Source of the DNA: a virus
Virus record (IMG/VR): IMGVR_UViG_3300019458_000021
Span: 124,001 to 188,000 of that record
Direction: 5' to 3' (one strand)
DNA length: 64,000 bases
This document shows positions 1-64,000 of this stretch, in pieces. Both the position numbers and the translations under genes were made by a program. The notes beneath the pieces were generated by a model. The model ran no database searches, was not told the origin of the DNA, and worked only from the letters and a program-made list of their open reading frames with translations. The stretch's first letter is position 1. Each line of letters opens with the position of its first letter.

Positions 1-2
1 AC

Positions 3-488
3 GGCAATCGCTATGATTATAGCAAAGTCGAGTACAAGCGCAGCACTGAAAAAGTCAAGATCTTTTGTCCCTTACATGGTGCGTTTTTACAAGCTCCGGA
101 GAATCACGTTAACCAGAAGCAGCATTGTCCGAAGTGTGCCAATCTTCGTAAAGGAAAGCATGAACGATATAGTTTTCAATGGATGCAACAACGTCCGGAA
201 CGTGCTTATGCACCTGCCTTGTTGTATGTTGTCGACGCTGGCGCTTACATTGAACTGGGAATAAAAACGACAAGCGTAATGCCTATGAAACACAAGCTGT
301 TACACTTGCTTTACCTGTCTCTCAAAGATGCGTATCTGCTCCAGGACAAAATTGAAAAAGCACTTGAGAGTCATCGCCACGAGACGTATGATATTTACGC
401 TGAAAAATCAAAGCGTTGGAACAACAAAAAACATGTACTCGAAACTCTGCAGGAAATTTTACCGAAACCCGAGTACCCTTATAAATAA
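3..488 (+). CDS. Putative homing endonuclease, GIY-YIG-like with zinc-ribbon N-terminus (5' partial)
   Basis: The open frame enters from the left edge and its start lies outside the window. The first visible part has the pattern YDYSKVEY, then CPLHG, then HCPKC, which is the treble-clef/zinc-ribbon type DNA-binding module (DUF723-like) found in phage homing endonucleases. Further on, a LYVV...YIELGI stretch followed by a helical segment resembles a degenerate GIY-YIG (T5orf172-like) nuclease core. The usual catalytic arginine after the GI motif is not obvious, so it may be inactive. It ends just where an exact TATAAATA late-promoter motif begins. Family assignment is from motif recognition only. 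Confidence 0.5.
   Translation, partial: GNRYDYSKVEYKRSTEKVKIFCPLHGAFLQAPENHVNQKQHCPKCANLRKGKHERYSFQWMQQRPERAYAPALLYVVDAGAYIELGIKTTSVMPMKHKLLHLLYLSLKDAYLLQDKIEKALESHRHETYDIYAEKSKRWNNKKHVLETLQEILPKPEYPYK
480..487 (+). promoter_or_regulatory. T4-type late promoter, exact TATAAATA
   Basis: This is an exact match to the T4 late -10 octamer. It overlaps the stop codon of the endonuclease gene and lies 36 bases before the start of the next structural gene. Confidence 0.7.
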
Positions 489-522
489 GTCTGCAGTTCA
501 TTTTATCTAAGGAGAAGAACTA

Positions 523-2310
523 ATGTTGAACGTACCAGCACCTTTCGTACCTCTTGATGTAAGTTGGAACCGTATTGCTGAAAATACGCTTCTACTTCGT
601 GCATCAGCGGGTTACGCACATATCAAATTTGGTCCTAACTTCCCTGGTGGTAGCAGCACCCCGACAGGACTCGCGAACGACGCAACAGTATACACAGCAA
701 CAGTTCGTATCGATGGTACAAACCGTGCAGTGTCTATCGTTGGTTCCGCAGCACAAACATTCACGACACTGATGACAGAACTCAACACAGACCTCAGCAC
801 ATGGTCGACTGTTGTTCTCGATGGTGATACAATCAAAATCACGAGCTTGACGACAGGTGCAACAAGTGCAGTGTTTGTTTCCGACTCTGGTGCAAACTTC
901 TTGTTTGCAAGTCTCCGAGGCACCGGTTCGCAGAAGTTTGGCGTTACCGACTACGACTCCACACGCGGCTGGTTCAATATTGCAGCTTCTACAAACCGTG
1001 TTGGTACAAGTGTTCGTGGTAACTCACAGTACCTTCGTTGGGACAAGATGCGTGACTTCACAAACATGCAGGAAGATATTTCTGACCTTATCGACGCGTT
1101 CTTGGCAGCGGCAGCAGCAAACACGAACGTTAAGTGGCAGAATGCAGCTGCAGGTATTGTGGTTCCGACAGGCCTTCCAAATGCTGATACAAGCACAGGT
1201 TTGCTCCGCACAACGATTTACCAGTTGCGCGTCAACTTGAACGGTGCAGGTAACGTAACAGTGTTCATTGACTTGAACATTCCACAAACAACCGGCGTTT
1301 CATTCAACAACCTTGTTGCCGCATTGAACACAGGTCTGAAGACAGCTGGTCTTGCAGTTGAAGCAGTATGGCGTCCTGGTTACAGCGCTACTGTTCCACC
1401 AGCAATTGTGTTCACAGCATTCCCTGTTAACACAGCATTCACAGCAACATCAACAGGTGCGGTCCTTCAAGGAACCACATCCTCGATCGTTCTAACGGAT
1501 GGTGCAACAAACGGTATCGTTGCCGCACTTGCAGCATTTGGTGGTGCAATTGACGCAGCAGCTGAAGGTTTTGGCTGGGTTGATTTCCATCGCGTAAATG
1601 CAGCAGCAGTTTTGCCAGCAACAGTTCCTGGTGTTGCAGCTGGTAGTTATGACTTTACAGTCACAACAGAAGACGGTGCCTTCGATGTAACGGTTGTACT
1701 TGCAGGCGGTGAAACAATGACAGCAATTGCTGCATTGATGCAAACTGCTCTTCAAACAGCAACAGGTGAAGCTGAACTGGTTACTGCAGTTGGTAGCAAG
1801 TTCCTGTTCGTTAACGACGATGCAGGTTTCAATTCCGGCATCTCTGTGACAATTCCAACAGCTGGTTTAAACTCAGACCTGTTCCAGGCAATTGCAACAG
1901 CGCTCGACACAACTGTTGGTAGCATCACAACCCTGCACACGTTCTCTGGTGATGGTTGGGCAACACCTGGTGTTGACGGAACAACCAACTTGGCATTCCC
2001 AAAAACCTACAACGGTGTTGTGTACAACAACTGGTTGGAATTTTTGGCACGCTCGCCAATTGGCGGTCGTTTGTCAATGCAGTTTGCATTCGGTCCAACA
2101 GGATATGGTCCTCTGTTCACAAGTGATGGTGGTTCCGCATTCGAGAAGGAACTTCGTCCAGCATCTCGTGGCCAGTGTATCTACGGTCAGTTGTACTGGG
2201 ATGGTGCAGCATACCGCTACTTCGTGGCAGGCGATTCTAGCCGTGTAGCAGCAGATGACATCAGCGCAGGTACAAACAACCCACCGCAAGCTGACGACAA
2301 CGGTCTGTAA
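523..2310 (+). CDS. Virion structural protein with three copies of a repeated beta-domain
   Basis: A 595-residue protein starting after a strong AAGGAGA ribosome site and a TATAAATA late promoter, at the head of the neck/tail block, so it is almost certainly a virion component. Its main visible feature is a repeated module at residues about 48-130, 216-325 and 362-465: a Tyr/Phe-rich strand, VDG or NLNG, a turn, then T-x-x-TL-x-x-x-LN-x-x-L, then TTG and VF/VI. The same module occurs inside the tail sheath gene and a fibre gene in this window. No enzymatic motif is seen. It could be a neck, collar or head-decoration protein, but the exact role is unknown. Confidence 0.6.
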   Translation: MLNVPAPFVPLDVSWNRIAENTLLLRASAGYAHIKFGPNFPGGSSTPTGLANDATVYTATVRIDGTNRAVSIVGSAAQTFTTLMTELNTDLSTWSTVVLDGDTIKITSLTTGATSAVFVSDSGANFLFASLRGTGSQKFGVTDYDSTRGWFNIAASTNRVGTSVRGNSQYLRWDKMRDFTNMQEDISDLIDAFLAAAAANTNVKWQNAAAGIVVPTGLPNADTSTGLLRTTIYQLRVNLNGAGNVTVFIDLNIPQTTGVSFNNLVAALNTGLKTAGLAVEAVWRPGYSATVPPAIVFTAFPVNTAFTATSTGAVLQGTTSSIVLTDGATNGIVAALAAFGGAIDAAAEGFGWVDFHRVNAAAVLPATVPGVAAGSYDFTVTTEDGAFDVTVVLAGGETMTAIAALMQTALQTATGEAELVTAVGSKFLFVNDDAGFNSGISVTIPTAGLNSDLFQAIATALDTTVGSITTLHTFSGDGWATPGVDGTTNLAFPKTYNGVVYNNWLEFLARSPIGGRLSMQFAFGPTGYGPLFTSDGGSAFEKELRPASRGQCIYGQLYWDGAAYRYFVAGDSSRVAADDISAGTNNPPQADDNGL

Positions 2311-2328
2311 TCGTCGGATTCACAAGGG

Positions 2329-2336
2329 CATAAATA
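2329..2336 (+). promoter_or_regulatory. Late promoter-like CATAAATA
   Basis: One mismatch to T4 TATAAATA. It lies immediately before the hairpin terminator and the gp14-like gene. Confidence 0.55.
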
Positions 2337-2337
2337 G

Positions 2338-2368
2338 GGGTTGGAAGATTACTCTTCCAACCCTTTTT
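2338..2368 (+). terminator. Rho-independent terminator
   Basis: A perfect 11-bp stem (GGGTTGGAAGA / TCTTCCAACCC) with a TTAC loop is followed by five T. It separates the first structural gene from the gp14-like gene. It sits directly downstream of a late promoter octamer, so any transcript starting there must cross it. Confidence 0.85.
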
Positions 2369-2381
2369 GTTTGGAGCATTT

Positions 2382-3989
2382 ATGACCGAAGGTTGCGTAC
2401 CGATCCTTCCACAAGCATTAGATGAGAACGGCAACCCCGTTGACACAACGCTTTGCCCAGCTCCTTCCGATTGGTCTACGTGTCGTCCTTGGGAATTAAC
2501 GACGCAAAGTCGTACACAATGCTACATTGACAGTTTGACTCAAGAAGCTCTAAACATTGCTGGTGCAGATGTCAATGTGTACAAGCTTCTCGGTGTTCAT
2601 GAACAGACAAAACTAGTCGATTTGACGGGTGACGGGAATCCAATTTCCGGTGGCGACTATGCTTTGTTTCCTGCTTCAAATGCTTTCACGGTTTACTCAT
2701 CTGAGTGGCGTTCTGCACAAATTGGGCAAGCAGTTCTTTCCTCTGCATACATTGGTTATGATTTTGGCATCATCAAGATTTCAACAGGGCGCGCTCGTTA
2801 TGGCATCGACACAAGCATTCGCCAACACATTACCACAATTCGAATCAAGCAAGGCAACAATGCAGCGAACCGGATTGTAAAAGCACGTGTTGAACGATCA
2901 GACACAGGCACGGAGTGGTACGGTGTGGCTGTGATCAATCTGCCGAACAACGACGAGCTTAATACAATCCATTTCAAGCACTCTGTTCCAAGTCGCTTTT
3001 GGCGTCTCCGTCCGCTTGCCTTTGCAGGGGATACTTGCGACTGGTGGACGGTCAAAGCGCTAGAAATGTTTGACTACATGGCAACAGCACAAAACAACAT
3101 TCAGGACAAAGTGTTGATGGAGAACCGTGATCGAGACTACGCAAAATCGTTTGTTAAGCTCAAAGGCTATTACGATCTTGTATCAGTTGCAACAGAGTTG
3201 TCAAAGTTTGGTATCGAGATTCCAACGTCAACCTATCAGATCAAAGTGAACTTCAACTCGACCGTTGCGAAGTTGGGACGACCGATTGTTATTGGTGATA
3301 TCATCGAACTCCCGAGTGAAACACAGTACACTCCTGACTTGCGTCCTGTCAAGCGTTGGTTGGAAGTGACAGATGTATCGTGGGATCCCGGTTCATATAC
3401 ACCAGGTTGGCAACCAACACTGTTGCTCGTAACAACACAGCCAGCAATGGCAACACAAGAGACACAAGACATTTTTGGCGACCTTGCTAAGCAAGTTGAC
3501 AGTTCGGGCCTGTTCAACAACGACGACGGCAACAATCCTGTCTGGCAAGACTACAGCACAGTTGATCAAACGATCCACAACGAAGCGCTAACCGCAGTTG
3601 CGGAACGAGGCCGTGAAGGATCGAATGTAGTTCGCCAGTTCGAACAAGCAGAACTCGACACGGCAACTTCAGAAGGATTTCCGCACCTCAACAAGATTGG
3701 CTTGAATCCAACAGGATTGTACGTCGAAGACGCAATCCCTGCAAATAATGCACCTTATACACAAGGTCCAGACTTTCCTCTTACTCCTGTAAATGGTGAT
3801 TATCACCGACTGGTGTATGAAGGATTAGCAATGGATGTTCCCGCTCGTTTGTACCGTTGGTCGACTGCAAAGGGACGGTGGATTTATGAAGAAACAGACC
3901 GTCGAGCTGAATTCAATGATGAAAAGGCAAGACTGGACGAATACTTAACATCGCCAGCTGCCACCTCAGCAAGGAAGATTGGACAATGA
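2382..3989 (+). CDS. gp14: Neck protein, gp14-like, with a discoidin-like insertion
   Basis: The start is ATG at 2382, 5 bases after GGAG. An in-frame TTG at 2367 lies inside the terminator and is unlikely. The 535-residue protein is much longer than T4 gp14 (256). Residues about 265-390 carry the neck-like part (IGDIIELPSE, then W-x-E-V-T-D). Residues about 95-240 look like an F5/8 type C (discoidin) beta-sandwich: FPASNAF, W-R-S-A-Q-I-G, then RFWRLRPLA and a terminal ALEMFD. Discoidin domains usually bind sugars, so the neck may carry a glycan-binding decoration. The assignment is supported by position directly before gp15, gp18 and gp19. The C-terminal 120 residues are unassigned. Confidence 0.6.
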   Translation: MTEGCVPILPQALDENGNPVDTTLCPAPSDWSTCRPWELTTQSRTQCYIDSLTQEALNIAGADVNVYKLLGVHEQTKLVDLTGDGNPISGGDYALFPASNAFTVYSSEWRSAQIGQAVLSSAYIGYDFGIIKISTGRARYGIDTSIRQHITTIRIKQGNNAANRIVKARVERSDTGTEWYGVAVINLPNNDELNTIHFKHSVPSRFWRLRPLAFAGDTCDWWTVKALEMFDYMATAQNNIQDKVLMENRDRDYAKSFVKLKGYYDLVSVATELSKFGIEIPTSTYQIKVNFNSTVAKLGRPIVIGDIIELPSETQYTPDLRPVKRWLEVTDVSWDPGSYTPGWQPTLLLVTTQPAMATQETQDIFGDLAKQVDSSGLFNNDDGNNPVWQDYSTVDQTIHNEALTAVAERGREGSNVVRQFEQAELDTATSEGFPHLNKIGLNPTGLYVEDAIPANNAPYTQGPDFPLTPVNGDYHRLVYEGLAMDVPARLYRWSTAKGRWIYEETDRRAEFNDEKARLDEYLTSPAATSARKIGQ

Positions 3990-4840
3990 CAAACTACTAT
4001 CAGACAACAGAATCATCTGGACGTCCTGACAAAGCGTACTATTATGATCATCAGTTCCGCAGCTATGTACTGCAATTTATGGCTATCTTTTCAGGTCTGC
4101 AAGTTCGTGTCGGAAAGCGTGCCACAGGGGAAGCTGTTCCAGTAACAGATTGTGAAGGCCAGGTGACAGAGGAACCAATCATCGCGGAAGATCGATTGAT
4201 TAGTGTGCCGATTCACTATGGACACGCTGATCGAGTTGTCGCTGCAATTCTTGCTGAAAACACTCAGAACAAAGTCCTTCGCTTGCCAGTGCTTTCGGCT
4301 TACGTTTCTGGACTGGATTTTCTTACGAACTACCAAGCTGGTATTGGCACAGAGCGCCGACAAGCATACTTACCGACCCAGGGATTGATTCCTGATGATA
4401 TTAAAGTTGTCTACCAACGTCGCGCATTCCCGTTTGAGTTGACGTTCGATCTCAACATTTACGCAAGCAACACAGACCAGCATTTTCAGATCCTTGAACA
4501 GATCTTGATGGTGTTTGACCCAATGCTGCAAATTCAGACGAGTGACGGATTATTTGACATGGGACAAATCACACACGTAGCGCTCACGAGCATGTCTCTC
4601 GACACGAATTATCCAATTGGTACAGATCGTCGAATCATCCAAAGTACCCTAACGTTTAAGATGCCAGTTTACCTGCAATCTCCGGCAGATGTCCGTAAGA
4701 ACTTCATCCAGAAAATTTATGCACGAGTTGGAGCGGTGAGTTCGACGGCTGGTAACAGCTTTGATATCATTGCAGAACTTGACGCGCAGGGCATAAATTA
4801 CGAGCTTTTGATGAGCATTGACGACTTGACCGTCACGTAA
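3986..4840 (+). CDS. gp15: Tail completion / sheath stabilizer protein gp15
   Basis: In T4 this protein forms the hexameric ring capping the completed tail tube and sheath and joins tail to head. Here it has 284 residues (T4: 272). The N-terminal YYYDHQFRSYVLQFMAIFS segment matches the gp15 opening (YFYN..FRRY..LMGDLFS). It is followed by RLISVPIHYG and later VVYQRRAFPFELTFDLNIYA, as in gp15 (IRVPITYA...MIYELSIFTRY). It starts within the stop of the neck gene (ATGA overlap), implying coupled translation, and precedes gp18 as in T4. Confidence 0.85.
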   Translation: MTNYYQTTESSGRPDKAYYYDHQFRSYVLQFMAIFSGLQVRVGKRATGEAVPVTDCEGQVTEEPIIAEDRLISVPIHYGHADRVVAAILAENTQNKVLRLPVLSAYVSGLDFLTNYQAGIGTERRQAYLPTQGLIPDDIKVVYQRRAFPFELTFDLNIYASNTDQHFQILEQILMVFDPMLQIQTSDGLFDMGQITHVALTSMSLDTNYPIGTDRRIIQSTLTFKMPVYLQSPADVRKNFIQKIYARVGAVSSTAGNSFDIIAELDAQGINYELLMSIDDLTVT

Positions 4841-4868
4841 GTTTTTCCACCGTGTCAGGGCACTATTT

Positions 4869-4876
4869 CATAAATA
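4869..4876 (+). promoter_or_regulatory. Late promoter-like CATAAATA
   Basis: One mismatch to the T4 late octamer, in the gap between gp15 and the tail sheath gene, 35 bases before the sheath start. Confidence 0.6.
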
Positions 4877-4910
4877 TCCTCAACAAGCACAGCAGTTTAA
4901 GGAGATTTCT

Positions 4911-7058
4911 ATGGCAACACTCGTTAGCCCAGGCGTAAGCGTAACCATTACGGATGAGAGCTTTTTCATCCCGGCTGCGGCTTTGACAGTTCCACTGCTT
5001 TTCATCGCTACTGCAGATGAAAAGAAACAGCCAGACGGCGTAACGGATGCTCCAGGCACCTTTGAAAGCAACGTTATTCGTACTGTCACATCGCTTCAGC
5101 AGAGCACACAACTCTATGGTATTCCGCGCTTTTTGGAAGATGAACAAGGATTGCCACTCAATGGCGATGCCCGTAACGAATACGGTCTTTTCGCTCTGAA
5201 TCAGTTTCTCGGCATTGGTGACCTCGCATACGTTATTCGTGCAAACGTCAACTTAAACGACAACCTCGATGATCTCCGCACTCTGTGGGATCAGAAAATG
5301 CAAGAAGCAAGTTTTGTTCTCGAGAACATCACTGCACAATTCATTTCTGAATACAACACAGTAAACGGTTACACACCGTCGTCAGGTGCAACATCAGGAT
5401 ATCAAGAAGCAGTTTTCGCTGCAGCAACGATCCTTCCAGCAACTGCTACAGGTCTTGTTGCTTTGACGACATACAGCTTCCAAGCAGTCGTTGATGGTGT
5501 AACATTTAACGGTTCGTTCCTTGGATCTGCTGCGTCAACGTTTGGTACATTGCTGACACAGATCAACACAATTCTTGGTGGTGTAGCTATCGCGTCGTTC
5601 TTCAATGGCGTAACACCTGCTCCAGTTGGCCCAGCAAACAGGATTCGCATTACAAGTGCAACTACTGGTCTGACATCAACAGTTGTGATTGACACAGCGT
5701 TTGTGGGCTTCGGTCCTAACGTATTCCCAGCATTGGTTGGTCCACCAGCATTCGTTACTTTGGGTCCGCAGGTGCGTGGTGACACACTGTTCAAGTACAC
5801 GGTAACTTCTGCAGAACTGCTTTCGTTGACAGAACAAGCAACAGCGTTCATCTGGGAAATGTTCTCGTTCAGCCGCGGTGTTCCGCCGCTGCATGACGAC
5901 TTCATGGATAACCACACATCGAGCCCACTTCCAGTGTTTCCGAACGGCTACGATCAGCCGCCTGTTCCGCCTGGTTATCTTGGTTTCCAAGGTATTGAAG
6001 CCGCTTGGGTTGCAGGTAATTTGGGATCGACGCCTGGTCGTGAAGACGAATGGACACCAACAGAAGCATCGAACACATTACTTGGTGCGGCAGATGATTT
6101 CAAATTCACGACTGAATTCTTGAACAAGACCGCGCTTGGCGCTAACGATGCAGCCCGTCGCGTTGCAATTGTGACCGCTCTGCAAGCATCGATCAACAGC
6201 AACACAGACATTCGTGGTGAAACATTCGAGTACAACCTGATCCTCTGCCCAGGTTACTGGGAAACCGTTGATGAGTTGAACAACCTCGTCATCGACATTC
6301 AAGAAGAGGCTATGGTTATTGCTGACACACCATTCAGTATGGATCCAGATCAAGTCGTAGCATGGGCTGCGACAACCGGTCGCACGCAAACACGTGATGT
6401 AGCATACTATTACCCACATGGCCTTGCATCGAACCTTGACGGCAAGAACGTATTCATTGCTGCTTCTGGTACAGCTCTTCGCACGATTGTGTTCAGCGAT
6501 GAAACAGCTGAGATCTGGTTTGCTCCAGCAGGTACTCGTCGTGGTCAGGTTTCCGGTGTAACAGATGTTGGTTACGTAACCGGCACACTTGGCACACCAA
6601 CAACATTCACACCAGTGGCTCTTAACCAGGGACAGCGTGATAACCTGTACAAGTACTTCACCAACGTCAACCCGATCGTGTTCTTCCCAGGCCGAGGCAT
6701 TCTAGTGTGGGGTCAGAAAACATCGGCACCAGATGCAAGCGCACTCGACCGTATCAATGTCATGCGTCTTGTCATGTATATCAAGCGTCAGCTTCGTAAG
6801 AACACAATGAGCTTCGTGTTCGAACCGAACGACCAACTGACCCGTGACAACTTAAAGGCAATGGTTGATGCATTCCTTGGTGATCTGATCGTCAAGCGTG
6901 GTCTGTTCGACTTCGCTACGGTTTGCGATGAAAGCAACAACACTCCAGATCGTATCGATAGAAACGAGATGTACATCGACGTAGCATTGAAGCCGGTGCG
7001 TGCAGCCGAATTCATCTACATCCCACTACGTATCGTTTCCACGGGAGCTCAGATCTAA
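4911..7058 (+). CDS. gp18: Tail sheath protein gp18
   Basis: The contractile sheath subunit, 715 residues (T4: 659). The N-terminus VSPGVSVTITDES is typical of sheath proteins. The C-terminal third carries the conserved core: FFPGRGILVWGQKT, then INVMRLVMYIKRQLRK, then FEPND and ending with PLRIVSTGAQI. Residues about 175-275 are an insertion with the same beta-module that is tripled in the gene at 523 and appears in the fibre gene at 36661; it probably projects from the sheath surface. An AAGGAGA ribosome site and a late-promoter motif precede it. Confidence 0.95.
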   Translation: MATLVSPGVSVTITDESFFIPAAALTVPLLFIATADEKKQPDGVTDAPGTFESNVIRTVTSLQQSTQLYGIPRFLEDEQGLPLNGDARNEYGLFALNQFLGIGDLAYVIRANVNLNDNLDDLRTLWDQKMQEASFVLENITAQFISEYNTVNGYTPSSGATSGYQEAVFAAATILPATATGLVALTTYSFQAVVDGVTFNGSFLGSAASTFGTLLTQINTILGGVAIASFFNGVTPAPVGPANRIRITSATTGLTSTVVIDTAFVGFGPNVFPALVGPPAFVTLGPQVRGDTLFKYTVTSAELLSLTEQATAFIWEMFSFSRGVPPLHDDFMDNHTSSPLPVFPNGYDQPPVPPGYLGFQGIEAAWVAGNLGSTPGREDEWTPTEASNTLLGAADDFKFTTEFLNKTALGANDAARRVAIVTALQASINSNTDIRGETFEYNLILCPGYWETVDELNNLVIDIQEEAMVIADTPFSMDPDQVVAWAATTGRTQTRDVAYYYPHGLASNLDGKNVFIAASGTALRTIVFSDETAEIWFAPAGTRRGQVSGVTDVGYVTGTLGTPTTFTPVALNQGQRDNLYKYFTNVNPIVFFPGRGILVWGQKTSAPDASALDRINVMRLVMYIKRQLRKNTMSFVFEPNDQLTRDNLKAMVDAFLGDLIVKRGLFDFATVCDESNNTPDRIDRNEMYIDVALKPVRAAEFIYIPLRIVSTGAQI

Positions 7059-7064
7059 TAAATA
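7057..7064 (+). promoter_or_regulatory. Late promoter-like AATAAATA
   Basis: Overlaps the sheath stop codon and lies 22 bases before the tail tube start. Weaker match (AATAAATA). Confidence 0.45.
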
Positions 7065-7085
7065 GGCTAAACTAAGGAGAGCAGC

Positions 7086-7679
7086 GTGTCAACCATTAAC
7101 GATATCGGTATTCCTGGTGTAGGAAGTGGTATCCTACACCCAAAACACAAGAACCGTTGGCGTGTAACGTTCGCCAATATGGGCGGCGGAACAGACAGTC
7201 AACCAGTTTCGATGCAGGCTATTCGTTTCATGCGTCCGAAACTGAACTTCGCCGAAATCGAACTCCACCGTTACAACTCAATCGCGTACATTGCAGGTAA
7301 ACACTCGTGGGATCCAATCACATTTGTGCTACAAGATGACGTGACAGGTACTGCTTCCGCTGTTCTCAACACACAATTCCAAGCACAGCAGTGGTTGATT
7401 GGTGCAGAAGGTCAATGGTTGGCAACAGCAGGTGAGGGTTCGCTATACAAGTTCGTTACATATTGCGACATGCTCGACGGTAACGATCAGGTGATTGAAA
7501 AGTGGACGATTGAAGGTTGCTGGATTCAAGCCGGTAACTGGGGTGAACTCGACTACTCGACAGGCGATCCTATTGAACTTGAAATGACAATCCGCTTCGA
7601 CCACGCACGTCAAGTCCTTGGTGGTTACCAGCAAGGTCCAGGTGTTGCAACTGGTGGTGCAGGTCGTACAAACGGTTAA
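7086..7679 (+). CDS. gp19: Tail tube protein gp19
   Basis: The major tail tube subunit, 197 residues (T4: 163). It starts with GTG after CTAAGGAGA. Tube-type features are the early NRWRVTFANMG strand, FAEIELHRYNSIAYIAGKHSW, and the C-terminal IEGCWIQAGNWGELDYSTGDPIELEM(T), which matches the 'G-x-W...lDys..d...i..t.RfD' end of gp19 proteins. It directly follows the sheath gene as in T4 and is closed by a strong terminator. Confidence 0.92.
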   Translation: MSTINDIGIPGVGSGILHPKHKNRWRVTFANMGGGTDSQPVSMQAIRFMRPKLNFAEIELHRYNSIAYIAGKHSWDPITFVLQDDVTGTASAVLNTQFQAQQWLIGAEGQWLATAGEGSLYKFVTYCDMLDGNDQVIEKWTIEGCWIQAGNWGELDYSTGDPIELEMTIRFDHARQVLGGYQQGPGVATGGAGRTNG

Positions 7680-7700
7680 TCCATAAGCTAGAACTGCTTA

Positions 7701-7731
7701 GAAAGAGCGGATTTTTCCGCTCTTTCCTTTT
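7701..7731 (+). terminator. Rho-independent terminator after gp19
   Basis: A perfect 10-bp stem (GAAAGAGCGG / CCGCTCTTTC) with an ATTTTT loop and a CTTTTG tail. It ends the sheath/tube transcript. Confidence 0.85.
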
Positions 7732-7739
7732 GATAAATA
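7732..7739 (+). promoter_or_regulatory. Late promoter-like GATAAATA
   Basis: Directly after the terminator and 19 bases before the next start codon, the expected position for restarting late transcription. Confidence 0.6.
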
Positions 7740-7757
7740 CGATCAATAGGAGCAGAA

Positions 7758-9155
7758 ATGGCAAACGACCCACGATTTAACACGCAGTTAGTCAAGCCCT
7801 GTCCACCTTCGTATTTGGGGCGATCTGGTGCTGAGATTGCAAATGCAACCTCCGATGCACGTAAGTTCACAAACGCGGTTGGAAAGGTGGGCGATCTTGA
7901 AGTCCTGAACAATCCTCGAATCTTCGGTTCAAGTGGCTCGCGTGTTGGTCAGGGTCTTCGTACACTAGCGAGTGTTTCAAACTCTGTTCGAACTGGCTGT
8001 GGTGCGCTACCAACTGTTATCGGATCGGCTATTGAATCAACGATTGATAAAGGCGCGAACTGGGTGTTAGAAAACGTTGGTTTTAGCAAGACCCTTGTTG
8101 ACCAAGCTCAGTACTTCAGTCCAGATATTGCGAACCAAGCGTATGGACAAGCGCAGCAAATCTATGAGCAAGTTCGACAAGGAAGCTTTCGTCTTCAAGA
8201 CATTCCAAACGTACTACAAGATTTTCAGAACCTCGAACGACTAGCACGTAACATTTACAATCCGCCTTCGAGCGTTCAATCAAGGTTCCGTGAGTTTTGT
8301 GAAGCATCACCGTACGCGGTCGATCTCGTGTTACGTAAAATGAAGTACAAGTTCTTGTTCCTTGTCCAATTCATTTTCAATGACGGCTATACAGCTCTTG
8401 GCAATGCAAACTTTGCTTTCGTTGTTAAGAACTCTACACTGCCAAAGATGACAATTGAACAAGAAGATGTCAACTACTATAACTTTCGTTCGAAAGTGAT
8501 AACACGAACTCAGTTCGACGAAATGAAGATGGCTTTCCACGACGATGGGTTCAACAATGCGACACGATTTTGGGCTGCCTACCAACGAGCAACGGCACCT
8601 GTTTCTAACTTCGAAAGTTGGGCAGAGCTGTCCCTTGCGGAGGAACAAGGTCTTGACTTCGATCGTGTCAACACACAAGTGAACGAACAGCTGGGTGATG
8701 TTGTTGTTCCTGTAACGGTTTCATCGGCTTCGTTGGGCGCTCTTCAAGGAACGGCAAGAACGATTATCCAAGAGATTCGATTGTATCACCTGTTTGACTG
8801 GGGACGTTTCATGAACGTCTACAAGTTCTTCAATCCTCGTATCACTTTGCTGGAAATGGACAACGTTGATATGGCTGTGAGCGAAATTAACGAAATGAAT
8901 ATCACGTTCAACTTTGACAGTGTGTTCGTCGATACTGACGTGCCAATCGCTGACGAGTTCTATAACATCAAGAGTCAGCAACCGAGCGCGTTCTACCCGA
9001 TCAAGAACGTTACTTCTGGCGCAGAGAGTGGACCGAGCAATATTGGCTTTACATCTGGTCCTATTCCACAAAATCCAGCAGACTGCAACGCAGGCGGCAT
9101 GCAGAATACTACAATTCCGCCAGCTGTTTTGCCGCCGGGTGTCATTCCGGGGTAA
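7758..9155 (+). CDS. Tail tube-related baseplate protein, possibly gp54-like tube initiator
   Basis: A 465-residue protein. Residues about 1-195 are Ala/Gln-rich and helical. Residues about 200-400 have the look of a tube-fold domain: YKFLFLVQFIFNDGY, STLPKMTIEQEDVNYYNFRSKV, TRTQFDEMKMAFHDDG, and later LYHLFDWGRFMNVYKFFNPRI and SEINEMNITFNFDSVFVD. This matches proteins that extend or initiate the tail tube at the baseplate. The C-terminal 60 residues are Pro/Gly/Asn-rich. It follows gp19 behind its own late-promoter motif. Alternative: another tube-fold structural protein specific to this phage group. Confidence 0.5.
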   Translation: MANDPRFNTQLVKPCPPSYLGRSGAEIANATSDARKFTNAVGKVGDLEVLNNPRIFGSSGSRVGQGLRTLASVSNSVRTGCGALPTVIGSAIESTIDKGANWVLENVGFSKTLVDQAQYFSPDIANQAYGQAQQIYEQVRQGSFRLQDIPNVLQDFQNLERLARNIYNPPSSVQSRFREFCEASPYAVDLVLRKMKYKFLFLVQFIFNDGYTALGNANFAFVVKNSTLPKMTIEQEDVNYYNFRSKVITRTQFDEMKMAFHDDGFNNATRFWAAYQRATAPVSNFESWAELSLAEEQGLDFDRVNTQVNEQLGDVVVPVTVSSASLGALQGTARTIIQEIRLYHLFDWGRFMNVYKFFNPRITLLEMDNVDMAVSEINEMNITFNFDSVFVDTDVPIADEFYNIKSQQPSAFYPIKNVTSGAESGPSNIGFTSGPIPQNPADCNAGGMQNTTIPPAVLPPGVIPG

Positions 9156-9158
9156 TAT

Positions 9159-9620
9159 ATGTCTCGGTTTCAACAGGGATTTTATACACCAAAGCATCTT
9201 GACAAGTATGTTGTCAATCCGTTTCAGCCGACGAAGAAGCCGGGCGGTTCACCACGAATTCGCTACTTATCTTCGTGGGAATTGCAACTACATGAGTTCT
9301 TTGATAACAATCCGAACGTGATTCGTTGGTCTTCAGAAGGTGTGGCAATCCCCTATGTTCAGCCTACTGACGGGAAAATCCACCGCTACTACCCGGACTA
9401 CTGGGTTGAATTCCGCAACACCAGGGGACAAATCGTTCAAGAAATCATCGAAGTAAAGCCCAAAACACAAACTAGAGCACCACGTGCGAATTCGAAAAGG
9501 AAACTGTTAGAAGCTGTACAATATGCTGTAAATATTGCTAAATGGCGAGCTTGTCAACAATGGTGTAAACAGCGGAATATAGCCTTTCGTGTTGTTACCG
9601 AAACAAGCATCTTCAAATAA
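9159..9620 (+). CDS. gp4: Head completion protein gp4
   Basis: A 153-residue protein matching T4 gp4 (150 residues), a TnsA-like/restriction-nuclease-fold protein needed for head completion and DNA-end protection. Diagnostic stretches are IRYLSSWEL, NPNVIRWSSEGVAIPYVQP, GKIHRYYPDYWVEFRN, IVQEIIEVKPKTQT and AVNIAKWRACQQWC...RVVTE. The D (in YPDYW) and ExK (in IEVKPK) residues of the nuclease-like core are present. It follows the previous gene by three bases. Confidence 0.9.
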   Translation: MSRFQQGFYTPKHLDKYVVNPFQPTKKPGGSPRIRYLSSWELQLHEFFDNNPNVIRWSSEGVAIPYVQPTDGKIHRYYPDYWVEFRNTRGQIVQEIIEVKPKTQTRAPRANSKRKLLEAVQYAVNIAKWRACQQWCKQRNIAFRVVTETSIFK

Positions 9621-9631
9621 AAGGGGCAATA

Positions 9632-11410
9632 ATGCAGCTAAAAAGCCTACTGAGCGAATCGCGTTTGGACTACATCGCGAAAAAGCAGGGCGACGCTTTA
9701 ATAAAGGCTTACAGCCAAGATAAAGGTCCCAGCAAACCGAAGAACCTTCGAAAGCCGGAATCGGTTTTGAATGCCTTGGCGAACGCTGACCCATCACCGA
9801 ATCACCGGTACCTTCAATGGCTTGCTAATCGCTATATCCACAACGATTTCTCTCTCGAAGACCTTGATCGTGTCAATGCCGACCTAAACGATTTCCTTCG
9901 TGTGCGAAATCGTTTGTCGGTTCGCGACATCAATGCATATTCAGTTGATGAGTTGTACAAAGTGATGGAACCATTGCTCTCTGTTGGACAACAGGCAAGC
10001 ATGAAGCGAAAGCAACCATGGAAAGCTTCGGAAGGAGAGCAAAAGATGTTTGACGCAGGGCACGCTCGCCTGCTCTATCACGACGATCAGATTCGCGTTT
10101 TTGTACCAGACACGTTTGAAGCATCGTGCCACTTTGGTACCGGAACAAAATGGTGTACAACGTGGACGGATTCGCCCAACCACTTTACACGTTACAAAAA
10201 TCAAGGGCCGTTGTACATTGTAGACACCCCCGATGGAAAGTTTCAGTTCCACTTCGAGACGAACAGCTTCAACAATGACAAGGACCGTCCTGCCGAACTA
10301 GGCGCTCTTGTTGATCGTTATCCGCAACTGGAACGAGTATTCAAACAATTAGCCGACCAACATGGCATTCTTGGATTGCTTAAAAATCCAACTCATGAAG
10401 CTATGGTCAATTCGGTCACCCGTCGTCCAGACAGCATTCGACAGCTCCGGATCACGCACCTTACGCCTGAGATTGTTCAGAAAACGATGGATAATGTTGA
10501 CAGTTATCACGTCGACGATGTGTTCAGTTTCATCATGAAGTTTCGTCCGGATCTTGTAACAAAACATATCAAACATCTTGCGATCAAAGCCAAACCGTCG
10601 ACAATCAAGTCCATTCCGCCAGATGAATTGACAGCCCCGCAAGTGGAAGCTGCTATGAACGGAAAGAATGCTACAGACGTCGTTGAAACGTTTCGTTGGT
10701 TGGAGGCAAGCCGTCCTGAACTTGTTACCGATGATGTTCGTGTGCAAGTATTACAGAAAGACGGCCGAGTAATTGAGACGATTAAAAATCCAACACAAAC
10801 AATGGTTGAAGCAGCAATGTCTGACTTGAACACAACAAACGCCATCAAAGCGTTTAAGTGGATTATGGAACATGAGTTAAGCTCGAAGGTGAGTGACGAA
10901 GCGCTCGAAAAGATTGTTGGCCGTTCACGGCATGCGTTGAAGTTCATTCCTGAACACCGTCAAACGGATGAGATCATCAGCAAAGCATTGGAACATGATG
11001 TTGGTGCATTCTCGCACGTAAAACGAGTAACACCTGAAATCATTGCAAAGGCCGTTTCAGAAGGTGCGTTCATTATCAAAGACAATAAGTATATTAGGGA
11101 CAAAATCGATACCGCTTTGATGGTCAGAGCAGCAAAGATGAATCCTGAAGCGATGGCACATGAATTGGGAGGCTCGTACGATGTATACGATGTCGTTCCA
11201 CCATACGTCGATCTGAACAAGGTTCTTGCGGCAGCGATGCGTGAGAATGGACTTGCATTGGAACATATCAAACACGAAAAGCAGACGCCTGAGATAATCA
11301 AAGCTGCCGTTCGTAGCAATTCGGAAGCATGGAAGTTTGCGAACAAACATTTGATCGCAAAGGATCCTGTCCTGCGCGACTTGATGAAGGAGTACCAACG
11401 TGGAATTTGA
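9632..11410 (+). CDS. Unknown protein with GTKWCT motif and helical DUF4116-like repeats
   Basis: A 592-residue protein of unknown function between head completion and terminase genes. Residues about 165-235 have a compact motif, CHFGTGTKWCTTW...FTRYKNQGPLYIVDT, followed by KFQFHFETN and DRPAELGALVDRYPQL. I recognise this motif as recurrent in large-phage proteins but know no assigned function. From residue about 250 to the end there are repeated helical units of the type TPEII-x-KA-x-(13-20)-R, ending AAMRENGLALEHIKHEKQTPEIIKAAV, similar to DUF4116 repeats. No signal peptide or membrane segment. Its position suggests a virion or assembly role. Confidence 0.5.
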   Translation: MQLKSLLSESRLDYIAKKQGDALIKAYSQDKGPSKPKNLRKPESVLNALANADPSPNHRYLQWLANRYIHNDFSLEDLDRVNADLNDFLRVRNRLSVRDINAYSVDELYKVMEPLLSVGQQASMKRKQPWKASEGEQKMFDAGHARLLYHDDQIRVFVPDTFEASCHFGTGTKWCTTWTDSPNHFTRYKNQGPLYIVDTPDGKFQFHFETNSFNNDKDRPAELGALVDRYPQLERVFKQLADQHGILGLLKNPTHEAMVNSVTRRPDSIRQLRITHLTPEIVQKTMDNVDSYHVDDVFSFIMKFRPDLVTKHIKHLAIKAKPSTIKSIPPDELTAPQVEAAMNGKNATDVVETFRWLEASRPELVTDDVRVQVLQKDGRVIETIKNPTQTMVEAAMSDLNTTNAIKAFKWIMEHELSSKVSDEALEKIVGRSRHALKFIPEHRQTDEIISKALEHDVGAFSHVKRVTPEIIAKAVSEGAFIIKDNKYIRDKIDTALMVRAAKMNPEAMAHELGGSYDVYDVVPPYVDLNKVLAAAMRENGLALEHIKHEKQTPEIIKAAVRSNSEAWKFANKHLIAKDPVLRDLMKEYQRGI

Positions 11411-11837
11411 GAAGAAGGAAAAGACAATCGCCCACCCGATGGAAGAGGTCCTAGGAATTGCGCCTGGTACAACTGTTGTTGAATACACCGACATGCTTCC
11501 GGCTGTCCCTGTTACTGCTCCTGAGTACGATGCAAAGGACGACGAAATCGAAGGTAAGATCGAAGAGATTTACGCCTTTGCAATGGCTAAAGTTGCCGGA
11601 ATTGCCGACCAGATTGATCTCGTGGAGGGTAAATACCGTGCCCGCTTGGGAGAAGTAACTGCAAACATGCTGAACATTGCTCTTGGTGCTGTTCGCGAAA
11701 AGCGTGAACTCAAACAACACAAGGACAAAATTTCCGTTCAGGACAAAGAAGCTGGCACACCACGCTCAGTAACAAACAACAACGTAATCCTCACGAGGAA
11801 TGAGCTGTTGGACATGCTCGCGAACAAGAACAAATGA
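11400..11837 (+). CDS. gp16: Small terminase subunit gp16-like
   Basis: A 145-residue protein beginning with GTG after AAGGAG and overlapping the previous stop by 11 bases. It resembles the gp16 regulators of T4-like phages: an acidic N-terminus, a long helical hairpin (residues about 45-110, including EIYAFAMAKVAG and EVTANMLNIALGAVREKRELKQHKDK), and an ending NNNVILTRNELLDMLANK, like the 'NN...tr.ELL' end of cyanophage gp16. In T4, gp16 stimulates the gp17 ATPase and selects DNA for packaging. The large subunit is one gene downstream. Confidence 0.7.
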   Translation: MEFEKKEKTIAHPMEEVLGIAPGTTVVEYTDMLPAVPVTAPEYDAKDDEIEGKIEEIYAFAMAKVAGIADQIDLVEGKYRARLGEVTANMLNIALGAVREKRELKQHKDKISVQDKEAGTPRSVTNNNVILTRNELLDMLANKNK

Positions 11838-12568
11838 TTCTACTAGAAGTTGTCGAACAGATTGATCAACGTACAAAACAGGAACGCGTTGCAGCTGGTG
11901 CGCGAGCGCAGCGACTTGTTCGCGATGAACTGCGTCATCGTCTCGGTGATGAAATGCGTCGCGTTAAGCTTGCACGCGTTGGAAGTAAACTGTTTGACAT
12001 TCAAGCTGATATCAAAGGTGTTCGCCAACGCGTGGAAGTGAAATCGATGACGAAGGGGAAACCCCACTTTGCTTTCTTTGACACATATGTCAGCAAAGGA
12101 AGTCATAGTCCTCTACTCGACGAAATCACACAACGTGTGACACGAGGTAAGTATGAACACTTTTCCGAGTGTGTTGAGCAGGAAACGGATGGCGGATTTC
12201 CTTGTGAGAGTCAAGAGCAAGAGGTACATCGAAGTATCCGCAGCATTTTGAATCCAGGCACAACGTTTTCACCGGCACCAGCGACCCAACTTCCAAAATC
12301 TGGCCGTGTTCCAAAAGTGTTGAAGAATATCACCGATCCTTATACATTGGATTTTATTCGGTCAAAACTATTGGCAGATCTCGCAGCGAAAGACATCAAC
12401 TATCTTGCACTGCTTAACAGCACGACAGGAAAGGTTGATTATTATCACATTGTCGGTGAAAACTATATTGGTGCTCCAAACCTCCCTCAAGTTAAGCGAG
12501 CATCGTTCGACACATATGGAGCACCCCTTCAATGCTCAATGAGGGTAGTTGTAAGGATTGCCCTGTAA
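11834..12568 (+). CDS. Unknown protein with possible PD-(D/E)xK nuclease motif, between terminase genes
   Basis: A 244-residue protein that starts inside the stop codon of gp16 (ATGA). Residues about 45-75 read KLFDIQADIKGVRQRVEVKS, matching the D...(E)xK signature of PD-(D/E)xK enzymes (FDIQAD then EVK), preceded by a long basic helix. A C-terminal beta-rich part (YLALLNSTTGKVDYYHIV) might complete such a fold. The position between gp16 and gp17 suggests a packaging-linked DNA enzyme, but this is inferred from one motif. T4 has no gene here. Confidence 0.4.
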   Translation: MILLEVVEQIDQRTKQERVAAGARAQRLVRDELRHRLGDEMRRVKLARVGSKLFDIQADIKGVRQRVEVKSMTKGKPHFAFFDTYVSKGSHSPLLDEITQRVTRGKYEHFSECVEQETDGGFPCESQEQEVHRSIRSILNPGTTFSPAPATQLPKSGRVPKVLKNITDPYTLDFIRSKLLADLAAKDINYLALLNSTTGKVDYYHIVGENYIGAPNLPQVKRASFDTYGAPLQCSMRVVVRIAL

Positions 12569-12587
12569 AAAACGTTCTATATAAGGC

Positions 12588-14183
12588 ATGAGCCGCAAGA
12601 ACGAATACATCAAGCGCAGTAACGCTACAACCGTAGAAGAGTTTACTGCAGATCAAGTTGTCGAATATACGAAGTGCATGGATGACCCTGTGTACTTCAT
12701 CCTGAATTACTGTCGTCTGCAACATCCTGTGAAAGGCGACATCGCATTTGCAATGTACCCGTATCAGAAACGTGTTGTTACAACGTTTTTCCATAACCGC
12801 CTTGTAATCGTCCTAGCAGCTCGTCAAACAGGCAAGTCATGGACTGTAGGTGCATACATGTTGTGGTATGCGATGTTCAAGAAAGACAAGACATGTATCA
12901 TTGCGTCGAACAAAGAAGAAAACGCAATGGAAATGATCCACCGTATCCGGTTCATGTACGAGCGTATTCCAAACTGGTTGAAAGCAGGCGTGACCGACGA
13001 CGGTTACAACAAGCACCGATTCTCGTTTGATAATGGATCTCGTATTCTTGCAGAGACGACAAGTGAAAACACAGGCCGTGGTAAAGGTGCTTCGTTGCTG
13101 TTTTTGGACGAATTTGCGCACGTTCGCGAAAACATTCAGGAAGAGTTTTGGACATCTACGGCACCAACATTCTCGACGGGTGGTGATTGTATTATCTGTT
13201 CAACGCCAAACGGTGACACAAACCGTTTCGCGCAGCTGTGGCGTGCGGCGGAATTGTACCAATCTGAAATCGTTCACGTTCAAGACGAACCGAAAGCCGA
13301 AAACGACATCTCTGGTGCGGATTTCATCCCGATTGAAGTAAAATGGAATGAAGCGCCCGGTCGCGATGAACGATTCAAGCAGAGCGAAATTCGTAAGATC
13401 GGTGAAGTAAAATGGCGACAAGAATACGAGTGTCAGTTTCTGTCGTCAGATCCTGTTCTTATTGATCCAGTCGTTGTTGCTCGTCTTTGGAAGGAAACGG
13501 AAAAGACGAAACCTGTTGCGGTGATTCAGGACATCGTATTCTTTGAGCTGCCAAAACCTAACGCCGTGTATCTTGTTGGTGTTGATCCTGCGACAGGGTC
13601 TGGACGTGACTACACAGCGTTCAATGTCTTCTCCCATCCAAGCATGGTACAGGTTGCTGAGTATCGCTCGAATACCATGTCAAGTGTGACAGCGTACCAA
13701 TCTTTGAAACAATTGCTCCGCGTGTACGAAAAAGCTCAATCGACTGTGTTCTTCTCGATCGAAAATAATGGTGTGGGTGAAGCAATGATTTCATTGTACG
13801 AAGCGGATGAAGCACCACCGGATACAGCCGAATTCATCAGCGAGACCGGACAAAAACGTCGTGGAATGACGACCACCGGCAAAGCAAAAATCAAAGCGTG
13901 TTTGGCACTAAAGGAAATGGTTGAACGAAACACAATCAAGCTTCACTCACCAACCCTTATTGCAGAGATGAAGAACTTCGTTAGGAAGGCGGGCTCGTAC
14001 AGTGCAAAATCAAGTTCGACAGATGATTTGATTTCTGGCTGCCTTATTGCTCTTCGTGTTCTACAAGAGATCTCGTCATTTGACCAAGACGCTTACGAAA
14101 AGCTGTACAATCCAGCGTACTATGAAATTGGTCCAGCAGAAGAATACGACGAGTCGTACGAACCAGACCCTGTTGTCATTTAA
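12588..14183 (+). CDS. gp17: Large terminase subunit gp17
   Basis: The packaging ATPase/nuclease motor, 531 residues (T4: 610). The ATPase has Walker A ARQTGKS at about 78-84, Walker [11 protein letters not shown] at about 170-179, and the coupling motif ICSTPNGD near residue 205. The nuclease domain begins with the catalytic-Asp strand [16 protein letters not shown] near residue 330, with [14 protein letters not shown] and ending [17 protein letters not shown]. The C-terminus is acidic. A diverged, internally deleted copy of the nuclease part follows at about 14243-14669. Confidence 0.95.
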
Positions 14184-14197
14184 CCCTGTTTCATATT

Positions 14198-14221
14198 AGA
14201 ATCCGGTAAATACTGGATTCT
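14198..14221 (+). repeat. Inverted repeat downstream of gp17
   Basis: A 9-bp imperfect stem (AGAATCCGG / CTGGATTCT, one G-T pair) with a TAAATA loop. No T-run follows, so it is not a standard terminator. It lies at the junction between the intact terminase gene and the truncated terminase copy. Confidence 0.45.
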
Positions 14222-14242
14222 GAACATGAACGCACCAACTCT

Positions 14243-14669
14243 TTTCATGCCAATTGCACCTTATCATCAGACCCACTTTTGATTGACACTCTTGCGTTAG
14301 AGAGCCTTACAACAGAACTTAGAGGCATTACTCACATTGGTACGTTTGATGAATTTAAGTTTTATAAACAACCAACAACTGGCTCCACACTTTTAGTTGG
14401 CGTTGATCCAGCAACGGGCAATGGAGAGGACTATACAGCAATTGAAGTGTATGAGTTTCCTTCGTTAGAACAAGTGGCAGAATTTCGTTCAAACACAACA
14501 TCGTCTGTGACAGCATATCAGAAACTGAAAAAGCTTCTAAAAGTTTTAGAGAAAGCTTTCGTTTGACCAGGATGCATACGACAAGTTATTTGTTCATGCT
14601 TATAATGATGTGGATGTTAGCGAGGAGTATGATGAGAACGACGTTCCTCTACCGATTTCGTTTAGTTGA
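14243..14669 (+). pseudogene. Diverged, internally deleted copy of the gp17 nuclease domain
   Basis: The frame from 14279 to 14566 reads LIDTLALE..., then [23 protein letters not shown], then VAEFRSNTTSSVTAYQKLKKLL, which follows gp17 ([16 protein letters not shown]...[22 protein letters not shown]) closely but is clearly diverged. Upstream, SSDPLLID matches gp17 SSDPVLID. After the EKA codons the frame breaks and the sequence resumes as SFDQDAYDKLF...EEYDEND, matching the gp17 C-terminus [11 protein letters not shown]...EEYDES. Roughly 110 residues between these points are deleted. It appears to be the C-terminal part of a second, related terminase gene, left as a remnant. Confidence 0.85.
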
Positions 14670-14706
14670 CCTTACTCTTAATAGAATAATGCGGTTGTTT
14701 TCCCCA

Positions 14707-14714
14707 CATAAATA
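14707..14714 (+). promoter_or_regulatory. Late promoter-like CATAAATA
   Basis: 39 bases upstream of the HNH endonuclease start, inside the apparently imported block. Confidence 0.5.
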
Positions 14715-14752
14715 CATATTCAGGGAAAAGTAAATAAGCTATAAGGAACAAT

Positions 14753-15292
14753 ATGGCATACACGGAAAAACAACGTGAATACAACCGTAGATGGCGGCAA
14801 AAGGATCCCAAACGCTGGCAACGGCACCTTGCGCAAGTGAAACAATGGCGTAAGGAAAACAGAGCGAAATGGCTTGAAACACACCGAGCAACGAGGTCCC
14901 GTCCCGAATACAAGGAGCGAGAGAAAAAACGAGCAATAGAAGCCCGTCGCAACAACCCTCTTAAATATGTTGCACAAGGTCTTCAACAGAGAGCAAGAAA
15001 GCTGGGCCTTGAGTGTAACGTTAACACGCAATATCTCAAATCTATATGGACTGACCAATGTCCAATTCTGAACGTGCCGTTGTTTGCTGGTGTAAAAAGA
15101 GGGACAATACCAGAACTGAACCTTGCAAGTGTTGATCGTCTTGACAACACAAAAGGATATATAAAGGGCAACGTTCACTTTATTTCTTACAGAGTGAACA
15201 ATATAAAATCTGATGCGTCGTTTGAAGAAATCGAACGGCTGTACAACTGGTGGAAAGCAAACAAAGCGAATGAAAGTCAACCAACTACTTGA
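14753..15292 (+). CDS. HNH-type homing endonuclease
   Basis: A 179-residue basic protein. Residues 1-70 are a Lys/Arg-rich helical DNA-contact region. The C-terminal half has CPILNVPLF, then ASVDRLDNTKGYIKGNVHFIS, and then the helix NIKSDASFEEIERLYNWW. This is the phage HNH family in which (S/V)DRLDN..GY..GNV.(W)IS replaces a classical HNH signature. It sits between the terminase remnant and a kinase gene. A decayed relative is at 46961-47360. Confidence 0.75.
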   Translation: MAYTEKQREYNRRWRQKDPKRWQRHLAQVKQWRKENRAKWLETHRATRSRPEYKEREKKRAIEARRNNPLKYVAQGLQQRARKLGLECNVNTQYLKSIWTDQCPILNVPLFAGVKRGTIPELNLASVDRLDNTKGYIKGNVHFISYRVNNIKSDASFEEIERLYNWWKANKANESQPTT

Positions 15293-15767
15293 GAACGCTC
15301 AATCAACTTTATTTGTTCCAATTAGTCCGTCAGGCGGAGGCAAATCTACTCTCTATCAAAAACTAAAAACACAAAATCCCGATCTTCTCGTTTTTTCGCT
15401 GGATATACTGCGTCATGAATTTTACGACCCTAGTGATTACGCCGCCGCTTGGAGGGCATCAAATGAAGATCCACAGTTCAAACAAAGAGCAAATGATCGT
15501 TTCCTTGAATTAATTAAAACGGGAAAAGATATCTATGTGGATAATACATCTTTGACACCTAAACGCCGCCGATTTTACCTTAATGCAGCTCGTCAACACG
15601 GTTACAAAACTATAGCCTATGTCTTTGATGTTGACCTGCCAACATTAATTGCCAGACAAAAAACCAGATCAGATAAAAGTGTGCCTGAAGAAGCCGTTCG
15701 CCAACAGTATAAGTCGTTAGTTGGTCCACAAGCGGGCGAATTTGATCAGGTTGTTAATGTAAAATAA
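15270..15767 (+). CDS. P-loop kinase (polynucleotide-kinase-like, AAA_33 type), intact copy
   Basis: The start is taken as ATG 15270, which overlaps the HNH gene by 23 bases and gives a 165-residue protein with the P-loop (SPSGGGKST) near residues 19-27 as expected. Further motifs: LLVFSLDILRHEFY, IYVDNTSLTPKRRR, and a lid-like ARQKTRSDKSVPEEAVRQQY. These fit the small P-loop kinases that phosphorylate polynucleotide 5' ends or nucleosides; the substrate is not visible. A second, N-terminally truncated and diverged copy lies at 16038-16385, beyond the GIY-YIG gene. Confidence 0.7.
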   Translation: MKVNQLLENAQSTLFVPISPSGGGKSTLYQKLKTQNPDLLVFSLDILRHEFYDPSDYAAAWRASNEDPQFKQRANDRFLELIKTGKDIYVDNTSLTPKRRRFYLNAARQHGYKTIAYVFDVDLPTLIARQKTRSDKSVPEEAVRQQYKSLVGPQAGEFDQVVNVK

Positions 15768-16084
15768 TGAATACTTACTTAATTTACAAACACACGTCTC
15801 CCTCTGGAAAAAGTTATATAGGACAAACGGGGGCGTTCAAAAGGAGAACACAGGAACATTTATCGTCAAAGTCTTGTTGCCGAGCCTTTCTGAAAGCTAT
15901 ACAAAAATATGGCTGGGAGTCCTTTACGCATGAAATTTTAGCGCAAGAGCTGACATTAGATGAAGCCAACCGGTTGGAGAAAAAGTATATCGTTGAACAC
16001 AACACCCTTGTCCCAAACGGATATAACCTGACGTCTGGTGGAAGCAATTATCAATTATGCTCGTGCTTGGAAGATGTCGACTGA
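15767..16084 (+). CDS. GIY-YIG homing endonuclease
   Basis: A 105-residue protein starting in the kinase stop codon (TAATG). It has a complete GIY-YIG core: YLIYKHTSPSGKSYIGQTG, the catalytic Arg in FKRRTQEH, then AIQKYGWESFTHEIL and the Glu-bearing helix EANRLEKKYIVEHNT..PNGYNLTSGG. The last ~15 residues (NYQLCSCLEDVD) are read out of frame from the truncated kinase copy, so the original C-terminus, probably a DNA-binding region, was lost at the junction near 16045. Confidence 0.8.
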   Translation: MNTYLIYKHTSPSGKSYIGQTGAFKRRTQEHLSSKSCCRAFLKAIQKYGWESFTHEILAQELTLDEANRLEKKYIVEHNTLVPNGYNLTSGGSNYQLCSCLEDVD

Positions 16085-16385
16085 AGACTCGCAGTTTGGC
16101 AAGAAGGCGAACGATGAGTATTTGCGCTTGTTAGATGAAGGTATCGATCTGTACGTTGACAACATGAACCTTTCACCAAAGAAACGGAAGTGGTTCTTGG
16201 AACAAGCAAAGAAGCGTGGTTACAAAACGGTGGCGGTAGTGTTTCCGAACGTAACACTGGATGTGCTGTTGGCTCGCCAAAAGACGCGAGGCGACAAGAA
16301 TGTACCAGAAGCTGCTGTTCGTCAGCAGTGGATGGCTTTGAAAGGACCTGAACGCGGTGAATTCGACACAATCATTAGCGCTTAA
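16038..16385 (+). pseudogene. N-terminally truncated second kinase copy
   Basis: The reading frame INYARAWKMSTEDSQF, then IDLYVDNMNLSPKKRKWF, then ARQKTRGDKNVPEAAVRQQW, then GPERGEFDTII parallels residues about 55-160 of the kinase at 15270 throughout, at clearly reduced identity. The P-loop half is missing; upstream the sequence is GIY-YIG. An internal ATG at 16074 could still express a fragment but no useful enzyme. Codon usage here resembles the flanking structural genes more than the upstream copy does, suggesting this is the resident gene and the upstream copy is the newcomer. Confidence 0.8.
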
Positions 16386-16935
16386 GCTGATCCGAGGTTG
16401 CCGTATTCTCGATCAGCTTAAGCTACTAGCTGAAGACAGCACATATCCGGAGTTGTACACCGATATCCAGCGCGGATTTCCGAACACACAACGACGTCAG
16501 CATGCGACAAATGAAGTGTCGATTCGGCAGCTGTCATATCTGCCGTATATTGGAATGAAAATGCTGCAGATTCGTGCTCAATGTCGTAGCAATCAACATG
16601 ACTATCAACCGATTCTTCAATTGTTGAACGTCACGTTCGAAAACGCTGACTCTCCAGAGAACGTCACATTCAACGCACAGGGCACAGATTATCACATGCA
16701 GCCTGTTGACCTTGATCAAAGTCGGGTGAAAGTTCGCTGCAACTGTCTTGACTTCTACTACCGATTTGCAATGACGAATTTTAACGACAACAGTCTTGTT
16801 GGTCGTTCACCACCAGTGTACCGTCGGGTGCCAGGATCGAACCGACCACCAGCAAATCCGATGAACGTTCCTGGGCTTTGCCGCCATTTAATCAAGGTTG
16901 TTCAGCGGTTGCAACAGTTAGGATTCGTTCGATAG
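16357..16935 (+). CDS. Unknown protein with SWIM-like CxC...CxH zinc motif
   Basis: A 192-residue frame with a likely GTG start at 16357 that overlaps the truncated kinase; the start is uncertain. Residues 128 and 130 (RCNCLDFYYRF) and 175 and 177 (GLCRHLIKVV) form a C-x-C...C-x-H arrangement typical of SWIM zinc fingers, preceded by a beta-rich half. The loop between carries VYRRVPGSNRPPANPMNVP. SWIM domains mediate DNA or protein contacts, but the role here is unknown. Confidence 0.55.
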   Translation: MNSTQSLALKLIRGCRILDQLKLLAEDSTYPELYTDIQRGFPNTQRRQHATNEVSIRQLSYLPYIGMKMLQIRAQCRSNQHDYQPILQLLNVTFENADSPENVTFNAQGTDYHMQPVDLDQSRVKVRCNCLDFYYRFAMTNFNDNSLVGRSPPVYRRVPGSNRPPANPMNVPGLCRHLIKVVQRLQQLGFVR

Positions 16936-16984
16936 GTCTCTCTGTTCTTCTGGATTCTATATAACAAAAACCAGGAGATAACAG

Positions 16985-17956
16985 ATGGATACCCGAACTA
17001 TACAACACATTCTTCGTTGGGAATGGTTACCAGTCGTTGGTGATAATTTCCGTAAAGCTCGTATCGAAAGAGAAGAAGCTGCTGAATATCAAAAGATGTT
17101 TGAGGCACAGCTTCATTGGTTGAAGGCAATGGCCGGAGCTCCACACGATCTAGCAAAGAAAAAGCTCCATCACGATGCATATTGGCGCAAGCGCTGGGAA
17201 AAACGAAGCAACGAACCAATTTCACTCGCCCCAGTCTTTCCATTCTTTGGAACACCTGGAGACGTGTCTACGACGGCGCGTCCAATCGAAGAAATTATCG
17301 AAGCAATTCCTGACAAACGTATCCCGAAATTTGACGAAGACACCACACTTGCTGAACTTTTGTATCCGACAAAAAGAGTTCTGCCAAGTATTTCTCAAGA
17401 AGAAGCGGTAGCTCGAATCACAAGACTGGCAGGTCAGTGGTACGATCGGATTGATAGAATTGGTTTGAAACACAACTGGAGTATTGAACATCTTGAAGGA
17501 ATCGAGCTTGAAGATGTCTTTCTTCACCTTCTCGGAAATCTAGGCAATGTGCAAGCATCTGGTTATGCTGACGATCCTGACATCCAGCTTGTGTTTTTCG
17601 TTCATTCGCCTCGTTTTATTCCTGCATGCATCGAGAAAGATTGCGACAGTTCGAACAGCATCATCATTCCGTTCAGCCCAAATTGTACATGGCAAGGTCG
17701 TGGCTTGCTGAATTTTGACACAAGCATGAGAATCGCTCGTTGGTTTGATTGTGAATTGAAACCAGTCGCTGATGAGTGGCGAGCAACGTTTATGCTTGAT
17801 CGGACATGTTCATGGCAATCGAAGAATCCATCTGAAGCAATCCTGAAAGCACTTTTACAGGCTAGGATCCTTGAGATTCAGACAGGGCTTTCCGCACAGC
17901 TGCCGCCTTTTCCTCCAAACGACGCTTCGTCGGAAGATCTGGTTCTAGTCCAGTAA
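16985..17956 (+). CDS. Unknown conserved-looking phage protein
   Basis: A 323-residue protein with a good ribosome site (CAGGAGATAACAG). The N-terminal ~80 residues are charged and helical (FRKARIEREEAAEYQKMFEA). The centre has an acidic linker (DKRIPKFDEDTTLAELLYP). The last half is mixed alpha/beta with LAGQWYDRIDRIG and IQLVFFVHSPRFIPACIEKDC. No family recognised. Its 3' end overlaps the convergent minus-strand gene by 95 bases, so both strands code here. Confidence 0.5.
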   Translation: MDTRTIQHILRWEWLPVVGDNFRKARIEREEAAEYQKMFEAQLHWLKAMAGAPHDLAKKKLHHDAYWRKRWEKRSNEPISLAPVFPFFGTPGDVSTTARPIEEIIEAIPDKRIPKFDEDTTLAELLYPTKRVLPSISQEEAVARITRLAGQWYDRIDRIGLKHNWSIEHLEGIELEDVFLHLLGNLGNVQASGYADDPDIQLVFFVHSPRFIPACIEKDCDSSNSIIIPFSPNCTWQGRGLLNFDTSMRIARWFDCELKPVADEWRATFMLDRTCSWQSKNPSEAILKALLQARILEIQTGLSAQLPPFPPNDASSEDLVLVQ

Positions 17957-18662
17957 TAACCGGCTTGCCTTCTGTGGTACGTTGAAACAAGAAACCAGGC
18001 TTCTCTGGTTTCTTTTGTTTGCCAAATGTTTCTCGAACAACATCATCGAGCTTTTCCTCATCTGTGTCTTCATCTTCAGGCATATCACGGTGATCGCTTT
18101 TCATGCGCTCATCACCTTCAACATCATGATCGGGTGGAAACTCAGGACGTGTGAACTGGTTTGTTGGAGCAGGTTGCTGGTCAATTTGCACACCACCTCC
18201 ACCAGTTGTTTCCTCTACATTCTTTTCGTCTTTCTTTTGTTCGATTGGACCCTCTTTTTCCTTCGTTTCAACCGGTTCTGATTTGTCCTTGTTGGGCTGC
18301 TCAATCTTGGCAGTTACTTGTGGTTTGGACGCTTTTTGAAGCGTTACTTCAGGATCCTTCAACACAATCAGATTACCTGTTGCTGGTTCGAAGTAGTATC
18401 CGTCGATAACCACCTCGATTCGAAAAGCGTGAGCATTTGAACTTTGGCTTAAGAACGACAACGGAGCAAGTTTAACGTACCATTTTGTTGAGCTATCAGC
18501 ACGTCGTTCGCACTTGAATGACAAATCGCCCTTGTGAACGTCTGTAATCACAAAACGAACCTGCGCAGCATTCTCTGGTTCTTCTACAGAGATCCCTTGA
18601 ATGTTGACTTCAAACTCGAGTTCTGTCTCACGAGCACTGTTTACACGGATATTCGCGTCCAC
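17862..18662 (-). CDS. Unknown virion or assembly protein with beta-domain and acidic tail
   Basis: A 266-residue protein starting with GTG at 18662 after AGAGGA, with a minus-strand GATAAATA late motif just upstream. Residues about 1-110 form a beta-sandwich-like domain (ARETELEFEVNIQGI, VRFVITDV, KWYVKLAPLSFL, FRIEVVIDGYYFEPATGNLIVL). Residues about 120-230 are low-complexity and highly charged (KEKEGPIEQKKDEKN, DMPEDEDTDEEKLDD). The C-terminus is a basic helix (TKRRLEEKAAAVRKAL). Such composition suits a scaffold, prohead-core or assembly factor, but this is inference. The minus orientation against the surrounding genes is notable. Confidence 0.45.
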   Translation of the reverse strand: MDANIRVNSARETELEFEVNIQGISVEEPENAAQVRFVITDVHKGDLSFKCERRADSSTKWYVKLAPLSFLSQSSNAHAFRIEVVIDGYYFEPATGNLIVLKDPEVTLQKASKPQVTAKIEQPNKDKSEPVETKEKEGPIEQKKDEKNVEETTGGGGVQIDQQPAPTNQFTRPEFPPDHDVEGDERMKSDHRDMPEDEDTDEEKLDDVVRETFGKQKKPEKPGFLFQRTTEGKPVITGLEPDLPTKRRLEEKAAAVRKALSESQGS

Positions 18663-18681
18663 TGATGTTTCCTCTAATCAC

Positions 18682-19074
18682 TTATTTATCAACAAACCAT
18701 GCCGTAACTGTGCGAACCGCTTGTTTCAAACCATGCACAGCGATTGATGTTTTGTCCTTGATTGTATTGATGAAACCAATGATCTCAATCAAAATTGCAG
18801 CTTTCTTCCGGTCAACAACGTACATTTTCTTCCATTGGTGCTCTCTTGTTGTCACAGTGATCATCACCATCCTAGTGTTTGTGTCGATCTTTTGACCAAT
18901 AGGAGTGAAGTATGCAGGGATGTGAAATGGGCCACCACCCTTGGCCTCTTCTACAACGACGACGATTTGACAACCGCAGATCAGACCGAAGTTGGCCGTC
19001 AACAACGCACAGCAAGCAGGAAAACATAGTCCCTTGGTGATGATCGCACTATACGTGTGAGTAGGTATCGTCAT
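18682..19074 (-). CDS. Unknown small protein with hydrophobic Cys-rich segment
   Basis: A 130-residue protein. Its start codon overlaps the stop of the upstream minus-strand gene (ATGA), so it is probably translationally coupled to it. Residues about 12-40 form a hydrophobic, Cys-rich stretch (LCFPACCALLTANFGLICGC) that could be a membrane segment or a buried virion strand. The rest is a beta-rich, basic domain (RMVMITVTTREHQWKKMYVVDRKKAAILI). No family recognised. Confidence 0.45.
   Translation of the reverse strand: MTIPTHTYSAIITKGLCFPACCALLTANFGLICGCQIVVVVEEAKGGGPFHIPAYFTPIGQKIDTNTRMVMITVTTREHQWKKMYVVDRKKAAILIEIIGFINTIKDKTSIAVHGLKQAVRTVTAWFVDK
18683..18690 (-). promoter_or_regulatory. Minus-strand late promoter-like GATAAATA
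   Basis: Reads GATAAATA on the minus strand, 21 bases before the GTG start at 18662, embedded in the 3' end of the preceding gene. Confidence 0.5.
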
Positions 19075-19658
19075 GGACAGAATTGTGGGTCTCTCTCACA
19101 CACCTCAACAACGCTCGGAGCACCAAACTGATCACGCAAGTCGAATACTTGGAGTGGCGTAACGCAGTCATCGTCATAAACCGTCAACGTTTTTGCAACG
19201 GGGTCAATTCTTGTTCTGTTTCGCTCGTATTTCAACAAAGTTTGAATCAAAGAAATTGCGGTGGCAACACTTATGATAATGCTCGTTGTGTCCGCCTTAA
19301 TAGCGTTCAATACGAAACCCGTTGTACCAAGATTCAAGTGATTGGCCGCTGGTTCCTCCCATGTAGAAAAAGCAACGTCGTCATGATAGCTTTCATTGAC
19401 AGTTGCTTGATACCGTTCTCCCGGACACGTTGTAGATCCGCCGTCGACCGTAACAGTATAGTTGAAGGCCCGATCATATGTTGTGAAATCGTATCGATAC
19501 CAACCATTTGCCACTTCTGTCATAGCTGCTGCATTAACGGCAGTTGTAAACAGAGCAGGGTTGAGCGGATCGAGTTCGAGAATCGTTACCGTAGGCGTCA
19601 ACCCAGTTTTTGGAATACCTGCTTGTGTAAGAAAGGCTGTGATGATTTTCGTTGTCAT
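19071..19658 (-). CDS. Putative tail/baseplate appendage protein, BppU-like N-terminus
   Basis: A 195-residue protein. The N-terminal half (TQAGIPKTGLTPTVTILELD...MTEVANGWYRYDFTTYD...YTVTVDGG) resembles the beta-domains of baseplate upper proteins and fibre adaptors. The middle has a hydrophobic helix (IIISVATAISLIQTLLKYERNRT). The end, DPVAKTLTVYDDDCVTPLQVFDLRDQFG, is a motif common at the C-terminus of phage appendage proteins. It is followed on the minus strand by the coupled gene at 18682. Likely a virion protein. Confidence 0.5.
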   Translation of the reverse strand: MTTKIITAFLTQAGIPKTGLTPTVTILELDPLNPALFTTAVNAAAMTEVANGWYRYDFTTYDRAFNYTVTVDGGSTTCPGERYQATVNESYHDDVAFSTWEEPAANHLNLGTTGFVLNAIKADTTSIIISVATAISLIQTLLKYERNRTRIDPVAKTLTVYDDDCVTPLQVFDLRDQFGAPSVVEVCERDPQFCP

Positions 19659-19690
19659 TATGAACCCTCAAGATGTCTGTCTGAGATACG

Positions 19691-19882
19691 CTATCGCAGC
19701 TTGCAAAATCGCATGCCCTGTTGCTCTCGCAACAGCTGAACATCCTTCAGTGTAATACCATATAGCGATTTAATCCGCGCATTGTGTTTTGGTATTCGTA
19801 GTTTGTCTCGATTATCAGCATGATATTGGCGTTGATAATCTTTATACGCCTGCAAATTTGCTTCAGCCCACTTATTCTGCAT
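19691..19882 (-). pseudogene. Fragment of an Endo VII-like HNH endonuclease
   Basis: A 63-residue frame whose sequence AYKDYQRQYHADNRDKLRIP then NARIKSLYGITLKDVQLLREQQGMRFC corresponds to the N-terminus of recombination endonuclease VII-type HNH proteins (…LY G(I/L)…Y…L…QQ G..C..C). The CxxC/HNH part that should follow is absent and replaced by CKLR and a stop. It has a ribosome site and a late motif upstream, so it may still be expressed as a peptide. Confidence 0.6.
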
Positions 19883-19900
19883 ACCTTGCCCCCTTGAGAC

Positions 19901-19908
19901 TATTTATC
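19901..19908 (-). promoter_or_regulatory. Minus-strand late promoter-like GATAAATA
   Basis: Reads GATAAATA on the minus strand, 18 bases before the 19882 start. It faces away from the plus-strand fibre genes and could drive the whole 17.9-19.9 kb minus-strand set. Confidence 0.55.
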
Positions 19909-19920
19909 GTTCAATTTCTA

Positions 19921-19928
19921 TGTAAATA
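19921..19928 (+). promoter_or_regulatory. Weak late promoter-like TGTAAATA
   Basis: Two mismatches to TATAAATA, 21 bases before the plus-strand start at 19950, divergent to the minus-strand motif at 19901. Confidence 0.3.
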
Positions 19929-19949
19929 CACGGAACATTTGAGGAACTC

Positions 19950-21107
19950 ATGAGTGTAATCACTACCAGACCAACCGGCGTTGCTGCATGCTGTCCTATT
20001 TTGTCCAATATTCCAGTTGTTGCTCAACTGCAGCCAATTGCTGGAATGGTTATTGTCAATGCCGCTGCCACAACAGCGATTGACGCGATCCCATTGGCGG
20101 ATTATCGTGGTGCGAAATGGTTCGTTGCTGTTGTAAACCACCACACGAACGATGTTGACATGTACGAAGTGTATGGGATCCACCAAGACGGAACAGCACC
20201 GTTCCATACTGTGTATTCGATCCAAGGCAATGGTGTCAATCACACGGTTGATGTCGTGATCAGTGGCGCCAATCTCCAGTTGGAGGTGACAAACAACGAA
20301 TCTAATGAAATAGTTGTTTATGTCACAAGAATGCCTGTACCACGAGTAACTACACCAACTATACCAATTCCTACAGATTTTGAAGCAATCCACGTTATTC
20401 AAATTCCTGACACAACAATTCCTGCTGGGGACACGGTAAATGTTGATACGGTTCCTTTTCGGTATCATAAAGCTGAAAAATGGTTGTTAACACTGCTTGA
20501 TCTTACAGCAGGGAATATTGAAGCACGTGAAGTATACAGCGTGCACGGAGTTGGACAATTCACTGATACGGAATATGCTATTGTAGGTCCTGTAGGAATA
20601 AATGCAACAATCGAAGTCGTTGTTTCTGGTACAACGGTTGTTCTGCGCGTTGAGAACAATGAAGCAAACGACATTGCGATTGTTGGTTCGCGCGTGCCGA
20701 TTTCGACAAATCAAATCACCGTAACAGCTCCGACAACGAATTGTGTAACTATTCCAGGAAATTGCATCGGAGATGTGGACTGCGCGATTCTGTTAACGTA
20801 TGCAACGGGTGTAAGTATTCCACCAGCAACAACGGTAATTGTTGATCAGGTAAATCATGTAAATTATCATCAAGTCAAGTGGTTGTTAGCTGCTTCAGAT
20901 GATTCAACGGATACAACAATGGGCTTTCAAGTGAACATGGTGTCACATTATGGAAACCCATCTCATACTGTTTATTCACAAATTGCTGCTGGATTAAATC
21001 TTGACGTTGATGTCGTGACGTCTGGTTTGAATGTTAATCTAGAAATCACGAACAATGAGGCATTTACCGTCGTTGTCGACGTAGTTCGAGTGCCTGTTTC
21101 AATGTGA
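19950..21107 (+). CDS. Fibre/appendage protein made of three tandem ~100-residue repeats
   Basis: A 385-residue protein. Three copies of one module are visible at residues about 28-130, 148-250 and 283-385. Each begins with A(G/T)-x-x-V-x-VD-x-(V/I)-P-(L/F), then Y(R/H)-x-(A/V)KW(F/L)(V/L)...VYSVHG, then TVYSI, then VDVV(I/T)SG-x-N-(L/V)-x-LE(V/I)TNNE. A related unit occurs near the C-terminus of the gene at 26233. This is a typical beta-rich shaft or receptor-adaptor design. It opens the plus-strand fibre region. Confidence 0.6.
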   Translation: MSVITTRPTGVAACCPILSNIPVVAQLQPIAGMVIVNAAATTAIDAIPLADYRGAKWFVAVVNHHTNDVDMYEVYGIHQDGTAPFHTVYSIQGNGVNHTVDVVISGANLQLEVTNNESNEIVVYVTRMPVPRVTTPTIPIPTDFEAIHVIQIPDTTIPAGDTVNVDTVPFRYHKAEKWLLTLLDLTAGNIEAREVYSVHGVGQFTDTEYAIVGPVGINATIEVVVSGTTVVLRVENNEANDIAIVGSRVPISTNQITVTAPTTNCVTIPGNCIGDVDCAILLTYATGVSIPPATTVIVDQVNHVNYHQVKWLLAASDDSTDTTMGFQVNMVSHYGNPSHTVYSQIAAGLNLDVDVVTSGLNVNLEITNNEAFTVVVDVVRVPVSM

Positions 21108-21113
21108 TAAATA
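21106..21113 (+). promoter_or_regulatory. Late promoter-like GATAAATA
   Basis: Overlaps the stop of the preceding gene and lies 22 bases before the start of the large beta-helix fibre gene. Confidence 0.55.
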
Positions 21114-21135
21114 ACTGATAACAAAGGATTGCTAG

Positions 21136-24100
21136 ATGCGCGATTTTCACCGTATAACGAAAGGTTTGGAGATTGATAGAGCTGCGCGAGTTCTTCAAGG
21201 GAGCGGTGCTCCAGGAACAACCACTGATACAAATACAGCACAGATTGGTTCGCTCTATCTTAACACACTTGGTGATTTGTCTGTTAAACAATTAGCTGGA
21301 TCAGGTACTAACAAGTGGCAAACGCTAGCAACCGAGTCTTTTGTCCTCTCTGCACTATCATGGCGTGAACCAGTCGAAGTCGCTGACACAACATCTGCTG
21401 TTCTACCGTCTGGAACACCCGGCAATCCAATTATCGTCGACGGTGAATCAATTACTGATGGTCAACGAGTTCTATTTGCAATAATTAGTGGTGGCAACGG
21501 CCCAAATATTTACATCTATGATCAACCGTCAGGCTTATTCACAGAGGATACAAATCCTGAAACACAAGGTGATAGCGTAGTAGTTAAACGTGGCACATAT
21601 GCCAACCGTCGATTTGTGTTCGATTCTGTTTCGTGGCTAACATATGACGCGCTATTTCAAAACACAGTTGTCGTACAAAAGGATCCCGGTATTCATCAAT
21701 TTGATAGCATTAAGGATGCTATTGATTTTGTTGCAGCACAAGTACCAAGTGCTTCAAATCCGTGGGCCGTGTTTGTTTATCCTGGAATTTATACTGAAGA
21801 CACAATTACAGTGCCTCAGTGGACAGCCTTGATGTCTGTTGCGGTTGGAGCAGCGACAATTATACCGTCGGATCCCGATAATGATATCATTGTAATTGGT
21901 GGGTCTTTTGCTGCAATTAATGGTTTTATAATCACTGGTGCAACAGGTGTTGGTGCTGCTGGTGTTCGTGTTAATAGTTCTCCTCTTCCAAGCGTTCTTA
22001 TTCTTAATGAGATTGGAGATTGCTATGAAAACCTAGTACTTGAAACGACTGGTGCGAATGCTATTCCGCTTGCAGGTTTACAAAATCGTCTTGTGGCTGG
22101 TACAGGAACAATTCGCCTCGTTCGTCTTGAAGCAAATGGTAGTGTGCCCGTTACATTTAGGGGCTTTAGTAGCTTTTACATTGATGGACTTAGCACCGGC
22201 TTACAGGACGCGATTCTTATCACGGGAACAGGCGCAGAGATGATTCTTGGAGGTACGCTTGTTTCAAGCACAACCGGTGAAGGTTATGGAATTCGAGTTG
22301 CTGATGGTGGTGTGTGCGCTTCACATTCTGGATTTACTGTTGATGGTTTCGATACAGGAATCTACGGCGAAGCAGGCGGTGCGGCAATTCGTTTTGAAAT
22401 TGACGTTGGTATTGTAAACAGTGGTACACTGGATCTTAATATCGACCATCCATCTGCAACTGGTTTTATTAGTGGAGCATTCGATCCTTCGCTTGTTGTC
22501 ATTGACAATAACAGTACCGTAAGTTTGTTGTTTAATCACACCAACTTTACCAAGGGAATTAGTATTGTAGGTGATTTGTTCCTTGGAACACAAAATGATA
22601 CTAAAACGAACGTGACTGATTTGATTCAGGAATCAACACCTATAGGTGCTCTTAGTGACTTTGAATTTCTTTCTCCAGGCGTCAATCCGTTAGATATAGA
22701 TGTTGCTGCAGGACATGGATACTGTGAGAATACTGTCATTACAAAAAGTCGTCGTGTAGAATGGAGTGCAGCAACACTAACACTCGCCGACGATGCAAAC
22801 AACTTTATCTATGTAACTGCAGCTGGTGTTGTATCAAGTGCAACTAGCGAACCAAATCCAATTGAAACAGTTCGTTTGGGACGAGTTCGTACACAAGACG
22901 GAGCAATTGCATTTATTGCAGAAACAGCACGGTATGCAGAACATTTGTCATCGCTTTTGGATGATTTTCTACGAGATGCAGTCGGTCCATTGTTCACAGA
23001 TGGATGCATTACAACAGAGAATGCAGTTACCGATCGGGCGCTAGACGTTACAAATGGAACATATCGATTTGGACCATTAGTGTTTACGCCAACAGGAGGT
23101 ACTGAAATTTCGTTTATCCCACACTACCACACCGGTGGTGTGTGGGGTGGTAATCCAGCTGAGACGATTGTTGATAACACTCAATATGATGATGGTACAG
23201 ATTTAACAGCATTGACTGCTGGATTTTATACAAAACACGCATTGTATGTCGGCGGACAAGGTGCTGAGGAAACATATAAACTTGTTTATGGTAGTGCTGA
23301 GTATGCCACACAAAATGGTGCGGAAACTGCTCCACTGCCCGCACCGCCACCATACTTTAATGACATTGTTGTGCCAATTGCAGCATTGGTTGTACAAGAA
23401 GGCAATACGAATATCGTGACGATTTTTGACATACGACCAAGAATCGGGTTTGCATCAAGCGTTGCCGGTGTAACGGATCATGGTGATTTGACGGGTCTAC
23501 TTGATAATGATCATCCACAGTACTTGCTACGAAACGGAACCAACGATATGCTTGGTAACCTGGACATGGGAGGAAATAACATTGTCGATGTGAATTTAGT
23601 TGATGGCATTGATGTAACGGCACATGCATCCCGTCATTTACCGTCCGGTGCGGATGCAATAACGACAGCGTCTGCTGTTGGATTGACACCTTCCTCTACA
23701 AATACAACTGGTACGGCAAACTCGCTTGCGCGAAGCGATCACACTCACCAAGTTACTGGTTTTTCAACGGCAACATTCTTACAACGTTTTACGTTCCAGG
23801 CAGATCAGTTCGATAATCCAGTCACAGCAAACTGGGCAATTAACGCTCTAGCACCAGCGTCCGCAGACACTGCAAACTCTGCTTTGACAGTTCGTCGGTT
23901 TGACGATACAACAGAAGAAGGTGTTGGTGGTCAAGTTACAGTGCCGTCTGGTGCAGTGAATGTCACATTCTATTTCAAGAGTCGAGCACAAACGGCGCCT
24001 GGTGCAACAGCAGGTGTACAACCAACGTTTTACCACCGATTGATTCCTGACAATGCCGCAGTCGGTGCCTGGTCGGCGGCATTGAACTTAACTGCGATTT

Positions 24101-24276
24101 CAATCCCGACAAACACTAACTTCCAGTACGACAGCCAAACAATTTCACTTGCAACGCTTGGTTGGAGTGCTGGAGAACATCGCCAATTTGAGTTGACACG
24201 CCGTGGCACACAAGGGGGCGACACTTTAACAGGCGACTGGGACTTGTTGGAAATGATCATGGAGTTCACAACATGA
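21136..24276 (+). CDS. Large tail fibre/tailspike with right-handed beta-helix region
   Basis: A 1046-residue fibre. The N-terminus (RDFHRITKGLEI, then IGSLYLNTLGDLSVKQ and KWQTLATE) is an attachment module shared with the gene at 26233. Residues about 185-450 read like a pectate-lyase-type beta-helix: FVYPGIYTEDTI, VGAATIIPS, IVIGGSFAAINGFIITGATGVG. Later come the common fibre motif GVTDHGDLTGLLDNDHPQYL (near residue 780) and a Ser/Thr-rich SLARSDHTHQV stretch. The last ~180 residues are a beta-rich C-terminal domain. No polysaccharide lyase residues can be assigned by eye. Confidence 0.75.
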   Translation: MRDFHRITKGLEIDRAARVLQGSGAPGTTTDTNTAQIGSLYLNTLGDLSVKQLAGSGTNKWQTLATESFVLSALSWREPVEVADTTSAVLPSGTPGNPIIVDGESITDGQRVLFAIISGGNGPNIYIYDQPSGLFTEDTNPETQGDSVVVKRGTYANRRFVFDSVSWLTYDALFQNTVVVQKDPGIHQFDSIKDAIDFVAAQVPSASNPWAVFVYPGIYTEDTITVPQWTALMSVAVGAATIIPSDPDNDIIVIGGSFAAINGFIITGATGVGAAGVRVNSSPLPSVLILNEIGDCYENLVLETTGANAIPLAGLQNRLVAGTGTIRLVRLEANGSVPVTFRGFSSFYIDGLSTGLQDAILITGTGAEMILGGTLVSSTTGEGYGIRVADGGVCASHSGFTVDGFDTGIYGEAGGAAIRFEIDVGIVNSGTLDLNIDHPSATGFISGAFDPSLVVIDNNSTVSLLFNHTNFTKGISIVGDLFLGTQNDTKTNVTDLIQESTPIGALSDFEFLSPGVNPLDIDVAAGHGYCENTVITKSRRVEWSAATLTLADDANNFIYVTAAGVVSSATSEPNPIETVRLGRVRTQDGAIAFIAETARYAEHLSSLLDDFLRDAVGPLFTDGCITTENAVTDRALDVTNGTYRFGPLVFTPTGGTEISFIPHYHTGGVWGGNPAETIVDNTQYDDGTDLTALTAGFYTKHALYVGGQGAEETYKLVYGSAEYATQNGAETAPLPAPPPYFNDIVVPIAALVVQEGNTNIVTIFDIRPRIGFASSVAGVTDHGDLTGLLDNDHPQYLLRNGTNDMLGNLDMGGNNIVDVNLVDGIDVTAHASRHLPSGADAITTASAVGLTPSSTNTTGTANSLARSDHTHQVTGFSTATFLQRFTFQADQFDNPVTANWAINALAPASADTANSALTVRRFDDTTEEGVGGQVTVPSGAVNVTFYFKSRAQTAPGATAGVQPTFYHRLIPDNAAVGAWSAALNLTAISIPTNTNFQYDSQTISLATLGWSAGEHRQFELTRRGTQGGDTLTGDWDLLEMIMEFTT

Positions 24277-25643
24277 TGGATTTTGACGGTGTAAATGATT
24301 GGGTGGATTTGCGTGCTGGTGGAGCAGTGCTCGATTTCATCAACGGCGCTTCCGGAACAAGTTTACTAGGGTGGTTTGATTTGGACGCCACAACCGATGA
24401 ACACTTGATTGGACTATCGATAAACAATGGTGGTGTCCCTATTGCTGATTCTCGAGCGGAACTACAGTTAACGCCTGGTGGTGTTCTTGGGTATAACTTT
24501 CGCATTGGTGATGGCGATGCACTTGAGACGGGTGATGATGGTGGTGGAAATGTCGGAACAGCGTTGGCCCATTTCGCGATAACAGCCGACGGTCCCGGTG
24601 ATACTGTTCGTCTGTATCGTAATGGACTGTTGACAGCAACAAATGCTGTGACATTTGCAGGCGCTGCGTTCACTGGTACAGGTTGTGCATCTGCCGCACT
24701 CATGGCTCAGGATGACGGCTTAACACTTTTTGCTGATGGACGTGCAACGGATTTGCGAGTTTACAATCGTGTTTTGTCCGATGCTGAAATTGCTACAATT
24801 TACCAGTCACGTGGACATGATAACATCGTTTCTGGCTTAGTGGCAAAGTATCAGTTAACGGAAGCACCACCTACGGTAACGTTGCAACAGAGTCCGCAAA
24901 TTGCCTCCATTACCAACACTGCATCAGCAACTGATGGTACAACACACAATGTCAGCATGCCTGCAACAGTTAACAAGTCAGATTTGTTGCTGGTCTTTAT
25001 TGTCGTTGAAGGTGACAACACTGCAACTTTTACTCCTACACCGACAGGCTGGACGCCTTTGTTTTCGTCTGGGGCAGGTACCACAAATTTAACAGGAGGA
25101 TTTGCCAAGATTGCCGATGGTACTGAAGGAGGAACAACGGTTGATTTTGCTACGAGCAACACAGGTGGATTTGCGGCACACACGTATCGTATTACTGATT
25201 GGTATGGTACTCTTGCAGGTGTTACCACTGGTACAACGGCAACTTCTGCAGGCACTACTACACCAAATCCTCCAAACAACGCCCCTACCTGGGGTACCAC
25301 AGTCCAACAAACACTATGGATTGCTGTGGTAGGAAGTACCGATGACGATGAAACAGCAACAACAGCTCCTGCTGGGTTTGGTGGTCTAACGTCAACAATT
25401 GTTGGAGGTGGTGCAAACGACGGTGGTGCAATGTCAAGTGCAAATGTTGTGTCCGCTGTTGCGTCTAACAATCCTGGAACGTTTACGCTTACCGGCTCGG
25501 AAGCAACGGTTGCACAAACAATATCGATTCGACCCCAACAAGTTGTTAAGGACTCCTCGATCTCAACTCGCCATGGTACAGCCAATGGTGGAGTTGTTGG
25601 GTTTGAGAACACTGCAATTTCAAAAAGAAGGAGATATCACTAA
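24273..25643 (+). CDS. Fibre protein with LamG/concanavalin-like lectin domain
   Basis: A 456-residue protein whose start lies inside the stop of the previous gene (ATGATG). Residues about 1-190 are a laminin-G-like jelly roll: FDGVNDWVDLRAGG, LLGWFDLDATTDEHLIGLS, TVRLYRNGLLTATN, and the diagnostic ending DLRVYNRVLSDAEIATIYQS. Residues about 205-420 are a second beta-domain (SDLLLVFIVVEGDN...PTGWTPLF...VAQTISIRPQQV), related in type to the frameshifted adhesin at 33639-34402. Likely a glycan-binding fibre component. Confidence 0.7.
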   Translation: MMDFDGVNDWVDLRAGGAVLDFINGASGTSLLGWFDLDATTDEHLIGLSINNGGVPIADSRAELQLTPGGVLGYNFRIGDGDALETGDDGGGNVGTALAHFAITADGPGDTVRLYRNGLLTATNAVTFAGAAFTGTGCASAALMAQDDGLTLFADGRATDLRVYNRVLSDAEIATIYQSRGHDNIVSGLVAKYQLTEAPPTVTLQQSPQIASITNTASATDGTTHNVSMPATVNKSDLLLVFIVVEGDNTATFTPTPTGWTPLFSSGAGTTNLTGGFAKIADGTEGGTTVDFATSNTGGFAAHTYRITDWYGTLAGVTTGTTATSAGTTTPNPPNNAPTWGTTVQQTLWIAVVGSTDDDETATTAPAGFGGLTSTIVGGGANDGGAMSSANVVSAVASNNPGTFTLTGSEATVAQTISIRPQQVVKDSSISTRHGTANGGVVGFENTAISKRRRYH

Positions 25644-26227
25644 TGGCCGATGCCTTTAATACAGTCACAAAGGAATTGATCCAAAGCGTTGACGCAACGC
25701 TTGTGAGGTCTGATCACATTCTCTTCATTAAAAGCCGTGACAACTCCGACTATCAAGCGTTGGTTCAAGCTGGTGTACCAATGAGATATTGGAAGGTGGT
25801 CGCTGACCGGCTTGTTGAAATGTCAACACCTGAGAAAGATGCCGTTGATGCAATACTGCTTGGCACACTTAAGGATCGTGTTATCAATAAAATCAGTGTG
25901 CAGGAAGAAAAGTACTTCCGTCATGTGGCAACATTTAGCTGGAATGGATTTGCTTTCAGTCTTAGTCTCGATTCACAAGTGAAATGGTTGTACTTGTTTC
26001 AGGCGAGGAACTCTTTGACTTATCCGTATCGCGTGGCTGCACGAAACGATGTCGATTTTTACGACGTTCCAGATGCCAGCACAATTGTGTCGATGTCACA
26101 AGCTGCCATGGCAGCAATGAACAACGTTTTCACTAAAGTAACAACTGCAAAAGAACAAATTAGGCAAGCAACAACTGTCGATGAAATTCAGACGATTTAT
26201 GACAACTTGGTTGCAAGCGTAGGATAA
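25643..26227 (+). CDS. Small fibre-associated protein, helical C-terminus
   Basis: A 194-residue protein overlapping the preceding stop by one base. The N-terminal part (ILFIKSRDNSDYQALVQAGVPMRYWKVVADRLVEMSTPEK) and the middle (FRHVATFSWNGFAFSLSLDSQVKWLYL) resemble the small domain found at the end of phage fibres and in tail-fibre accessory proteins (DUF4376-like pattern). The last 60 residues form a predicted coiled helix (MAAMNNVFTKVTTAKEQIRQ). It could be a fibre tip, chaperone or connector. Confidence 0.45.
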   Translation: MADAFNTVTKELIQSVDATLVRSDHILFIKSRDNSDYQALVQAGVPMRYWKVVADRLVEMSTPEKDAVDAILLGTLKDRVINKISVQEEKYFRHVATFSWNGFAFSLSLDSQVKWLYLFQARNSLTYPYRVAARNDVDFYDVPDASTIVSMSQAAMAAMNNVFTKVTTAKEQIRQATTVDEIQTIYDNLVASVG

Positions 26228-26232
26228 ACACA

Positions 26233-26952
26233 ATGACCACTGATTTCCACCGAGCGAAACGAGGACTAGAGATTGTCGTTAGTCCAACTTCTTTCGTTCA
26301 GTTGTTAACCGACACCGCAGCACCAAACGTGCAGCCAGATGCGCAAAATGCACCAGTCGGTTCATTGTGGATCGTCAACGCGGGCACGCCCATTACAACA
26401 GCCATTTACCAGAAATTCCAGGACGTGTTCAACACAAGTGCAGACTGGGTCAACGTTACAAGTGGTTCAACGGAGGAAGCTGCGATACGAGCGTTCATTG
26501 GTAAGGACGCAGCGGGCATGGAAACGCCAGATTATGCCAACCCAACAGGGGGTGGTCCGTATGATGTTGGTAACATCATTGGTACAAATGACAACCTTGA
26601 ATTAGCCACAGCGAAACTTAACGCTTTTGTCTATCAGAACAACGCTGAGACAAAAGGAACAAACGTACTAACGATTTCAGACACGTTGCCGGTGGGCGTA
26701 AATATTGCAAAATGGCTTGTTCGGGTCAATGGAAATGCTGACCCGACGCGTGTTCGAGCACGTGAAGTATTCGCGATTCGAAATAACGCAAACACCGTTG
26801 ACTTTTCAACATCCAACTTGTTGTCGTTGGGGAGTACAGTTACTGGTTTGACTTACACTGTTACGTCTGTTGGATCGCAGCTGATTTTAACCGTATCGGC
26901 AGCAATAGCATTCGACTATGAAATCAAGCGCTTGGCCGCTGTAGGACCATAA
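26233..26952 (+). CDS. Short fibre/adaptor protein with shared N-terminal attachment module
   Basis: A 239-residue protein. The N-terminus (TDFHRAKRGLEIVVSP, then APVGSLWIVNAG and ADWVNVTSG) matches the opening of the fibre at 21136. The C-terminal ~100 residues contain the KW-L-V-x-V...REVFAIRN...SQLILTVSAA unit related to the triple repeat of the gene at 19950. It has no glycine-rich or lectin domain, so it may be a short adaptor that docks another fibre. Confidence 0.5.
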   Translation: MTTDFHRAKRGLEIVVSPTSFVQLLTDTAAPNVQPDAQNAPVGSLWIVNAGTPITTAIYQKFQDVFNTSADWVNVTSGSTEEAAIRAFIGKDAAGMETPDYANPTGGGPYDVGNIIGTNDNLELATAKLNAFVYQNNAETKGTNVLTISDTLPVGVNIAKWLVRVNGNADPTRVRAREVFAIRNNANTVDFSTSNLLSLGSTVTGLTYTVTSVGSQLILTVSAAIAFDYEIKRLAAVGP

Positions 26953-26953
26953 C

Positions 26954-28417
26954 ATGCCTGATATCTCTCTTGCATATACTTTGAATGAAAATGGTCTGGC
27001 GTTGTTAATCAACGACACGCCAACACATTCATCCGTTACGGCAGGTGTTGCTGATCCAACAGTCACCGGATTTTCAACCGAACAAGGTGCGATTTACCTG
27101 CGCACAGATGGCACCTTGTACATCAAAACTGGCGCATTGGACACGGATTGGTCTATCGCTGCGACGGAAGATTTCGTTGCTGCCGGTTTTCAGCCTTTAG
27201 ATTCCGACCTAACAGCGTTAGCAAGCACGGTTACGACCGGCCTGTATACGATCACCGGTGTCGGAACATCAGCAACTCGATCTCTTGTTCAACCAGCTGC
27301 TGGCATCACAATCACCAATCCAGATGGTGTTGCTGGCAACCCGACGTTTGCACTCGCAAATGATTTGGCTGCATTGGAAGGTTTGGCCGGAACTGGACTT
27401 GCCGTTCGGATCGCTCTTGATACGTGGACCCAACGAACAATTCAAGGAACAACGAACAGAATCTCTGTGTCAGACGGCAACGGTGTTGCAGCTGATCCGG
27501 CAATTGACATTGCTGCAACCTACGTTGGACAAACATCAATTACAACACTTGGTACGATTACAACCGGCGTGTGGAATGGTACAACAATAGCAATTGCCAA
27601 CGGTGGTACAGGACAAACAACGCAAACAGCGGCCTTTGACGCGTTAGCGCCAACAACAACGAAGGGCGATTTGATTGTTCATGATGGTGTTGATAACGTT
27701 CGTCAAGCGGTCGGAACCAACAACTTTGTTTTGACTGCCGACTCATCAACAGGCACGGGCATTAAGTGGGCAGCTGTTGCTGGTACGGTTTTGCAACTGT
27801 ATCACGAAAATCCCGTCACGCCGACAGCAAGTACAGTTGGTGGCAACAACTCAGTTGCAATTGGACAAGGACAAACAGCATCTGGTCAAGACAGCATTGT
27901 TGTGGGTGGAGCCAACAATACAGCTTCAGCTACGTATTCGTTTGCTCAAGGCAATCGTGCCGTAGCAAGCAGTTACGGACAAGCATCCCAAGCAAGTGGA
28001 CGCTTCACGGCAGATGGGGATGCTCAAACGTCCGTGCTTGTTCTACGAACACAAACAATCAATACTGCAACAGTCACTGAAATGTTTCTAGATGGGGTAG
28101 GTGGTACACAACGAATGGTACTCCCGAACGATACAACCTGGGGATTTCGAATTCTTGTTGCTGCTCGTGAAACGGGTGCTGACAACTTCTCTGCAATTTA
28201 CTCATTTGTTGGAGGTATTGATAGAAATGCATCTGCGGCATCAACGGCAATTGTTGGCACAGTCAGCAAGACTGTCGTTGCTGAAGATGACGTTGATTGG
28301 GATTGCAACGTTAACGCTGATACAACTAACGGATCGCTGCGTATTCAAGTTACGGGTGAAGTAGGAGATGACATCAACTGGGTAGCTCGAGTTGAACGGG
28401 TGGAGGTAACAGGCTAA
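26954..28417 (+). CDS. Tail fibre with YadA-head-like repeats
   Basis: A 487-residue fibre, two bases after the previous gene. Parts: an attachment-like N-terminus (GAIYLRTDGTLYIKTGALD); a shaft block QPAAGITITNPDGVAGNP then DLAALEGLAGTGLAVR that is repeated in two later fibres; a TTGVWNGTTIAIANGGTGQT fibre motif; trimeric-autotransporter-head-like repeats at about 285-335 (NNSVAIGQGQTASGQDSIVVGG, SFAQGNRAVAS); and a ~130-residue C-terminal beta-domain ending INWVARVERVEVTG. That C-terminal domain is shared with genes at 35360 and 36661. Confidence 0.65.
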   Translation: MPDISLAYTLNENGLALLINDTPTHSSVTAGVADPTVTGFSTEQGAIYLRTDGTLYIKTGALDTDWSIAATEDFVAAGFQPLDSDLTALASTVTTGLYTITGVGTSATRSLVQPAAGITITNPDGVAGNPTFALANDLAALEGLAGTGLAVRIALDTWTQRTIQGTTNRISVSDGNGVAADPAIDIAATYVGQTSITTLGTITTGVWNGTTIAIANGGTGQTTQTAAFDALAPTTTKGDLIVHDGVDNVRQAVGTNNFVLTADSSTGTGIKWAAVAGTVLQLYHENPVTPTASTVGGNNSVAIGQGQTASGQDSIVVGGANNTASATYSFAQGNRAVASSYGQASQASGRFTADGDAQTSVLVLRTQTINTATVTEMFLDGVGGTQRMVLPNDTTWGFRILVAARETGADNFSAIYSFVGGIDRNASAASTAIVGTVSKTVVAEDDVDWDCNVNADTTNGSLRIQVTGEVGDDINWVARVERVEVTG

Positions 28418-28578
28418 TGGAACTTCTCACACGAGCACAAGCCATTAAACTTGATCTACCAAAGTATTTCACTGGAAAACCGTGTAAATATGTTTGTGGT
28501 TTACACTGTTGGGCTAACTTACAGTTACTGGACAAGTCTGCTAATGGAAGTAAGCACGACACATATCAAGCAGACTAG
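28417..28578 (+). pseudogene. Fragment of an HNH homing endonuclease
   Basis: A 53-residue frame starting in the stop codon of the previous fibre gene. The sequence LLTRAQAIKLDLPKYFTGKPCKY followed by C-x-x-H-C matches the N-terminal zinc-binding module (…YFTGKPCK.GH…C..C) of phage HNH homing endonucleases. The nuclease part is missing. It lies immediately upstream of a fibre coding region that lacks a normal start codon, suggesting that its insertion or loss damaged that gene. Confidence 0.55.
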
Positions 28579-28593
28579 TAAGGGAGAACTACC

Positions 28594-30366
28594 ATCGATT
28601 TCGATTTTAGTACGGAAACAATCACTCCTACCACAGGTACGACATTAACATTGTCGGCCATTGGTTCCGTCGTGATTCCTTTTGGTGCAACGGGCGATCG
28701 TCCGGGCGTGCCGGGCGCTGGTCACACTCGATACAATACAACTCTAGATACTTTGGAGTTTTATAACGTCACCGCCACCGCATGGCAAATCGCTGGTAAT
28801 ACCGAAACGAATGGTATTGGTGGCCTAACAACAACCGGTGTGGTTGTTCGGACAGGTACTGGTACGTACACAACTCGAACAATTGCCGGTACAGCAAACC
28901 AGATTACATTAACGAATGGTGATGGTGTTGCGGCTGCGCCAACAGTATCAGTACCATCTACATTTATCGCGCCTGGTACGGTTCAAGCCACAGGCAGCTT
29001 CATTGCAGCTACTGCAACCAACTCGTACACCTCAACTACAGGCACAGCAATAACATTACATCCAGGAGCTGCTGCTACAGCAACGTCTGTTGGAAACACT
29101 TTAACGTTGACTGGTGGAGCTGGTGGTGGCACATCTGGCGCCGGTGGTGCACTTACACTTAATGGAGGTGTCCCAACTTCTGGTGCTGGAGGAGCAATCA
29201 CGATCGCAGCTGCAGCAGGCGTCGGTGGCAATAACGTCGGTGGCAACTTGTCGTTAACTTCTGGCAATTCCGTCGGTTCGGGTACAGGCTCAACTGTTAC
29301 GGTTACGTCAGGTGCTGGTGGTTCAACGGGAGTTGGTGGAGCAATCTCTATCACGTCAGGTGCTGGTGGAAGCACATCCGGTTCAAGTGGTGCTATTACA
29401 ATTCTGACGGGAACAGTGACAAGTGGAACACCAGGCACTCTTACATTGCAAACTTCGAATGCGACTGGTACAAACCAAAATGGTAGCAACGTAATTGTTA
29501 CAGCTGGCACTGGTACAGGCAATGGTACAAACGGTTATGTTGACATGAGTGCAACAATTAATAGTTTGTTGCTTCCAACTGGTACAACAGCACAACGCTC
29601 AGGTACAGCTACAGCCGGTATGATCCGTCATAATACCAGCACGAACATTCCTGAAATCTTCCACAGCAGTGAGTGGGTTGAAATTGGTATGGATGGTGCT
29701 CGTGGATTTGGTATGTTGTGGGACGACTTTATCAAAGATGTTCTCAATGGTACGACGTGGGAAGTTACACTTTCGGGTACTGGTGCAACGGTTGATAGTG
29801 TTTCAACGGGGGTTAACTCAACCGACTCGGCACTTGGTGTAATGCAACTTGAAACAGGAACGACAACAACTGGTCGTGCAGCTGTTGGTTCAAGTAATGT
29901 CGGACTTGCTTTTGGATTCGGCTATCACTATCTAGAAATGCGAGTAATGTTCCCAACACTATCAACCGCAGCGCAAGAATATGATGGTTACGCGGGTTTT
30001 ATGGACATGTTTGGAGCAAGTGGTAACGGTACCGACGGTGCGTATTTTCACTATGATAGAAACAACTCGACGAACTGGCGAATTCGTGTCATTGGTGGTG
30101 GCACATCATCCGTAACAAGCACTTCGACAGCTGTTACTGCAGGGCAGTGGTATCGTTTGGGTATTGAAGTAAATGCAGCGGGTACAACCGTTGATTTCTA
30201 TATCAATGGTGTTAATGTTGGTCAACACACGGGCGGTAACATTCCAACTGCTGGTGAATTCTTTGGACTTGGATGGAAAATTGAAAAACAAGCTGGTACA
30301 ACGAACAGAACAATGCTAGTCGATTACATTAAATATGCATATCGATTAACCAATGCAAGGACATAA
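28594..30366 (+). CDS. Tail fibre with glycine-rich shaft and lectin-like tip; start unclear
   Basis: The coding pattern is open from an in-frame stop at 28579-28581. The only well-spaced position after the ribosome site AAGGGAGA (28580-28587) is ATC at 28594, giving 590 residues beginning (I)DFDFSTETITPTTG. The first standard alternative is TTG at 28651, with no ribosome site. Domains: a fibre N-part (VVIPFGATGDRPGVPGAGHTRY), a glycine-rich repeat array at about 172-310, and a C-terminal jelly-roll lectin/glucanase-like domain (WDDFIKDVLNGTTWE, ...YHYLEMRVMFPTL, WYRLGIEVNAAGTTVDFYIN). No shared attachment module is present at the N-terminus, so the gene may be truncated at its 5' end. Confidence 0.65.
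   Translation: MDFDFSTETITPTTGTTLTLSAIGSVVIPFGATGDRPGVPGAGHTRYNTTLDTLEFYNVTATAWQIAGNTETNGIGGLTTTGVVVRTGTGTYTTRTIAGTANQITLTNGDGVAAAPTVSVPSTFIAPGTVQATGSFIAATATNSYTSTTGTAITLHPGAAATATSVGNTLTLTGGAGGGTSGAGGALTLNGGVPTSGAGGAITIAAAAGVGGNNVGGNLSLTSGNSVGSGTGSTVTVTSGAGGSTGVGGAISITSGAGGSTSGSSGAITILTGTVTSGTPGTLTLQTSNATGTNQNGSNVIVTAGTGTGNGTNGYVDMSATINSLLLPTGTTAQRSGTATAGMIRHNTSTNIPEIFHSSEWVEIGMDGARGFGMLWDDFIKDVLNGTTWEVTLSGTGATVDSVSTGVNSTDSALGVMQLETGTTTTGRAAVGSSNVGLAFGFGYHYLEMRVMFPTLSTAAQEYDGYAGFMDMFGASGNGTDGAYFHYDRNNSTNWRIRVIGGGTSSVTSTSTAVTAGQWYRLGIEVNAAGTTVDFYINGVNVGQHTGGNIPTAGEFFGLGWKIEKQAGTTNRTMLVDYIKYAYRLTNART
29109..29525 (+). repeat. Glycine-rich repeat array in fibre gene
   Basis: Encodes irregular ~20-25-residue units of the type GGTSGAGGALTLNGG..TSGAGGAITI. 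The same repeat type occurs in three further fibre genes of the window. Confidence 0.75.
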
Positions 30367-30368
30367 TA

Positions 30369-33300
30369 GTGGATTCCGGCTACACACTAACACTAGACGA
30401 ACTTAAGGAATACAATATTCGTCTCGTAAATGAAATTTACGAAGAAACGATTAACGGAGGATTTAGTTACGATAGTAATATCTATGCTTCATCAGAAGAT
30501 GCACGCGACGATATTGACAATGCTATCGTTAATGCACTTACTCGTCGTGTTCAGGATGAACAATTTGATCCAGGATTTGTGTGGTATACAGCAGCCGGCA
30601 CAGCTGTTACTTTTACAGCTGATGAGATTATTGAGCTTGGTGATACGCTGCGACAGTTTCTTGCAGCCGCTAAAAGCAACGCACAGGATCATATTGATGC
30701 AATTAATGCATTTAGTGTGTATCAAGACTTGGCTGATTACGACATCACAACCGGCTGGCCAACCAACACAACGATGTGGACGCCTGAAACATTTGTTGCG
30801 TTAAGTTCTCCAAGCGTACAAGACTCTGATGCTGATCTGGACGCAATCGCAGGGTTGTCAACTACAGGTATTATTGCGAGGACAGGGCCTGGCACAGCAA
30901 CGACTAGAACAATAACACAACCAGCTGCTGGTATTACAGTAACTGACGGCGACGGTGTTGCTGGAAATCCAACTTTGGCTTTGGCAAACGATCTTGCTGC
31001 TTTAGAAGGTTTTGGAAGCACCGGTTTTGCAGTACGTATTGCCAGCGATAGTTGGGCTCAACGGACAATCACCGGCGCCACGGGTCAGATTACGTTAACA
31101 TTTGGTAATGGTGTAGCTGCTAACCCTCTTATTCAAATTGCATCTAATCCAACATTGCCTGGCAACCAATATGTAATTCTGCCAGGTGGAAGTACGGCAA
31201 ATCGTCCTTCCACACCATCCGGAGCAATGGCACGGTACAACGCCGAGTTGCATATTTTCGAAGGCTATATTGCTGGTAGTACAAACGATTGGCTTGATCT
31301 TACAAAGCAAGGAACTGTTACGTCCGTTGACGTAACAGGCAGTACAGGGCTGACGCCTTCTGGTGGTCCGATCACAACTTCCGGATCAATCACACTAACA
31401 CTTGATACTGGTCTTCAGAATCTTGCAACATTTGCGTCAACAGGTCTTGTTGTTGCAACTGGCACAGATACATGGACGGCACGATCTCTTGCGTCTGGAG
31501 CAGGAATCAATATAACAAACGCTGACGGCGTAAGTGGTAACCCAACAATTTCAAGTACAATTACTCAATATACAGACGAATTGGCACAAGATGCGATAGG
31601 AACTATTTTGACAGATAGTTCATCGATTGATTTCACATATGATGATGGTGCACCAAGTATTACAGCTACCGTTATCGACAACACTTCAACACAAAGAGTC
31701 GAAGTGGTAAAAAATAGTGGTGCTGTTGTCGGAACACGCAAACAACTGAATTTTGTTGAAGGCAGTAATATTACTTTAACGATTGCTGACGATACAGGCA
31801 ACGATCAAGTTGATATTACTATTGCATCGTCAGGTGGTGGAGGCGGAGCTCCTGCAGACGCAACGTACGTTACATTAACTACAAATGCGACTCTTACTAA
31901 TGAACGTGTACTAACAGGCACAATAAACCAGATTGATATTACAGATAATGGTGCTGGAAATACTGTTGTTCTTTCCTTACCATCAATCTTAGTTGCACCA
32001 GGAAGCGTTCAAGCAACAACTAATTTTATTGCAGGAACAGCAACAGACTCGTTCACAACAACGACTGGTACAAATTTAACTATCCACCCTGGTGCAGCAT
32101 CGAACGCAACAGCTGTTGGAAACACTTTAACCGTAAGCGGAGGTCCTGGTGGTGGGACTTCAGGTGCAGGTGGTGCTGTTACCATTCAAGGTGGTATAGC
32201 AACAAGTGGTGCAGGTGGTGCTGTTACCATCGCGGGTCGAGTCGGCGTTGGCACAAATCAAGATGGTGGAAATGTTTCAATCACCGCTGGTAATCCAACT
32301 GGTACGGGCACAGCTGGAGCAGTTACAATCTCGTCTGGAGCACTCCAGGGTGCTGGAACGCCTGGTAATATTAACATATTAGCTGGCAATGGTAACGGCA
32401 GTACAACCGGTGGACAGATTCTTATTCGTGGTGGTTCTGGTGGAACGTCAGGTAATGGTGCACAAGTAACTGTTACAGGAGGACTTGGTGGTTCTACATC
32501 CGGTAACGGTGGTTCTGTTCTTATCCAGGGCGGACAAACATTTGGAGGTGCTGGAGGCGTCGTAACCGTTCAAGGCAACAATGGTGTTGGCACAAATCAA
32601 GCAGGTGGTGGTGTAACTATTAAAGGAGGATCCGCAACTGGTTCTGGTGCTGCTGGATTAACTCGAGTTGTTGGTGCTACAGGCGCAACAAATGAAACGC
32701 CTGGTGCTGTCTCAATTGAAGGCGGTCCTGCTCAGGGAAGTTCTTTGGGTGGTCAAGTTGTTATTATTGGTGGTACGGCTGCTGGTGTAGGAGCTGGAGG
32801 TCAAGTCAGTATTTCTGGTGGTACAGGAGGTAGTACCAGTGGTGTTGGCGGTGAAGTTTTGATTCGTGGAGGACTTCCAGTTTCCGGTGCCGGTGGACCT
32901 GTTAACATCACTGGTCGTGATGGTGTTGGTACGAACCAAAATGGCGGTGCAATTACACTAACAGGTGGTGCTGCAACTGGTTCTGGATCCGGTGGTAATA
33001 TAAGCTTTATAGCTGGACCTTCACCATCAGGCACAGATGGATCAATCATCTTCACTACAGATGGTACCGAACGATTTGAAATTCGTGGTAATGGCGGATG
33101 GGAAGTTGGTGGTTTACAAGGCACCTCCGGGCAAGTTTTAACGTCAAACGGTGCAAACACCCCACCAACATGGTCAACTATGATCTTCACCCGAGGAGGT
33201 ACGGTTTTATCTCCATCGGTTGCTAATATAATAGTATGGAGAGCGCCGTTTGCGTGTACGGTAACAAATGTTCGTGGTTATCGAGTAGGCGGAACAGGTG

Positions 33301-33500
33301 CGACCATTAACGCTCGAAGGAATGGTACCAGTAACCATCTTTCATCCGCGCTTTCGGTAACTTCAACGGATACGTGGATGGACGGTGGTGCTGTGCAAAA
33401 TACCGCCTATGTTGCTGGAGACAAGATGGAGATTATGATCGCTAGTGTTAGCGGTTCACCAGCGCAAGTAGCGGTCCAAGTAGACTTAACCAGACCGTAA
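30369..33500 (+). CDS. Large tail fibre with long glycine-rich shaft
   Basis: A 1043-residue fibre starting with GTG after AAGGA. The N-terminal ~150 residues are helical and acidic (TLDELKEYNIRLVNEIYEE, DNAIVNALTRRV, LRQFLAAAKSNAQDHIDAINAF), unlike the other fibres. A shaft block (QPAAGITVTDGDGVAGNP, DLAALEGFGSTGFAVR) is shared with genes at 26954 and 40130. A block LHPGAA/IHPGAAS...GNTLTVSGGPGGGTSGAGG is shared with 28594. Residues about 590-900 are a long glycine-rich array. The last ~110 residues (FTRGGTVLSPSVANIIVWRAPFACTVTNVRGYRVGG) form a compact beta tip. Confidence 0.7.
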   Translation: MDSGYTLTLDELKEYNIRLVNEIYEETINGGFSYDSNIYASSEDARDDIDNAIVNALTRRVQDEQFDPGFVWYTAAGTAVTFTADEIIELGDTLRQFLAAAKSNAQDHIDAINAFSVYQDLADYDITTGWPTNTTMWTPETFVALSSPSVQDSDADLDAIAGLSTTGIIARTGPGTATTRTITQPAAGITVTDGDGVAGNPTLALANDLAALEGFGSTGFAVRIASDSWAQRTITGATGQITLTFGNGVAANPLIQIASNPTLPGNQYVILPGGSTANRPSTPSGAMARYNAELHIFEGYIAGSTNDWLDLTKQGTVTSVDVTGSTGLTPSGGPITTSGSITLTLDTGLQNLATFASTGLVVATGTDTWTARSLASGAGINITNADGVSGNPTISSTITQYTDELAQDAIGTILTDSSSIDFTYDDGAPSITATVIDNTSTQRVEVVKNSGAVVGTRKQLNFVEGSNITLTIADDTGNDQVDITIASSGGGGGAPADATYVTLTTNATLTNERVLTGTINQIDITDNGAGNTVVLSLPSILVAPGSVQATTNFIAGTATDSFTTTTGTNLTIHPGAASNATAVGNTLTVSGGPGGGTSGAGGAVTIQGGIATSGAGGAVTIAGRVGVGTNQDGGNVSITAGNPTGTGTAGAVTISSGALQGAGTPGNINILAGNGNGSTTGGQILIRGGSGGTSGNGAQVTVTGGLGGSTSGNGGSVLIQGGQTFGGAGGVVTVQGNNGVGTNQAGGGVTIKGGSATGSGAAGLTRVVGATGATNETPGAVSIEGGPAQGSSLGGQVVIIGGTAAGVGAGGQVSISGGTGGSTSGVGGEVLIRGGLPVSGAGGPVNITGRDGVGTNQNGGAITLTGGAATGSGSGGNISFIAGPSPSGTDGSIIFTTDGTERFEIRGNGGWEVGGLQGTSGQVLTSNGANTPPTWSTMIFTRGGTVLSPSVANIIVWRAPFACTVTNVRGYRVGGTGATINARRNGTSNHLSSALSVTSTDTWMDGGAVQNTAYVAGDKMEIMIASVSGSPAQVAVQVDLTRP
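32131..33060 (+). repeat. Long glycine-rich repeat array in fibre gene
   Basis: The longest of four such arrays, with units like GGPGGGTSGAGGAVTIQGG and SGAGGPVNITGRDGVGTNQ, about 20-27 residues each. Confidence 0.75.
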
Positions 33501-33505
33501 TACGA

Positions 33506-33607
33506 TTACAACTCGTCTTGAATCCAAGAAACGAACGAAGCAGTGGCTGCAGGTGCAGGATATGGAACTAAATCCTCATCAAACCACGCTTCAATTATCA
33601 AATACAT
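33506..33607 (-). CDS. Small 33-residue protein at the end of the minus-strand cassette
   Basis: ATG at 33607 is preceded by a perfect AAAGGAGATC ribosome site. The peptide is MYLIIEAWFDEDLVPYPAP... with an acidic C-terminus (WIQDEL). Its start (IIEAWF) resembles the last residues of the adjacent adhesin gene (RIEAWF), perhaps from a short duplication. Function unknown. It is convergent with the large fibre gene, five bases from its stop. Confidence 0.45.
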   Translation of the reverse strand: MYLIIEAWFDEDLVPYPAPAATASFVSWIQDEL

Positions 33608-33638
33608 TACTGATCTCCTTTGTTACAAAACAATCGTT

Positions 33639-34402
33639 CTAAAACCAAGCTTCAATTCTAACATCTGGAAACAACCCCTCGCCCCCACTTTGATCTACTA
33701 AGTAGAGAGTTGGTTTCTCCTTCCCTTCGGGTGGAGGTATAATACCGCGAAGCGTTAATAAATACACACAGGCTCCACCATCTTCTGGTGGAACATCCCA
33801 CTCGCTGTTATAAGGTCCTATGGTTGGAGCAAGTTTCCAACCGATGCCGCCAACAAAGCGCGGCGTGGCCCCGTCCGTTACCGTTTGTACAACTGTGAAT
33901 CCGGTATTTTCCGTAACTGTAGTATTCGCCCCAGCACCTTGGAAAACAACAGAAACTAATAACTCATCTTTGAACAGAGTTGTCTCGGTAGTACTATCAT
34001 ACGGGCCCACTTGAGTCGTGTAGGTAGCGACGCCTTCTTGGTCCAGGAATCCCCTATCACCTCTAAAAAGAATAAGGTGAGGCTCATATCGTTTGGGGGG
34101 TCTGTAAGCGTAACCGTTACAGTGTGACCAGACCCCCCGACACCGTTTTCGCAAATAAAGATTCTAGCTTGTGGATCAGAAGTTGGACCGTACGAAGCTT
34201 GTGTTCCAATCGTGGTATAAGTGTTGCCCTTGCTGTCCACAATCGATTCAAAATTCGCGACTGATGGGGTTGGTCGATCCCAAGTGATAGCAGCGATAAA
34301 GGTGCTACCAGAGACATTAGTCGTTACGGCAGCAGTTGTAACAGAATCGTTACTACTAGGCGCAATGCCCTCACTAGACGCTCCAGCAACAGGGGCCGTC
34401 AT
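33639..34402 (-). pseudogene. Adhesin-type beta-protein with an apparent -1 frameshift
   Basis: Two overlapping frames join into one protein. The first (from ATG 34402) runs SSEGIAPSSNDSVTTAAV ... FICENGVGGSGHTVTVTLTD ... SLTLFFLEVIG. The second continues DQEGVATYTTQVGPYDS ... LLVSVVFQGAGANTTVTENTGFT ... WKLAPTIGPYN ... CVYLLTLRG and ends RIEAWF. Together about 250 residues, they form a complete carbohydrate-module-like beta-domain of the same general type as residues 205-420 of the fibre at 24273. The switch lies near 34045-34070, where the minus strand has CTTTTTA and then a GGGG run. It may be a plain mutation; programmed -1 slippage cannot be excluded. Confidence 0.6.
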
Positions 34403-34405
34403 GAT

Positions 34406-34828
34406 TTACTCAACCACATTATAATGAAGGTGGATTCTATCCACTGGTGCAAGATGTACAACCTCGTGTAGCCTTAGAAAATCAACTTCATAGAGCCAGC
34501 CTTGCTCCATGTGTACTTCCACACCGTCGTCCGGCCAGCACATCTTAACGTCCGGATGAGTGATTAAAGGTATGTGAAACCGCTTACCTAAATTCGGTGT
34601 GTTCCCCCAGAGATCAATGTGGGGAGGGATTCCTTGGTAAGGGGGGAGTTTTCGCAAACAAATAAACGTAACCTTGCCTGGAGGTTCCAATGTTTTAATA
34701 AAAGGAAGCAGCCAGTCCGGTTTAGCCACCCAACCATTGGTGCCTTTGGTGTCAACAAAATTAACTGTTGGCAATAAGGACAGTGGTCCACTGATATCGA
34801 TCGGTCTGATTTTACGATAGCACTTCAT
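34406..34828 (-). CDS. Aspartyl/asparaginyl beta-hydroxylase-like Fe(II)/2-oxoglutarate oxygenase
   Basis: A 140-residue protein with the signature of the Asp/Asn hydroxylase family. The iron-binding HxD is at H70-I-D72 (IPPHIDLWG), followed by RFHIPLITHPDVKMCWP, then MEQGWLYEVDFLRLHEVVHLAPVDRIHL with the distal His at H121 and the 2-oxoglutarate-binding Arg at R131. It is somewhat short for the family but all key positions are present. Its start overlaps the stop of the upstream gene (ATGA), and it lies in a virion-appendage cassette, so it may hydroxylate a fibre or adhesin residue or a host surface target. Confidence 0.75.
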   Translation of the reverse strand: MKCYRKIRPIDISGPLSLLPTVNFVDTKGTNGWVAKPDWLLPFIKTLEPPGKVTFICLRKLPPYQGIPPHIDLWGNTPNLGKRFHIPLITHPDVKMCWPDDGVEVHMEQGWLYEVDFLRLHEVVHLAPVDRIHLHYNVVE

Positions 34829-35367
34829 CGGACCTCCGACGGCACCAAAGCCTTTAACTCCTCCACATCTTGAGCTGCATCGATACGCGGATCATTTACA
34901 AATTTTCGCAATTTTTTCCGAATGGCATCTATGTCTTCGGCGGCCTTGGTATCCCCTATTGCTGTAGCATCAACCCACTCGCGGTCGAGAGTTAGTAATT
35001 TTTCTCCATTAAGATGACGTAGTACTGCACGATGCAATTCACAAGCTTTTTTCATGTTGTGTTTAATGGCACCTCCCACGTCCTCCAGAGCATTACGGTA
35101 GTCTCGTTCTTTTCCAAACATTTCGTGTTGTTCTTGATTTAATCGTCGCCAGCTAATCGTAGCTTTTCCGTCCTGCTGCCAATGACGAGACGCTCTTGCT
35201 ACCTCGTATTCAATATTCACATCACTCGCATCGCGCGAATAAAAACCGTCCTTGTCTGGTCCAACCCAAGGACCTCCTGGATTTCCAGGAGCTCGCATTT
35301 TGGTCTGAAAAGCCATATGAGCGACGGAGCCATCAGAAAGAGAAATTGCAATGTAAACCTCAGACAT
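34825..35367 (-). CDS. Unknown cassette protein, possible fibre assembly factor
   Basis: A 180-residue protein. N-terminal beta-part: VYIAISLSDGSVAHMAFQTKM...PWVGPDKDGFYSRDASDVNIEYEVARA. C-terminal part is helical and charged (RDYRNALEDVGGAIKHNMKKACELHRAVLRHL, then AIRKKLRKFVNDPRI). The arrangement resembles small fibre-assembly or tail accessory proteins, but I do not recognise a family. It overlaps the gene upstream by 8 bases and the hydroxylase-like gene by 4. Confidence 0.4.
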   Translation of the reverse strand: MSEVYIAISLSDGSVAHMAFQTKMRAPGNPGGPWVGPDKDGFYSRDASDVNIEYEVARASRHWQQDGKATISWRRLNQEQHEMFGKERDYRNALEDVGGAIKHNMKKACELHRAVLRHLNGEKLLTLDREWVDATAIGDTKAAEDIDAIRKKLRKFVNDPRIDAAQDVEELKALVPSEVR

Positions 35368-35743
35368 GTTTAACAGCCTCCCCTAACAAGCTCGACATCC
35401 AATCGATTTCGGTGGACGCAACGCCGGTAACGCGGATGCGGATATCTGAGTCGACGGCATCCACCATAGCAACCACAGTCGCAAGCGCGATCAAATCCCC
35501 CAGAGTGCCCTTCGTACTCAACAAGGAAACCCCAAAAACATCGGCATCCTCCTCGCCTCTCTTGAACCCAAGAGAGAAGTCGAAAACCTTGGTAGCACCG
35601 TCTGAAACCCGACGTGCCACGACACGCACGGTGAGCCAACCGGCACTGTTTTCCGGAACGGTGAGCACCTGTAACGTTTGCTGAGTAGCGTTGTTGAAAG
35701 TGGTAACTTCGTTAGCACCGAAGCCTTCAATTTGAGCGGTCAT
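35360..35743 (-). CDS. Stand-alone version of the fibre C-terminal domain
   Basis: The start is set at ATG 35743 because it follows GGAG by 7 bases and overlaps the upstream stop (ATGA); a TTG at 35767 is in-frame but unsupported. The 127-residue protein (FNNATQQTLQVLTVPENSAGWLTVRVVARRVSDG... SDIRIRVTGVASTEIDWMSSL) follows the same pattern as the last ~130-150 residues of the fibres at 26954 and 36661. It is that domain alone, without a shaft. Confidence 0.5.
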   Translation of the reverse strand: MTAQIEGFGANEVTTFNNATQQTLQVLTVPENSAGWLTVRVVARRVSDGATKVFDFSLGFKRGEEDADVFGVSLLSTKGTLGDLIALATVVAMVDAVDSDIRIRVTGVASTEIDWMSSLLGEAVKHV

Positions 35744-36540
35744 GGCTGGTCTCCGTAACAAGCCCAAAAATAAGCTTGTGGGTCTTGTGCAGCAAATAGA
35801 ATTGCTGTGTGGTCATAGGATTCGATTTCAAACGAACCGGCGGCCTGACTGTTGTTTCGGATGTTATTGTCTTCTACTCCTGTAGCAGTCAAAGACGTGA
35901 CACTACGTTGCAAGGTACAAACAATGGAATAATCACTACTGCTAAAGTCGGTTCCAATATTGACACCTAGTCGGCCAGTACCTGTATCCGAAATACTACT
36001 TACGTTGTAGTTCACAATCAAAGAAGTCCCAGCACCGTTTGCCTTGCCCCAAACCTTAGCGATACCCGGATGGAAGTGCATCCGCCCTGGAGAAACGGTT
36101 GTAACTAAACTAGTTGCCGCCTCCATCTCGTTTTGCGAAGCAATTGCTCCAACTTGGGGGTATACACCACCGTTTGCATCATAGTGAACCCACACGCCTC
36201 CTTGAGTAAACACAAGTGTTTCGCTAGCAAGCAATGTTACCTCAGCTAACGTTTCTACGTTTGTGCCGTCAGTATGTTGTACCGTAACCAAACAGTCTTG
36301 TGAAGCGTGATTATTGTAAATGTTCAGGTGTTTGACATTGCGTTTACGGTTTGCTGCCGGTGAAGGAACTACCGTTGTCGCCGTAGGAGTTGTAATACTA
36401 GCCGTGTTTGTACGACCAATGTCCTGAACAACAGGAGGCACTGAATTGTCTGCTTCCATCCACGAGGCATGGACTTCGACGTCAGCCGCCGATCCGGTGA
36501 TAACTTGAATTAAATCCGAAGTACTTGTAAGCAATAACAA
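35740..36540 (-). CDS. Virion appendage protein typical of Rhizobiales phage cassettes
   Basis: A 266-residue protein with an apparent TTG start five bases after TAAGGAGAG; no ATG fits. The N-terminal half (LLLTSTSDLIQVITGSAADVEV, ASWMEADN, GRTNTASITTPTATTVVPSP, RNVKHLNIYNNHASQDCLVTVQHTDG) is a module I associate with structural genes of alphaproteobacterial, especially Rhizobiales, phages and prophages. The second half (GRMHFHPGIAKVWGKANGAGT, VNIGTDFSSSDYSIVCTLQ) is another mobile beta-module common at fibre ends. It is the first gene of the minus-strand cassette. Confidence 0.6.
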   Translation of the reverse strand: MLLLTSTSDLIQVITGSAADVEVHASWMEADNSVPPVVQDIGRTNTASITTPTATTVVPSPAANRKRNVKHLNIYNNHASQDCLVTVQHTDGTNVETLAEVTLLASETLVFTQGGVWVHYDANGGVYPQVGAIASQNEMEAATSLVTTVSPGRMHFHPGIAKVWGKANGAGTSLIVNYNVSSISDTGTGRLGVNIGTDFSSSDYSIVCTLQRSVTSLTATGVEDNNIRNNSQAAGSFEIESYDHTAILFAAQDPQAYFWACYGDQP

Positions 36541-36627
36541 ATTGCTCTCCTTATAATTCTGAGCTGTTGCGTTTCTATATATGGTTTATCTTCGCTTCGA
36601 TTTGCAGACGAATTGTTGGGGTAATGA

Positions 36628-36634
36628 ATAAATA
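36628..36634 (+). promoter_or_regulatory. Late promoter-like (G)ATAAATA in divergent gap
   Basis: ATAAATA, 26 bases before the plus-strand fibre start at 36661, in a 120-base divergent gap between the minus cassette and the plus fibres. The rest of the gap holds the minus-strand ribosome site and an AT-rich stretch. Confidence 0.45.
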
Positions 36635-36660
36635 CAAAACTCCAAAAGGACATTAATTTA

Positions 36661-39600
36661 ATGGCTCAAATATCATTTCGACAGGGTATTATTCGATATC
36701 CATCAACAGGCTCCCTTCAAGCGTTTCTTGTTAAATCAGGCGCGAACGTCAATTTACAAACCACAAATGGCATAGTTGACGTTGCACTTGCACATAAAGA
36801 TACGAACTATCTATTGACGGAAACAACGTCCATACCAGCTGCATGGACGGGTATTCCACCAAGCACAGACACGTGGATATATTGGGATATCAATCTTAAT
36901 ACGGGTGTTCGAACATTCGGACAGACTTTGCTTGCTCCAGTTTTTGGAACCGCCGCACCATCATCACCACAAGAAGATCAGCATTGGTTCAACACTTTAT
37001 CAGCAACCATGTTTGTGTTTAGCAATGGATTTTTCCGAGAAGTTATTCGTGTTTTTGCTGCAAAAGTTAACAACACAACATTCACGCCAATGGGAACGAT
37101 CCAAAGTCAACCGTTTGCTGGTTCTCAAGTTGGTTTGAACAACACTCCAAGTTTTGTAGGTCGGATCATTTTTGATGATGATGGTAATCCGATCCGTCGT
37201 CGGAACGGCACGCTGTTTACAACAGAAGATCAGTTTTATATCAATGGTTCCCCAGCAAATACGCTAAAATTTGAAGCAAATGTTCTCACAGCAATTGGTG
37301 ACGAAACAATCCCACAATTTTCAGTGGTTAAACTTGTTGATTTTGGCAAAATTCTCCTAGCCGGCTTCAACGATCTTAACACGACATTCATCGGTATGGC
37401 CATGCAAAATGGCAATGTCGGTGAAGTTGTCACAATGGTTTCGCAAGGCACAATTACAAATCCTGTTTGGGATTGGCAAGTTCCTGGTGCACCTTTGTGG
37501 GTTCTTGAAAATGGTGAACTGACAGAAGATGATCCAAATCTTGTTGATACTGTTACATATCCAACACCAAAACCACCGATCGCCCGCATAATTACACCGA
37601 CTCAGATCTTTTTCGATCAAGGCCTCGGTGGACGGGGTGCACAAGGAGATCCCGGTGAAGTCAGTCTTGCAACAGATTTGATACACGGCATTTCCCGTCT
37701 GTCCGTATCAGCAGTATTGGTCAGCGACCCAATTGTAGTTGGTGACAATGACCCACGTAATACAAACGCTCGTGTGCCATTGGCTCACTCACAAGCAGCG
37801 AGCACAATTCTCACACCAACGTATCTTACATTAACAGCACCGACATTAGATTTTCAATTACAACAATTGTATGATCAAACGTTGAAGCTCGCTGGTGGTA
37901 CAATGACAGGTGCATTAGTACTTGGTACTGGTGCAAGTTTGGATGCTAATAGCAAACCTGTAATAAATGTCCCGACACCAGCAGCTGGTACAGATGCAGC
38001 AAACAAGGCATACGTTGACAATCGATCACTGGATAACCTAACCGATGTTGTCATTACATCACCAGTTCTAAACAACACTCTATCATACAACGGTACAACT
38101 TGGGTTAACTCTCCATTTCCGTTCATTCCAAGTGTCTTAGATGATTTGACAGATGTAACAATTAGTGCTCCAGTTGCAGGGCATATCCTGCGATACAATG
38201 GCACTCAATGGATTAACCAAGTATTGAATCTTGATGATCTCAACGATGTTGTAATTACAGGACCAGTTAATGGTCAAGTTCTGACATACAGCGCAGGCAC
38301 GTGGGTAAACGCAGCTGGCGGTGGCGGTGGTGCCTCAGCTCCATTATATGAAGTTGTTTATGGTACGGGTGCTAGTGTAACAAGTGATCCAACATTTCTG
38401 GCTACACTTACTGCATACGATGAAGTATTCTTTAGCGTTGCAAAAACAGGCGGTGATAGTACGGGACTTGCAAATGATGCAACAGTCTACACAGCCACTG
38501 TTGCGGTTGATGGAGGGTTACCGCAACCAATTGCGGTAACCGGTTCAACTGCACAAACTTATACAACACTGATTAGTGAACTAAATGCCGATACAACTGG
38601 CGCAACGTGGGCACTTGTTAACGGTAATTTGCGTTGTACTTCAGATACACCAAACTCTTCGGCATCTGTTGCAATTGTAGATGTTGATTTATTTGCAACA
38701 TTAACAGACTTTTCTTTCATTTTCCCAACAGCTGCTTACTTAATTCTTTTGCTTGGTGATGAAGGAATTTCAGCAGAAATTCGTGCACCAGCAGCAACAA
38801 CTCTTGATGCATTTGGCGGTTCATTAAGTGTATTTGGTGGGCAAGGCGATGGAACAGGTTGGGGTGGCAGTTTATTCCTTGCTGGTGGTGACGGTGGATT
38901 GACAAGTGGTGAGGGTGGTGGAATAACAATACTTGCTGGCGGTGGTGGCACTCCTAATGGATCAGGAGGTGATCTTTCATTATTTGCGGGTGGCGCGAGT
39001 GGTACAGGTGACGGCGGCGATGTTCAGATCACATGTGGTTCGAATGGTGGCTCCTTCCAGCTTACAGCAGGGAATGGTACCTCATCAGGAATCAGTGGTG
39101 GCATTGTTACCATATTAACCGGTACTGGCTTCTCAGCCGGTCCAGGTGAAGCAGCAGGTTTCGGAGGAGGAGTTGACATAATCGCATCTCCAGCTGGTTC
39201 GAGTTCAGAAATTGACACCACTGCTGTAGGAGGCATAGGTGGCTCAATTGGTTTGAGTTGTGGTAGTGGTGGAAATGCCGATAGTGTTGACGACGGTGGA
39301 AGTCCAGAAGCTAACGGTGGAAACGGTGGCGATGTAATCATAAACGCTTCTAGTGGTGGAGCGGCATTTATCTTCGCCGGTACAGGTCCAGGAGACGGAG
39401 ACGCTGACGGTGGAAACGGCGGTAGTGTTCTGATCTCTGCGTTGGGTGGCGGCGATGCGGATGTACCTAATGATGGTAATGCCGATGGTGGAGATGGCGG
39501 CGACGTTGAAATTGCAGCTGGTGCAAGAGGGACAGCATCGGTAGGAGGCGTTGGAACTGCAACAAACGGTCGACCTGGTAATATTCTCGAACGAACAACT

Positions 39601-40071
39601 GCTGGATTTTGGCAAAAAGAAGCTGGTGGATTTGCTGAAGGAGTAGCGACTAATAAGACGTTCTTGGTGCGAAATGTTACTGTTGACGATACAGCGACAG
39701 AACTATTTCGTGATGGAACACAGGAAACACTACGAATTGAACTTCCTGATGTTGGTGTCAATTTAGCCACTTGGAAATTTGATGTTCACCTTGTTGCCCA
39801 TGAGGTCGACAACCCAGGCATGGGTGGTGGATGGCATTACGCTGGTGTAATTTATTTTGATAGCACTGGTCCAACAACGGCACTAATCGGTACCATACAA
39901 ACAATTATGATGCCACAGGAATCTTGGACTGCTGGTGGATCGGCAACAATATCAATTACTGCTGGCACTGGAACTTTGGATATTACCGTTACTGCACCAG
40001 CTGGTACTGTTGATGAAATTTACTGGCACGCCTATGTAAACGTCGTCGAAGTAACGTTTACAGATACATAA
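36661..40071 (+). CDS. Very large tail fibre, FRQG-type N-terminus
   Basis: A 1136-residue fibre. Residues about 1-330 (ISFRQGIIRYP, DTWIYWDINLNTG, PSSPQEDQHWFNTLSATMFVF, GFFREVIRVFAAKV, FTTEDQFY) match the opening of the next gene and form a shared attachment/shaft module. A short triplicated unit, LDDLTDV.I..PV.....RYNGT.W, spans about 455-540. A copy of the beta-module found in the sheath and the gene at 523 is at about 600-685 (TGLANDATVYTATVAVDGG). A glycine-rich array covers about 718-977. The C-terminal ~150 residues (DDTATELFRDGTQETLRIELPD ... EIYWHAYVNVVEVTF) match the fibre tip domain of 26954 and 35360. Confidence 0.7.
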   Translation: MAQISFRQGIIRYPSTGSLQAFLVKSGANVNLQTTNGIVDVALAHKDTNYLLTETTSIPAAWTGIPPSTDTWIYWDINLNTGVRTFGQTLLAPVFGTAAPSSPQEDQHWFNTLSATMFVFSNGFFREVIRVFAAKVNNTTFTPMGTIQSQPFAGSQVGLNNTPSFVGRIIFDDDGNPIRRRNGTLFTTEDQFYINGSPANTLKFEANVLTAIGDETIPQFSVVKLVDFGKILLAGFNDLNTTFIGMAMQNGNVGEVVTMVSQGTITNPVWDWQVPGAPLWVLENGELTEDDPNLVDTVTYPTPKPPIARIITPTQIFFDQGLGGRGAQGDPGEVSLATDLIHGISRLSVSAVLVSDPIVVGDNDPRNTNARVPLAHSQAASTILTPTYLTLTAPTLDFQLQQLYDQTLKLAGGTMTGALVLGTGASLDANSKPVINVPTPAAGTDAANKAYVDNRSLDNLTDVVITSPVLNNTLSYNGTTWVNSPFPFIPSVLDDLTDVTISAPVAGHILRYNGTQWINQVLNLDDLNDVVITGPVNGQVLTYSAGTWVNAAGGGGGASAPLYEVVYGTGASVTSDPTFLATLTAYDEVFFSVAKTGGDSTGLANDATVYTATVAVDGGLPQPIAVTGSTAQTYTTLISELNADTTGATWALVNGNLRCTSDTPNSSASVAIVDVDLFATLTDFSFIFPTAAYLILLLGDEGISAEIRAPAATTLDAFGGSLSVFGGQGDGTGWGGSLFLAGGDGGLTSGEGGGITILAGGGGTPNGSGGDLSLFAGGASGTGDGGDVQITCGSNGGSFQLTAGNGTSSGISGGIVTILTGTGFSAGPGEAAGFGGGVDIIASPAGSSSEIDTTAVGGIGGSIGLSCGSGGNADSVDDGGSPEANGGNGGDVIINASSGGAAFIFAGTGPGDGDADGGNGGSVLISALGGGDADVPNDGNADGGDGGDVEIAAGARGTASVGGVGTATNGRPGNILERTTAGFWQKEAGGFAEGVATNKTFLVRNVTVDDTATELFRDGTQETLRIELPDVGVNLATWKFDVHLVAHEVDNPGMGGGWHYAGVIYFDSTGPTTALIGTIQTIMMPQESWTAGGSATISITAGTGTLDITVTAPAGTVDEIYWHAYVNVVEVTFTDT
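38814..39590 (+). repeat. Glycine-rich repeat array in fibre gene
   Basis: Units such as GGSLFLAGGDGGLTSGEGGG and GGNGGDVIINASSGG, more acidic (Asp-rich) than those of the other fibres. Confidence 0.7.
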
Positions 40072-40094
40072 TCATCGGTTTTTGGGGCAGTTAC

Positions 40095-40102
40095 AATAAA
40101 TA
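40095..40102 (+). promoter_or_regulatory. Late promoter-like AATAAATA
   Basis: 28 bases before the fibre start at 40130, with a GGGAGAA ribosome site between. Confidence 0.45.
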
Positions 40103-40129
40103 ATCTCAAAGACTCTTCGGGAGAATAAC

Positions 40130-43100
40130 ATGCGTGTTACTTTTAGACAAGGTACAGTTGCCAACGCTGTCGTTTCAACATACAGCATGGGCACCAGCAA
40201 TATTTCAGGTTTTTTCGTTAACCTGAGTGTGCCAAACCCGAACTTCCCAGTAACATACCATTTCGCTGACGGGAACCGAAACTATTTGCATGCATTCCGT
40301 TTGACACGTGCAGATGCTTGGGGTCCTTTCCTTCCTGGCATTGACGCATATCTGTACGTTGATATCAACACAAGTACAGGTGCAATCAGCTTCGGGTCAA
40401 GCGCATTTGATCCAGTTGTTGCAGTAACTGCTCCACCATCACCAGCACAAGATCAGCACTGGTTCGACATGCTGAACAAGCAGATGAAGGTGTGGGATAG
40501 CGTTGCAATGCAATGGGTTCGCAAGGTTCGTGTGTTCGTTGGCAAGTTGTCGCTTGGCGCTCTGCCACTAGTCAGCATGTCTATCAACGCTGGTTTGTCG
40601 AACTCCAACGCAAGCTACTACCTTGGCACAACAATTGGTGATCAGTCACCAAACTCTGCTGGTTTCATCCTGTTCAACAACAATGGTGATGTTCTCCGTC
40701 GTAGTGATGGTACATTCATCACTACTGAAGACACACTGATCGCTGAAGGTGTTCAAGAATCCGCTCCAATCACATTTGCGACAAACACACTTGCAGCTGT
40801 TGCAAGCGCCTCTCTATCCGCATACACAATGGTTGCGTTTTCAGCACCAGGTGAAGTTAGTGCGATGACCGACCTTGATGTCAACTCAAAGGTATACGGT
40901 ATCATCGTTGAGAGCGTAGCAATGGGTGGAACGGTCACAGTTGTCACACAGGGTATTGTTAACAACCCGCTGTGGAGCTGGCCAACGGTTAATGCTCCGT
41001 TGTATGTCGACGGTACAGGCCAACTGACAACAACTCGTCCAGCTTCTGCGCCAGATCCTGTTGCAGCAGTTGTCGATGAATTCACAATCTACTTACTCGC
41101 ATGCGACGTCAACGTTCCAAGTGATATCTTCGATATTACATACGTGAACACAGCTGGCGATACAATGACCGGTTCGTTGATCATGACCGGCGCTGGCACA
41201 CAGGTCGTTCTAACAAACGCACCAACACTCGGTTCACACGCTGTCAACAAGACCTACTCCGATGCTCAGCTCGCTGCACACGCTGCTGATTTCACCCTGC
41301 ATGTAACAGCAAACCAGAATGGCATGCTAGACACGTTAGAAGCAGGCGGCAACGGAATCGTTGTTAAGAATGCAACGGCAACAACAGTCACACGCTCGCT
41401 TGTAGCACCTGCAGCTGGCTTGACAATCACAAACCCAGATGGTGTTGTTGACAACCCAACGTTTGCTCTTGCAAATGATCTTGCAGCGCTTGAAGGTCTT
41501 GGAACATTTGGATTTGCAACGCGTACTGGTGTTGATACGTGGTTGACACGTACAATGACAGGCACAGCTGGCAACATCGTAGTAACAAACGGTGATGGTG
41601 TTTCAGGTGTCCCAACATTTGACTTGGCTCCTATCGTCCAAGGCGTTGGCGGTACACTTAGCAAAGTCACACTCGACGGTTTCGGTCGTGTAACACAAAA
41701 CACACCAGTGGTTGTAGCAGACATTACAGCGCTCGTTGATGGAACGTATGTCAACGTAACCGGTGACACAATGTCCGGCAACTTGGCAATGGGTGGTTTC
41801 AAGGTTACTGGTCTTGCAAATGGTACGGTATCCGGTGATGCGCTTCATTTTGGTCAGATCGGTGCTCAAGTTCAAGGATGGGACGCAGATCTTGACGCAG
41901 TCGCAGCGCTTGCATCAACGGGATTGATGGTTCGCACAGGTGCTGGTACAGCAGCAACACGTTCGCTTGTAACAGCTAGCTCAGCACGTATCACTGTTGC
42001 AGATGGTGACGGTGTTGCCGCAAATCCAACGGTTGATCTTGCACTCCTTGCTGATGCCGGTACAGGTACGTTCCTGAAGATTACTCGCGATGCGTGGGGC
42101 CGTGTGTCTGGAACGACACCAGTTCTCGCAGCCGACGTGACAGGTTTGATTAGTGCAACATATGTTGACACAGCTGGCGACACAATGACCGGTGCTTTGT
42201 TGCATCCTGCAGGTACAGCAGCAGCTCCATCGATTTCATTCTCAGGCGGCGTTGGACACACAAACAAGGGTTGGTACAATAGTGGCGTTGATGAGTTCAG
42301 TGCAGCCATTGCTGGTGCGCAGAAGGTTTTGATTGATGCGGCTGGTGTAACAACATTCAGCGGATTCATTCAGGGAGCACCTGGCTCGTTGGCTTTGGAG
42401 TCAGCAGTTAACGCGCCAGGTATGGTTGGTGTTAACTTCCTTCTTCCAGGTACAATGGACGTGTTCATTGGCGGAGCGCCTATCGCAACATTTGGTCCTG
42501 GTCCAACATTCACTATTGGTGGTTCTGTAGCTCTAACAGCTGCAGATCTTGGCGTAACCGTTCAAGATTGGAGTGCAACGCTTGATGCCGTAACAGCAGG
42601 AACATATACTGGTGCAGCATCAATCACAACCGTTGGAACAATCACAACTGGTGTTTGGGATGGCACAGATGTTGCTGTTACAGCAGGTGGTACAGGTGCA
42701 TCAACCGCCGCTGGCGCTAGGACAAATCTGGGTGTTGGAACGGGCGACAGTCCAGAATTCCTGGCTGTTAACATTGGTCACGCTTCCGATACAACCATTA
42801 CCCGGGTAAGTGCTGGTGTAATTGCTGTTGAAGGTTCCAACGTATTGCTAGCAAGTGGTCTTGGTTCTATCACACAGGCTTGGGACGCAGGTCTTGATGA
42901 ATTGGCCGCACTAGCAACAAATGGTCCAATCCGTAGGACTGGCGGTGCATTTGTTGTAGGTAGCCCAACACTTGATGAAGTTACAAACGCTGCTGCAAGT
43001 GCTTCTCGCTCACACGGCAACAACACAATTGAATGGGAATGGTCCCGTACATCTATTGGACCAACGTTCTGGTTTGATGAAGCCGCTGCCGCAACGGGTG

Positions 43101-43765
43101 GTAGTGATCTAAACCAGCCTCTGGTTTTGGTTCGAACATTAGCTGGATCAACAGCAGCTCCGTTTGCTGTGTTAAGCACAGAAGGTTCCGCAAGTTACTT
43201 GATGGCCGTTGCTCGTGTAGCAACAACAACCGGTTACGATCTGCGACTTCGAAGTGGTGATCATACAACAGGCCACGCTGGTAACGTTACGGTCACAGGT
43301 GGTAGTGGTATTGCAGCCGCAAGCAATGGTGGTAACGTTACTCTTACAGCTGGTACAGGTACAACAACTGGTGCTGGTGGTGACATTTCTATTACTGCAG
43401 GTGCAACAGGTACCTCAGGGCTTGCTGGTGACATCGTCGTGACCGCGGGTGCTGGAGGAACTACCGGTACAGCTGGTGTTATTACAATCTCTGGTGGCGC
43501 CGGCGGTACCACAACAGGAAATGGTGGTAATGTTCGTATGCAGGGTGGTGCGTTTACTTCAGGTGACACAGGAAACGTTGTTGCAGGTCGTGGTACAACA
43601 ACCACGACTCGTAACGGTGACTTCTTGCAGATTCCAACAGTATCAGGAGCTCCAACAGGAACACCAGTGAACGAATCAGGTATGGTTTCAATTGTCTTCC
43701 GTACTGACACAAACCAAATCTATGTTTACGACGGTGCATGGTTGTCAACAGCAGCCCTCACATAA
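40130..43765 (+). CDS. Very large tail fibre, FRQG-type N-terminus
   Basis: A 1211-residue fibre, the largest protein of the window. The N-terminal module (VTFRQGTVANAV, IDAYLYVDINTSTG, PPSPAQDQHWFDMLNKQMKVW, VRKVRVFVGKL, FITTEDT) parallels 36661. It is followed by fibre motifs (NTAGDTMTGSLIM twice, SHAVNKTYSDAQL), the shared shaft block (APAAGLTITNPDGVVDNP, DLAALEGLGTFGFATR) and its degenerate repeats, a TTGVWDGTDVAVTAGGTGAST motif near 840, a beta segment, and a short glycine-rich array. The end (NESGMVSIVFRTDTNQIYVYDGAWLS) is a typical fibre tip closing motif. A strong terminator follows. Confidence 0.7.
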   Translation: MRVTFRQGTVANAVVSTYSMGTSNISGFFVNLSVPNPNFPVTYHFADGNRNYLHAFRLTRADAWGPFLPGIDAYLYVDINTSTGAISFGSSAFDPVVAVTAPPSPAQDQHWFDMLNKQMKVWDSVAMQWVRKVRVFVGKLSLGALPLVSMSINAGLSNSNASYYLGTTIGDQSPNSAGFILFNNNGDVLRRSDGTFITTEDTLIAEGVQESAPITFATNTLAAVASASLSAYTMVAFSAPGEVSAMTDLDVNSKVYGIIVESVAMGGTVTVVTQGIVNNPLWSWPTVNAPLYVDGTGQLTTTRPASAPDPVAAVVDEFTIYLLACDVNVPSDIFDITYVNTAGDTMTGSLIMTGAGTQVVLTNAPTLGSHAVNKTYSDAQLAAHAADFTLHVTANQNGMLDTLEAGGNGIVVKNATATTVTRSLVAPAAGLTITNPDGVVDNPTFALANDLAALEGLGTFGFATRTGVDTWLTRTMTGTAGNIVVTNGDGVSGVPTFDLAPIVQGVGGTLSKVTLDGFGRVTQNTPVVVADITALVDGTYVNVTGDTMSGNLAMGGFKVTGLANGTVSGDALHFGQIGAQVQGWDADLDAVAALASTGLMVRTGAGTAATRSLVTASSARITVADGDGVAANPTVDLALLADAGTGTFLKITRDAWGRVSGTTPVLAADVTGLISATYVDTAGDTMTGALLHPAGTAAAPSISFSGGVGHTNKGWYNSGVDEFSAAIAGAQKVLIDAAGVTTFSGFIQGAPGSLALESAVNAPGMVGVNFLLPGTMDVFIGGAPIATFGPGPTFTIGGSVALTAADLGVTVQDWSATLDAVTAGTYTGAASITTVGTITTGVWDGTDVAVTAGGTGASTAAGARTNLGVGTGDSPEFLAVNIGHASDTTITRVSAGVIAVEGSNVLLASGLGSITQAWDAGLDELAALATNGPIRRTGGAFVVGSPTLDEVTNAAASASRSHGNNTIEWEWSRTSIGPTFWFDEAAAATGGSDLNQPLVLVRTLAGSTAAPFAVLSTEGSASYLMAVARVATTTGYDLRLRSGDHTTGHAGNVTVTGGSGIAAASNGGNVTLTAGTGTTTGAGGDISITAGATGTSGLAGDIVVTAGAGGTTGTAGVITISGGAGGTTTGNGGNVRMQGGAFTSGDTGNVVAGRGTTTTTRNGDFLQIPTVSGAPTGTPVNESGMVSIVFRTDTNQIYVYDGAWLSTAALT
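43297..43600 (+). repeat. Glycine-rich repeat array in fibre gene
   Basis: Units such as GGNVTLTAGTGTTTGAGGDI and GGAGGTTTGNGGNVRMQGG near the 3' end of the gene. Confidence 0.7.
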
Positions 43766-43784
43766 TTCGTTTAACCTAAACCAA

Positions 43785-43812
43785 GGGCCGCCTTGTGCGG
43801 CCCTGTTGTTTG
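43785..43812 (+). terminator. Rho-independent terminator after the fibre region
   Basis: A perfect 7-bp GC-rich stem (GGGCCGC / GCGGCCC) with a CTTGT loop and a TGTTGTTT tail. Confidence 0.75.
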
Positions 43813-43815
43813 GTG

Positions 43816-43823
43816 TATAAATA
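43816..43823 (+). promoter_or_regulatory. T4-type late promoter, exact TATAAATA
   Basis: An exact T4 late octamer between the fibre terminator and the exported-protein gene, 20 bases before its ATG and overlapping neither gene. Confidence 0.75.
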
Positions 43824-43842
43824 AAGCATAAGGAGAAACAAA

Positions 43843-44475
43843 ATGAAGTACTTCTTGTGCGCCCTCACTCTTGCATTTTTCTCATCTTCCGTTTTTGGTA
43901 CAGTTGTTGCAAACGGTTGCAAAATCAACGCTGATACGTTGAAAGAATCTTTGGAACACTCAATCCGAATCGTTCGAGATCCACAAGGACGACAACGCGT
44001 TGAATCACAACCTTGCAATAGAGCATTTCGAATCGAATTCTTCATTGCTCCGTATTCCCTTGCAAAGCATACAAATGATGAGTTTCTTGGTGTTGATGAA
44101 GAAGGACTAGACCAAACAGACCAGTACGTGAATTACCTCGTGTACTTGCCAAGCGTCAAGATCAACATTCCGATCATGAATGAGGGTGACGCAAAGAAAT
44201 TTGACGACAGTAATATTGGTTGGACTGGACCAACATTGCCCCTTAGCGTAGATATTAAAGGTATATTTTCAGGCGCGCCCCGACTGATGGCGGCACACAA
44301 AGCTTACAAACGATTGCTGGTTGTTGGACGAACGAATGCAGCAATTCAATTCGAGTTGTATATTTCACTACCAGATCGAGTTTACAATGATCCACAAAGT
44401 CTCAAAGATGCCCTGGACAACACGTTCCGACGTGTAAGGATCAATTCGGTAGGTGGCATAAGTGTTACTGAATGA
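43843..44475 (+). CDS. Exported protein of unknown function with signal peptide
   Basis: A 210-residue protein with a clear N-terminal signal peptide: basic start MK, hydrophobic core YFLCALTLAFFSSS, and a likely cleavage after SVFG near residue 19. The mature part is soluble and beta-rich with two cysteines (GCKINAD and QPCNRAF) that could form a disulfide. It includes VNYLVYLPSVKINIPIM and KAYKRLLVVGRTNAAIQFELYISLPD. It is monocistronic behind an exact late promoter. Periplasmic phage proteins of this sort can act in superinfection exclusion or lysis, but nothing in the sequence shows which. Confidence 0.6.
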   Translation: MKYFLCALTLAFFSSSVFGTVVANGCKINADTLKESLEHSIRIVRDPQGRQRVESQPCNRAFRIEFFIAPYSLAKHTNDEFLGVDEEGLDQTDQYVNYLVYLPSVKINIPIMNEGDAKKFDDSNIGWTGPTLPLSVDIKGIFSGAPRLMAAHKAYKRLLVVGRTNAAIQFELYISLPDRVYNDPQSLKDALDNTFRRVRINSVGGISVTE

Positions 44476-44498
44476 TTGGTGGTTTGACTTCGATCAAT

Positions 44499-44506
44499 CA
44501 TAAATA
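44499..44506 (+). promoter_or_regulatory. Late promoter-like CATAAATA
   Basis: Upstream of the gp32 gene and of its sigma70-like promoter, so gp32 may be transcribed both early and late. Confidence 0.45.
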
Positions 44507-44521
44507 CCCATGGTGTTGAAG

Positions 44522-44550
44522 TTGACACCAATCAGAAGTGAATGTAAAGT
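44522..44550 (+). promoter_or_regulatory. Sigma70-like promoter before gp32
   Basis: TTGACA, a 17-base spacer, then TAAAGT. A consensus -35 with a weaker -10, 58 bases before the gp32 start. Confidence 0.5.
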
Positions 44551-44608
44551 GAACCAGCTTTTTTCTTGAAGAGAAAAGTTATAACAATTAGAAGCGAGGA
44601 TAACAACT

Positions 44609-45562
44609 ATGACAACAAAACTCACTCTCGAACAGCTTCGCGCTAACATCGGTCAAGATGAACAAGGCGAACGCGTCGGTCTCCCAAACAACTACTTTCC
44701 ATTCTGGAAGATGAAAGAAGGCGAACGAGCAGTTATTCGTTTCCTACCCGATAAGAATCCAGAGAACCCACGTGGCTTCCTAGCACAGAAGGTAATGCAC
44801 GTTCTCGAAATCAATGGGGAAAAGAAGTCTGTCCCATGTCTTTCGATGTACGGTGAAGATTGCCCAATTTGCAAGGCATCTCAAGACTTTTACAAGGTTG
44901 AGGGAAAGGAAAGCCCAAACGGTAAGAAGTACTGGAAGAAGAAGCAGCACATCGCACAGGCAATCGTTCTGGAAGATCCACTTCCAGCCGACGAGAAGAC
45001 TGGTGAAACACATGTAGGCAGGGTTCGCTACATCGCTCTCGGATTCCAACTGTGGCAGATCATTCAGAACGCATTTAAGAGCTCTGAAACACTGGAAAGC
45101 ATCCCGTACAACTTCGATGATGGATATGACTTCATCATTCAGAAGGACAAGGGACCGAAGTACCCAACATACCAACTCAACTCGAAGTTCCGCGCTAGGC
45201 AGCGTGCACTCACAGAAGACGAACTCGCAATCGCAGCGGAAGGCATGTCAGATCTGGCAGCGCTTCTTCCAAAGCACCCAGGTCGTGAGAAAGTCGAAGA
45301 GATGCTTCACGCAGCTCTGACAGGTGCGAACTATCAGGGTAGTGGTGTCGACGGGGACAGTATTCCTGATCCGGATGATGTTACGCCAGCACGGAAGCCA
45401 GTGGTAGCCGTTAAGCCTACTCTTGACGATGAACCATTTGTAGCTCCAAAACAAACTGCACCTGCTAAGCCAGAGTCTGCAGACGCGCAAAGCGACGTTG
45501 ATGAAATGCTCGCTACGATCAAAGCACGTCGAGCAGCTCAAAAGGCAGCATCAGCAGCGTAA
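44609..45562 (+). CDS. gp32: Single-stranded DNA-binding protein gp32
   Basis: The replication and recombination ssDNA-binding protein, 317 residues (T4: 301). The zinc ligands are placed almost as in T4: H64, C77, C85 and C88 (VMHVLEI...VPCLSMYGEDCPIC). The core has NNYFPFWKMKEGERAVIRFLPD, VRYIALGFQLWQII and DFIIQKDKGPKYPTYQLNSKF. The C-terminal tail is rich in Asp/Pro/Ala, with acidic SDVDEML near the end, as expected for the protein-interaction tail. It begins the recombination/replication block, followed by UvsX. Confidence 0.93.
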   Translation: MTTKLTLEQLRANIGQDEQGERVGLPNNYFPFWKMKEGERAVIRFLPDKNPENPRGFLAQKVMHVLEINGEKKSVPCLSMYGEDCPICKASQDFYKVEGKESPNGKKYWKKKQHIAQAIVLEDPLPADEKTGETHVGRVRYIALGFQLWQIIQNAFKSSETLESIPYNFDDGYDFIIQKDKGPKYPTYQLNSKFRARQRALTEDELAIAAEGMSDLAALLPKHPGREKVEEMLHAALTGANYQGSGVDGDSIPDPDDVTPARKPVVAVKPTLDDEPFVAPKQTAPAKPESADAQSDVDEMLATIKARRAAQKAASAA

Positions 45563-45569
45563 TGAACAA

Positions 45570-45595
45570 GAGGGTGGCTCAGCCACCCTCTTTCT
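45570..45595 (+). terminator. Rho-independent terminator after gp32
   Basis: GAGGGTGG / CCACCCTC stem with a CTCAG loop and TTTCTC tail, in the 48-base gap to UvsX. It would raise gp32 output relative to downstream genes. Confidence 0.8.
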
Positions 45596-45610
45596 CACAA
45601 GGAGACTACC

Positions 45611-46717
45611 ATGGGAAATAGTTTAGGGTTTCTCGACGACTTTAACAAAGAACTCGAGGAAATGGAAGGTGTTGGCACATCTTCAAAACCACCACGTTAT
45701 TGGTACTCAACTGGTAACTTCGTTCTCAACAAGATCATCTCTGGCAGTTTCGCCAAAGGTATCCCACAAGGACGTGTGACGAATCTTGCTGGACCATCAG
45801 GTGCTGGTAAGAGTTTCGTTGCAGCAAACATTGTTCGTGAAGCACAGCGTCGAGGTGCGATTACACTGGTTATCGACAGTGAGAATGCGCTTGATGACGA
45901 CTTCATGGGCAAGATCGGTGTAAACACCGATCGTTCAACAAAGAAGTACTTCTATGCGGGTGTGGTCACCGTTCAAGATGTAACGCGTGTGTTCTCGAAG
46001 TTCATGAACGCATACAAAGAATCGTGTGCGGAAGATCCAGAAAATGGTCAGGAAATTCTGATCGTTTTAGATAGCATCGACATGCTGCTGACTGAAACAG
46101 AGCAAGAAAACTACGACAAAGGTGTACAGAAAGGCGACCAAGGTCAGAAGAACAGGCAGACGAAAAAGCTACTGAAAACAATGGTTCAAGACATCAAGCC
46201 GTACAACGTAGCTGTGGTTGTAACATCACAGGTCTATCGTAACCAAGATTTGTTAAATGGTGAAGGTCTTTGGATCATCAGTGAAGCGGTGAAGTTCTCT
46301 GCGTCACAGATCATCATGCTGACAAAGCTCAAACTGAAGGAAGCGGGCGAATCAATTGTCCACGGCATTCGTATGAAGTGTGAAGGTTACAAAACACGAT
46401 TTACTAAGCCGTATCAAACAGTGACAATCGAAGTTCCGTATGATACTGGGATGGATCCATACTCCGGTCTTATCGAAACTGCAGTCGAAATGGGTGTGGT
46501 TGAGACGAAGGGCTCGCGGTACGTGATCGACGGCGAAGACGAATCATGGTATAAAAAGGATGTTGCAGCCGTTGCTGATCGAATCTTGGTCAAGGCGGAG
46601 GCAAAAACAGAAGCATATCTTAAAGCTCGTATTGATGAGGCGATGGAAGCTGAAGAGGATGGTGAGTCGAAAGACGACACAGCAACACGCCGTCGCTTGA
46701 AGAGGGCAAAAAAATGA
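45611..46717 (+). CDS. uvsX: RecA-like recombinase UvsX
   Basis: The strand-exchange recombinase, 368 residues (T4: 391). Walker A GPSGAGKSF at about 61-69, a DSENALDDDF segment and the Walker B strand EILIVLDSIDMLLTETE are present, plus VVVTSQVYRNQ in the mobile-loop region. The C-terminus is acidic and basic (EAEEDGESKDD, RRRLKRAKK). It works with gp32 and the UvsY-like and UvsW proteins downstream. A CACAAGGAG ribosome site precedes it. Confidence 0.93.
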   Translation: MGNSLGFLDDFNKELEEMEGVGTSSKPPRYWYSTGNFVLNKIISGSFAKGIPQGRVTNLAGPSGAGKSFVAANIVREAQRRGAITLVIDSENALDDDFMGKIGVNTDRSTKKYFYAGVVTVQDVTRVFSKFMNAYKESCAEDPENGQEILIVLDSIDMLLTETEQENYDKGVQKGDQGQKNRQTKKLLKTMVQDIKPYNVAVVVTSQVYRNQDLLNGEGLWIISEAVKFSASQIIMLTKLKLKEAGESIVHGIRMKCEGYKTRFTKPYQTVTIEVPYDTGMDPYSGLIETAVEMGVVETKGSRYVIDGEDESWYKKDVAAVADRILVKAEAKTEAYLKARIDEAMEAEEDGESKDDTATRRRLKRAKK

Positions 46718-46908
46718 AGGCGAGCCAACTACCAGCGTATAAAATCATCACATCGTTAAGCTACGACCTTGATAGGTTGACAGCAGCCGTCAATCAATTT
46801 GTTGCAGAGACGCCTGGTCAGTGGATCTGTGTTGGCCCTCCGTTCCAAGCATCGATAGCGGCCGGTGAGCACCGCGGCATGGCACAAGCGTTGGAGCGAA
46901 AAGATTGA
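46714..46908 (+). CDS. Small unknown protein coupled to uvsX
   Basis: A 64-residue protein whose ATG overlaps the uvsX stop (ATGA), so it is probably translated by coupling. The sequence (YKIITSLSYDLDRLTAAVNQFV, then WICVGPPFQASIAAGEHRGMAQAL) looks like a compact alpha/beta peptide. No family recognised. Confidence 0.5.
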   Translation: MKASQLPAYKIITSLSYDLDRLTAAVNQFVAETPGQWICVGPPFQASIAAGEHRGMAQALERKD

Positions 46909-46960
46909 CCTTTAATCCAAAATAGTGGACGGTAGTCCGTTCCTTATTAGGAGCTTAACA

Positions 46961-47360
46961 TGTTCGATAGAAAGAAGCAACGATTGAAGTGGGGAAGGGC
47001 AAACGGCGCGCCATCGCGAAAGTCGGACGTGATAGACGAAAGCAAGAAATGCCTATTCCAGACATGATTCGACGATCGAAGTTTCGTGCTAAACGATTAG
47101 GGTTAGAATTTAATTTATCTGTAGAGGAGTTAACATTACCTTCTTTGTGCCCAGTGTTAGGCATTCCATTATTTTTACATATGGAAAGATCACTCCTAAC
47201 ACACCATCTCAATTGATAGGATTGATAGTTCGCGTGGATATGTGAGTGGGAATTGTCGAATTATCAGCTCACGAGCAAACACTCTTAAAAATGATGCAAC
47301 TGTTACGGAAATGACATTGATTCTTGAAGACCTCAAAAGGATAAACAATGGAAATCTACG
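46961..47360 (+). pseudogene. Decayed HNH homing endonuclease with two frameshifts
   Basis: It starts with a normal ribosome site and ATG at 46961 (MFDRKKQRLKWGR), then moves to another frame (KFRAKRLGLEFNLSVEELTLPSLCPVLGIPLF) and to a third (SIDRIDSSRGYVSGNCRIIS..ANTLKNDAT). Put together these give the same layout as the intact HNH protein at 14753 (RKLGLECNVN...CPILNVPLF...SVDRLDNTKGYIKGNVHFIS...NNIKSDAS). It overlaps the start of the nucleotidyltransferase gene at 47348. Confidence 0.8.
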
Positions 47361-47881
47361 ACGCACAAGAACTGGCGCAGAGGAATTTGATTGTAAAGCA
47401 CTACGCTGGATCACATGCATACGGTACAGCTCTGCCTACATCCGACATTGACTTTCGCGGAATTTTTGTCGCTCAGCCTGTCAACGTTCGGACACCTTTC
47501 TTTCCAATCACGGAAGTTGAAGTGTCGACTGAACAAGATACAAAACTGTACGAGTTGGCAAACTTCATGAAGCTTGTTGTTGACTGCAACCCGAACGTTG
47601 TTGAAACATTGTGGGTTGCAGATCGCGACATTGTATTCCGTACTCCTGCATACGATTTGCTTCGTAGGCACGCGCCCGATCTGTTGTGTTCGAAGATTGC
47701 TTTCACAACGAGTGGCTATGCCTTGGCACAGTTGAAACGGATCAAGGGACATAACAAATGGATTACACAGGCTGATAAAGGTATAAAAAAACTGCGTCAT
47801 GCTTTCAAGATGAGTGAAATAGATTACAAATGGCTTGAAGAACATTTTGATGAAACAATCGTTAAACGAGTGGTTGAGTAA
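47348..47881 (+). CDS. Nucleotidyltransferase (RlaP-like), N-terminal half of a split gene
   Basis: A 177-residue protein with the nucleotidyltransferase signature GSHAYGT at 21-27 and catalytic D33 and D35 (TSDIDFRG), then LYELANFMKLVVDCNPNVVETLWV and GYALAQLKRIKGHNKWI. This is the DNA-polymerase-beta-superfamily 'RlaP' type found in many phages. Members normally continue with a second half containing VSLVHNF and the GYDxKHAMHL...VRRPDA helix region. Here that part is encoded separately from 48003, after a GIY-YIG fragment. The tail from about residue 140 (KKLRHAFKMSEIDYKWLEEHFDETIVK) may be inserted sequence. Confidence 0.75.
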   Translation: MEIYDAQELAQRNLIVKHYAGSHAYGTALPTSDIDFRGIFVAQPVNVRTPFFPITEVEVSTEQDTKLYELANFMKLVVDCNPNVVETLWVADRDIVFRTPAYDLLRRHAPDLLCSKIAFTTSGYALAQLKRIKGHNKWITQADKGIKKLRHAFKMSEIDYKWLEEHFDETIVKRVVE

Positions 47882-48006
47882 TGTTTTACGTTTATGGTCT
47901 AATCGATAGTTTCACCAATAAAGTTTTCTATGTTGGTAAGGGCTGCAAAGATACCATCGGAAACACGAGAGAAAATTCGTGCAACACTCAAAAGGAAAGC
48001 AAATGA
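47881..48006 (+). pseudogene. GIY-YIG homing endonuclease fragment splitting the nucleotidyltransferase
   Basis: A 41-residue frame starting in the stop of the upstream half gene. MFYVYGLIDSFTNKVFYVGKG is the opening of a GIY-YIG domain (YVYxLID...N..FYVGKG). The remainder of the nuclease, including the catalytic Arg and Glu, is gone. It sits precisely between the two halves of the nucleotidyltransferase. Confidence 0.75.
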
Positions 48007-49802
48007 GCAGAGACACTTTACTTAATGATCCTGACGTGATGTTGCTTTGTAAACATTCTCCACGTCAAATTGACTTTGTCTCATTGGTGCACAACTTTAC
48101 GCCTGAAAAACGGTTTAAGGTTGACCTTAGTGAGTTCCACAAAGGCTACCGATTGGTACCATTTGCAGCGGACACATATGGTGTATACGAATCTGCCAAT
48201 CATGAAACGTTCACGGAAAGCGACGGAACGTTGAACACCGTGTATGAAGGTAATACACACGAGTTGGGTTCACCGTTGATGATTGTTAAATTCAACAAAG
48301 ACGTCTATCTGAGTGCAAAGGAAAAATGGAGTCAATATTGGACGTGGAAGAGAGAACGAAACGTTGTACGAAACGCTTTGGAAGAGCAATTTGGATATGA
48401 TTGTTATACTGACGATACAGAGTTTCTTACGAACGATGGTTGGAAAAAGTTTGATGAGGTGTCAGAAACGGACACTCTCGCTACTTTCAATCCATTATCT
48501 CATAAGGTTGAATATCAAACGCCGAGAGAACGAATTGAAGGAACGTTTACCGGAAATCTGTATCATTTTACAGGCCAACACGTAGACGTATGTGTTACAC
48601 CAAATCATAAAATGTACATAAGAGAGTTTTCACGGACGCTTGACAAACATGTGAGTGATTGGTCATTTGTTGATGCAGCGTTTGTTCCGGAATGTTTTGA
48701 TACACTTCACACCATAGTACCGAAAAAAGCGCGACAGAATTTGCCCAAAGGATTCACTAAAGCAATCTTAGATTACATTCCACTGCACTCCTACTTACGA
48801 GTCTTGGGATGGTACATTAGTGACGGAAGTTGCTCCTTTCAACCGAACGGTTGCGTTTCATGTGTATCGATTTCACAATCGAAACCACAATCGCGATTGA
48901 CACAAAACCTGACTCGCCAACGTAAACTCAACAAAATAAAATGTACGGAGAAGGTATACGAGGCAAAAGGAATAGCAAACTTTCCTGAAAAGCGTTGGTT
49001 TTTCGATCAAAAACTGTCCACAATGATATACGAAGATTGTGGACATGGTAGTCATCAAAAGCGAATTCCTCAATGGTGCTTTGAGTTGACACAGCGTGAG
49101 ATGAACATACTCCTTACGTGCTTGTTGCAAGGCGACGGAACAAAAAAGAACCATCAAGAAGAAACTTATGTTTATTATACAATCAATGCAGCACTTGCTG
49201 ACGATGTACAACGATTGGCCTTTTTGTGTGGGTTTGAAACATCAAAATGGGGTCCTTATTATTCGTCAACGTTGTTTGATGATAATCTGGAAATGTACCA
49301 AGTGCATATAAACAAGAAAGCGTCTAATACAAAAAGAACTTATCGTAGTAACAATAATATTCAAACAATACCCGTTGTAAATCAAAGAATTGTTTGTTTT
49401 ATGACTTCCAACCACACTCTTGTTACACGAAGAAACGGAAAAATAGCACTCCACTCGAATTCAAAGCATGCAATGCACTTGGTTCGCTTGCTTCGCATGG
49501 GCGTGGAAGCTCTAACTGAAGGCAAGATCATCGTTCGTCGTCCAGACGCAAAAGAACTGTTGGAGATCAGAGCTGGTTCGTGGACTTATGAGCAGGTGGT
49601 GGAGTACGCTGAAAAGATGGACGTCATGGTCCGTGAACAGCTATATCCAACAACCAGCTTGCCTAAGAAGCCGAACTACAAACTTGCGGCACAGTTGACG
49701 ATTGAGGTTCAAGACATGATGTGGAACCGAACCATTCGCACAATGAGTGAAGAGGAGAAGTTTCTGATCGTTGGCAACCAACAATACAGGATCACAGACT
49801 AA
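48003..49802 (+). CDS. Nucleotidyltransferase C-terminal half interrupted by an intein
   Basis: The start is ATG 48003 after AAAAGGAAAG; the frame is open slightly further up but lacks a ribosome site. A 599-residue precursor. N-extein (1-133) has PRQIDFVSLVHNF, FHKGYRLVPFAADTYGVYES and ends EEQFGYD. C-extein (487-599) begins SKHAMHLVRLLRMGVEALTEG and VRRPDAKELLEI, the characteristic end of RlaP-type nucleotidyltransferases (GYD-S-KHAMHL becomes continuous after splicing). Mature protein about 246 residues. It lacks the catalytic GSHAYGT part, which lies in the separate gene at 47348, so function would need assembly of two chains. Confidence 0.75.
   Translation: MSRDTLLNDPDVMLLCKHSPRQIDFVSLVHNFTPEKRFKVDLSEFHKGYRLVPFAADTYGVYESANHETFTESDGTLNTVYEGNTHELGSPLMIVKFNKDVYLSAKEKWSQYWTWKRERNVVRNALEEQFGYDCYTDDTEFLTNDGWKKFDEVSETDTLATFNPLSHKVEYQTPRERIEGTFTGNLYHFTGQHVDVCVTPNHKMYIREFSRTLDKHVSDWSFVDAAFVPECFDTLHTIVPKKARQNLPKGFTKAILDYIPLHSYLRVLGWYISDGSCSFQPNGCVSCVSISQSKPQSRLTQNLTRQRKLNKIKCTEKVYEAKGIANFPEKRWFFDQKLSTMIYEDCGHGSHQKRIPQWCFELTQREMNILLTCLLQGDGTKKNHQEETYVYYTINAALADDVQRLAFLCGFETSKWGPYYSSTLFDDNLEMYQVHINKKASNTKRTYRSNNNIQTIPVVNQRIVCFMTSNHTLVTRRNGKIALHSNSKHAMHLVRLLRMGVEALTEGKIIVRRPDAKELLEIRAGSWTYEQVVEYAEKMDVMVREQLYPTTSLPKKPNYKLAAQLTIEVQDMMWNRTIRTMSEEEKFLIVGNQQYRITD
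48402..49460 (+). mobile_element. Intein with LAGLIDADG homing endonuclease
   Basis: A 353-residue intein inserted between GYD and SKHAMHL. Splicing signals: Cys1 in CYTDDTEFLTNDGWKKF (block A), the TxxH motif in VDVCVTPNHKMY (block B), and the C-terminal block VCFMTSNHTLVTRRNGKIALHSN with Asn as last residue, followed by Ser+1. The penultimate residue is Ser rather than His, as in DnaE-type inteins. A DOD endonuclease is present with two LAGLIDADG-like helices, YLRVLGWYISDGS and LLTCLLQGDGTK. All parts for splicing and homing look intact. Confidence 0.88.
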
Positions 49803-50375
49803 ATGATCGACGAAGAACTAGAAAAAGAAATCATACAGTTACTGCAGTTGTTTGAACAGCGAGAACAATTATTCACCGTTGGCACAGGAAAAATCATCGA
49901 GAAACTCGGTCCAACTGTTCTCGCTGCACTTTACGAGTTCTTCAACGTCTCGTATGACGCAATTTCGTGGCTGTTGATCGACGTCAATGACGGCACATTG
50001 ATGATAGGTGCTGTTGTCTCGTATAAAAACACCGATTTGGTGCCGGAGGCAATCAATCGCTTGTCACCTATGACAGGTGAAGTACCAGAAGAAGGAAACC
50101 TAACCGAGGTTCAACGTCTGATGCGAATTGGTATTCCCTTGGCAATGGTGTTCCAGCCAAAAGAAGAGATTGTTCGTTTTCTCAACAGCCGCGTTGCTCA
50201 ACAAGCAACGCCAGAGGCTCCAACTCCAACTGTGTTCGTCAACAAAGCAACGGGCGAAGTGCTTGAAGCGAAACAAAAACCCGAAGAAAGCGATTTCGAC
50301 AACAGTAAGCTTTCACGTGAGCAACTCGCCTCGTTACTCCAATCTCAACATCTGATCAAGGGAACAAAACACTAA
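49803..50375 (+). CDS. Unknown protein between nucleotidyltransferase and UvsY-like gene
   Basis: A 190-residue protein. The N-terminus is helical and acidic (DEELEKEIIQLLQLFEQREQLF); the centre is alpha/beta (LGPTVLAALYEFFNVSYDAISWLLIDVNDGTLMIGAVVSY). The C-terminus is a Pro/Thr-rich linker and a final helix (SREQLASLLQSQHLI). No catalytic signature. It starts directly after the preceding stop and overlaps the next start by one base, so it belongs to the recombination operon. Confidence 0.45.
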   Translation: MIDEELEKEIIQLLQLFEQREQLFTVGTGKIIEKLGPTVLAALYEFFNVSYDAISWLLIDVNDGTLMIGAVVSYKNTDLVPEAINRLSPMTGEVPEEGNLTEVQRLMRIGIPLAMVFQPKEEIVRFLNSRVAQQATPEAPTPTVFVNKATGEVLEAKQKPEESDFDNSKLSREQLASLLQSQHLIKGTKH

Positions 50376-50854
50376 TGGCAGATCCAACAAACATATTCCA
50401 AAAACTCGAACCAAAAGACAGTATAGCGTTTCGCCTGCTTCTTGAACGACACGTGCAACTGGAAGAAGAGTACGACCTTGCTCGGCAGAGCTTAACATTC
50501 AAAGGTAAGACGCTAGCGCAGGCAAACAATGATCAAGCCGAATGGCCGATCTACGTTGACGAACGACTTTCCGAACTTAAAACAATCTGTAAACGACTAG
50601 AAACCGTTGTGGATATGGTTCGGGGAAACATTGTTCGGCAGCTCAAGGGTGGCAGTGGGCTTGATTTAGGTCGCGACCTCACTCGCTACGTTGACCGTGA
50701 CGACAAGTTCCTTGATGCTCAGGAACGATTCCTGATGTTTGACGAACTCCGTGAAAAGTATGCAGCACTTTCCGAAGCATGGACCACAAGGGGGTATGCT
50801 TTGAAGAACAGAGTGGACATGTTGGTACATCAGGTAAAAGACAACCTGTTATAA
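50375..50854 (+). CDS. uvsY: Recombination mediator UvsY-like
   Basis: A 159-residue helical protein (T4 UvsY: 137). The assignment rests on position directly before uvsW and after gp32/uvsX, plus weak pattern agreement: an N-terminal charged helix, KGKTLAQANNDQAEWPIYVDERLSELKT, an internal FLDAQERFLMFDELREKY, and a C-terminal W-T-T-RGYALKNRVDMLVHQV that resembles the UvsY end (...KSRGFAIKHIQDM). UvsY helps load UvsX onto gp32-coated DNA. Not certain by motif alone. Confidence 0.6.
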   Translation: MADPTNIFQKLEPKDSIAFRLLLERHVQLEEEYDLARQSLTFKGKTLAQANNDQAEWPIYVDERLSELKTICKRLETVVDMVRGNIVRQLKGGSGLDLGRDLTRYVDRDDKFLDAQERFLMFDELREKYAALSEAWTTRGYALKNRVDMLVHQVKDNLL

Positions 50855-50856
50855 AC

Positions 50857-52374
50857 ATGCAAATACGAATAAGGATACTGAATGAAGTATACGTTGTTGT
50901 TCTGGATCTTCTACCAGAGCACGTCGATTACTTCTACGAAAAATACGCTGTTCATGCGCCGAACTACTTCTTCAATCCGCGCTACAAACTAGGCCAGTGG
51001 GACGGTAAGATTCGCTTCTTTCACAAGACGGGCAAGACATACTTGTACCTGTTGGAAGACCTCTTGCCGCGTATCGTCAATCTTGGCTACAAGGTCGTCT
51101 TAGAAGACCTGCGTGACAACGTTCTGGTTGCAGCCGACGAAATCGATGCTGACTTGTTTAACGCCGTAAAGCATCCTGACACAGGTGAAGCTACGGTACT
51201 TCGCGAACATCAGGTTGCAGCTGTAAATTCACTTATCCGAGAAGGTTTTGGTACAGTGATAGCATCAACCGGATCTGGCAAAACTCTAATGTGTGCTGCG
51301 TTGTGTTATCAGTATGATAAGTTTGGATTGAAGTCGTTAACAATCGTTCCAAACAAGGACTTGATTCGTCAAACACGCCAAACATACATTCATTACGGAC
51401 TCGACACAGGCGAATATAGCGGCGAACGAAAGACACTTGGACATCAACACGTTGTTTCAACGTGGCAAGCACTTAAGAATGCACCGGAAGTGATCACGAT
51501 GTTCAACATTGTCATCGTCGATGAGGCGCATGGTTTGAAAGGCAATGTCCTGTCAACAATCCTGACCGACCATGCTGCAAAGGTCCCGTATCGCTTTGGT
51601 TTCACTGGTACGCTGCCAAAGGACAAATCTGATGCTTGGGCTGTTCATGTGGCCGTTGGTCCAGTCCGCTACCAAGTTCCAGCTTTTGAACTGATCGAGA
51701 AGGGACTTCTTGCCAAGATCAATATTGATGTGGTCCAACTGACTGAAGATCTGACTGAAGAGTACGACCAATTCATTGCCGACACACCAAACATTCCCAA
51801 TAATGAGCAGCCGACGTATGCAGAGTTCAAAGAAGGCTACTTTCCAGACTTTACAGCTGAGAAGTCATACTTGCAACACAAGGAAGACCGGATCACATAT
51901 CTTGCGCAGTATATTGAAGCAAAGCGGGATGCAAAAAGGGGAAACGTTCTCTGTCTCATAGACAACATTGCATTTGGTCGAAAACTCGCTGCAGAAATCA
52001 ATGGAGCTATTTTCGTCAATGGTAAGGATGTTAGATCAACGAAGGAACGAAAACAGATCTATGACTTGTTTGCTTCTCACGACGATCTTGTCGTGATTGC
52101 TACGGTCCACATTGCAGGAACTGGCATTGACATTCACCGCATCTTCAACCTAATGTTAATCGATATTGGAAAATCATTCATTCGAGTGATCCAAGCAATT
52201 GGTCGAGGACTGCGCATGGCAGAAGACAAGGATAGCGTTCACATCTCTGATTTGACGAGCGATTTAAAGTACAGTCGCAAACATATGCGAGAGCGAATAA
52301 AGTTCTACAAAGAAGCTCAATACCCTCATAAGCTACACAAAATCAACTACTCGAAGCTTGTCCTCGAGGACTAA
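50857..52374 (+). CDS. uvsW: Recombination DNA/RNA helicase UvsW
   Basis: The start is ATG 50857, two bases after the preceding stop, giving 505 residues, like T4 UvsW. Superfamily 2 motifs are clear: the N-terminal UvsW domain with YFFNPRYKLGQWDGKIRFF, Walker A ASTGSGKT near 136, motif Ia VPNKDLIRQT, DEAH box VDEAHG near 221, motif III FTGTLPKD and motif VI QAIGRGLRM. In T4 it drives branch migration and the switch from origin-dependent to recombination-dependent replication. Confidence 0.93.
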   Translation: MQIRIRILNEVYVVVLDLLPEHVDYFYEKYAVHAPNYFFNPRYKLGQWDGKIRFFHKTGKTYLYLLEDLLPRIVNLGYKVVLEDLRDNVLVAADEIDADLFNAVKHPDTGEATVLREHQVAAVNSLIREGFGTVIASTGSGKTLMCAALCYQYDKFGLKSLTIVPNKDLIRQTRQTYIHYGLDTGEYSGERKTLGHQHVVSTWQALKNAPEVITMFNIVIVDEAHGLKGNVLSTILTDHAAKVPYRFGFTGTLPKDKSDAWAVHVAVGPVRYQVPAFELIEKGLLAKINIDVVQLTEDLTEEYDQFIADTPNIPNNEQPTYAEFKEGYFPDFTAEKSYLQHKEDRITYLAQYIEAKRDAKRGNVLCLIDNIAFGRKLAAEINGAIFVNGKDVRSTKERKQIYDLFASHDDLVVIATVHIAGTGIDIHRIFNLMLIDIGKSFIRVIQAIGRGLRMAEDKDSVHISDLTSDLKYSRKHMRERIKFYKEAQYPHKLHKINYSKLVLED

Positions 52375-52386
52375 CGTCGCTATAAT
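52358..52386 (+). promoter_or_regulatory. Sigma70-like promoter placing transcription start at the ATG
   Basis: TTGTCC, a 17-base spacer, TATAAT. The -10 ends only 6 bases before the ATG at 52393, so the transcript would be leaderless or nearly so. No ribosome site is seen upstream of that ATG. Confidence 0.55.
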
Positions 52387-52392
52387 AGAACG

Positions 52393-52884
52393 ATGCTGAT
52401 TTTTGACACTGAAAACAAGCCTGTCCTTTTAGACAGCATTTACACCCCGACGTTGACTGATCATATGTGGGTTCTTGATTTGAACCTCATGGACTTTACA
52501 ATGTCTCCCTTGCTTGTCCTTGAGGAGATTGTGTGTCCGGTAATTGTTGTCGCGGTTAGAGGCTTCGAGTTTCCTCTGCCAGCAAATTGGAACATTCTCG
52601 TGTACGACACAGACACATCACAGCTTGATGTGATTGAGGTTGCAGAGGCTGCTGGACGTGAGTTCACTGCACTGGTGTATGGACCGAACAAGGCGAATTT
52701 CGGTGCGGGAATTGTCTCAGTGACAAACTACTTCGCTGAGTTCCGTATTGTTGCCCCCTCATTAAACAAACATCAAATGTTGTGTCATCCAATTGGACCA
52801 GACGAATGGGTAACGGTCTCTCCATCTGACGGGTACAACAAGTATTTGAAGGGTCGGATCGTTGGTGACCTAATAGGATATTGA
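52393..52884 (+). CDS. Unknown protein, possibly translated from leaderless mRNA
   Basis: A 163-residue protein: MLIFDTENKPVLLDSIYTPTLTDHMWVLDLN, LEEIVCPVIVVAVRGFEFPLPANWNILVYDTDTSQLDVIEV, EFTALVYGP and WVTVSPSDGYNKYLKGRIVGDLI. It looks like an alpha/beta or beta-rich single domain without known motif. The promoter spacing argues for expression separate from the recombination operon, consistent with an early regulator, but the function is not known. Confidence 0.5.
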   Translation: MLIFDTENKPVLLDSIYTPTLTDHMWVLDLNLMDFTMSPLLVLEEIVCPVIVVAVRGFEFPLPANWNILVYDTDTSQLDVIEVAEAAGREFTALVYGPNKANFGAGIVSVTNYFAEFRIVAPSLNKHQMLCHPIGPDEWVTVSPSDGYNKYLKGRIVGDLIGY

Positions 52885-52954
52885 ACAATTTGAGTGGTAT
52901 ATCTGTCAAAAATTGTTGTAAATAACAGCTTAGGTGAACTAATAGGATATGAAC

Positions 52955-53350
52955 ATGGCAGAGAAAAAAGAAAAGAAACTCACAGTCAAAGAGTTCAAAT
53001 ACTGGCTTGAAGGTGTCGAAGAAATGCAAGATGAAGGCTGGTATCCCGATCCGCGCCAATGGAAACGCATTCGCGAAAAGATAGGACTGCTTGACGAGGC
53101 CGCCTCAATGATGACTGAAGTTCAGGCTGCTGGACTTACGTCAATTGCCCCTGGTATAATGGCATTTCCTCCAAATGTGAATCCAAACAATCCGTTGGAA
53201 CGAATGAACATTGATCCAGCTAACTTTCCACAACCGACTGCTCGTCCACCAGGCAATGGCCCGTTCTTAAACGATGACACATCCAAACCAGCCAAGACCC
53301 CAAACATCGACACCGGACCGGGTAAGCCTTACGCAAGCTCATTTACATAG
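52955..53350 (+). CDS. Unknown small protein, charged N-terminus and Pro-rich C-terminus
   Basis: The start is taken at the second ATG (52955), 7 bases after AGGA; an ATG six bases upstream is too close to the ribosome site. 131 residues. The N-terminal KKLTVKEFKYWLEGVEEMQDEGWYPDPRQWKRIREKI is a helical segment I recognise as recurrent in T4-like phages of marine and soil bacteria. The second half is Pro/Asn-rich and probably disordered. A weak TGTAAATA lies upstream. No function known. Confidence 0.5.
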   Translation: MAEKKEKKLTVKEFKYWLEGVEEMQDEGWYPDPRQWKRIREKIGLLDEAASMMTEVQAAGLTSIAPGIMAFPPNVNPNNPLERMNIDPANFPQPTARPPGNGPFLNDDTSKPAKTPNIDTGPGKPYASSFT

Positions 53351-53873
53351 TACAACGCTGAAAGACCGCACCCTTTGGTTTGATGGTGATTCGTCGTTCA
53401 ACTCAGATACGTTGTACGACGCCGTTCAGAAGTATGACGTAAAGTTTGTCGATTGGATCTCACCTCTCGTTGCCCAATACAATCGTCAAGTTCAGACCGA
53501 TCAAGAACTCACTGTCAAAACACGATGCAAGCCTTTAACGTTTGACTGGACGATTCCTGAGAAGTACGCTAAACTTGACATTGTGCAGCATATCGCCGAC
53601 AAGCATTGGGCTGTCTTGCGGACGTGCCCGGAACAGGAGTGGGAAGATCGCGAACTTCGCCTCGTTTCAGAGCTACGGAACTATCAGAAGCGGAATTTGT
53701 ACGGCGTTTTACGCGTAATCATTTTCGTCATAAATACCTTAACCGACAATGATATAGTGTGGGGTGTCGGCCGTGGCAGCAGCGTGTCGTCTTATGTCTT
53801 GTATGTGATAGGTGTTCACGACGTGGATAGCTTTGCATATGATCTCGACGTCGACGACTTCCTGCACGATTAG
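53274..53873 (+). CDS. DNA polymerase III alpha-related fragment-like protein
   Basis: A 199-residue protein; the start is uncertain because ATG 53274 lies 77 bases inside the previous gene and no better site exists. The C-terminal IVWGVGRGSSVSSYVLYVIGVHDVDSFAYDLDVDDFL matches the palm motif of C-family polymerases (G.GRGS..GS...Y.LGI...DP..Y.L...RFL). Only this slice of the polymerase is present, without the second and third catalytic Asp. It is a known oddity of T4-like phages rather than an active polymerase; its actual function is unknown. Confidence 0.6.
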   Translation: MTHPNQPRPQTSTPDRVSLTQAHLHSTTLKDRTLWFDGDSSFNSDTLYDAVQKYDVKFVDWISPLVAQYNRQVQTDQELTVKTRCKPLTFDWTIPEKYAKLDIVQHIADKHWAVLRTCPEQEWEDRELRLVSELRNYQKRNLYGVLRVIIFVINTLTDNDIVWGVGRGSSVSSYVLYVIGVHDVDSFAYDLDVDDFLHD

Positions 53874-53882
53874 GAGAGGGTT

Positions 53883-54143
53883 ATGCGAAAAGGAGTGCGT
53901 AGTGCGCGCGGCGTTGAAGTCAACTTCGACCTGCTCAAAATCAAACAACAGATTGCTTCTGCTCCGAAAACAACGGAAGTGAAAGCGCGCGAGAGCTTTA
54001 TTGATCAGAAGTTCAAGCGCCGGCTTAAGAGGGTACAGGCACAAGTGACGGATAATACAATTCCGCCACCAGGACCACAAGTATTTCCTGAAGTCGTCGT
54101 CGAGAAAAAGTTACCGGAGTCAGACGAACCAAAAGAACAATAA
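53883..54143 (+). CDS. Unknown small basic protein
   Basis: An 86-residue protein after AGGAGAGGG. The N-terminal RGVEVNFDLLKIKQQIASAPKTTEVKARESFIDQKFKRRLKRV is strongly basic and helical; the C-terminal 35 residues are Pro/Glu-rich and disordered. I recognise the N-terminal pattern as conserved among some marine T4-like phages, where it has no assigned function. DNA- or RNA polymerase-binding is plausible from composition only. Confidence 0.5.
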   Translation: MRKGVRSARGVEVNFDLLKIKQQIASAPKTTEVKARESFIDQKFKRRLKRVQAQVTDNTIPPPGPQVFPEVVVEKKLPESDEPKEQ

Positions 54144-54158
54144 TACGGAGTGCATATT

Positions 54159-54752
54159 ATGAAACTTAGACCCATACAAAACCATATCATCTTTCGCTTT
54201 CTTGAAACCGTTGATTCAAAAGGATATTTCACTAAAAAGCTCGACTGGGGATTTGAAGTACAAGGACATGCTGACGATAGTGCAAAATCTCCTCGTTGGG
54301 TGAAAGTCCTTGATGTAGGACCAGATTGTAAAGGCGTAAAGCCAGGTGATGATATTCTTGTTAAGCCATTGATGTGGTCGTTGCGATTCAAGGTCGACGG
54401 CGAACAACTATGGCGAACCGATGAAAGCAAGATCATTGCCGCAGATACGATAACAACGGACGAAGCAGGAAACATCAAACACGACTTTCGTGCTTTCGGT
54501 AAGAGTGTAATTTTCCATCGCATGGACGTTCAGAAAAACGTCACCGAATCTGGTCTCCATGTCGAAGGCAAAATAAACGATGATACGGCATACGGACAAG
54601 TTGTTGACCTTGGCCCGGATGCGGTTTCCGAGCTCAAAAACGCAAAAGTATACTTCCTGGACCAGAACTTCTTTGGTTACTTCGAGTACAGAGGCGTTAA
54701 GTTCTGCTATATCGAAGAAAACGAGATTCTGGCATACGAACCTAAGGAGTAA
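54159..54752 (+). CDS. Co-chaperonin-like protein with two tandem GroES-type domains
   Basis: The start is ATG 54159, 8 bases after ACGGAG; a GTG at 54150 sits in the ribosome site. 197 residues, twice a GroES subunit. Domain 1 (1-100): KLRPIQNHIIFRFLE, a mobile-loop-like region, then VKVLDVGPDCKGVKPGDDILVKPLMW and ESKIIA. Domain 2 (110-197): FGKSVIFHRMDVQKNVTESGLHVEG, YGQVVDLGPDAVSELKNAKVYFLDQNF and EENEILAYE. Each repeats the GroES plan (V..VG.G....G....V..GD.V......E..I(L)A). It is a candidate functional equivalent of T4 gp31, which replaces GroES for capsid folding. Confidence 0.7.
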   Translation: MKLRPIQNHIIFRFLETVDSKGYFTKKLDWGFEVQGHADDSAKSPRWVKVLDVGPDCKGVKPGDDILVKPLMWSLRFKVDGEQLWRTDESKIIAADTITTDEAGNIKHDFRAFGKSVIFHRMDVQKNVTESGLHVEGKINDDTAYGQVVDLGPDAVSELKNAKVYFLDQNFFGYFEYRGVKFCYIEENEILAYEPKE

Positions 54753-54754
54753 CA

Positions 54755-55963
54755 ATGCTGTTCATTGCCATGTTGATTGCTACAACAATAGCAATCGCAG
54801 GATCTGCTGCTTACTTTAGCGTGTATGGTCTTGCGTATACGTTCAGTGGGATGTTCTGGTATGTTGTTGTTATGGGAGCATCTCTTGAAGCTGGTAAACT
54901 GATGTCCGCTTCGTATCTTTACCGATACTGGTCAAAGATGGGTGGGTGGACGTGGCTTCGATACTACATGATTGCTGGTATTCTGGCGTTGATGTTTCTG
55001 ACGTCTGCTGGCATTTTCGGCTTCTTGTCATCTGGTTATCAGGCAGATGTCCTTCCGTTGAAACAGAAAGAAGCACAAGTCAAGCTTCTTGAGGACGAAA
55101 AGGTCCGTAAGCTTGCTCGGAAACAACAAATAGACGACCTGATCGCCCGATCTCCAATAGTGCAAAATCTTGAGCGTAACGGCGAGATCGACCGTCGCGC
55201 AATGCTTGTGTTGCGCGAAAGCACACGCGCACGAGACAGTTTGACCCGACAGTATAAGGCAGAACAGACCGAAGTCACGAAGCGACTGAATGAACTCGAC
55301 AAAGAGATCCTTGCGCTTCAACAAGAAATCATCAAGACAGAAGCACATATTGGTCCGATTACCTACATCGCGAAGGCGTTTGGTTATGAAACGGATCAAG
55401 CAACAAAGTACCTGATCTTCATAATCATCTTTGCGTTCGACCCAATGGCAATCGCTTTGACGCTCGGCGTGAACATCGCTTTGCGAGTCCGTAATAACGA
55501 ACGGCGACCAATGCCAGAGATCAAACCTCGCGAATCGATGCTGCCTGAACCAAAACACACACCACCAATGCCAGAGATCAAACAGCATCCAAAGCAGGAG
55601 ATTGACCCTCGTGAATTCATTGGAGAACTGTTGCCCGAACCAAAACACACACCACCAATGCCAGAGATCGAACAGCCTCACGCTGTTCGAGCAGAAATTC
55701 TTCCGGTAAAGATTCCAATTTCAGAGCCTGTTGTTGAGAAAAAACCTGAACAGCCTGTTGAAAAACGCATTCGTCCACGATACATTGACGAACTGGCCGC
55801 AAGTAGTGGTGCGATCAACCCCGATGCGCTATACGAATTGATCAGCTACTATCGTGAACTAAAGGCGAAGCCTCATCCTTTAACGGGTCAAGACCTTGTT
55901 GACAAGCACGCAATCGAGAACATTCTTCGTAGTCATGGATTGATGTTATACTTCAACGAGTAG
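54755..55963 (+). CDS. Membrane protein with coiled coil and proline-rich repeats
   Basis: A 402-residue protein. Three hydrophobic segments lie near the N-terminus (1-28, 33-50 and 70-95: LFIAMLIATTIAIAGSAAYF, GMFWYVVVMGASLEAG, YYMIAGILALMFLTSAGIFG). A long charged coiled coil runs from about 100-200 and a fourth membrane segment lies near 215-245 (KYLIFIIIFAFDPMAIALTLGVNIAL). A cytoplasmic Pro-rich region holds a direct repeat (LPEPKHTPPMPEI twice, about 265-310) and the C-terminus is helical. Similar membrane proteins occur near the clamp loader in T4-like cyanophages, so it may tether replication factors to the membrane. Function unknown. Confidence 0.6.
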   Translation: MLFIAMLIATTIAIAGSAAYFSVYGLAYTFSGMFWYVVVMGASLEAGKLMSASYLYRYWSKMGGWTWLRYYMIAGILALMFLTSAGIFGFLSSGYQADVLPLKQKEAQVKLLEDEKVRKLARKQQIDDLIARSPIVQNLERNGEIDRRAMLVLRESTRARDSLTRQYKAEQTEVTKRLNELDKEILALQQEIIKTEAHIGPITYIAKAFGYETDQATKYLIFIIIFAFDPMAIALTLGVNIALRVRNNERRPMPEIKPRESMLPEPKHTPPMPEIKQHPKQEIDPREFIGELLPEPKHTPPMPEIEQPHAVRAEILPVKIPISEPVVEKKPEQPVEKRIRPRYIDELAASSGAINPDALYELISYYRELKAKPHPLTGQDLVDKHAIENILRSHGLMLYFNE

Positions 55964-55991
55964 TTGATTTGTTCCTTGTAGTCGGTATAAT
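55964..55991 (+). promoter_or_regulatory. Sigma70-like promoter before gp44
   Basis: TTGATT, a 16-base spacer, TATAAT, 25 bases before the clamp loader start. It marks the start of an early/middle replication operon. Confidence 0.6.
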
Positions 55992-56015
55992 AGTACGATA
56001 CCAAGGAGCATCCTA

Positions 56016-56945
56016 ATGCAAGATAAGCATAAGCTTTGGGTCGAAAAATACAGACCCTCTGCAATAGAAGACTACATTTTTCACGACGGACATCAACGGG
56101 CCTCATTCGAGGTGATGATTGCAAATAAAACGATCCCACACCTACTTTTGTCTGGTGTTCAAGGATCTGGTAAGACAACAATCGCTCGAATCCTTATCAG
56201 TGCAATGGAACTTGACAACAGTGATGTGCTGAAGATCAACGCTTCACGAGAAAACACCGTTGAAGTGGTTCGTGAGAAGATTCAAAGCTTCGTTTCCACG
56301 TTCGCAATGAGTGACTTCAAGGTTGTGTACCTCGAAGAAGCGGACTACATCACGTTGAACGGTCAAGCCGTAATGCGCAATATCATGGAACAGTATTCGA
56401 ATCACGTCCGGTTCCTACTAACTTGTAACTACGCCCATCGAATCATGCCCGCTATCGTGTCGCGATGCCAACACTTCCATTTCAAAGCTCCGCCAAAAGC
56501 AGAAGTAGCAAGCTACTGCTATGAAATTCTTGGCCGGGAACGAATCAACTTCTCCGATGCGACGTTGATCAAATACATAACGCACGGCTATCCGGACATT
56601 CGCAAGATCGTCAATTCGTTACAACAGAATTCGAGTACTGGTGAGCTTCTTGATCCAAAGCTAGAAGGCGCTGCCGGTGATTGGAAGTTCCAACTGATCG
56701 ACATGATTGAACAGAATAAGTGGAATGAAGCTAGGAAACTGGTGTGTGCGAGTGTTGATGGAGAAGAGTGGGTCGAATTGTACAGATTCCTCTACGAGAA
56801 TCTACGTCGAGGCCTCAAGTTTCAAGACACTGCAAAGTGGGAGGAAGGAATTCTCACGATTGCAAAACATCTATACCAGCATGGTGTTGTTGCTGATCCC
56901 GAGATCAATGCAGCTGCCATGTTTATCAGCTTAGGACAACTATAA
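56016..56945 (+). CDS. gp44: Sliding clamp loader large subunit gp44
   Basis: A AAA+ clamp-loader ATPase, 309 residues (T4: 319). N-terminal WVEKYRPSAIEDYIFHD, Walker A GVQGSGKTT at 47-55, Walker B VVYLEEADYI (EEAD where cellular loaders have DEAD/DEAH), sensor 1 FLLTCNYAHRI, and the SRC motif IVSRCQ with the arginine finger. It forms the clamp loader together with the gp62-like protein at 58221. Confidence 0.93.
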   Translation: MQDKHKLWVEKYRPSAIEDYIFHDGHQRASFEVMIANKTIPHLLLSGVQGSGKTTIARILISAMELDNSDVLKINASRENTVEVVREKIQSFVSTFAMSDFKVVYLEEADYITLNGQAVMRNIMEQYSNHVRFLLTCNYAHRIMPAIVSRCQHFHFKAPPKAEVASYCYEILGRERINFSDATLIKYITHGYPDIRKIVNSLQQNSSTGELLDPKLEGAAGDWKFQLIDMIEQNKWNEARKLVCASVDGEEWVELYRFLYENLRRGLKFQDTAKWEEGILTIAKHLYQHGVVADPEINAAAMFISLGQL

Positions 56946-57310
56946 TGGCTCGTAGAAAGAAACCAGACGCAGAGACGCCTGAACAGGCGAGACAACGAAG
57001 AATTTTCGAGACGATTTGTGACCATGCAACGCGTGGTGAAAAGGTATCGTGGAATCGATTGATGGACAACATGGTGTCTTTGCTTGCAAAGTTAAAACCG
57101 ATTGAAGACAAAATCGTCGCGCTGCAGTCACAGAAACTTCCGATCATTGACGAAGTTGCGAATCTTCGCCGACGAATGGTAATGGACTGTGTTCATCCGT
57201 ATGAACAACTAGTGCTTACTGCTGAACACGTTGAGTGCAAATTCTGCATGAGGCGCTTTCGCGTGCCAAATATGCACGACGATAGCGTGTTGAGTCAGGA
57301 TTCCCAATGA
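56945..57310 (+). CDS. Unknown small protein with possible zinc-binding C-terminus
   Basis: A 121-residue protein overlapping the gp44 stop by one base. The N-terminal 80 residues are helical and charged (PEQARQRRIFETICDHATRG, LMDNMVSLLAKLKPIEDKIVALQS). The C-terminal CVHPYEQLVLTAEHVECKFCMRRFRVP has C82, H84, C98 and C101 in a zinc-ribbon-like spacing. Embedded in the replication operon; function not recognised. Confidence 0.5.
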   Translation: MARRKKPDAETPEQARQRRIFETICDHATRGEKVSWNRLMDNMVSLLAKLKPIEDKIVALQSQKLPIIDEVANLRRRMVMDCVHPYEQLVLTAEHVECKFCMRRFRVPNMHDDSVLSQDSQ

Positions 57311-58239
57311 ACAAGGAACTATTGAACTATCTTCGTCATCTTTCCGAAGAAGACATCAAATCACTTTCACAGCGAGCTCTGAAAACGTGTGAAGAAGTTG
57401 GTGAGCTCGCTCGTGTTGTTTTGCCTTATGACGGAGCATATGCAACAAATCATCGTTTTGCGACCCGCGAGGATATTCTCGAAGAAGCTGTCGATACGGT
57501 GTTCTGTGCTTTATCAGTTGCTCATGCGCTTCAGTTTACCGACGAAGAAATTGAAGATATGATGTGGCTGAAAGCGGAAAAGTGGGCTCGACTGCAACAC
57601 AACGAAAAGAACCTGAAATACCCAGTACCATTTGAGATTCATATTACTGTTGAACTGGATCCAATGATAGAAGATTCCGAGCGATTCAAAACAACATGCG
57701 CCGAGGCGAACGTAAAACCACTTGATCTCGTAACACAAACAAGAACGATCAAAGATGTGATGACATCATCAAAACATTTCGGAGACAATCGGTCGGCCTA
57801 TGAAGAGATGAAACGAATTACTGGCCGTTTGATGGCAGCAGGATTCATGGTAGTTCGAGAAAAGATTGAAACTGTTTCTTGGCATCCAGCCGCTCCACAA
57901 CACATCGGTGATGGTTCAAAAATGCCAGAGAATTGCTATTTTGAAAGTCATATTCCTGTTCGACTCCATCCAAATGATATGGATATTCTTACTCGTCGTT
58001 GTAAGGAAATGGATCTACATCTTTCCCGAAATGGCTTTAAGACACACGAAGACGGTGACGTGACATACATGGCAACATATCGAGTATATGAAGGCACCAA
58101 TGAACAGTTCCGTGCATATGTAGATCAGGCCGTTCAATATCTTGACGCCCAGGAATACATCGTTGGAAAACCAATGAACGAATTTAGCGTATATGATACG
58201 AAAGTGAGCCACGACGCAAAATGGCTGACCGGAAACTAA
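57307..58239 (+). CDS. MazG-like NTP pyrophosphohydrolase fused to an unknown HxT-containing domain
   Basis: A 310-residue protein. Residues 1-105 have the all-alpha NTP-PPase signature ExxE...ExxD: KTCEEVGELARV (E30, E33) and DILEEAVDTVFCAL (E60, D63), so it likely hydrolyses nucleoside triphosphates, as phage MazG does. Residues about 106-305 form a second domain with FEIHITVEL (H112) and CYFESHIPVRL (H215) that reads like a duplicated or two-histidine fold, with TSSKHFGDNRSAYEEM between. Typical phage MazG proteins lack this extension. The second activity is unknown. Confidence 0.65.
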   Translation: MNKELLNYLRHLSEEDIKSLSQRALKTCEEVGELARVVLPYDGAYATNHRFATREDILEEAVDTVFCALSVAHALQFTDEEIEDMMWLKAEKWARLQHNEKNLKYPVPFEIHITVELDPMIEDSERFKTTCAEANVKPLDLVTQTRTIKDVMTSSKHFGDNRSAYEEMKRITGRLMAAGFMVVREKIETVSWHPAAPQHIGDGSKMPENCYFESHIPVRLHPNDMDILTRRCKEMDLHLSRNGFKTHEDGDVTYMATYRVYEGTNEQFRAYVDQAVQYLDAQEYIVGKPMNEFSVYDTKVSHDAKWLTGN

Positions 58240-58682
58240 ACCTATTCGAACTGCTAGGAGCTATTAGTGAGAAAAACACTGGCTACTATCAAAATCTGAC
58301 AGATGAAGAACTGAAAGAGCTTCAACCGTTTGTCATCATGCGATGGCTAACGGGAACGTCAAGCAAACGACAAGTGTACCTTTTGAATGCTGTTGTAAAT
58401 CCATTCGTGTTCGATCTTGGACAGCATAAACAGTTGTTGTTCTATCTTCTGACGTTGTGTACTCAGCACGCGCAACGATACAACTGGATCAAACCACCCA
58501 GCTCAAAACGGCTGGGCAAATTAGCGGTGACGGTCCTGTGTGATTACTTCAAGTACACAAAACGACAAGCAATTGATGCTGCGAAACTTTTGCAATCAGA
58601 AGACATTCTGGACTATGCCGAACAATTAGGTTGGCAAAAAGAAGAGATCGCTAAGCTGAAAAAAGAGCTAAAAGGCGACTGA
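58221..58682 (+). CDS. gp62: Clamp loader small subunit gp62-like
   Basis: A 153-residue helical protein. NLFELLGAISEKN followed by FVIMRWLTG, a KRYNWIK-type helix near residue 90, ALAVTVLCDYFKYTKRQAID and LLQSEDILDYAEQLGW agree with the sparse pattern of gp62 proteins (FEIIGAIN.K... MNLIGSG...KRYGKWAK...DAINYKSIL). Its place in the clamp-loader operon supports this. Overlaps the MazG fusion gene by 19 bases. The family is poorly conserved, so this is a moderate call. Confidence 0.6.
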   Translation: MADRKLNLFELLGAISEKNTGYYQNLTDEELKELQPFVIMRWLTGTSSKRQVYLLNAVVNPFVFDLGQHKQLLFYLLTLCTQHAQRYNWIKPPSSKRLGKLAVTVLCDYFKYTKRQAIDAAKLLQSEDILDYAEQLGWQKEEIAKLKKELKGD

Positions 58683-59395
58683 TGTTGGGACTGACAATGA
58701 CGAAATCGCCAACAAAATACAAGGCGGCATACACATGCAAGTATTGTTCCCACACGTTTGTTCACGAGAACAGATACTTGCAGCACAAGTGCAAGCAAAT
58801 GAAACGGCTGGAAGAATTCCAGACACCAGAAGGGCAAGCTGCGTGGCTACATTATCAACAATGGCTCCGTGCTCAGAAACGAATGCCACCTCCAGCGAAA
58901 TCATTTCTTACGTCGAAGTATTACAGAACGTTTGTTAACTTTGCCAAGCATGTTAAAGCAGTCGGGCTACCAAAGGCGGAAAAGTTCATCTGGTTAATGC
59001 AGGAAAAGGGCTTGCAACCGTCGATTTGGACGTCGGATGAAGTGTACTCGCTATACCTAGAACACCTTGATCGAAACACACTGCCTGTCGAGCAGGCAAA
59101 GATGTCGATTGATACGCTGCTTAATCTAGCAGATCAGAAAGGAACGGACGTTTCGACTGTGTTTGAGGTTTTGACACCTATTGACGTGATCTATCTACTT
59201 CGAACTCGCCAACTATCACCATGGTTCTTACTGCGGAGCCGCAAGTTCAAGCAACTGTTCAAAGACAAGGCATCCCCCGAGCAGCAAGTGATCCTTGAAA
59301 CGATCATTCGGCCAGATTACTGGCTTGAGAAATTCGAAAAACACCCCAAAGAACTCGCTGAAATCAACAAGTACGTTGCCGCTCTGGACTTATAG
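58682..59395 (+). CDS. Unknown helical protein with N-terminal zinc finger
   Basis: A 237-residue protein starting in the stop of the previous gene (an ATG 15 bases further in is also possible). The N-terminus AYTCKYCSHTFVHENRYLQHKC is a C2HC-type zinc finger (C19, C22, H35, C37). The rest is all-helical (YYRTFVNFAKHVKAVGLPKAEKFIWLMQEKG ... LSPWFLLRSRKFKQLF). Its position after gp44/gp62 is where T4 has regA, but there is no visible RegA similarity. A nucleic-acid-binding role is likely from the finger and basic helices. Confidence 0.5.
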   Translation: MLGLTMTKSPTKYKAAYTCKYCSHTFVHENRYLQHKCKQMKRLEEFQTPEGQAAWLHYQQWLRAQKRMPPPAKSFLTSKYYRTFVNFAKHVKAVGLPKAEKFIWLMQEKGLQPSIWTSDEVYSLYLEHLDRNTLPVEQAKMSIDTLLNLADQKGTDVSTVFEVLTPIDVIYLLRTRQLSPWFLLRSRKFKQLFKDKASPEQQVILETIIRPDYWLEKFEKHPKELAEINKYVAALDL

Positions 59396-59401
59396 CTCTT
59401 C

Positions 59402-59409
59402 CATAAATA
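59402..59409 (+). promoter_or_regulatory. Late promoter-like CATAAATA
   Basis: 34 bases before the structural gene at 59443; it marks the return from replication to virion genes. An AATAGAG / CTCTATT inverted repeat overlaps its downstream side. Confidence 0.6.
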
Positions 59410-59442
59410 GAGGTTACAATCTCTATTTCAGGGGAAGCTCTC

Positions 59443-60681
59443 ATGACAACGTACGTAATCGATTTTTCGGACCCTCTTAAAGATGGGTTTTCGATCGCAC
59501 CAGGTGGATTCAACGGACCTGGCGGTTCTGCCTCAAATACATCTCTCCGTCTTTACGGTCGAGGCGCACTAGAATGGGGCGAATCTGTTAACGAAGACCT
59601 CGTCCGTCTTACAGAAAACTTCAACAGCGCTACACCACCTATTACACCAGTTGACGGTATGTTGTGGTTGCGAACAAAGTACTACTGGCTCCGCACGGCA
59701 GTTGATTGGTATGTTCGTGATCCTGATTCACCTGCTGCTTGGGTATTCCTGTCAACAATTGCAACCGGTGGTGTTGTCAACGGTGGTGCTGTAGGTACAA
59801 ACGTAGCTCCAGCTCACGCGATCGGTGTGTATTGGTACACAGGTGGTGCTCCAACTGATCCTCTGACATCGAACCTTGACGCGTTTGGTGACCCACTCAC
59901 ACCCACAACATTGTATCGTTGGGACTCAGCATACAAGCAAATTCCAGCCGGTTGGATGCCACAAGCATTCACACAAAATGCAGCTGCTCCAACTGCTGCA
60001 AACTTCCCGGAGAAGAGCTTGTTGGTTTGGGACGCGTTCCAGGGTGTTAGCGGAACGTTCGTTGCTCCACCAATTTCGATTGTTGCACCAACTCAACCAG
60101 CACAGGCAACGGAAGGTACATTGTGGTGGGATAGTGTCAACAACATTCTGTATGTGTGGAACGATTTCACGACAACATGGCAGCCATTGGTTACAGGAGG
60201 CGGTGGCGGATCTGGTGATACGACTTATCTACGTCTTGATGGCACAAACACACCAACAGCTAACCTAAACATTGGTGGCTTCCGTCTGACAAACATTACA
60301 ACAAACGTAGGTGTAGCAACTGACGCTTTGAGTGTCGGTGCCGCCGATACTCGTTACGTAAACATAACCGGTGATACAATGACTGGCGTGCTGGCGATGG
60401 GTGCATTCAACATCACCGGCCTACCTGTCATGTCTTACCCTGACTTGGTCAACACCGAGTTTGCAGCAACAAAGAACTACGTTAATACTGCAGTCACGTC
60501 GATTACAAGCGGTGGCGGTTCGGTTACTGTTCCGTCGGTGTTTGTATCGCCAGCAGTTCCGACCTATAAGGCTGGTGACATCTATGTCTTGGGCGCTGTG
60601 ATCTACATTGCTATCGGCGTAGGTGTAGGTGCTCCTCCGGGTGGTAACTGGCGACAAGTGTTCCCAGCACAGTACTCATAA
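59443..60681 (+). CDS. Virion structural protein, short fibre/collar type
   Basis: A 412-residue protein. The N-terminus (YVIDFSDPLKDGFSIAPGGFNGPGG, then TSLRLYGRGALEWGESVNEDLVRLTENF) is a module I recognise from many phage structural proteins. The middle has repeated W-x-D elements (PVDGMLWLRTKYYW, GTLWWDSVNNILYVWND). Then come the fibre motifs YLRLDGTNTPTANLNIGGFRL, VNITGDTMTGVLAM and FAATKNYVNTAV, and a final beta tip (PSVFVSPAVPTYKAGDIYVLG). It has its own late promoter. Likely a short tail fibre, wedge-attached fibre or whisker component. Confidence 0.6.
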   Translation: MTTYVIDFSDPLKDGFSIAPGGFNGPGGSASNTSLRLYGRGALEWGESVNEDLVRLTENFNSATPPITPVDGMLWLRTKYYWLRTAVDWYVRDPDSPAAWVFLSTIATGGVVNGGAVGTNVAPAHAIGVYWYTGGAPTDPLTSNLDAFGDPLTPTTLYRWDSAYKQIPAGWMPQAFTQNAAAPTAANFPEKSLLVWDAFQGVSGTFVAPPISIVAPTQPAQATEGTLWWDSVNNILYVWNDFTTTWQPLVTGGGGGSGDTTYLRLDGTNTPTANLNIGGFRLTNITTNVGVATDALSVGAADTRYVNITGDTMTGVLAMGAFNITGLPVMSYPDLVNTEFAATKNYVNTAVTSITSGGGSVTVPSVFVSPAVPTYKAGDIYVLGAVIYIAIGVGVGAPPGGNWRQVFPAQYS

Positions 60682-60683
60682 AG

Positions 60684-60712
60684 TTGAGATTGTGACCGAG
60701 TTGTAGTATGAT
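60684..60712 (+). promoter_or_regulatory. Sigma70-like promoter before the radical SAM gene
   Basis: TTGAGA, a 17-base spacer, TATGAT, 20 bases before the radical SAM start. It is an early-type promoter among late structural genes. Confidence 0.6.
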
Positions 60713-60732
60713 CGACAGACAAGGAAAAGGTA

Positions 60733-61908
60733 ATGACAGGAGCTGCAGTCTCATTCTACAAGCGATCTGACGCGGGTACATTGCGTAAGCATACACCGTC
60801 AGCATTCAAAACAGCTCCCCTTGCAATTGCTCCTCAGCTAATGCTGACAGAGCTAATGGTGTATTTGAAGACGACTGAAACCTGTCAACTCAACTGCGCA
60901 CACTGCTTCACCAACGGAATCAACGGACGAAAAATCTACTTCGATCCAGCTCGAACAATCGATTGGTTCCATCGTCTCCATGCAGTAAATCCAACCCTGG
61001 CGGGAGGAAGTGTCGCTTTTCATGGTGGGGAGCCAATGCTTGCTCCAATCGCCGATATGCGTCGTACATGGGAAGCGTGCAAGGATTTGTGGCCAACAGT
61101 TTGGTGGACAACAACGACAAACCTTGTATACAAACTCGACGATGAAAAGCGCCTATTCTTCAAGGAATGCTTTACAGACGGCATCTCAACTTCTTGGGAC
61201 AAGAATATCCGATTTGATAACGAAAAACAGGAAGCTCTGTGGGCTAAAAACGTCCAAACACTTCTCGATGATGGGCATAAGATCACGCTTATGGTAAGCT
61301 TAAATCGTGCGATCACTGATATGAACCCGGAAGATTTCCTGCGTTGGGTTGGTGATATCGGCGTTCACTATTTGCATCTTGAACGAATCACCCCAAATGG
61401 TAACGCAACTCGCAACCCACACATCCTTCCTTCAAATAAAGAACTCGATGCTTGGATGCTGCGATTATGGGATGCAAGTTTGAAGCTTGGCACACATAAG
61501 TACTTTGCTAATCTGTTTTTGAACGGAATTTTGTCGAGCTTTGTGTCATTAACACATTCGGGTTGTCGTTGTCGAAGTTGCGAGAAGAAGATTTTCACCC
61601 TGAACGCAGATGGAACAATTGGCGGATGTCCAAACAGTGCAGTAGACAACACGTTCGGAACAATGGAAGATGATATTTTCTCGTTGCTTAGCAGCGAGGG
61701 GCGAATCGAAAACATTGCTTGTGAAACACAACGCAATCCGCTGTGCTACACGTGCGATGTTTATGACGTTTGCAACGGTGATTGTCACCAACTTGCATGG
61801 GAAGGCGACGTTTGTGCAAGTCCGAAATCGTTGATGCGTCGATTCAAAGCAGAGAACAATAGAGAACAGTATGAGATGTTCCTTAACGGGTTCATCGGCA
61901 AGGAGTAA
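60733..61908 (+). CDS. Radical SAM/SPASM peptide maturase
   Basis: A 391-residue enzyme. The radical SAM cluster is C51-x3-C55-x2-C58 (ETCQLNCAHCF), with the SAM-binding GGEP motif at 98-101 (VAFHGGEPM). The C-terminal auxiliary-cluster SPASM domain is complete: C283...G294-x4-C299, then C338-x2-C341-x5-C347-x3-C351, then C361, plus C278, C280 and C330. SPASM enzymes (anSME, RiPP and His-Xaa-Ser-type maturases) modify Cys, Ser or other residues of peptides or proteins. The next gene, three bases away, ends in a Cys-His-Ser-Ser repeat tail, a strong substrate candidate. An anSME-like or unrelated activity is possible. Confidence 0.88.
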   Translation: MTGAAVSFYKRSDAGTLRKHTPSAFKTAPLAIAPQLMLTELMVYLKTTETCQLNCAHCFTNGINGRKIYFDPARTIDWFHRLHAVNPTLAGGSVAFHGGEPMLAPIADMRRTWEACKDLWPTVWWTTTTNLVYKLDDEKRLFFKECFTDGISTSWDKNIRFDNEKQEALWAKNVQTLLDDGHKITLMVSLNRAITDMNPEDFLRWVGDIGVHYLHLERITPNGNATRNPHILPSNKELDAWMLRLWDASLKLGTHKYFANLFLNGILSSFVSLTHSGCRCRSCEKKIFTLNADGTIGGCPNSAVDNTFGTMEDDIFSLLSSEGRIENIACETQRNPLCYTCDVYDVCNGDCHQLAWEGDVCASPKSLMRRFKAENNREQYEMFLNGFIGKE

Positions 61909-61910
61909 CT

Positions 61911-62564
61911 ATGGCTATCGCTGGCACAGACATCACGAAAGACAATATCACTGGATCAGGTGGCGTTGACTTGAACTCGTTCAAGCAACAAATCACCGAC
62001 GTTGTCAACGCACTCACAAAAACAACAAGCGTGTCCGCAAACGGGACTGCACTAGGTCAAAAGCCATTTGGTAGTGGTGCACCAATTAGTGGATCGTTGT
62101 CAAGCACCAACTATGGTGGAACACCTCCTCTGTCTGCGCCACTTGTCGCTCCTGGCACGGTGACGAATTCACCACAAGCAAGTGACATTGCAGGTGCGAA
62201 CATTGCAGCAGCCACTCTGATCACATTGTTCCAAAACACAGCTGTATTACTGTCCCGTGTTCGTCGCTATTCAATGGTAAAAACATACCTTAGTCCAGCG
62301 CCTGTTATCCAACTATCACTTACAGAACCAGGCCGCTATGGTTATCTGACAACAACGTACCAAGCAAATCCAGCAACAACAACACCAGCAATCACGACAT
62401 CTTTGGCAGCTCTTACTGGCGATATTAGTGCAGCAACGTTAAACACAGTAATTGACAACGTTGACACCGCAATTACGAACCACAGAAACACAACCGTCGC
62501 GTTCACGGAAACGTGGTGTCACTCAAGCTGTCACAGCAGTCATAGTTCAAGGAACCGTCGCTAA
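61911..62564 (+). CDS. Virion-like protein with Cys/His/Ser repeat tail, putative radical SAM substrate
   Basis: A 217-residue protein. Residues 1-195 are an ordinary structural-protein-like domain (ITKDNITGSGGVDLNSFKQQITDVV; ANIAAATLITLFQNTAVLLSRVRRYSMVKTY). The last 16 residues are WCHSSCHSSHSSRNRR: three (C)HSS units ending in a basic cap. This is unlike the body of the protein and resembles His-Xaa-Ser and RiPP core peptides. No other proteolytic or leader motif is visible. The adjacent SPASM enzyme would be the modifying partner; modification in the virion is an inference. Confidence 0.7.
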   Translation: MAIAGTDITKDNITGSGGVDLNSFKQQITDVVNALTKTTSVSANGTALGQKPFGSGAPISGSLSSTNYGGTPPLSAPLVAPGTVTNSPQASDIAGANIAAATLITLFQNTAVLLSRVRRYSMVKTYLSPAPVIQLSLTEPGRYGYLTTTYQANPATTTPAITTSLAALTGDISAATLNTVIDNVDTAITNHRNTTVAFTETWCHSSCHSSHSSRNRR

Positions 62565-63328
62565 TGACCACAGTTACAACAGAACTTCCGCTTTCAATGG
62601 ACGCCTTGCGTCAGGTAATTACACAACCAGATGCAGGAGTGGTTGTTGACTACAACAACAGTAACCTCAAAGGCCGTGCAGCGCTCATTTACATGACGAA
62701 TACAAACTTACCAAATGTTGCTCTGAACATGACAGATGTGTCTCTCGAAGAGAAGTTTGTACTCGTTGACGACTACATCACTCACAAGTCAATCCTGCAT
62801 GTAGCACAACTAGTCAACACCGTTTTGAATGTGTTATTCGCCGTTCGGAAAGTTGACATTGGTGCTGAACAAGACATATTGGATCAAGTGTCGCTATTTC
62901 CACAAGAACATGTCGGCGAATATCTTGCAAATCCAACACGAGCTGAACACATCAACAAGCTGATTGAACTTCTCGACAGTCTACCTCTGTACGCTGTAAC
63001 GTGTTCAACATCATTCCGCGAAGTATACGGTAAAGGAAAAGAAGCGTTTGAGCCGGTTAACGACATTGATCATACTGGTTTCACATTCGTCCACCTGTTG
63101 ACTCATCCGTTGTTCCTCGAATATTTCACACAACCAGCTACGACGACACTGAAGTATTACGTTCAGCAGTTCGACGAGTACATGTATAACGGAAAATCGT
63201 TGTTTCCATTTTTGGTAAACTCGCCTGTATTCGGTATTCTTGAGTGTTACATCACAGGGGCGGTGGACCTTGATCAGCTGCTTACAGCACACTCAGAAAT
63301 GAATGCTTTGGAAGGAGCTGCAGCCTAA
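62564..63328 (+). CDS. Unknown protein downstream of the putative substrate
   Basis: A 254-residue protein overlapping the upstream stop by one base. It is mostly helical (SILHVAQLVNTVLNVLFAVRKVDIG, EHINKLIELLDSLPLYAVTCST, FVHLLTHPLFLEYFTQPATTTLKYYVQQFDEYMYNGKSLFPFL) with an N-terminal beta part. No catalytic or zinc motif and no CHSS-type tail. Because it is translationally coupled to the CHSS protein it may act in the same assembly. Confidence 0.45.
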   Translation: MTTVTTELPLSMDALRQVITQPDAGVVVDYNNSNLKGRAALIYMTNTNLPNVALNMTDVSLEEKFVLVDDYITHKSILHVAQLVNTVLNVLFAVRKVDIGAEQDILDQVSLFPQEHVGEYLANPTRAEHINKLIELLDSLPLYAVTCSTSFREVYGKGKEAFEPVNDIDHTGFTFVHLLTHPLFLEYFTQPATTTLKYYVQQFDEYMYNGKSLFPFLVNSPVFGILECYITGAVDLDQLLTAHSEMNALEGAAA

Positions 63329-64000
63329 TGCTACACCTGTTCAACAAGATATACGTCAAGGGAGATCATCTTGTGAAAGGTTCGCGAGATGCAATTATCA
63401 TCTCGCCGACCTATGGAAATGTTCCATTTTACACGACGAAATTCTCAACTCGGGCAAACAACGAAAAAACAGGCCAACTGTGCTATTCAGCAACGTCGCT
63501 CAAAGAACTGCTCGACACTCACTTTGGTGGATCTGATGCAAAATTCTTCAATTACCTCATGAAATGGCCTGCCGAGAAACGATTAACGATCTACGCCGAT
63601 CTTCCGACAATGGTTGATATTGCAACGAGATTCTTCAAAACAGTATTCCCAAAGATGACGGAAGACACATATGTTGTGGTGATGAAGTTACTGCTCTCCC
63701 GTATCAACTACTACCTAGGCGGAGCTGTTTTGCCATTCGTAACATTAACAGAGGACCAGGCAAATTCATACCGCGTCGAAACACTTCAAATTCTTGAAGA
63801 TGTTGCTGGATTGCGCCATCGATTTCAAGAAACTGCACGCTGGCGCCTGACAAAAGTGGCACGTGACAGTATCATCCGCAACTGCAGCGTTGAATACCAA
63901 TTGGCGACCTATCTAACAAATCCAAAATGGGCACATGCTCGTGCGTTTGAGAAAAAGGCTGTGTCAATGGCTAAGAAGCAAATCATTCACGAATATGCTC
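63328..64000 (+). CDS. Unknown protein, 3' end outside the window
   Basis: Starts with ATG overlapping the upstream stop (TAATG) and stays open to the window edge (224 residues visible). N-terminal beta part: MLHLFNKIYVKGDHLVKGSRDAIIISPTYG; then KFFNYLMKWPAEKRLTIYADLPTMVDIATRFFKTVFPKMTEDTYVVVMKLLLSRINYY; then ILEDVAGLRHRFQETARWRLTKVARDSIIRN. No family recognised. Part of the same unit as the radical SAM gene. Confidence 0.5.
   Translation, partial: MLHLFNKIYVKGDHLVKGSRDAIIISPTYGNVPFYTTKFSTRANNEKTGQLCYSATSLKELLDTHFGGSDAKFFNYLMKWPAEKRLTIYADLPTMVDIATRFFKTVFPKMTEDTYVVVMKLLLSRINYYLGGAVLPFVTLTEDQANSYRVETLQILEDVAGLRHRFQETARWRLTKVARDSIIRNCSVEYQLATYLTNPKWAHARAFEKKAVSMAKKQIIHEYA

Follow-up and report, generated by a model that had tools for sequence, protein, structure and literature searches.

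Co-conversion is the replacement, via homologous exchange, of the sequences that flank a mobile gene during homing. In phage T4, in which intronless homing involves SegF, SegG and MobE, free-standing endonucleases cleave at a distance of hundreds to thousands of bases from the gene that encodes them, and intron homing with limited homology was shown to yield illegitimate joints at microhomology, accompanied by extensive degradation (PMC2988022). Furthermore, nuclease genes are situated at the boundaries of phage exchange, often near terminase genes (PMC10448857). Here we describe a locus in a 237-kb phage record, located in the 64-kb stretch that was analysed (the window), at which a foreign segment carrying two endonuclease genes interrupts the resident kinase gene, in what is well supported as a natural illegitimate insertion of a segment from one phage into another.

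Gene order and joints of the block

The locus consists of, in order, gp17, a gp17 remnant, an HNH-like ORF, an intact kinase gene (kinA), a GIY-YIG ORF, a kinase remnant (kinB) and p192. The resident gp17 (large terminase; 12588–14183, + strand) is intact and intein-free, encodes 531 aa and matches Pfam Terminase_6N and 6C, while p192 (16357–16935, + strand), the conserved next resident gene, overlaps the 3′ end of kinB and follows the kinase in most relatives. A sequence-only reading of this DNA had reported that gp17 and the kinase are each present twice around the endonuclease genes, which was confirmed by the ORFs, by tblastn (4e-21 between the two copies of gp17, 7e-38 between those of the kinase; far above chance similarity) and by a second contig, L002. 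That reading had missed two details, namely a kinase 5′ end upstream of the gp17 remnant and the lack of the C-terminal half of the GIY-YIG ORF.

Downstream of the resident gp17 stop codon, both the resident spacer (CCCTGTTTCAT...GTAAATACT) and the beginning of the kinase gene have been preserved, as a DNA alignment with L003 showed. Preserved with them is a TAAATAC element in the resident kinase promoter region (14207–14213, + strand), which aligns with its L003 counterpart. Of the resident kinase, codons 1–12 are retained at 14226–14261 (+ strand); the encoded sequence, MNAPTLFMPIAP, ends at the P-loop, aligns with the kinase starts of L003 and L006 and is equivalent to TLYMPIAP/SGAGKST in L006 and TLFIPIGT/SGAGKTT in L003 (the slash marking the equivalent end point). 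At the left joint (14259–14263), resident GCACC(T) meets donor gp17 TTATCATCAGAC with an ambiguity of 1–3 nt, the base after 14261 being that of donor gp17 (LSSDPLLIDTLALE), as in L192; donor gp17 codon ~283 is thereby fused to resident kinase codon 12. Since a kinase 5′ end lies upstream of the gp17 remnant, the block interrupts the kinase gene at its P-loop, and not, as the sequence-only reading had it, the gap between gp17 and the kinase.

The right joint (16045–16058) lies inside a tandem CAATTAT-CAATTAT and fuses codon ~97 of the donor GIY-YIG gene to codon ~48 of the resident kinase, with the resident kinase restarting at NYARAW. Measured against both L003 and L006, 35 codons (~105 bp) are missing from the resident kinase, and this lost interval held the P-loop and the SxDxLRH motif, both of which are conserved in the family. 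The 3′ remnant kinB (~16053–16385, + strand) is devoid of both motifs and matches AAA_33 at positions 65–140 only. The presence of kinase pieces on both sides of the block bears out the earlier proposal that the arrival of the segment broke the resident kinase, although the loss is confined to these ~35 codons and does not amount to replacement of the first half of the gene. Neither joint is homologous: any microhomology would be limited to 1–3 nt on the left and to the tandem CAATTAT on the right, with the donor sequence deduced from relatives. Searches at the joints for a group I intron or other known RNA gave no Rfam match that counts.

The gp17 remnant (14261–14672, + strand) spans two frames, in which nuclease-domain codons ~283–383 are joined to codon 497 through to the end, and its coverage of gp17 (residues ~283–383 and 497–529) is 52–55% identical to the resident protein. 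Approximately 113 residues (384–496) are deleted, out of frame, between EKA(383) and SFDQD(497) at ~14562; of the three catalytic acids expected, two would presumably lie in the deleted part, and the remnant is probably nuclease-dead. The donor gp17 stop codon and a TAAATACAT spacer survive upstream of the HNH-like gene, and the spacer between the remnant stop and this gene carries ATAAATACAT, as do the gp17–kinase spacers of L192 and L193, which also match its TAAATAC (14709–14715, + strand). This heptamer occurs nine times on the + strand of the window (e.g. at 7734, 14207, 14709, 19923 and 36629) and not at all on the – strand, and looks like a late-promoter-type element. Several of the copies are situated directly ahead of genes.

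The intact donor kinase, kinA (15270–15767, + strand), is a T4 Pnk-like P-loop kinase of 165 aa (Pfam AAA_33, 1.2e-16), which matches the PDB structure of T4 polynucleotide kinase 1ly1 at 1e-8. It shares the P-loop and SxDxLRH motif with the N-terminal kinase domain of the T4 enzyme (1ly1, 1ltq), yet differs from the latter in being a single-domain protein with remote identity. All invariant columns of alignment A1, including both motifs, are retained in kinA, which exhibits 54% aa identity to kinB and has probably taken over the kinase function from the destroyed resident gene.

The GIY-YIG catalytic domain ORF (15767–16084, + strand) scores 63.1 bits against TIGR01453 (cut-off 56.05) and also matches Pfam PF01541, though it spans only positions 4–92 of the 215 of TIGR01453, the C-terminal DNA-binding region being absent. 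The final ~8 codons derive from the resident kinase, read in another frame, and in every one of the 77 relatives whose stop is visible the ORF continues for at least 87 more codons, which together place the donor breakpoint inside the GIY-YIG gene; the GIY-YIG relatives of L112 and L113 contain NUMOD3 repeats. The truncated product is probably no longer a site-specific homing enzyme.

Lineages, composition and age of the duplicated genes

Phylogenetic analysis placed the gp17 remnant with L192 and L193 (support 100/98) and the resident gp17 with L003 (99/92), and forcing the two gp17 copies of the window together cost 58 log units (AU p=6e-5). Likewise, kinB grouped with the L003 kinase (100/99), and a tree joining kinA and kinB was rejected (AU p=2e-8); kinA was placed beside L192 with weak support (61/41), a position compatible with the AU test (p=0.37). 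The trees and AU tests thus assign the copies to separate lineages and uphold the earlier suggestion that the segment, comprising the gp17 3′ end, HNH-like gene, kinase and GIY-YIG gene, is foreign, its gp17 and kinase copies not being recent within-genome duplicates. A tandem duplication in this genome followed by divergence would explain why gp17 and kinase sequences each occur twice, in order, but it is contradicted by both AU tests and by ~30 relatives that are single-copy, and its probability is negligible. Single copies in the relatives also indicate that possession of both copies is not the ancestral arrangement, and no remnant pair like that of the window was found among some thirty relatives. 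An assembly chimera of two phages has to be considered for a source record that is a metagenomic virus contig; however, L002, which is near-identical to but distinct from the window (seven substitutions and one 2-nt indel over 10 kb, with four of the seven substitutions and the indel inside the block), displays the same arrangement with identical joints, which argues against an artefact and makes a chimera highly improbable.

Base composition, which the sequence-only reading had suggested comparing between the block and its flanks, was consistent with a foreign origin. The GC content of the block is 0.410, compared with 0.463±0.020 for equal-length stretches in the 64-kb window, of which 0.8% are equally low, and GC3 is 0.29 in kinA and the gp17 remnant versus 0.52 in kinB. 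Codon-use scores of the short block genes, calculated within the same 64-kb window, were suggestive, not decisive. Comparison of kinB with L003 yielded a dN of 0.17 with near-saturated dS, as in neighbouring genes, and the gp17 remnant showed the same dN/dS signature against L193. Neither remnant has gained stop codons except at the joints and the deletion. The retained signature of selection and the lack of added stops suggest that the event was recent relative to the split from L003.

The gp17–kinase boundary and its endonucleases in relatives

In approximately ten distinct relatives (L003, L004, L005, L006, L028, L192, L193, L194, L269 and L312), gp17 is directly followed by one kinase gene; L003 represents the empty resident allele, and L192 and L193 represent empty donor-type alleles. 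The inserts observed between gp17 and the kinase in L007, L010, L029, L030, L240 and L281 mostly contain unknown genes or no clear ORF and do not correspond to this block. None of the contigs showed the donor order in full, with GIY-YIG included, and a search of 84,980 cellular genomes revealed no relatives.

The second gene of the block encodes a full-length, free-standing HNH/Endo VII-like endonuclease of 179 aa (14753–15292, + strand). It matches the endonuclease families phrog_3322 (5.9e-27), phrog_1035 (1.9e-10) and phrog_3118 (1e-7), and the name HNH follows these PHROG assignments and the annotation of relatives. No Pfam model matched, and a profile of 38 relatives matched restriction enzyme PacI weakly (E 0.017). 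The AlphaFold2 model was confident (pLDDT 91) and had no fold match in the PDB. Other HNH-like relatives are present in the same phage genome (G000:C1:191790, 197483, 171043–171322 and 232662).

The donor-type order, gp17–HNH–kinase, is found in L282 (and also in L260), whose HNH-like protein is 45% identical to that of the block and is its closest relative by a wide margin (8e-43 for L282 vs 6e-19). In L282 and the block alike, the HNH 3′ end runs across the kinase ATG (WWKA..NE). The gp17 of L282 groups with those of L028 and L240, both of which are without the HNH-like gene, and the site is occupied in L282 and the block and empty in L003, L004, L005, L006, L028, L192 and L193; this distribution is the one expected of a site-faithful mobile endonuclease.

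Further insertions were noted in and around gp17 of the relatives. L278 has another type of endonuclease-like gene (DUF7487, 513 aa; 3769–5310) separating gp17 from the kinase, which indicates that nucleases of unrelated families have entered at this boundary. An intein-like insert is present at the Walker A site of gp17 (RQTGK/S) in L003 (2894–5581), L006, L009, L010, L013 and L267, but not in the gp17 of the window; the L003 gp17 is one 895-aa ORF including the insert, which is similar to DnaB and other intein-containing proteins. In L194 (3265–6729) and L013 (7545–8020), gp17 is divided at YE/C (residue ~281) by an apparent split intein; the halves of the fractured gene are separated by a 510-aa DUF7487 endonuclease-like ORF in L194, and those in L013 are joined by a stop/start overlap, TATGCTAA. 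At first sight, the coordinates of this split site coincided with the left end of the gp17 remnant; a link between the two was considered and rejected, because the start of the resident kinase accounts for TGCCAATT at the joint. An additional, diverged sequence resembling terminase (approximately the ATPase region, residues about 15–282) was observed just upstream of gp17 in L302 (43–771), L321, L270, L271, L273, L274, L314 and L012.

Origin of the block and comparison with known systems

We consider it fairly likely that the donor segment was captured by illegitimate repair of a break in the resident kinase gene. The donor would have been a related phage infecting the same cell, with a gp17 of the L192/L193 lineage, and its segment of ~1.8 kb (originally ~2.1 kb) would have extended from the gp17 nuclease domain, through the HNH-like gene and the full kinase gene, into the GIY-YIG gene. 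This segment would have been captured in a break or gap within the resident kinase, with limited resection (~105 bp lost), and both ends would have been joined non-homologously, with at most some short microhomology to assist. The two non-homologous joints are no more than ~105 bp apart in the recipient, which is most simply explained if a fragment was captured in one break; from this we infer a single event with a double-strand break as the trigger. A further step may have been required for the deletion inside the gp17 remnant. Accompanied by the donor promoter element, kinA would replace the destroyed resident kinase, leaving the gp17 remnant and GIY-YIG fragment as passenger debris. On circumstantial grounds, the HNH-like enzyme or a full-length GIY-YIG enzyme may have made the break, and the HNH-like enzyme could plausibly have cut near the start of the kinase gene.

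The same illegitimate insertion could have occurred during co-infection with the endonucleases as mere passengers, a possible though less favoured explanation that accommodates joints which are non-homologous and inside genes, as well as the truncated GIY-YIG gene. It leaves aside that, in two lineages, the HNH-like gene occupies a site just upstream of the 105 bp that were lost, and that nuclease genes are reported to mark phage exchange boundaries (PMC10448857). The sequence-only reading had instead viewed the block as a captured stage of homing with co-conversion, and ordinary intronless homing would fit the presence of a free-standing endonuclease, together with foreign flanks, at a position unoccupied in close relatives. 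Homologous exchange, however, would replace the resident gp17 end and kinase and not leave both copies, whereas here gp17 is fused on the left to the kinase, with which it shares no homology, and GIY-YIG to the kinase on the right, so that both joints are illegitimate and the flanking genes are duplicated; such homing is therefore very unlikely. It is also doubtful, if conceivable, that HNH–kinase–GIY-YIG constitutes a composite mobile unit, its cargo kinase being framed by two endonucleases that move it from phage to phage and insert it ectopically into resident kinase genes, replacing their function even below the homology of normal homing.

Illegitimate capture at a break would make this locus of a large phage a rare record, formed in nature, of how genes pass imprecisely from one phage to another. 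It would also imply that a phage gene can be displaced by a counterpart of 54% identity, too diverged for easy homologous exchange, and the 105-bp interval is where a nuclease cut site should be sought. The event can be dissected, as the recipient and donor-type alleles are available in the empty state, together with a relative that has the HNH-like gene at this site. In a limited literature search, no report was found of a natural illegitimate-repair product in which both breakpoints are readable.

The block resembles T4 intronless homing by SegF, SegG and MobE (PMC2988022) in that free-standing GIY-YIG/HNH-type genes adjoin conserved genes, the site is empty in relatives and flanking DNA has moved along. 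It differs in that the flanks are duplicated and not replaced, and in its non-homologous joints. Illegitimate double-strand-break repair in T4 (PMC2988022) similarly entails loss of recipient DNA at the break and produces microhomology-level joints, which the block may share; that system is experimental and concerns an intron, whereas the present block is natural, involves a free-standing nuclease with a cargo gene and is illegitimate on both sides. As at the exchange boundaries described previously (PMC10448857), endonuclease genes are located near the terminase gene, but here the actual breakpoints are preserved inside genes.

Follow-up and report, generated by a model that had tools for sequence, protein, structure and literature searches.

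A radical SAM/SPASM enzyme paired with a repeat-tailed neighboring protein in large phages: a candidate maturation system for a virion protein

Bacteria are known to use radical SAM enzymes to modify peptide natural products, and several described systems lie close to the gene pair reported here. The Hxs system (HxsA/HxsB/HxsC/HxsD; TIGR03979, TIGR03978, TIGR03977) encodes a radical SAM enzyme with a His-Xaa-Ser repeat protein. Anaerobic sulfatase maturases (anSMEs; TIGR03942, PDB entry 4k37) have two auxiliary clusters and a catalytic Asp after an auxiliary-cluster Cys, and the sulfatase signature is C-x-[PA]-S-R. The dynobactin and darobactin maturases, DynA and DarE, carry out peptide crosslinking chemistry, including at His for dynobactin. 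Finally, the triceptide makers YhhB, HaaB, MscB, OscB/GrrM, and FxsB are SPASM radical SAM enzymes; HaaB and YhhB join the C2 of His to the C-beta of the residue at i+2 (Ala and Arg, respectively), MscB joins Phe to Ser, and His is a ring residue in cyclophanes (PMC11002830).

The locus studied here lies in a window of 64,000 nucleotides that belongs to a 237-kb virus record (IMG/VR record IMGVR_UViG_3300019458_000021). The window encodes a tail sheath, a tail tube, a large terminase, and a UvsX-like recombinase, which makes the label "T4-like" given by the original prediction a reasonable one.

The enzyme, its tailed neighbor, and their linkage

The enzyme gene, rSAM1 (positions 60,733 to 61,908, plus strand; 391 amino acids), encodes a radical SAM/SPASM maturase that we propose as the tail-modifying enzyme. 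The CX3CX2C motif (C51-x3-C55-x2-C58), GGEP motif (HGGEP at 97–101), and SPASM cysteine pattern (G294-x4-C299, C338-x2-C341-x5-C347-x3-C351, then C361) reported by the original prediction are all present, and an extra CRxC pair (C280/C283) can be added to its list. With CX3CX2C and the full set of auxiliary cluster cysteines, the protein belongs to the radical SAM/SPASM class, and the SPASM model TIGR04085 scored it at 23.7 bits, slightly below the cut-off of 27. Across 102 relatives, conservation is 99–100% for each of the eleven cluster cysteines and likewise for the HGGEP, TSWD, ERxTxxGxA, and GGCxN motifs.

Profile searches place the enzyme in phrog_1802 (196 bits, residues 33–380), a family known by domain name alone, for which the link to a substrate is new. 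NCBIfam models for sulfatase maturase, DynA, PapB, and YhhB matched it weakly. The top match was sulfatase_rSAM TIGR03942, at 42 bits against a cut-off of 349.45, and DynA and DarE ranked second and third; YhhB scored 23.3 bits against a cut-off of 445, with XyeB, FxsB, and AmcB lower still. For all curated NCBIfam maturase models, those of cyclophane makers among them, the enzyme scores well under the cut-off. Profile matches in the PDB were 8vpo, 4k37 (anSME), and 5wgg, which we take to be CteB. No RiPP recognition domain was identified, and no precursor or export genes related to those of dynobactin and darobactin were seen. A reading as a defense gene was dropped, the weak viperin matches reflecting the radical SAM fold.

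The proposed substrate is encoded at positions 61,911 to 62,564 (plus strand; 217 amino acids). Its open reading frame begins 3 bases past the last base of the enzyme stop codon and ends in WCHSSCHSSHSSRNRR, in agreement with the spacing and tail originally reported. This C-terminal tail (positions 62,514 to 62,561, plus strand) consists of three (C)HxS units followed by RxRR. The CHSS repeat of the original prediction held as a C-terminal repeat and was refined by comparison with relatives: the general motif is (CHx[S/N/A])3-5 at the C terminus, with RxRR after it in most proteins and the Cys dispensable in single units. The window's tail is a variant with one Cys lost; the tail at L019:7096-7662 has five units, and that at L235:4283-4915 (CHSSHSSHSSHSSRGRR) has four, of which only the first retains its Cys.

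Unit statistics were taken from 66 unique tails, picked by their position after the enzyme and comprising 198 units in which His was a requirement of the parse. Cys is present in 193 of these units, x is mostly Ser, Gly, or Ala, and the +2 residue is Ser in 151, Asn in 37, and Ala in 10; Thr, Gly, and Cys were permitted at +2 and were seen in none of the 198. All three His columns are invariant in an 87-row alignment. In the window's tail and that of its close relative, Cys is absent from one unit, in which His and the +2 residue are kept. Within the main family, the median pairwise identity is 25% for the bodies and 81% for the tails. The middle-unit codons are split evenly between TGC and TGT (20/20) and between CAC and CAT (20/20), and both Ser codon classes occur; synonymous codons are thus mixed at fixed residues, so that the tail is fixed at the protein level.

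The tailed protein matched no NCBIfam or Pfam model, and BLAST against phages returned nothing, because its body diverges too fast. The tail peptides alone gave no database match by tblastn, for whose statistics they are too short. An AlphaFold model of the window's protein has a helix-strand-strand-helix-strand core (mean pLDDT 71). In the AlphaFold models, a helix-strand-strand-helix core precedes a tail modeled with low confidence, and the long and short families share this order; hhalign of their bodies alone gave a probability of 12%. In a viral fold library, the window's model resembles Atu_ph07 gp170 and a few other uncharacterized proteins. A fold search of the short-family and window models against the PDB found nothing significant, so the fold points to no function. 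The same predicted fold occurs in three larger proteins of a single phage, Myoviridae sp. ctijX18 (BFVD A0A8S5USJ7, A0A8S5USJ8, and A0A8S5USV2).

Among annotated phages, homologues of the enzyme occur in seven records only: Agrobacterium Atu_ph07 (two records), Sinorhizobium Phosso, three Burkholderia phages, and Pseudomonas DT01. The gene after the enzyme encodes a tailed protein, annotated "hypothetical," in 6/6 annotated phage genomes. The tails read FCHSSCHASCHNSRSRR in Atu_ph07, YCHTSCHASCHSSRSRR in Phosso, VCHSSCHTSCHGSRGRR in Burkholderia, and ICHTSCHTSCHSARGRR in Pseudomonas, and scarcely anything beyond them aligns.

Viral contigs were scanned in both directions. The enzyme-first scan yielded 361 relatives, and in the best 80 of these a (C)HxS tail ended a protein downstream of the enzyme, mostly directly, in 73 of 73 testable contigs, the remaining 7 ending too early for the tail to be judged. 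The motif-first scan used a degenerate DNA pattern (CHx[S]CHx[S]CHx[S]RxRR) that was blind to the enzyme, the stop codon, and position; it returned at least 120 stretches, compared with 1 for the reversed pattern. Among the matches listed, almost all were the last codons of an open reading frame, the tail lay directly downstream of the enzyme in 57 of 61 distinct single-copy matches with an enzyme in the stretch, and 24 of 28 contigs without one there carried it elsewhere, the four exceptions being fragments of 18–39 kb. In scans of the same kind of contigs, an HSS-only variant gave zero matches, and the window's variant pattern matched only its own relative.

The association between enzyme and tail is far beyond chance. 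The original prediction had named tails lacking a linked SPASM gene in related phages as evidence against the pairing; the opposite was found, with the association near-complete both ways in the sampled viral contigs. We regard it as highly likely that the tailed protein is the substrate of the neighboring enzyme. In a second tail class, two short tailed proteins (about 125–140 amino acids) stand in tandem and the enzyme lies elsewhere on the contig. One 151-kb viral contig (L139:7783-8555, L152:1027-2670) carries both tail classes and two enzyme paralogues, which suggests a separate enzyme for each substrate class. All tails that end in Ile or Leu, without RxRR, go with a single enzyme clade (support 100), a match that fits co-evolution and also plain descent. 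In all, hundreds of environmental viral contigs carry the pair, as do cultured phages of Agrobacterium, Sinorhizobium, Burkholderia, and Pseudomonas, which makes the system testable at once.

Virion location of the tailed protein

The gene for the tailed protein maps to tail-gene regions, and this position suggests that the protein is part of the tail apparatus. Directly upstream of the enzyme gene, across a gap of 51 bp, lies a gene for a tail-fiber-like protein (positions 59,443 to 60,681, plus strand; 412 amino acids) with weak PHROG matches to phrog_18671 (2.2e-8), phrog_14394 (virion structural protein), and phrog_16472/4465 (tail fiber).

Published proteomics bears on the same question. 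In Atu_ph07, virion proteins detected by ESI-MS/MS fall mostly in the clusters CDS 31–76, 170–215, and 284–329 (PMC6102473). The tailed protein of Atu_ph07 is gp170, the first CDS of the second cluster, and the numbering agrees, as gp215 is the major head protein in both the paper and the record (PMC6102473). Judged from this cluster boundary, gp170 is likely present in Atu_ph07 virions. The tailed protein is thus probably a virion protein, a reading supported by that proteome. The description of the protein as structural in the original prediction gains from the tail-gene setting and from gp170 opening a virion cluster (PMC6102473).

Predicted chemistry of the tail

Compared with the Hxs system, the pair has the same general plan, and the comparison made by the original prediction stands as an analogy of an enzyme encoded with a repeat protein. 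Membership was dropped, as no Hxs model was reached: HxsA (TIGR03979) matched nothing in the genome at E ≤ 10, HxsB (TIGR03978) had no match in the window's genome, and HxsC (TIGR03977) scored at most 32.6 bits against a cut-off of 267.9, and then with other cassette genes. Unlike in Hxs, the units number only 3–5 and are restricted to the C terminus of a protein of the phage tail region, usually with Cys ahead of them and RxRR after them. The likeness to triceptides is one of enzyme class and of motif: the aromatic-x-X3 pattern fits, with His at i and Ser, Asn, or Ala at i+2, and H-x-[S/N/A] units occur in 66 of 66 unique tails, His being required by the parse. In contrast to the short triceptide precursors, the substrate here is a protein of 125–300 amino acids, and its reaction is a prediction. 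The system resembles Hxs and the triceptides and is a member of neither.

From the residue pattern, we tentatively rank first a three-residue His-x-Ser cyclophane, in which His would be joined to the C-beta of the residue at i+2. This chemistry is placed ahead of a thioether because His is never lost, the +2 residue varies among Ser, Asn, and Ala, Cys is dispensable in a given unit, and the known makers join i to i+2. A reaction at C-beta suits all three +2 residues, which formylglycine or Ser-oxygen chemistry does not tolerate. The YhhB model is also among those matched by all seven enzyme members. Against the cyclophane stands the Cys in 193 of 198 units, which is more than a pure His-x-Ser reaction requires.

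In the mechanism that we propose, the enzyme would bind the product of the neighboring gene and act on the C-terminal tail of that protein, modifying the (C)H-x-S units probably one at a time. A 5'-deoxyadenosyl radical would abstract a hydrogen from the C-beta of the +2 residue (Ser, Asn, or Ala), and this carbon would then bond to the His imidazole, with a loss of 2 Da per unit. The resulting stiffened, Cys/His-rich tail might serve the tail or fiber apparatus, for instance by providing an attachment point or a tip that is stable or binds metal.

The conserved Cys raises the possibility, in our view a rather doubtful one, that the enzyme instead makes Cys-based thioether crosslinks of the sactipeptide or ranthipeptide type, from Cys to a residue of a neighboring unit. 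The ranthipeptide maturase PapB is matched by all seven members (best 2e-13) and 5wgg by profile, and the enzyme has two fully ligated auxiliary clusters. However, one unit in the tails of the window and its close relative, and 3 of 4 units in L235, lack Cys, and in these units His and the +2 residue stay. Of the crosslink or thioether originally proposed, the crosslink is kept, as a predicted His-centered bond from i to i+2, and the thioether is disfavored by the residue pattern.

Two further alternatives concern the fate of the tail. It is improbable that the body of the tailed protein acts as the long leader of a RiPP precursor, from which a matured tail is cleaved as a small product active against hosts or competitors. 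A variable body, a fixed C-terminal core, and a dedicated radical SAM enzyme do form a RiPP precursor architecture, and Bdellovibrionota carry chromosomal cassettes; the tail-gene setting and the place of gp170 at the start of a virion cluster (PMC6102473) speak against it. In the cassettes examined, no gene is annotated as, or evidently encodes, a transporter or leader peptidase. Slightly less probable still is a reading in which the tail is left unmodified and forms a Cys/His metal site on a structural protein, with the radical SAM enzyme acting elsewhere. Cys/His repeats are able to bind Zn, Fe, or Cu, and phage fiber and spike tips frequently bind metal, but metal ligation alone explains neither the conservation of Ser, Asn, or Ala at +2 nor the strict spacing, and the linkage to one specific enzyme is near-complete in both directions across hosts.

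The least probable reading makes the enzyme a formylglycine-generating relative of the anSMEs, with which it shares domain layout and two auxiliary clusters, that oxidizes Cys or Ser in a C-H-x-S-R end: although TIGR03942 is its top NCBIfam match and a CHASR end resembles the sulfatase signature, the anSME Asp after the auxiliary-cluster Cys (...YPCDF) is replaced by Pro or Ala and then an invariant Asn (GGC[PA]N), some units have Asn or Ala at +2, the tail positions extend beyond Cys and Ser, and the tails of the Ile/Leu clade lack Arg.

Returning to modification of the tail by its neighboring enzyme, we consider it very probable that these phages chemically remodel a virion protein of their own. 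The explanation as a whole, in which the phage encodes a RiPP-like system for maturing a virion protein, we favor on balance, with its modification, chemistry, and role all deduced by comparison. We found no earlier description of the pair in the open-access literature searched, in line with the original prediction, which knew of none in a T4-like phage, and a text search for the tail sequence itself brought up no paper of relevance. Papers on these phages give radical SAM genes without a substrate, the term radical SAM is absent from a comparative review of jumbo phages, and the same literature yielded no description of a virus using radical SAM modification on its own particle. Virion modification, if shown, would potentially define a new category.

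The conserved cassette and its relatives

The enzyme gene and the tailed gene are part of a conserved cassette that lies in the tail-gene region and combines several radical SAM enzymes with 2OG-Fe oxygenases. The tailed gene is followed by a phrog_20767 protein (positions 62,564 to 63,328, plus strand; 1.1e-35) and by a second conserved protein, phrog_36207, of which the window holds the start (positions 63,328 to 64,000, plus strand; 367 amino acids, running past the window). The overall order is the tailed gene, phrog_20767, two phrog_36207-like genes, four further radical SAM genes with two 2OG-Fe(II) oxygenase genes, which lie past the window's end, and then tail-fiber-like genes. Several of the cassette paralogues of the enzyme also belong to phrog_1802. 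Just downstream of the window (L212:9328-18758), the cassette also holds a likely homing-endonuclease gene, and a phrog_36207-like protein there (L212:9328-10428) weakly matches the PADLOC candidate defense model PDC-S05 (7.5e-7).

In Atu_ph07, Phosso, DT01, and Bdellovibrionota, the gene after that of the tailed protein encodes a protein that, judged by eye, resembles phrog_20767. Six radical SAM genes, two 2OG-Fe oxygenase genes, and a cupin gene lie near a central-spike gene in Pseudomonas DT01. In Burkholderia S13, the genes near a baseplate gene include two for 2OG-Fe oxygenases, one for a cupin, and at least four for radical SAM enzymes. One contig (L146:1-9424) contains about nine radical SAM-like open reading frames, recognized by cysteine motif only, of which five have a CxxxCxGCF-type motif; its cassette adjoins two tandem tailed proteins.

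The other radical SAM enzymes and the oxygenases may further modify the tailed protein or neighboring tail proteins. In the widest reading, to which we give slightly less than even weight, a widespread viral system would use 2OG-Fe oxygenases and as many as about nine radical SAM enzymes, encoded in one cassette, to build non-standard crosslinked residues into virion proteins; the (C)HxS tail would be a portable modification tag, found on two or more protein families that show no detectable relation in sequence, and copies would be shared with predatory bacteria. If true, this would add a new layer of phage virion chemistry. The maturation system would also account for many puzzling radical SAM genes in several large phages, provide a new kind of virion building block, and supply natural enzymes potentially able to place crosslinks at the C terminus of folded proteins.

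Chromosomal contigs from Bdellovibrionota MAGs also carry relatives of the cassette, away from tail genes and in some cases together with a tailed protein, and the exact tail motif occurs in only 3 of 129 genomes of one Bdellovibrionota class. In several Bdellovibrionota contigs, from relatives of predatory bacteria (L222, L223, L228, and L257–L260), the same radical SAM set lies beside prepilin-like and Tat-signal-like genes. Two phage-like contigs assigned to Rhodobacteraceae Water_Bin34 (L231 and L232) carry tandem tailed proteins, a radical SAM cassette, and a fiber-like gene, and are probably binned phage DNA.
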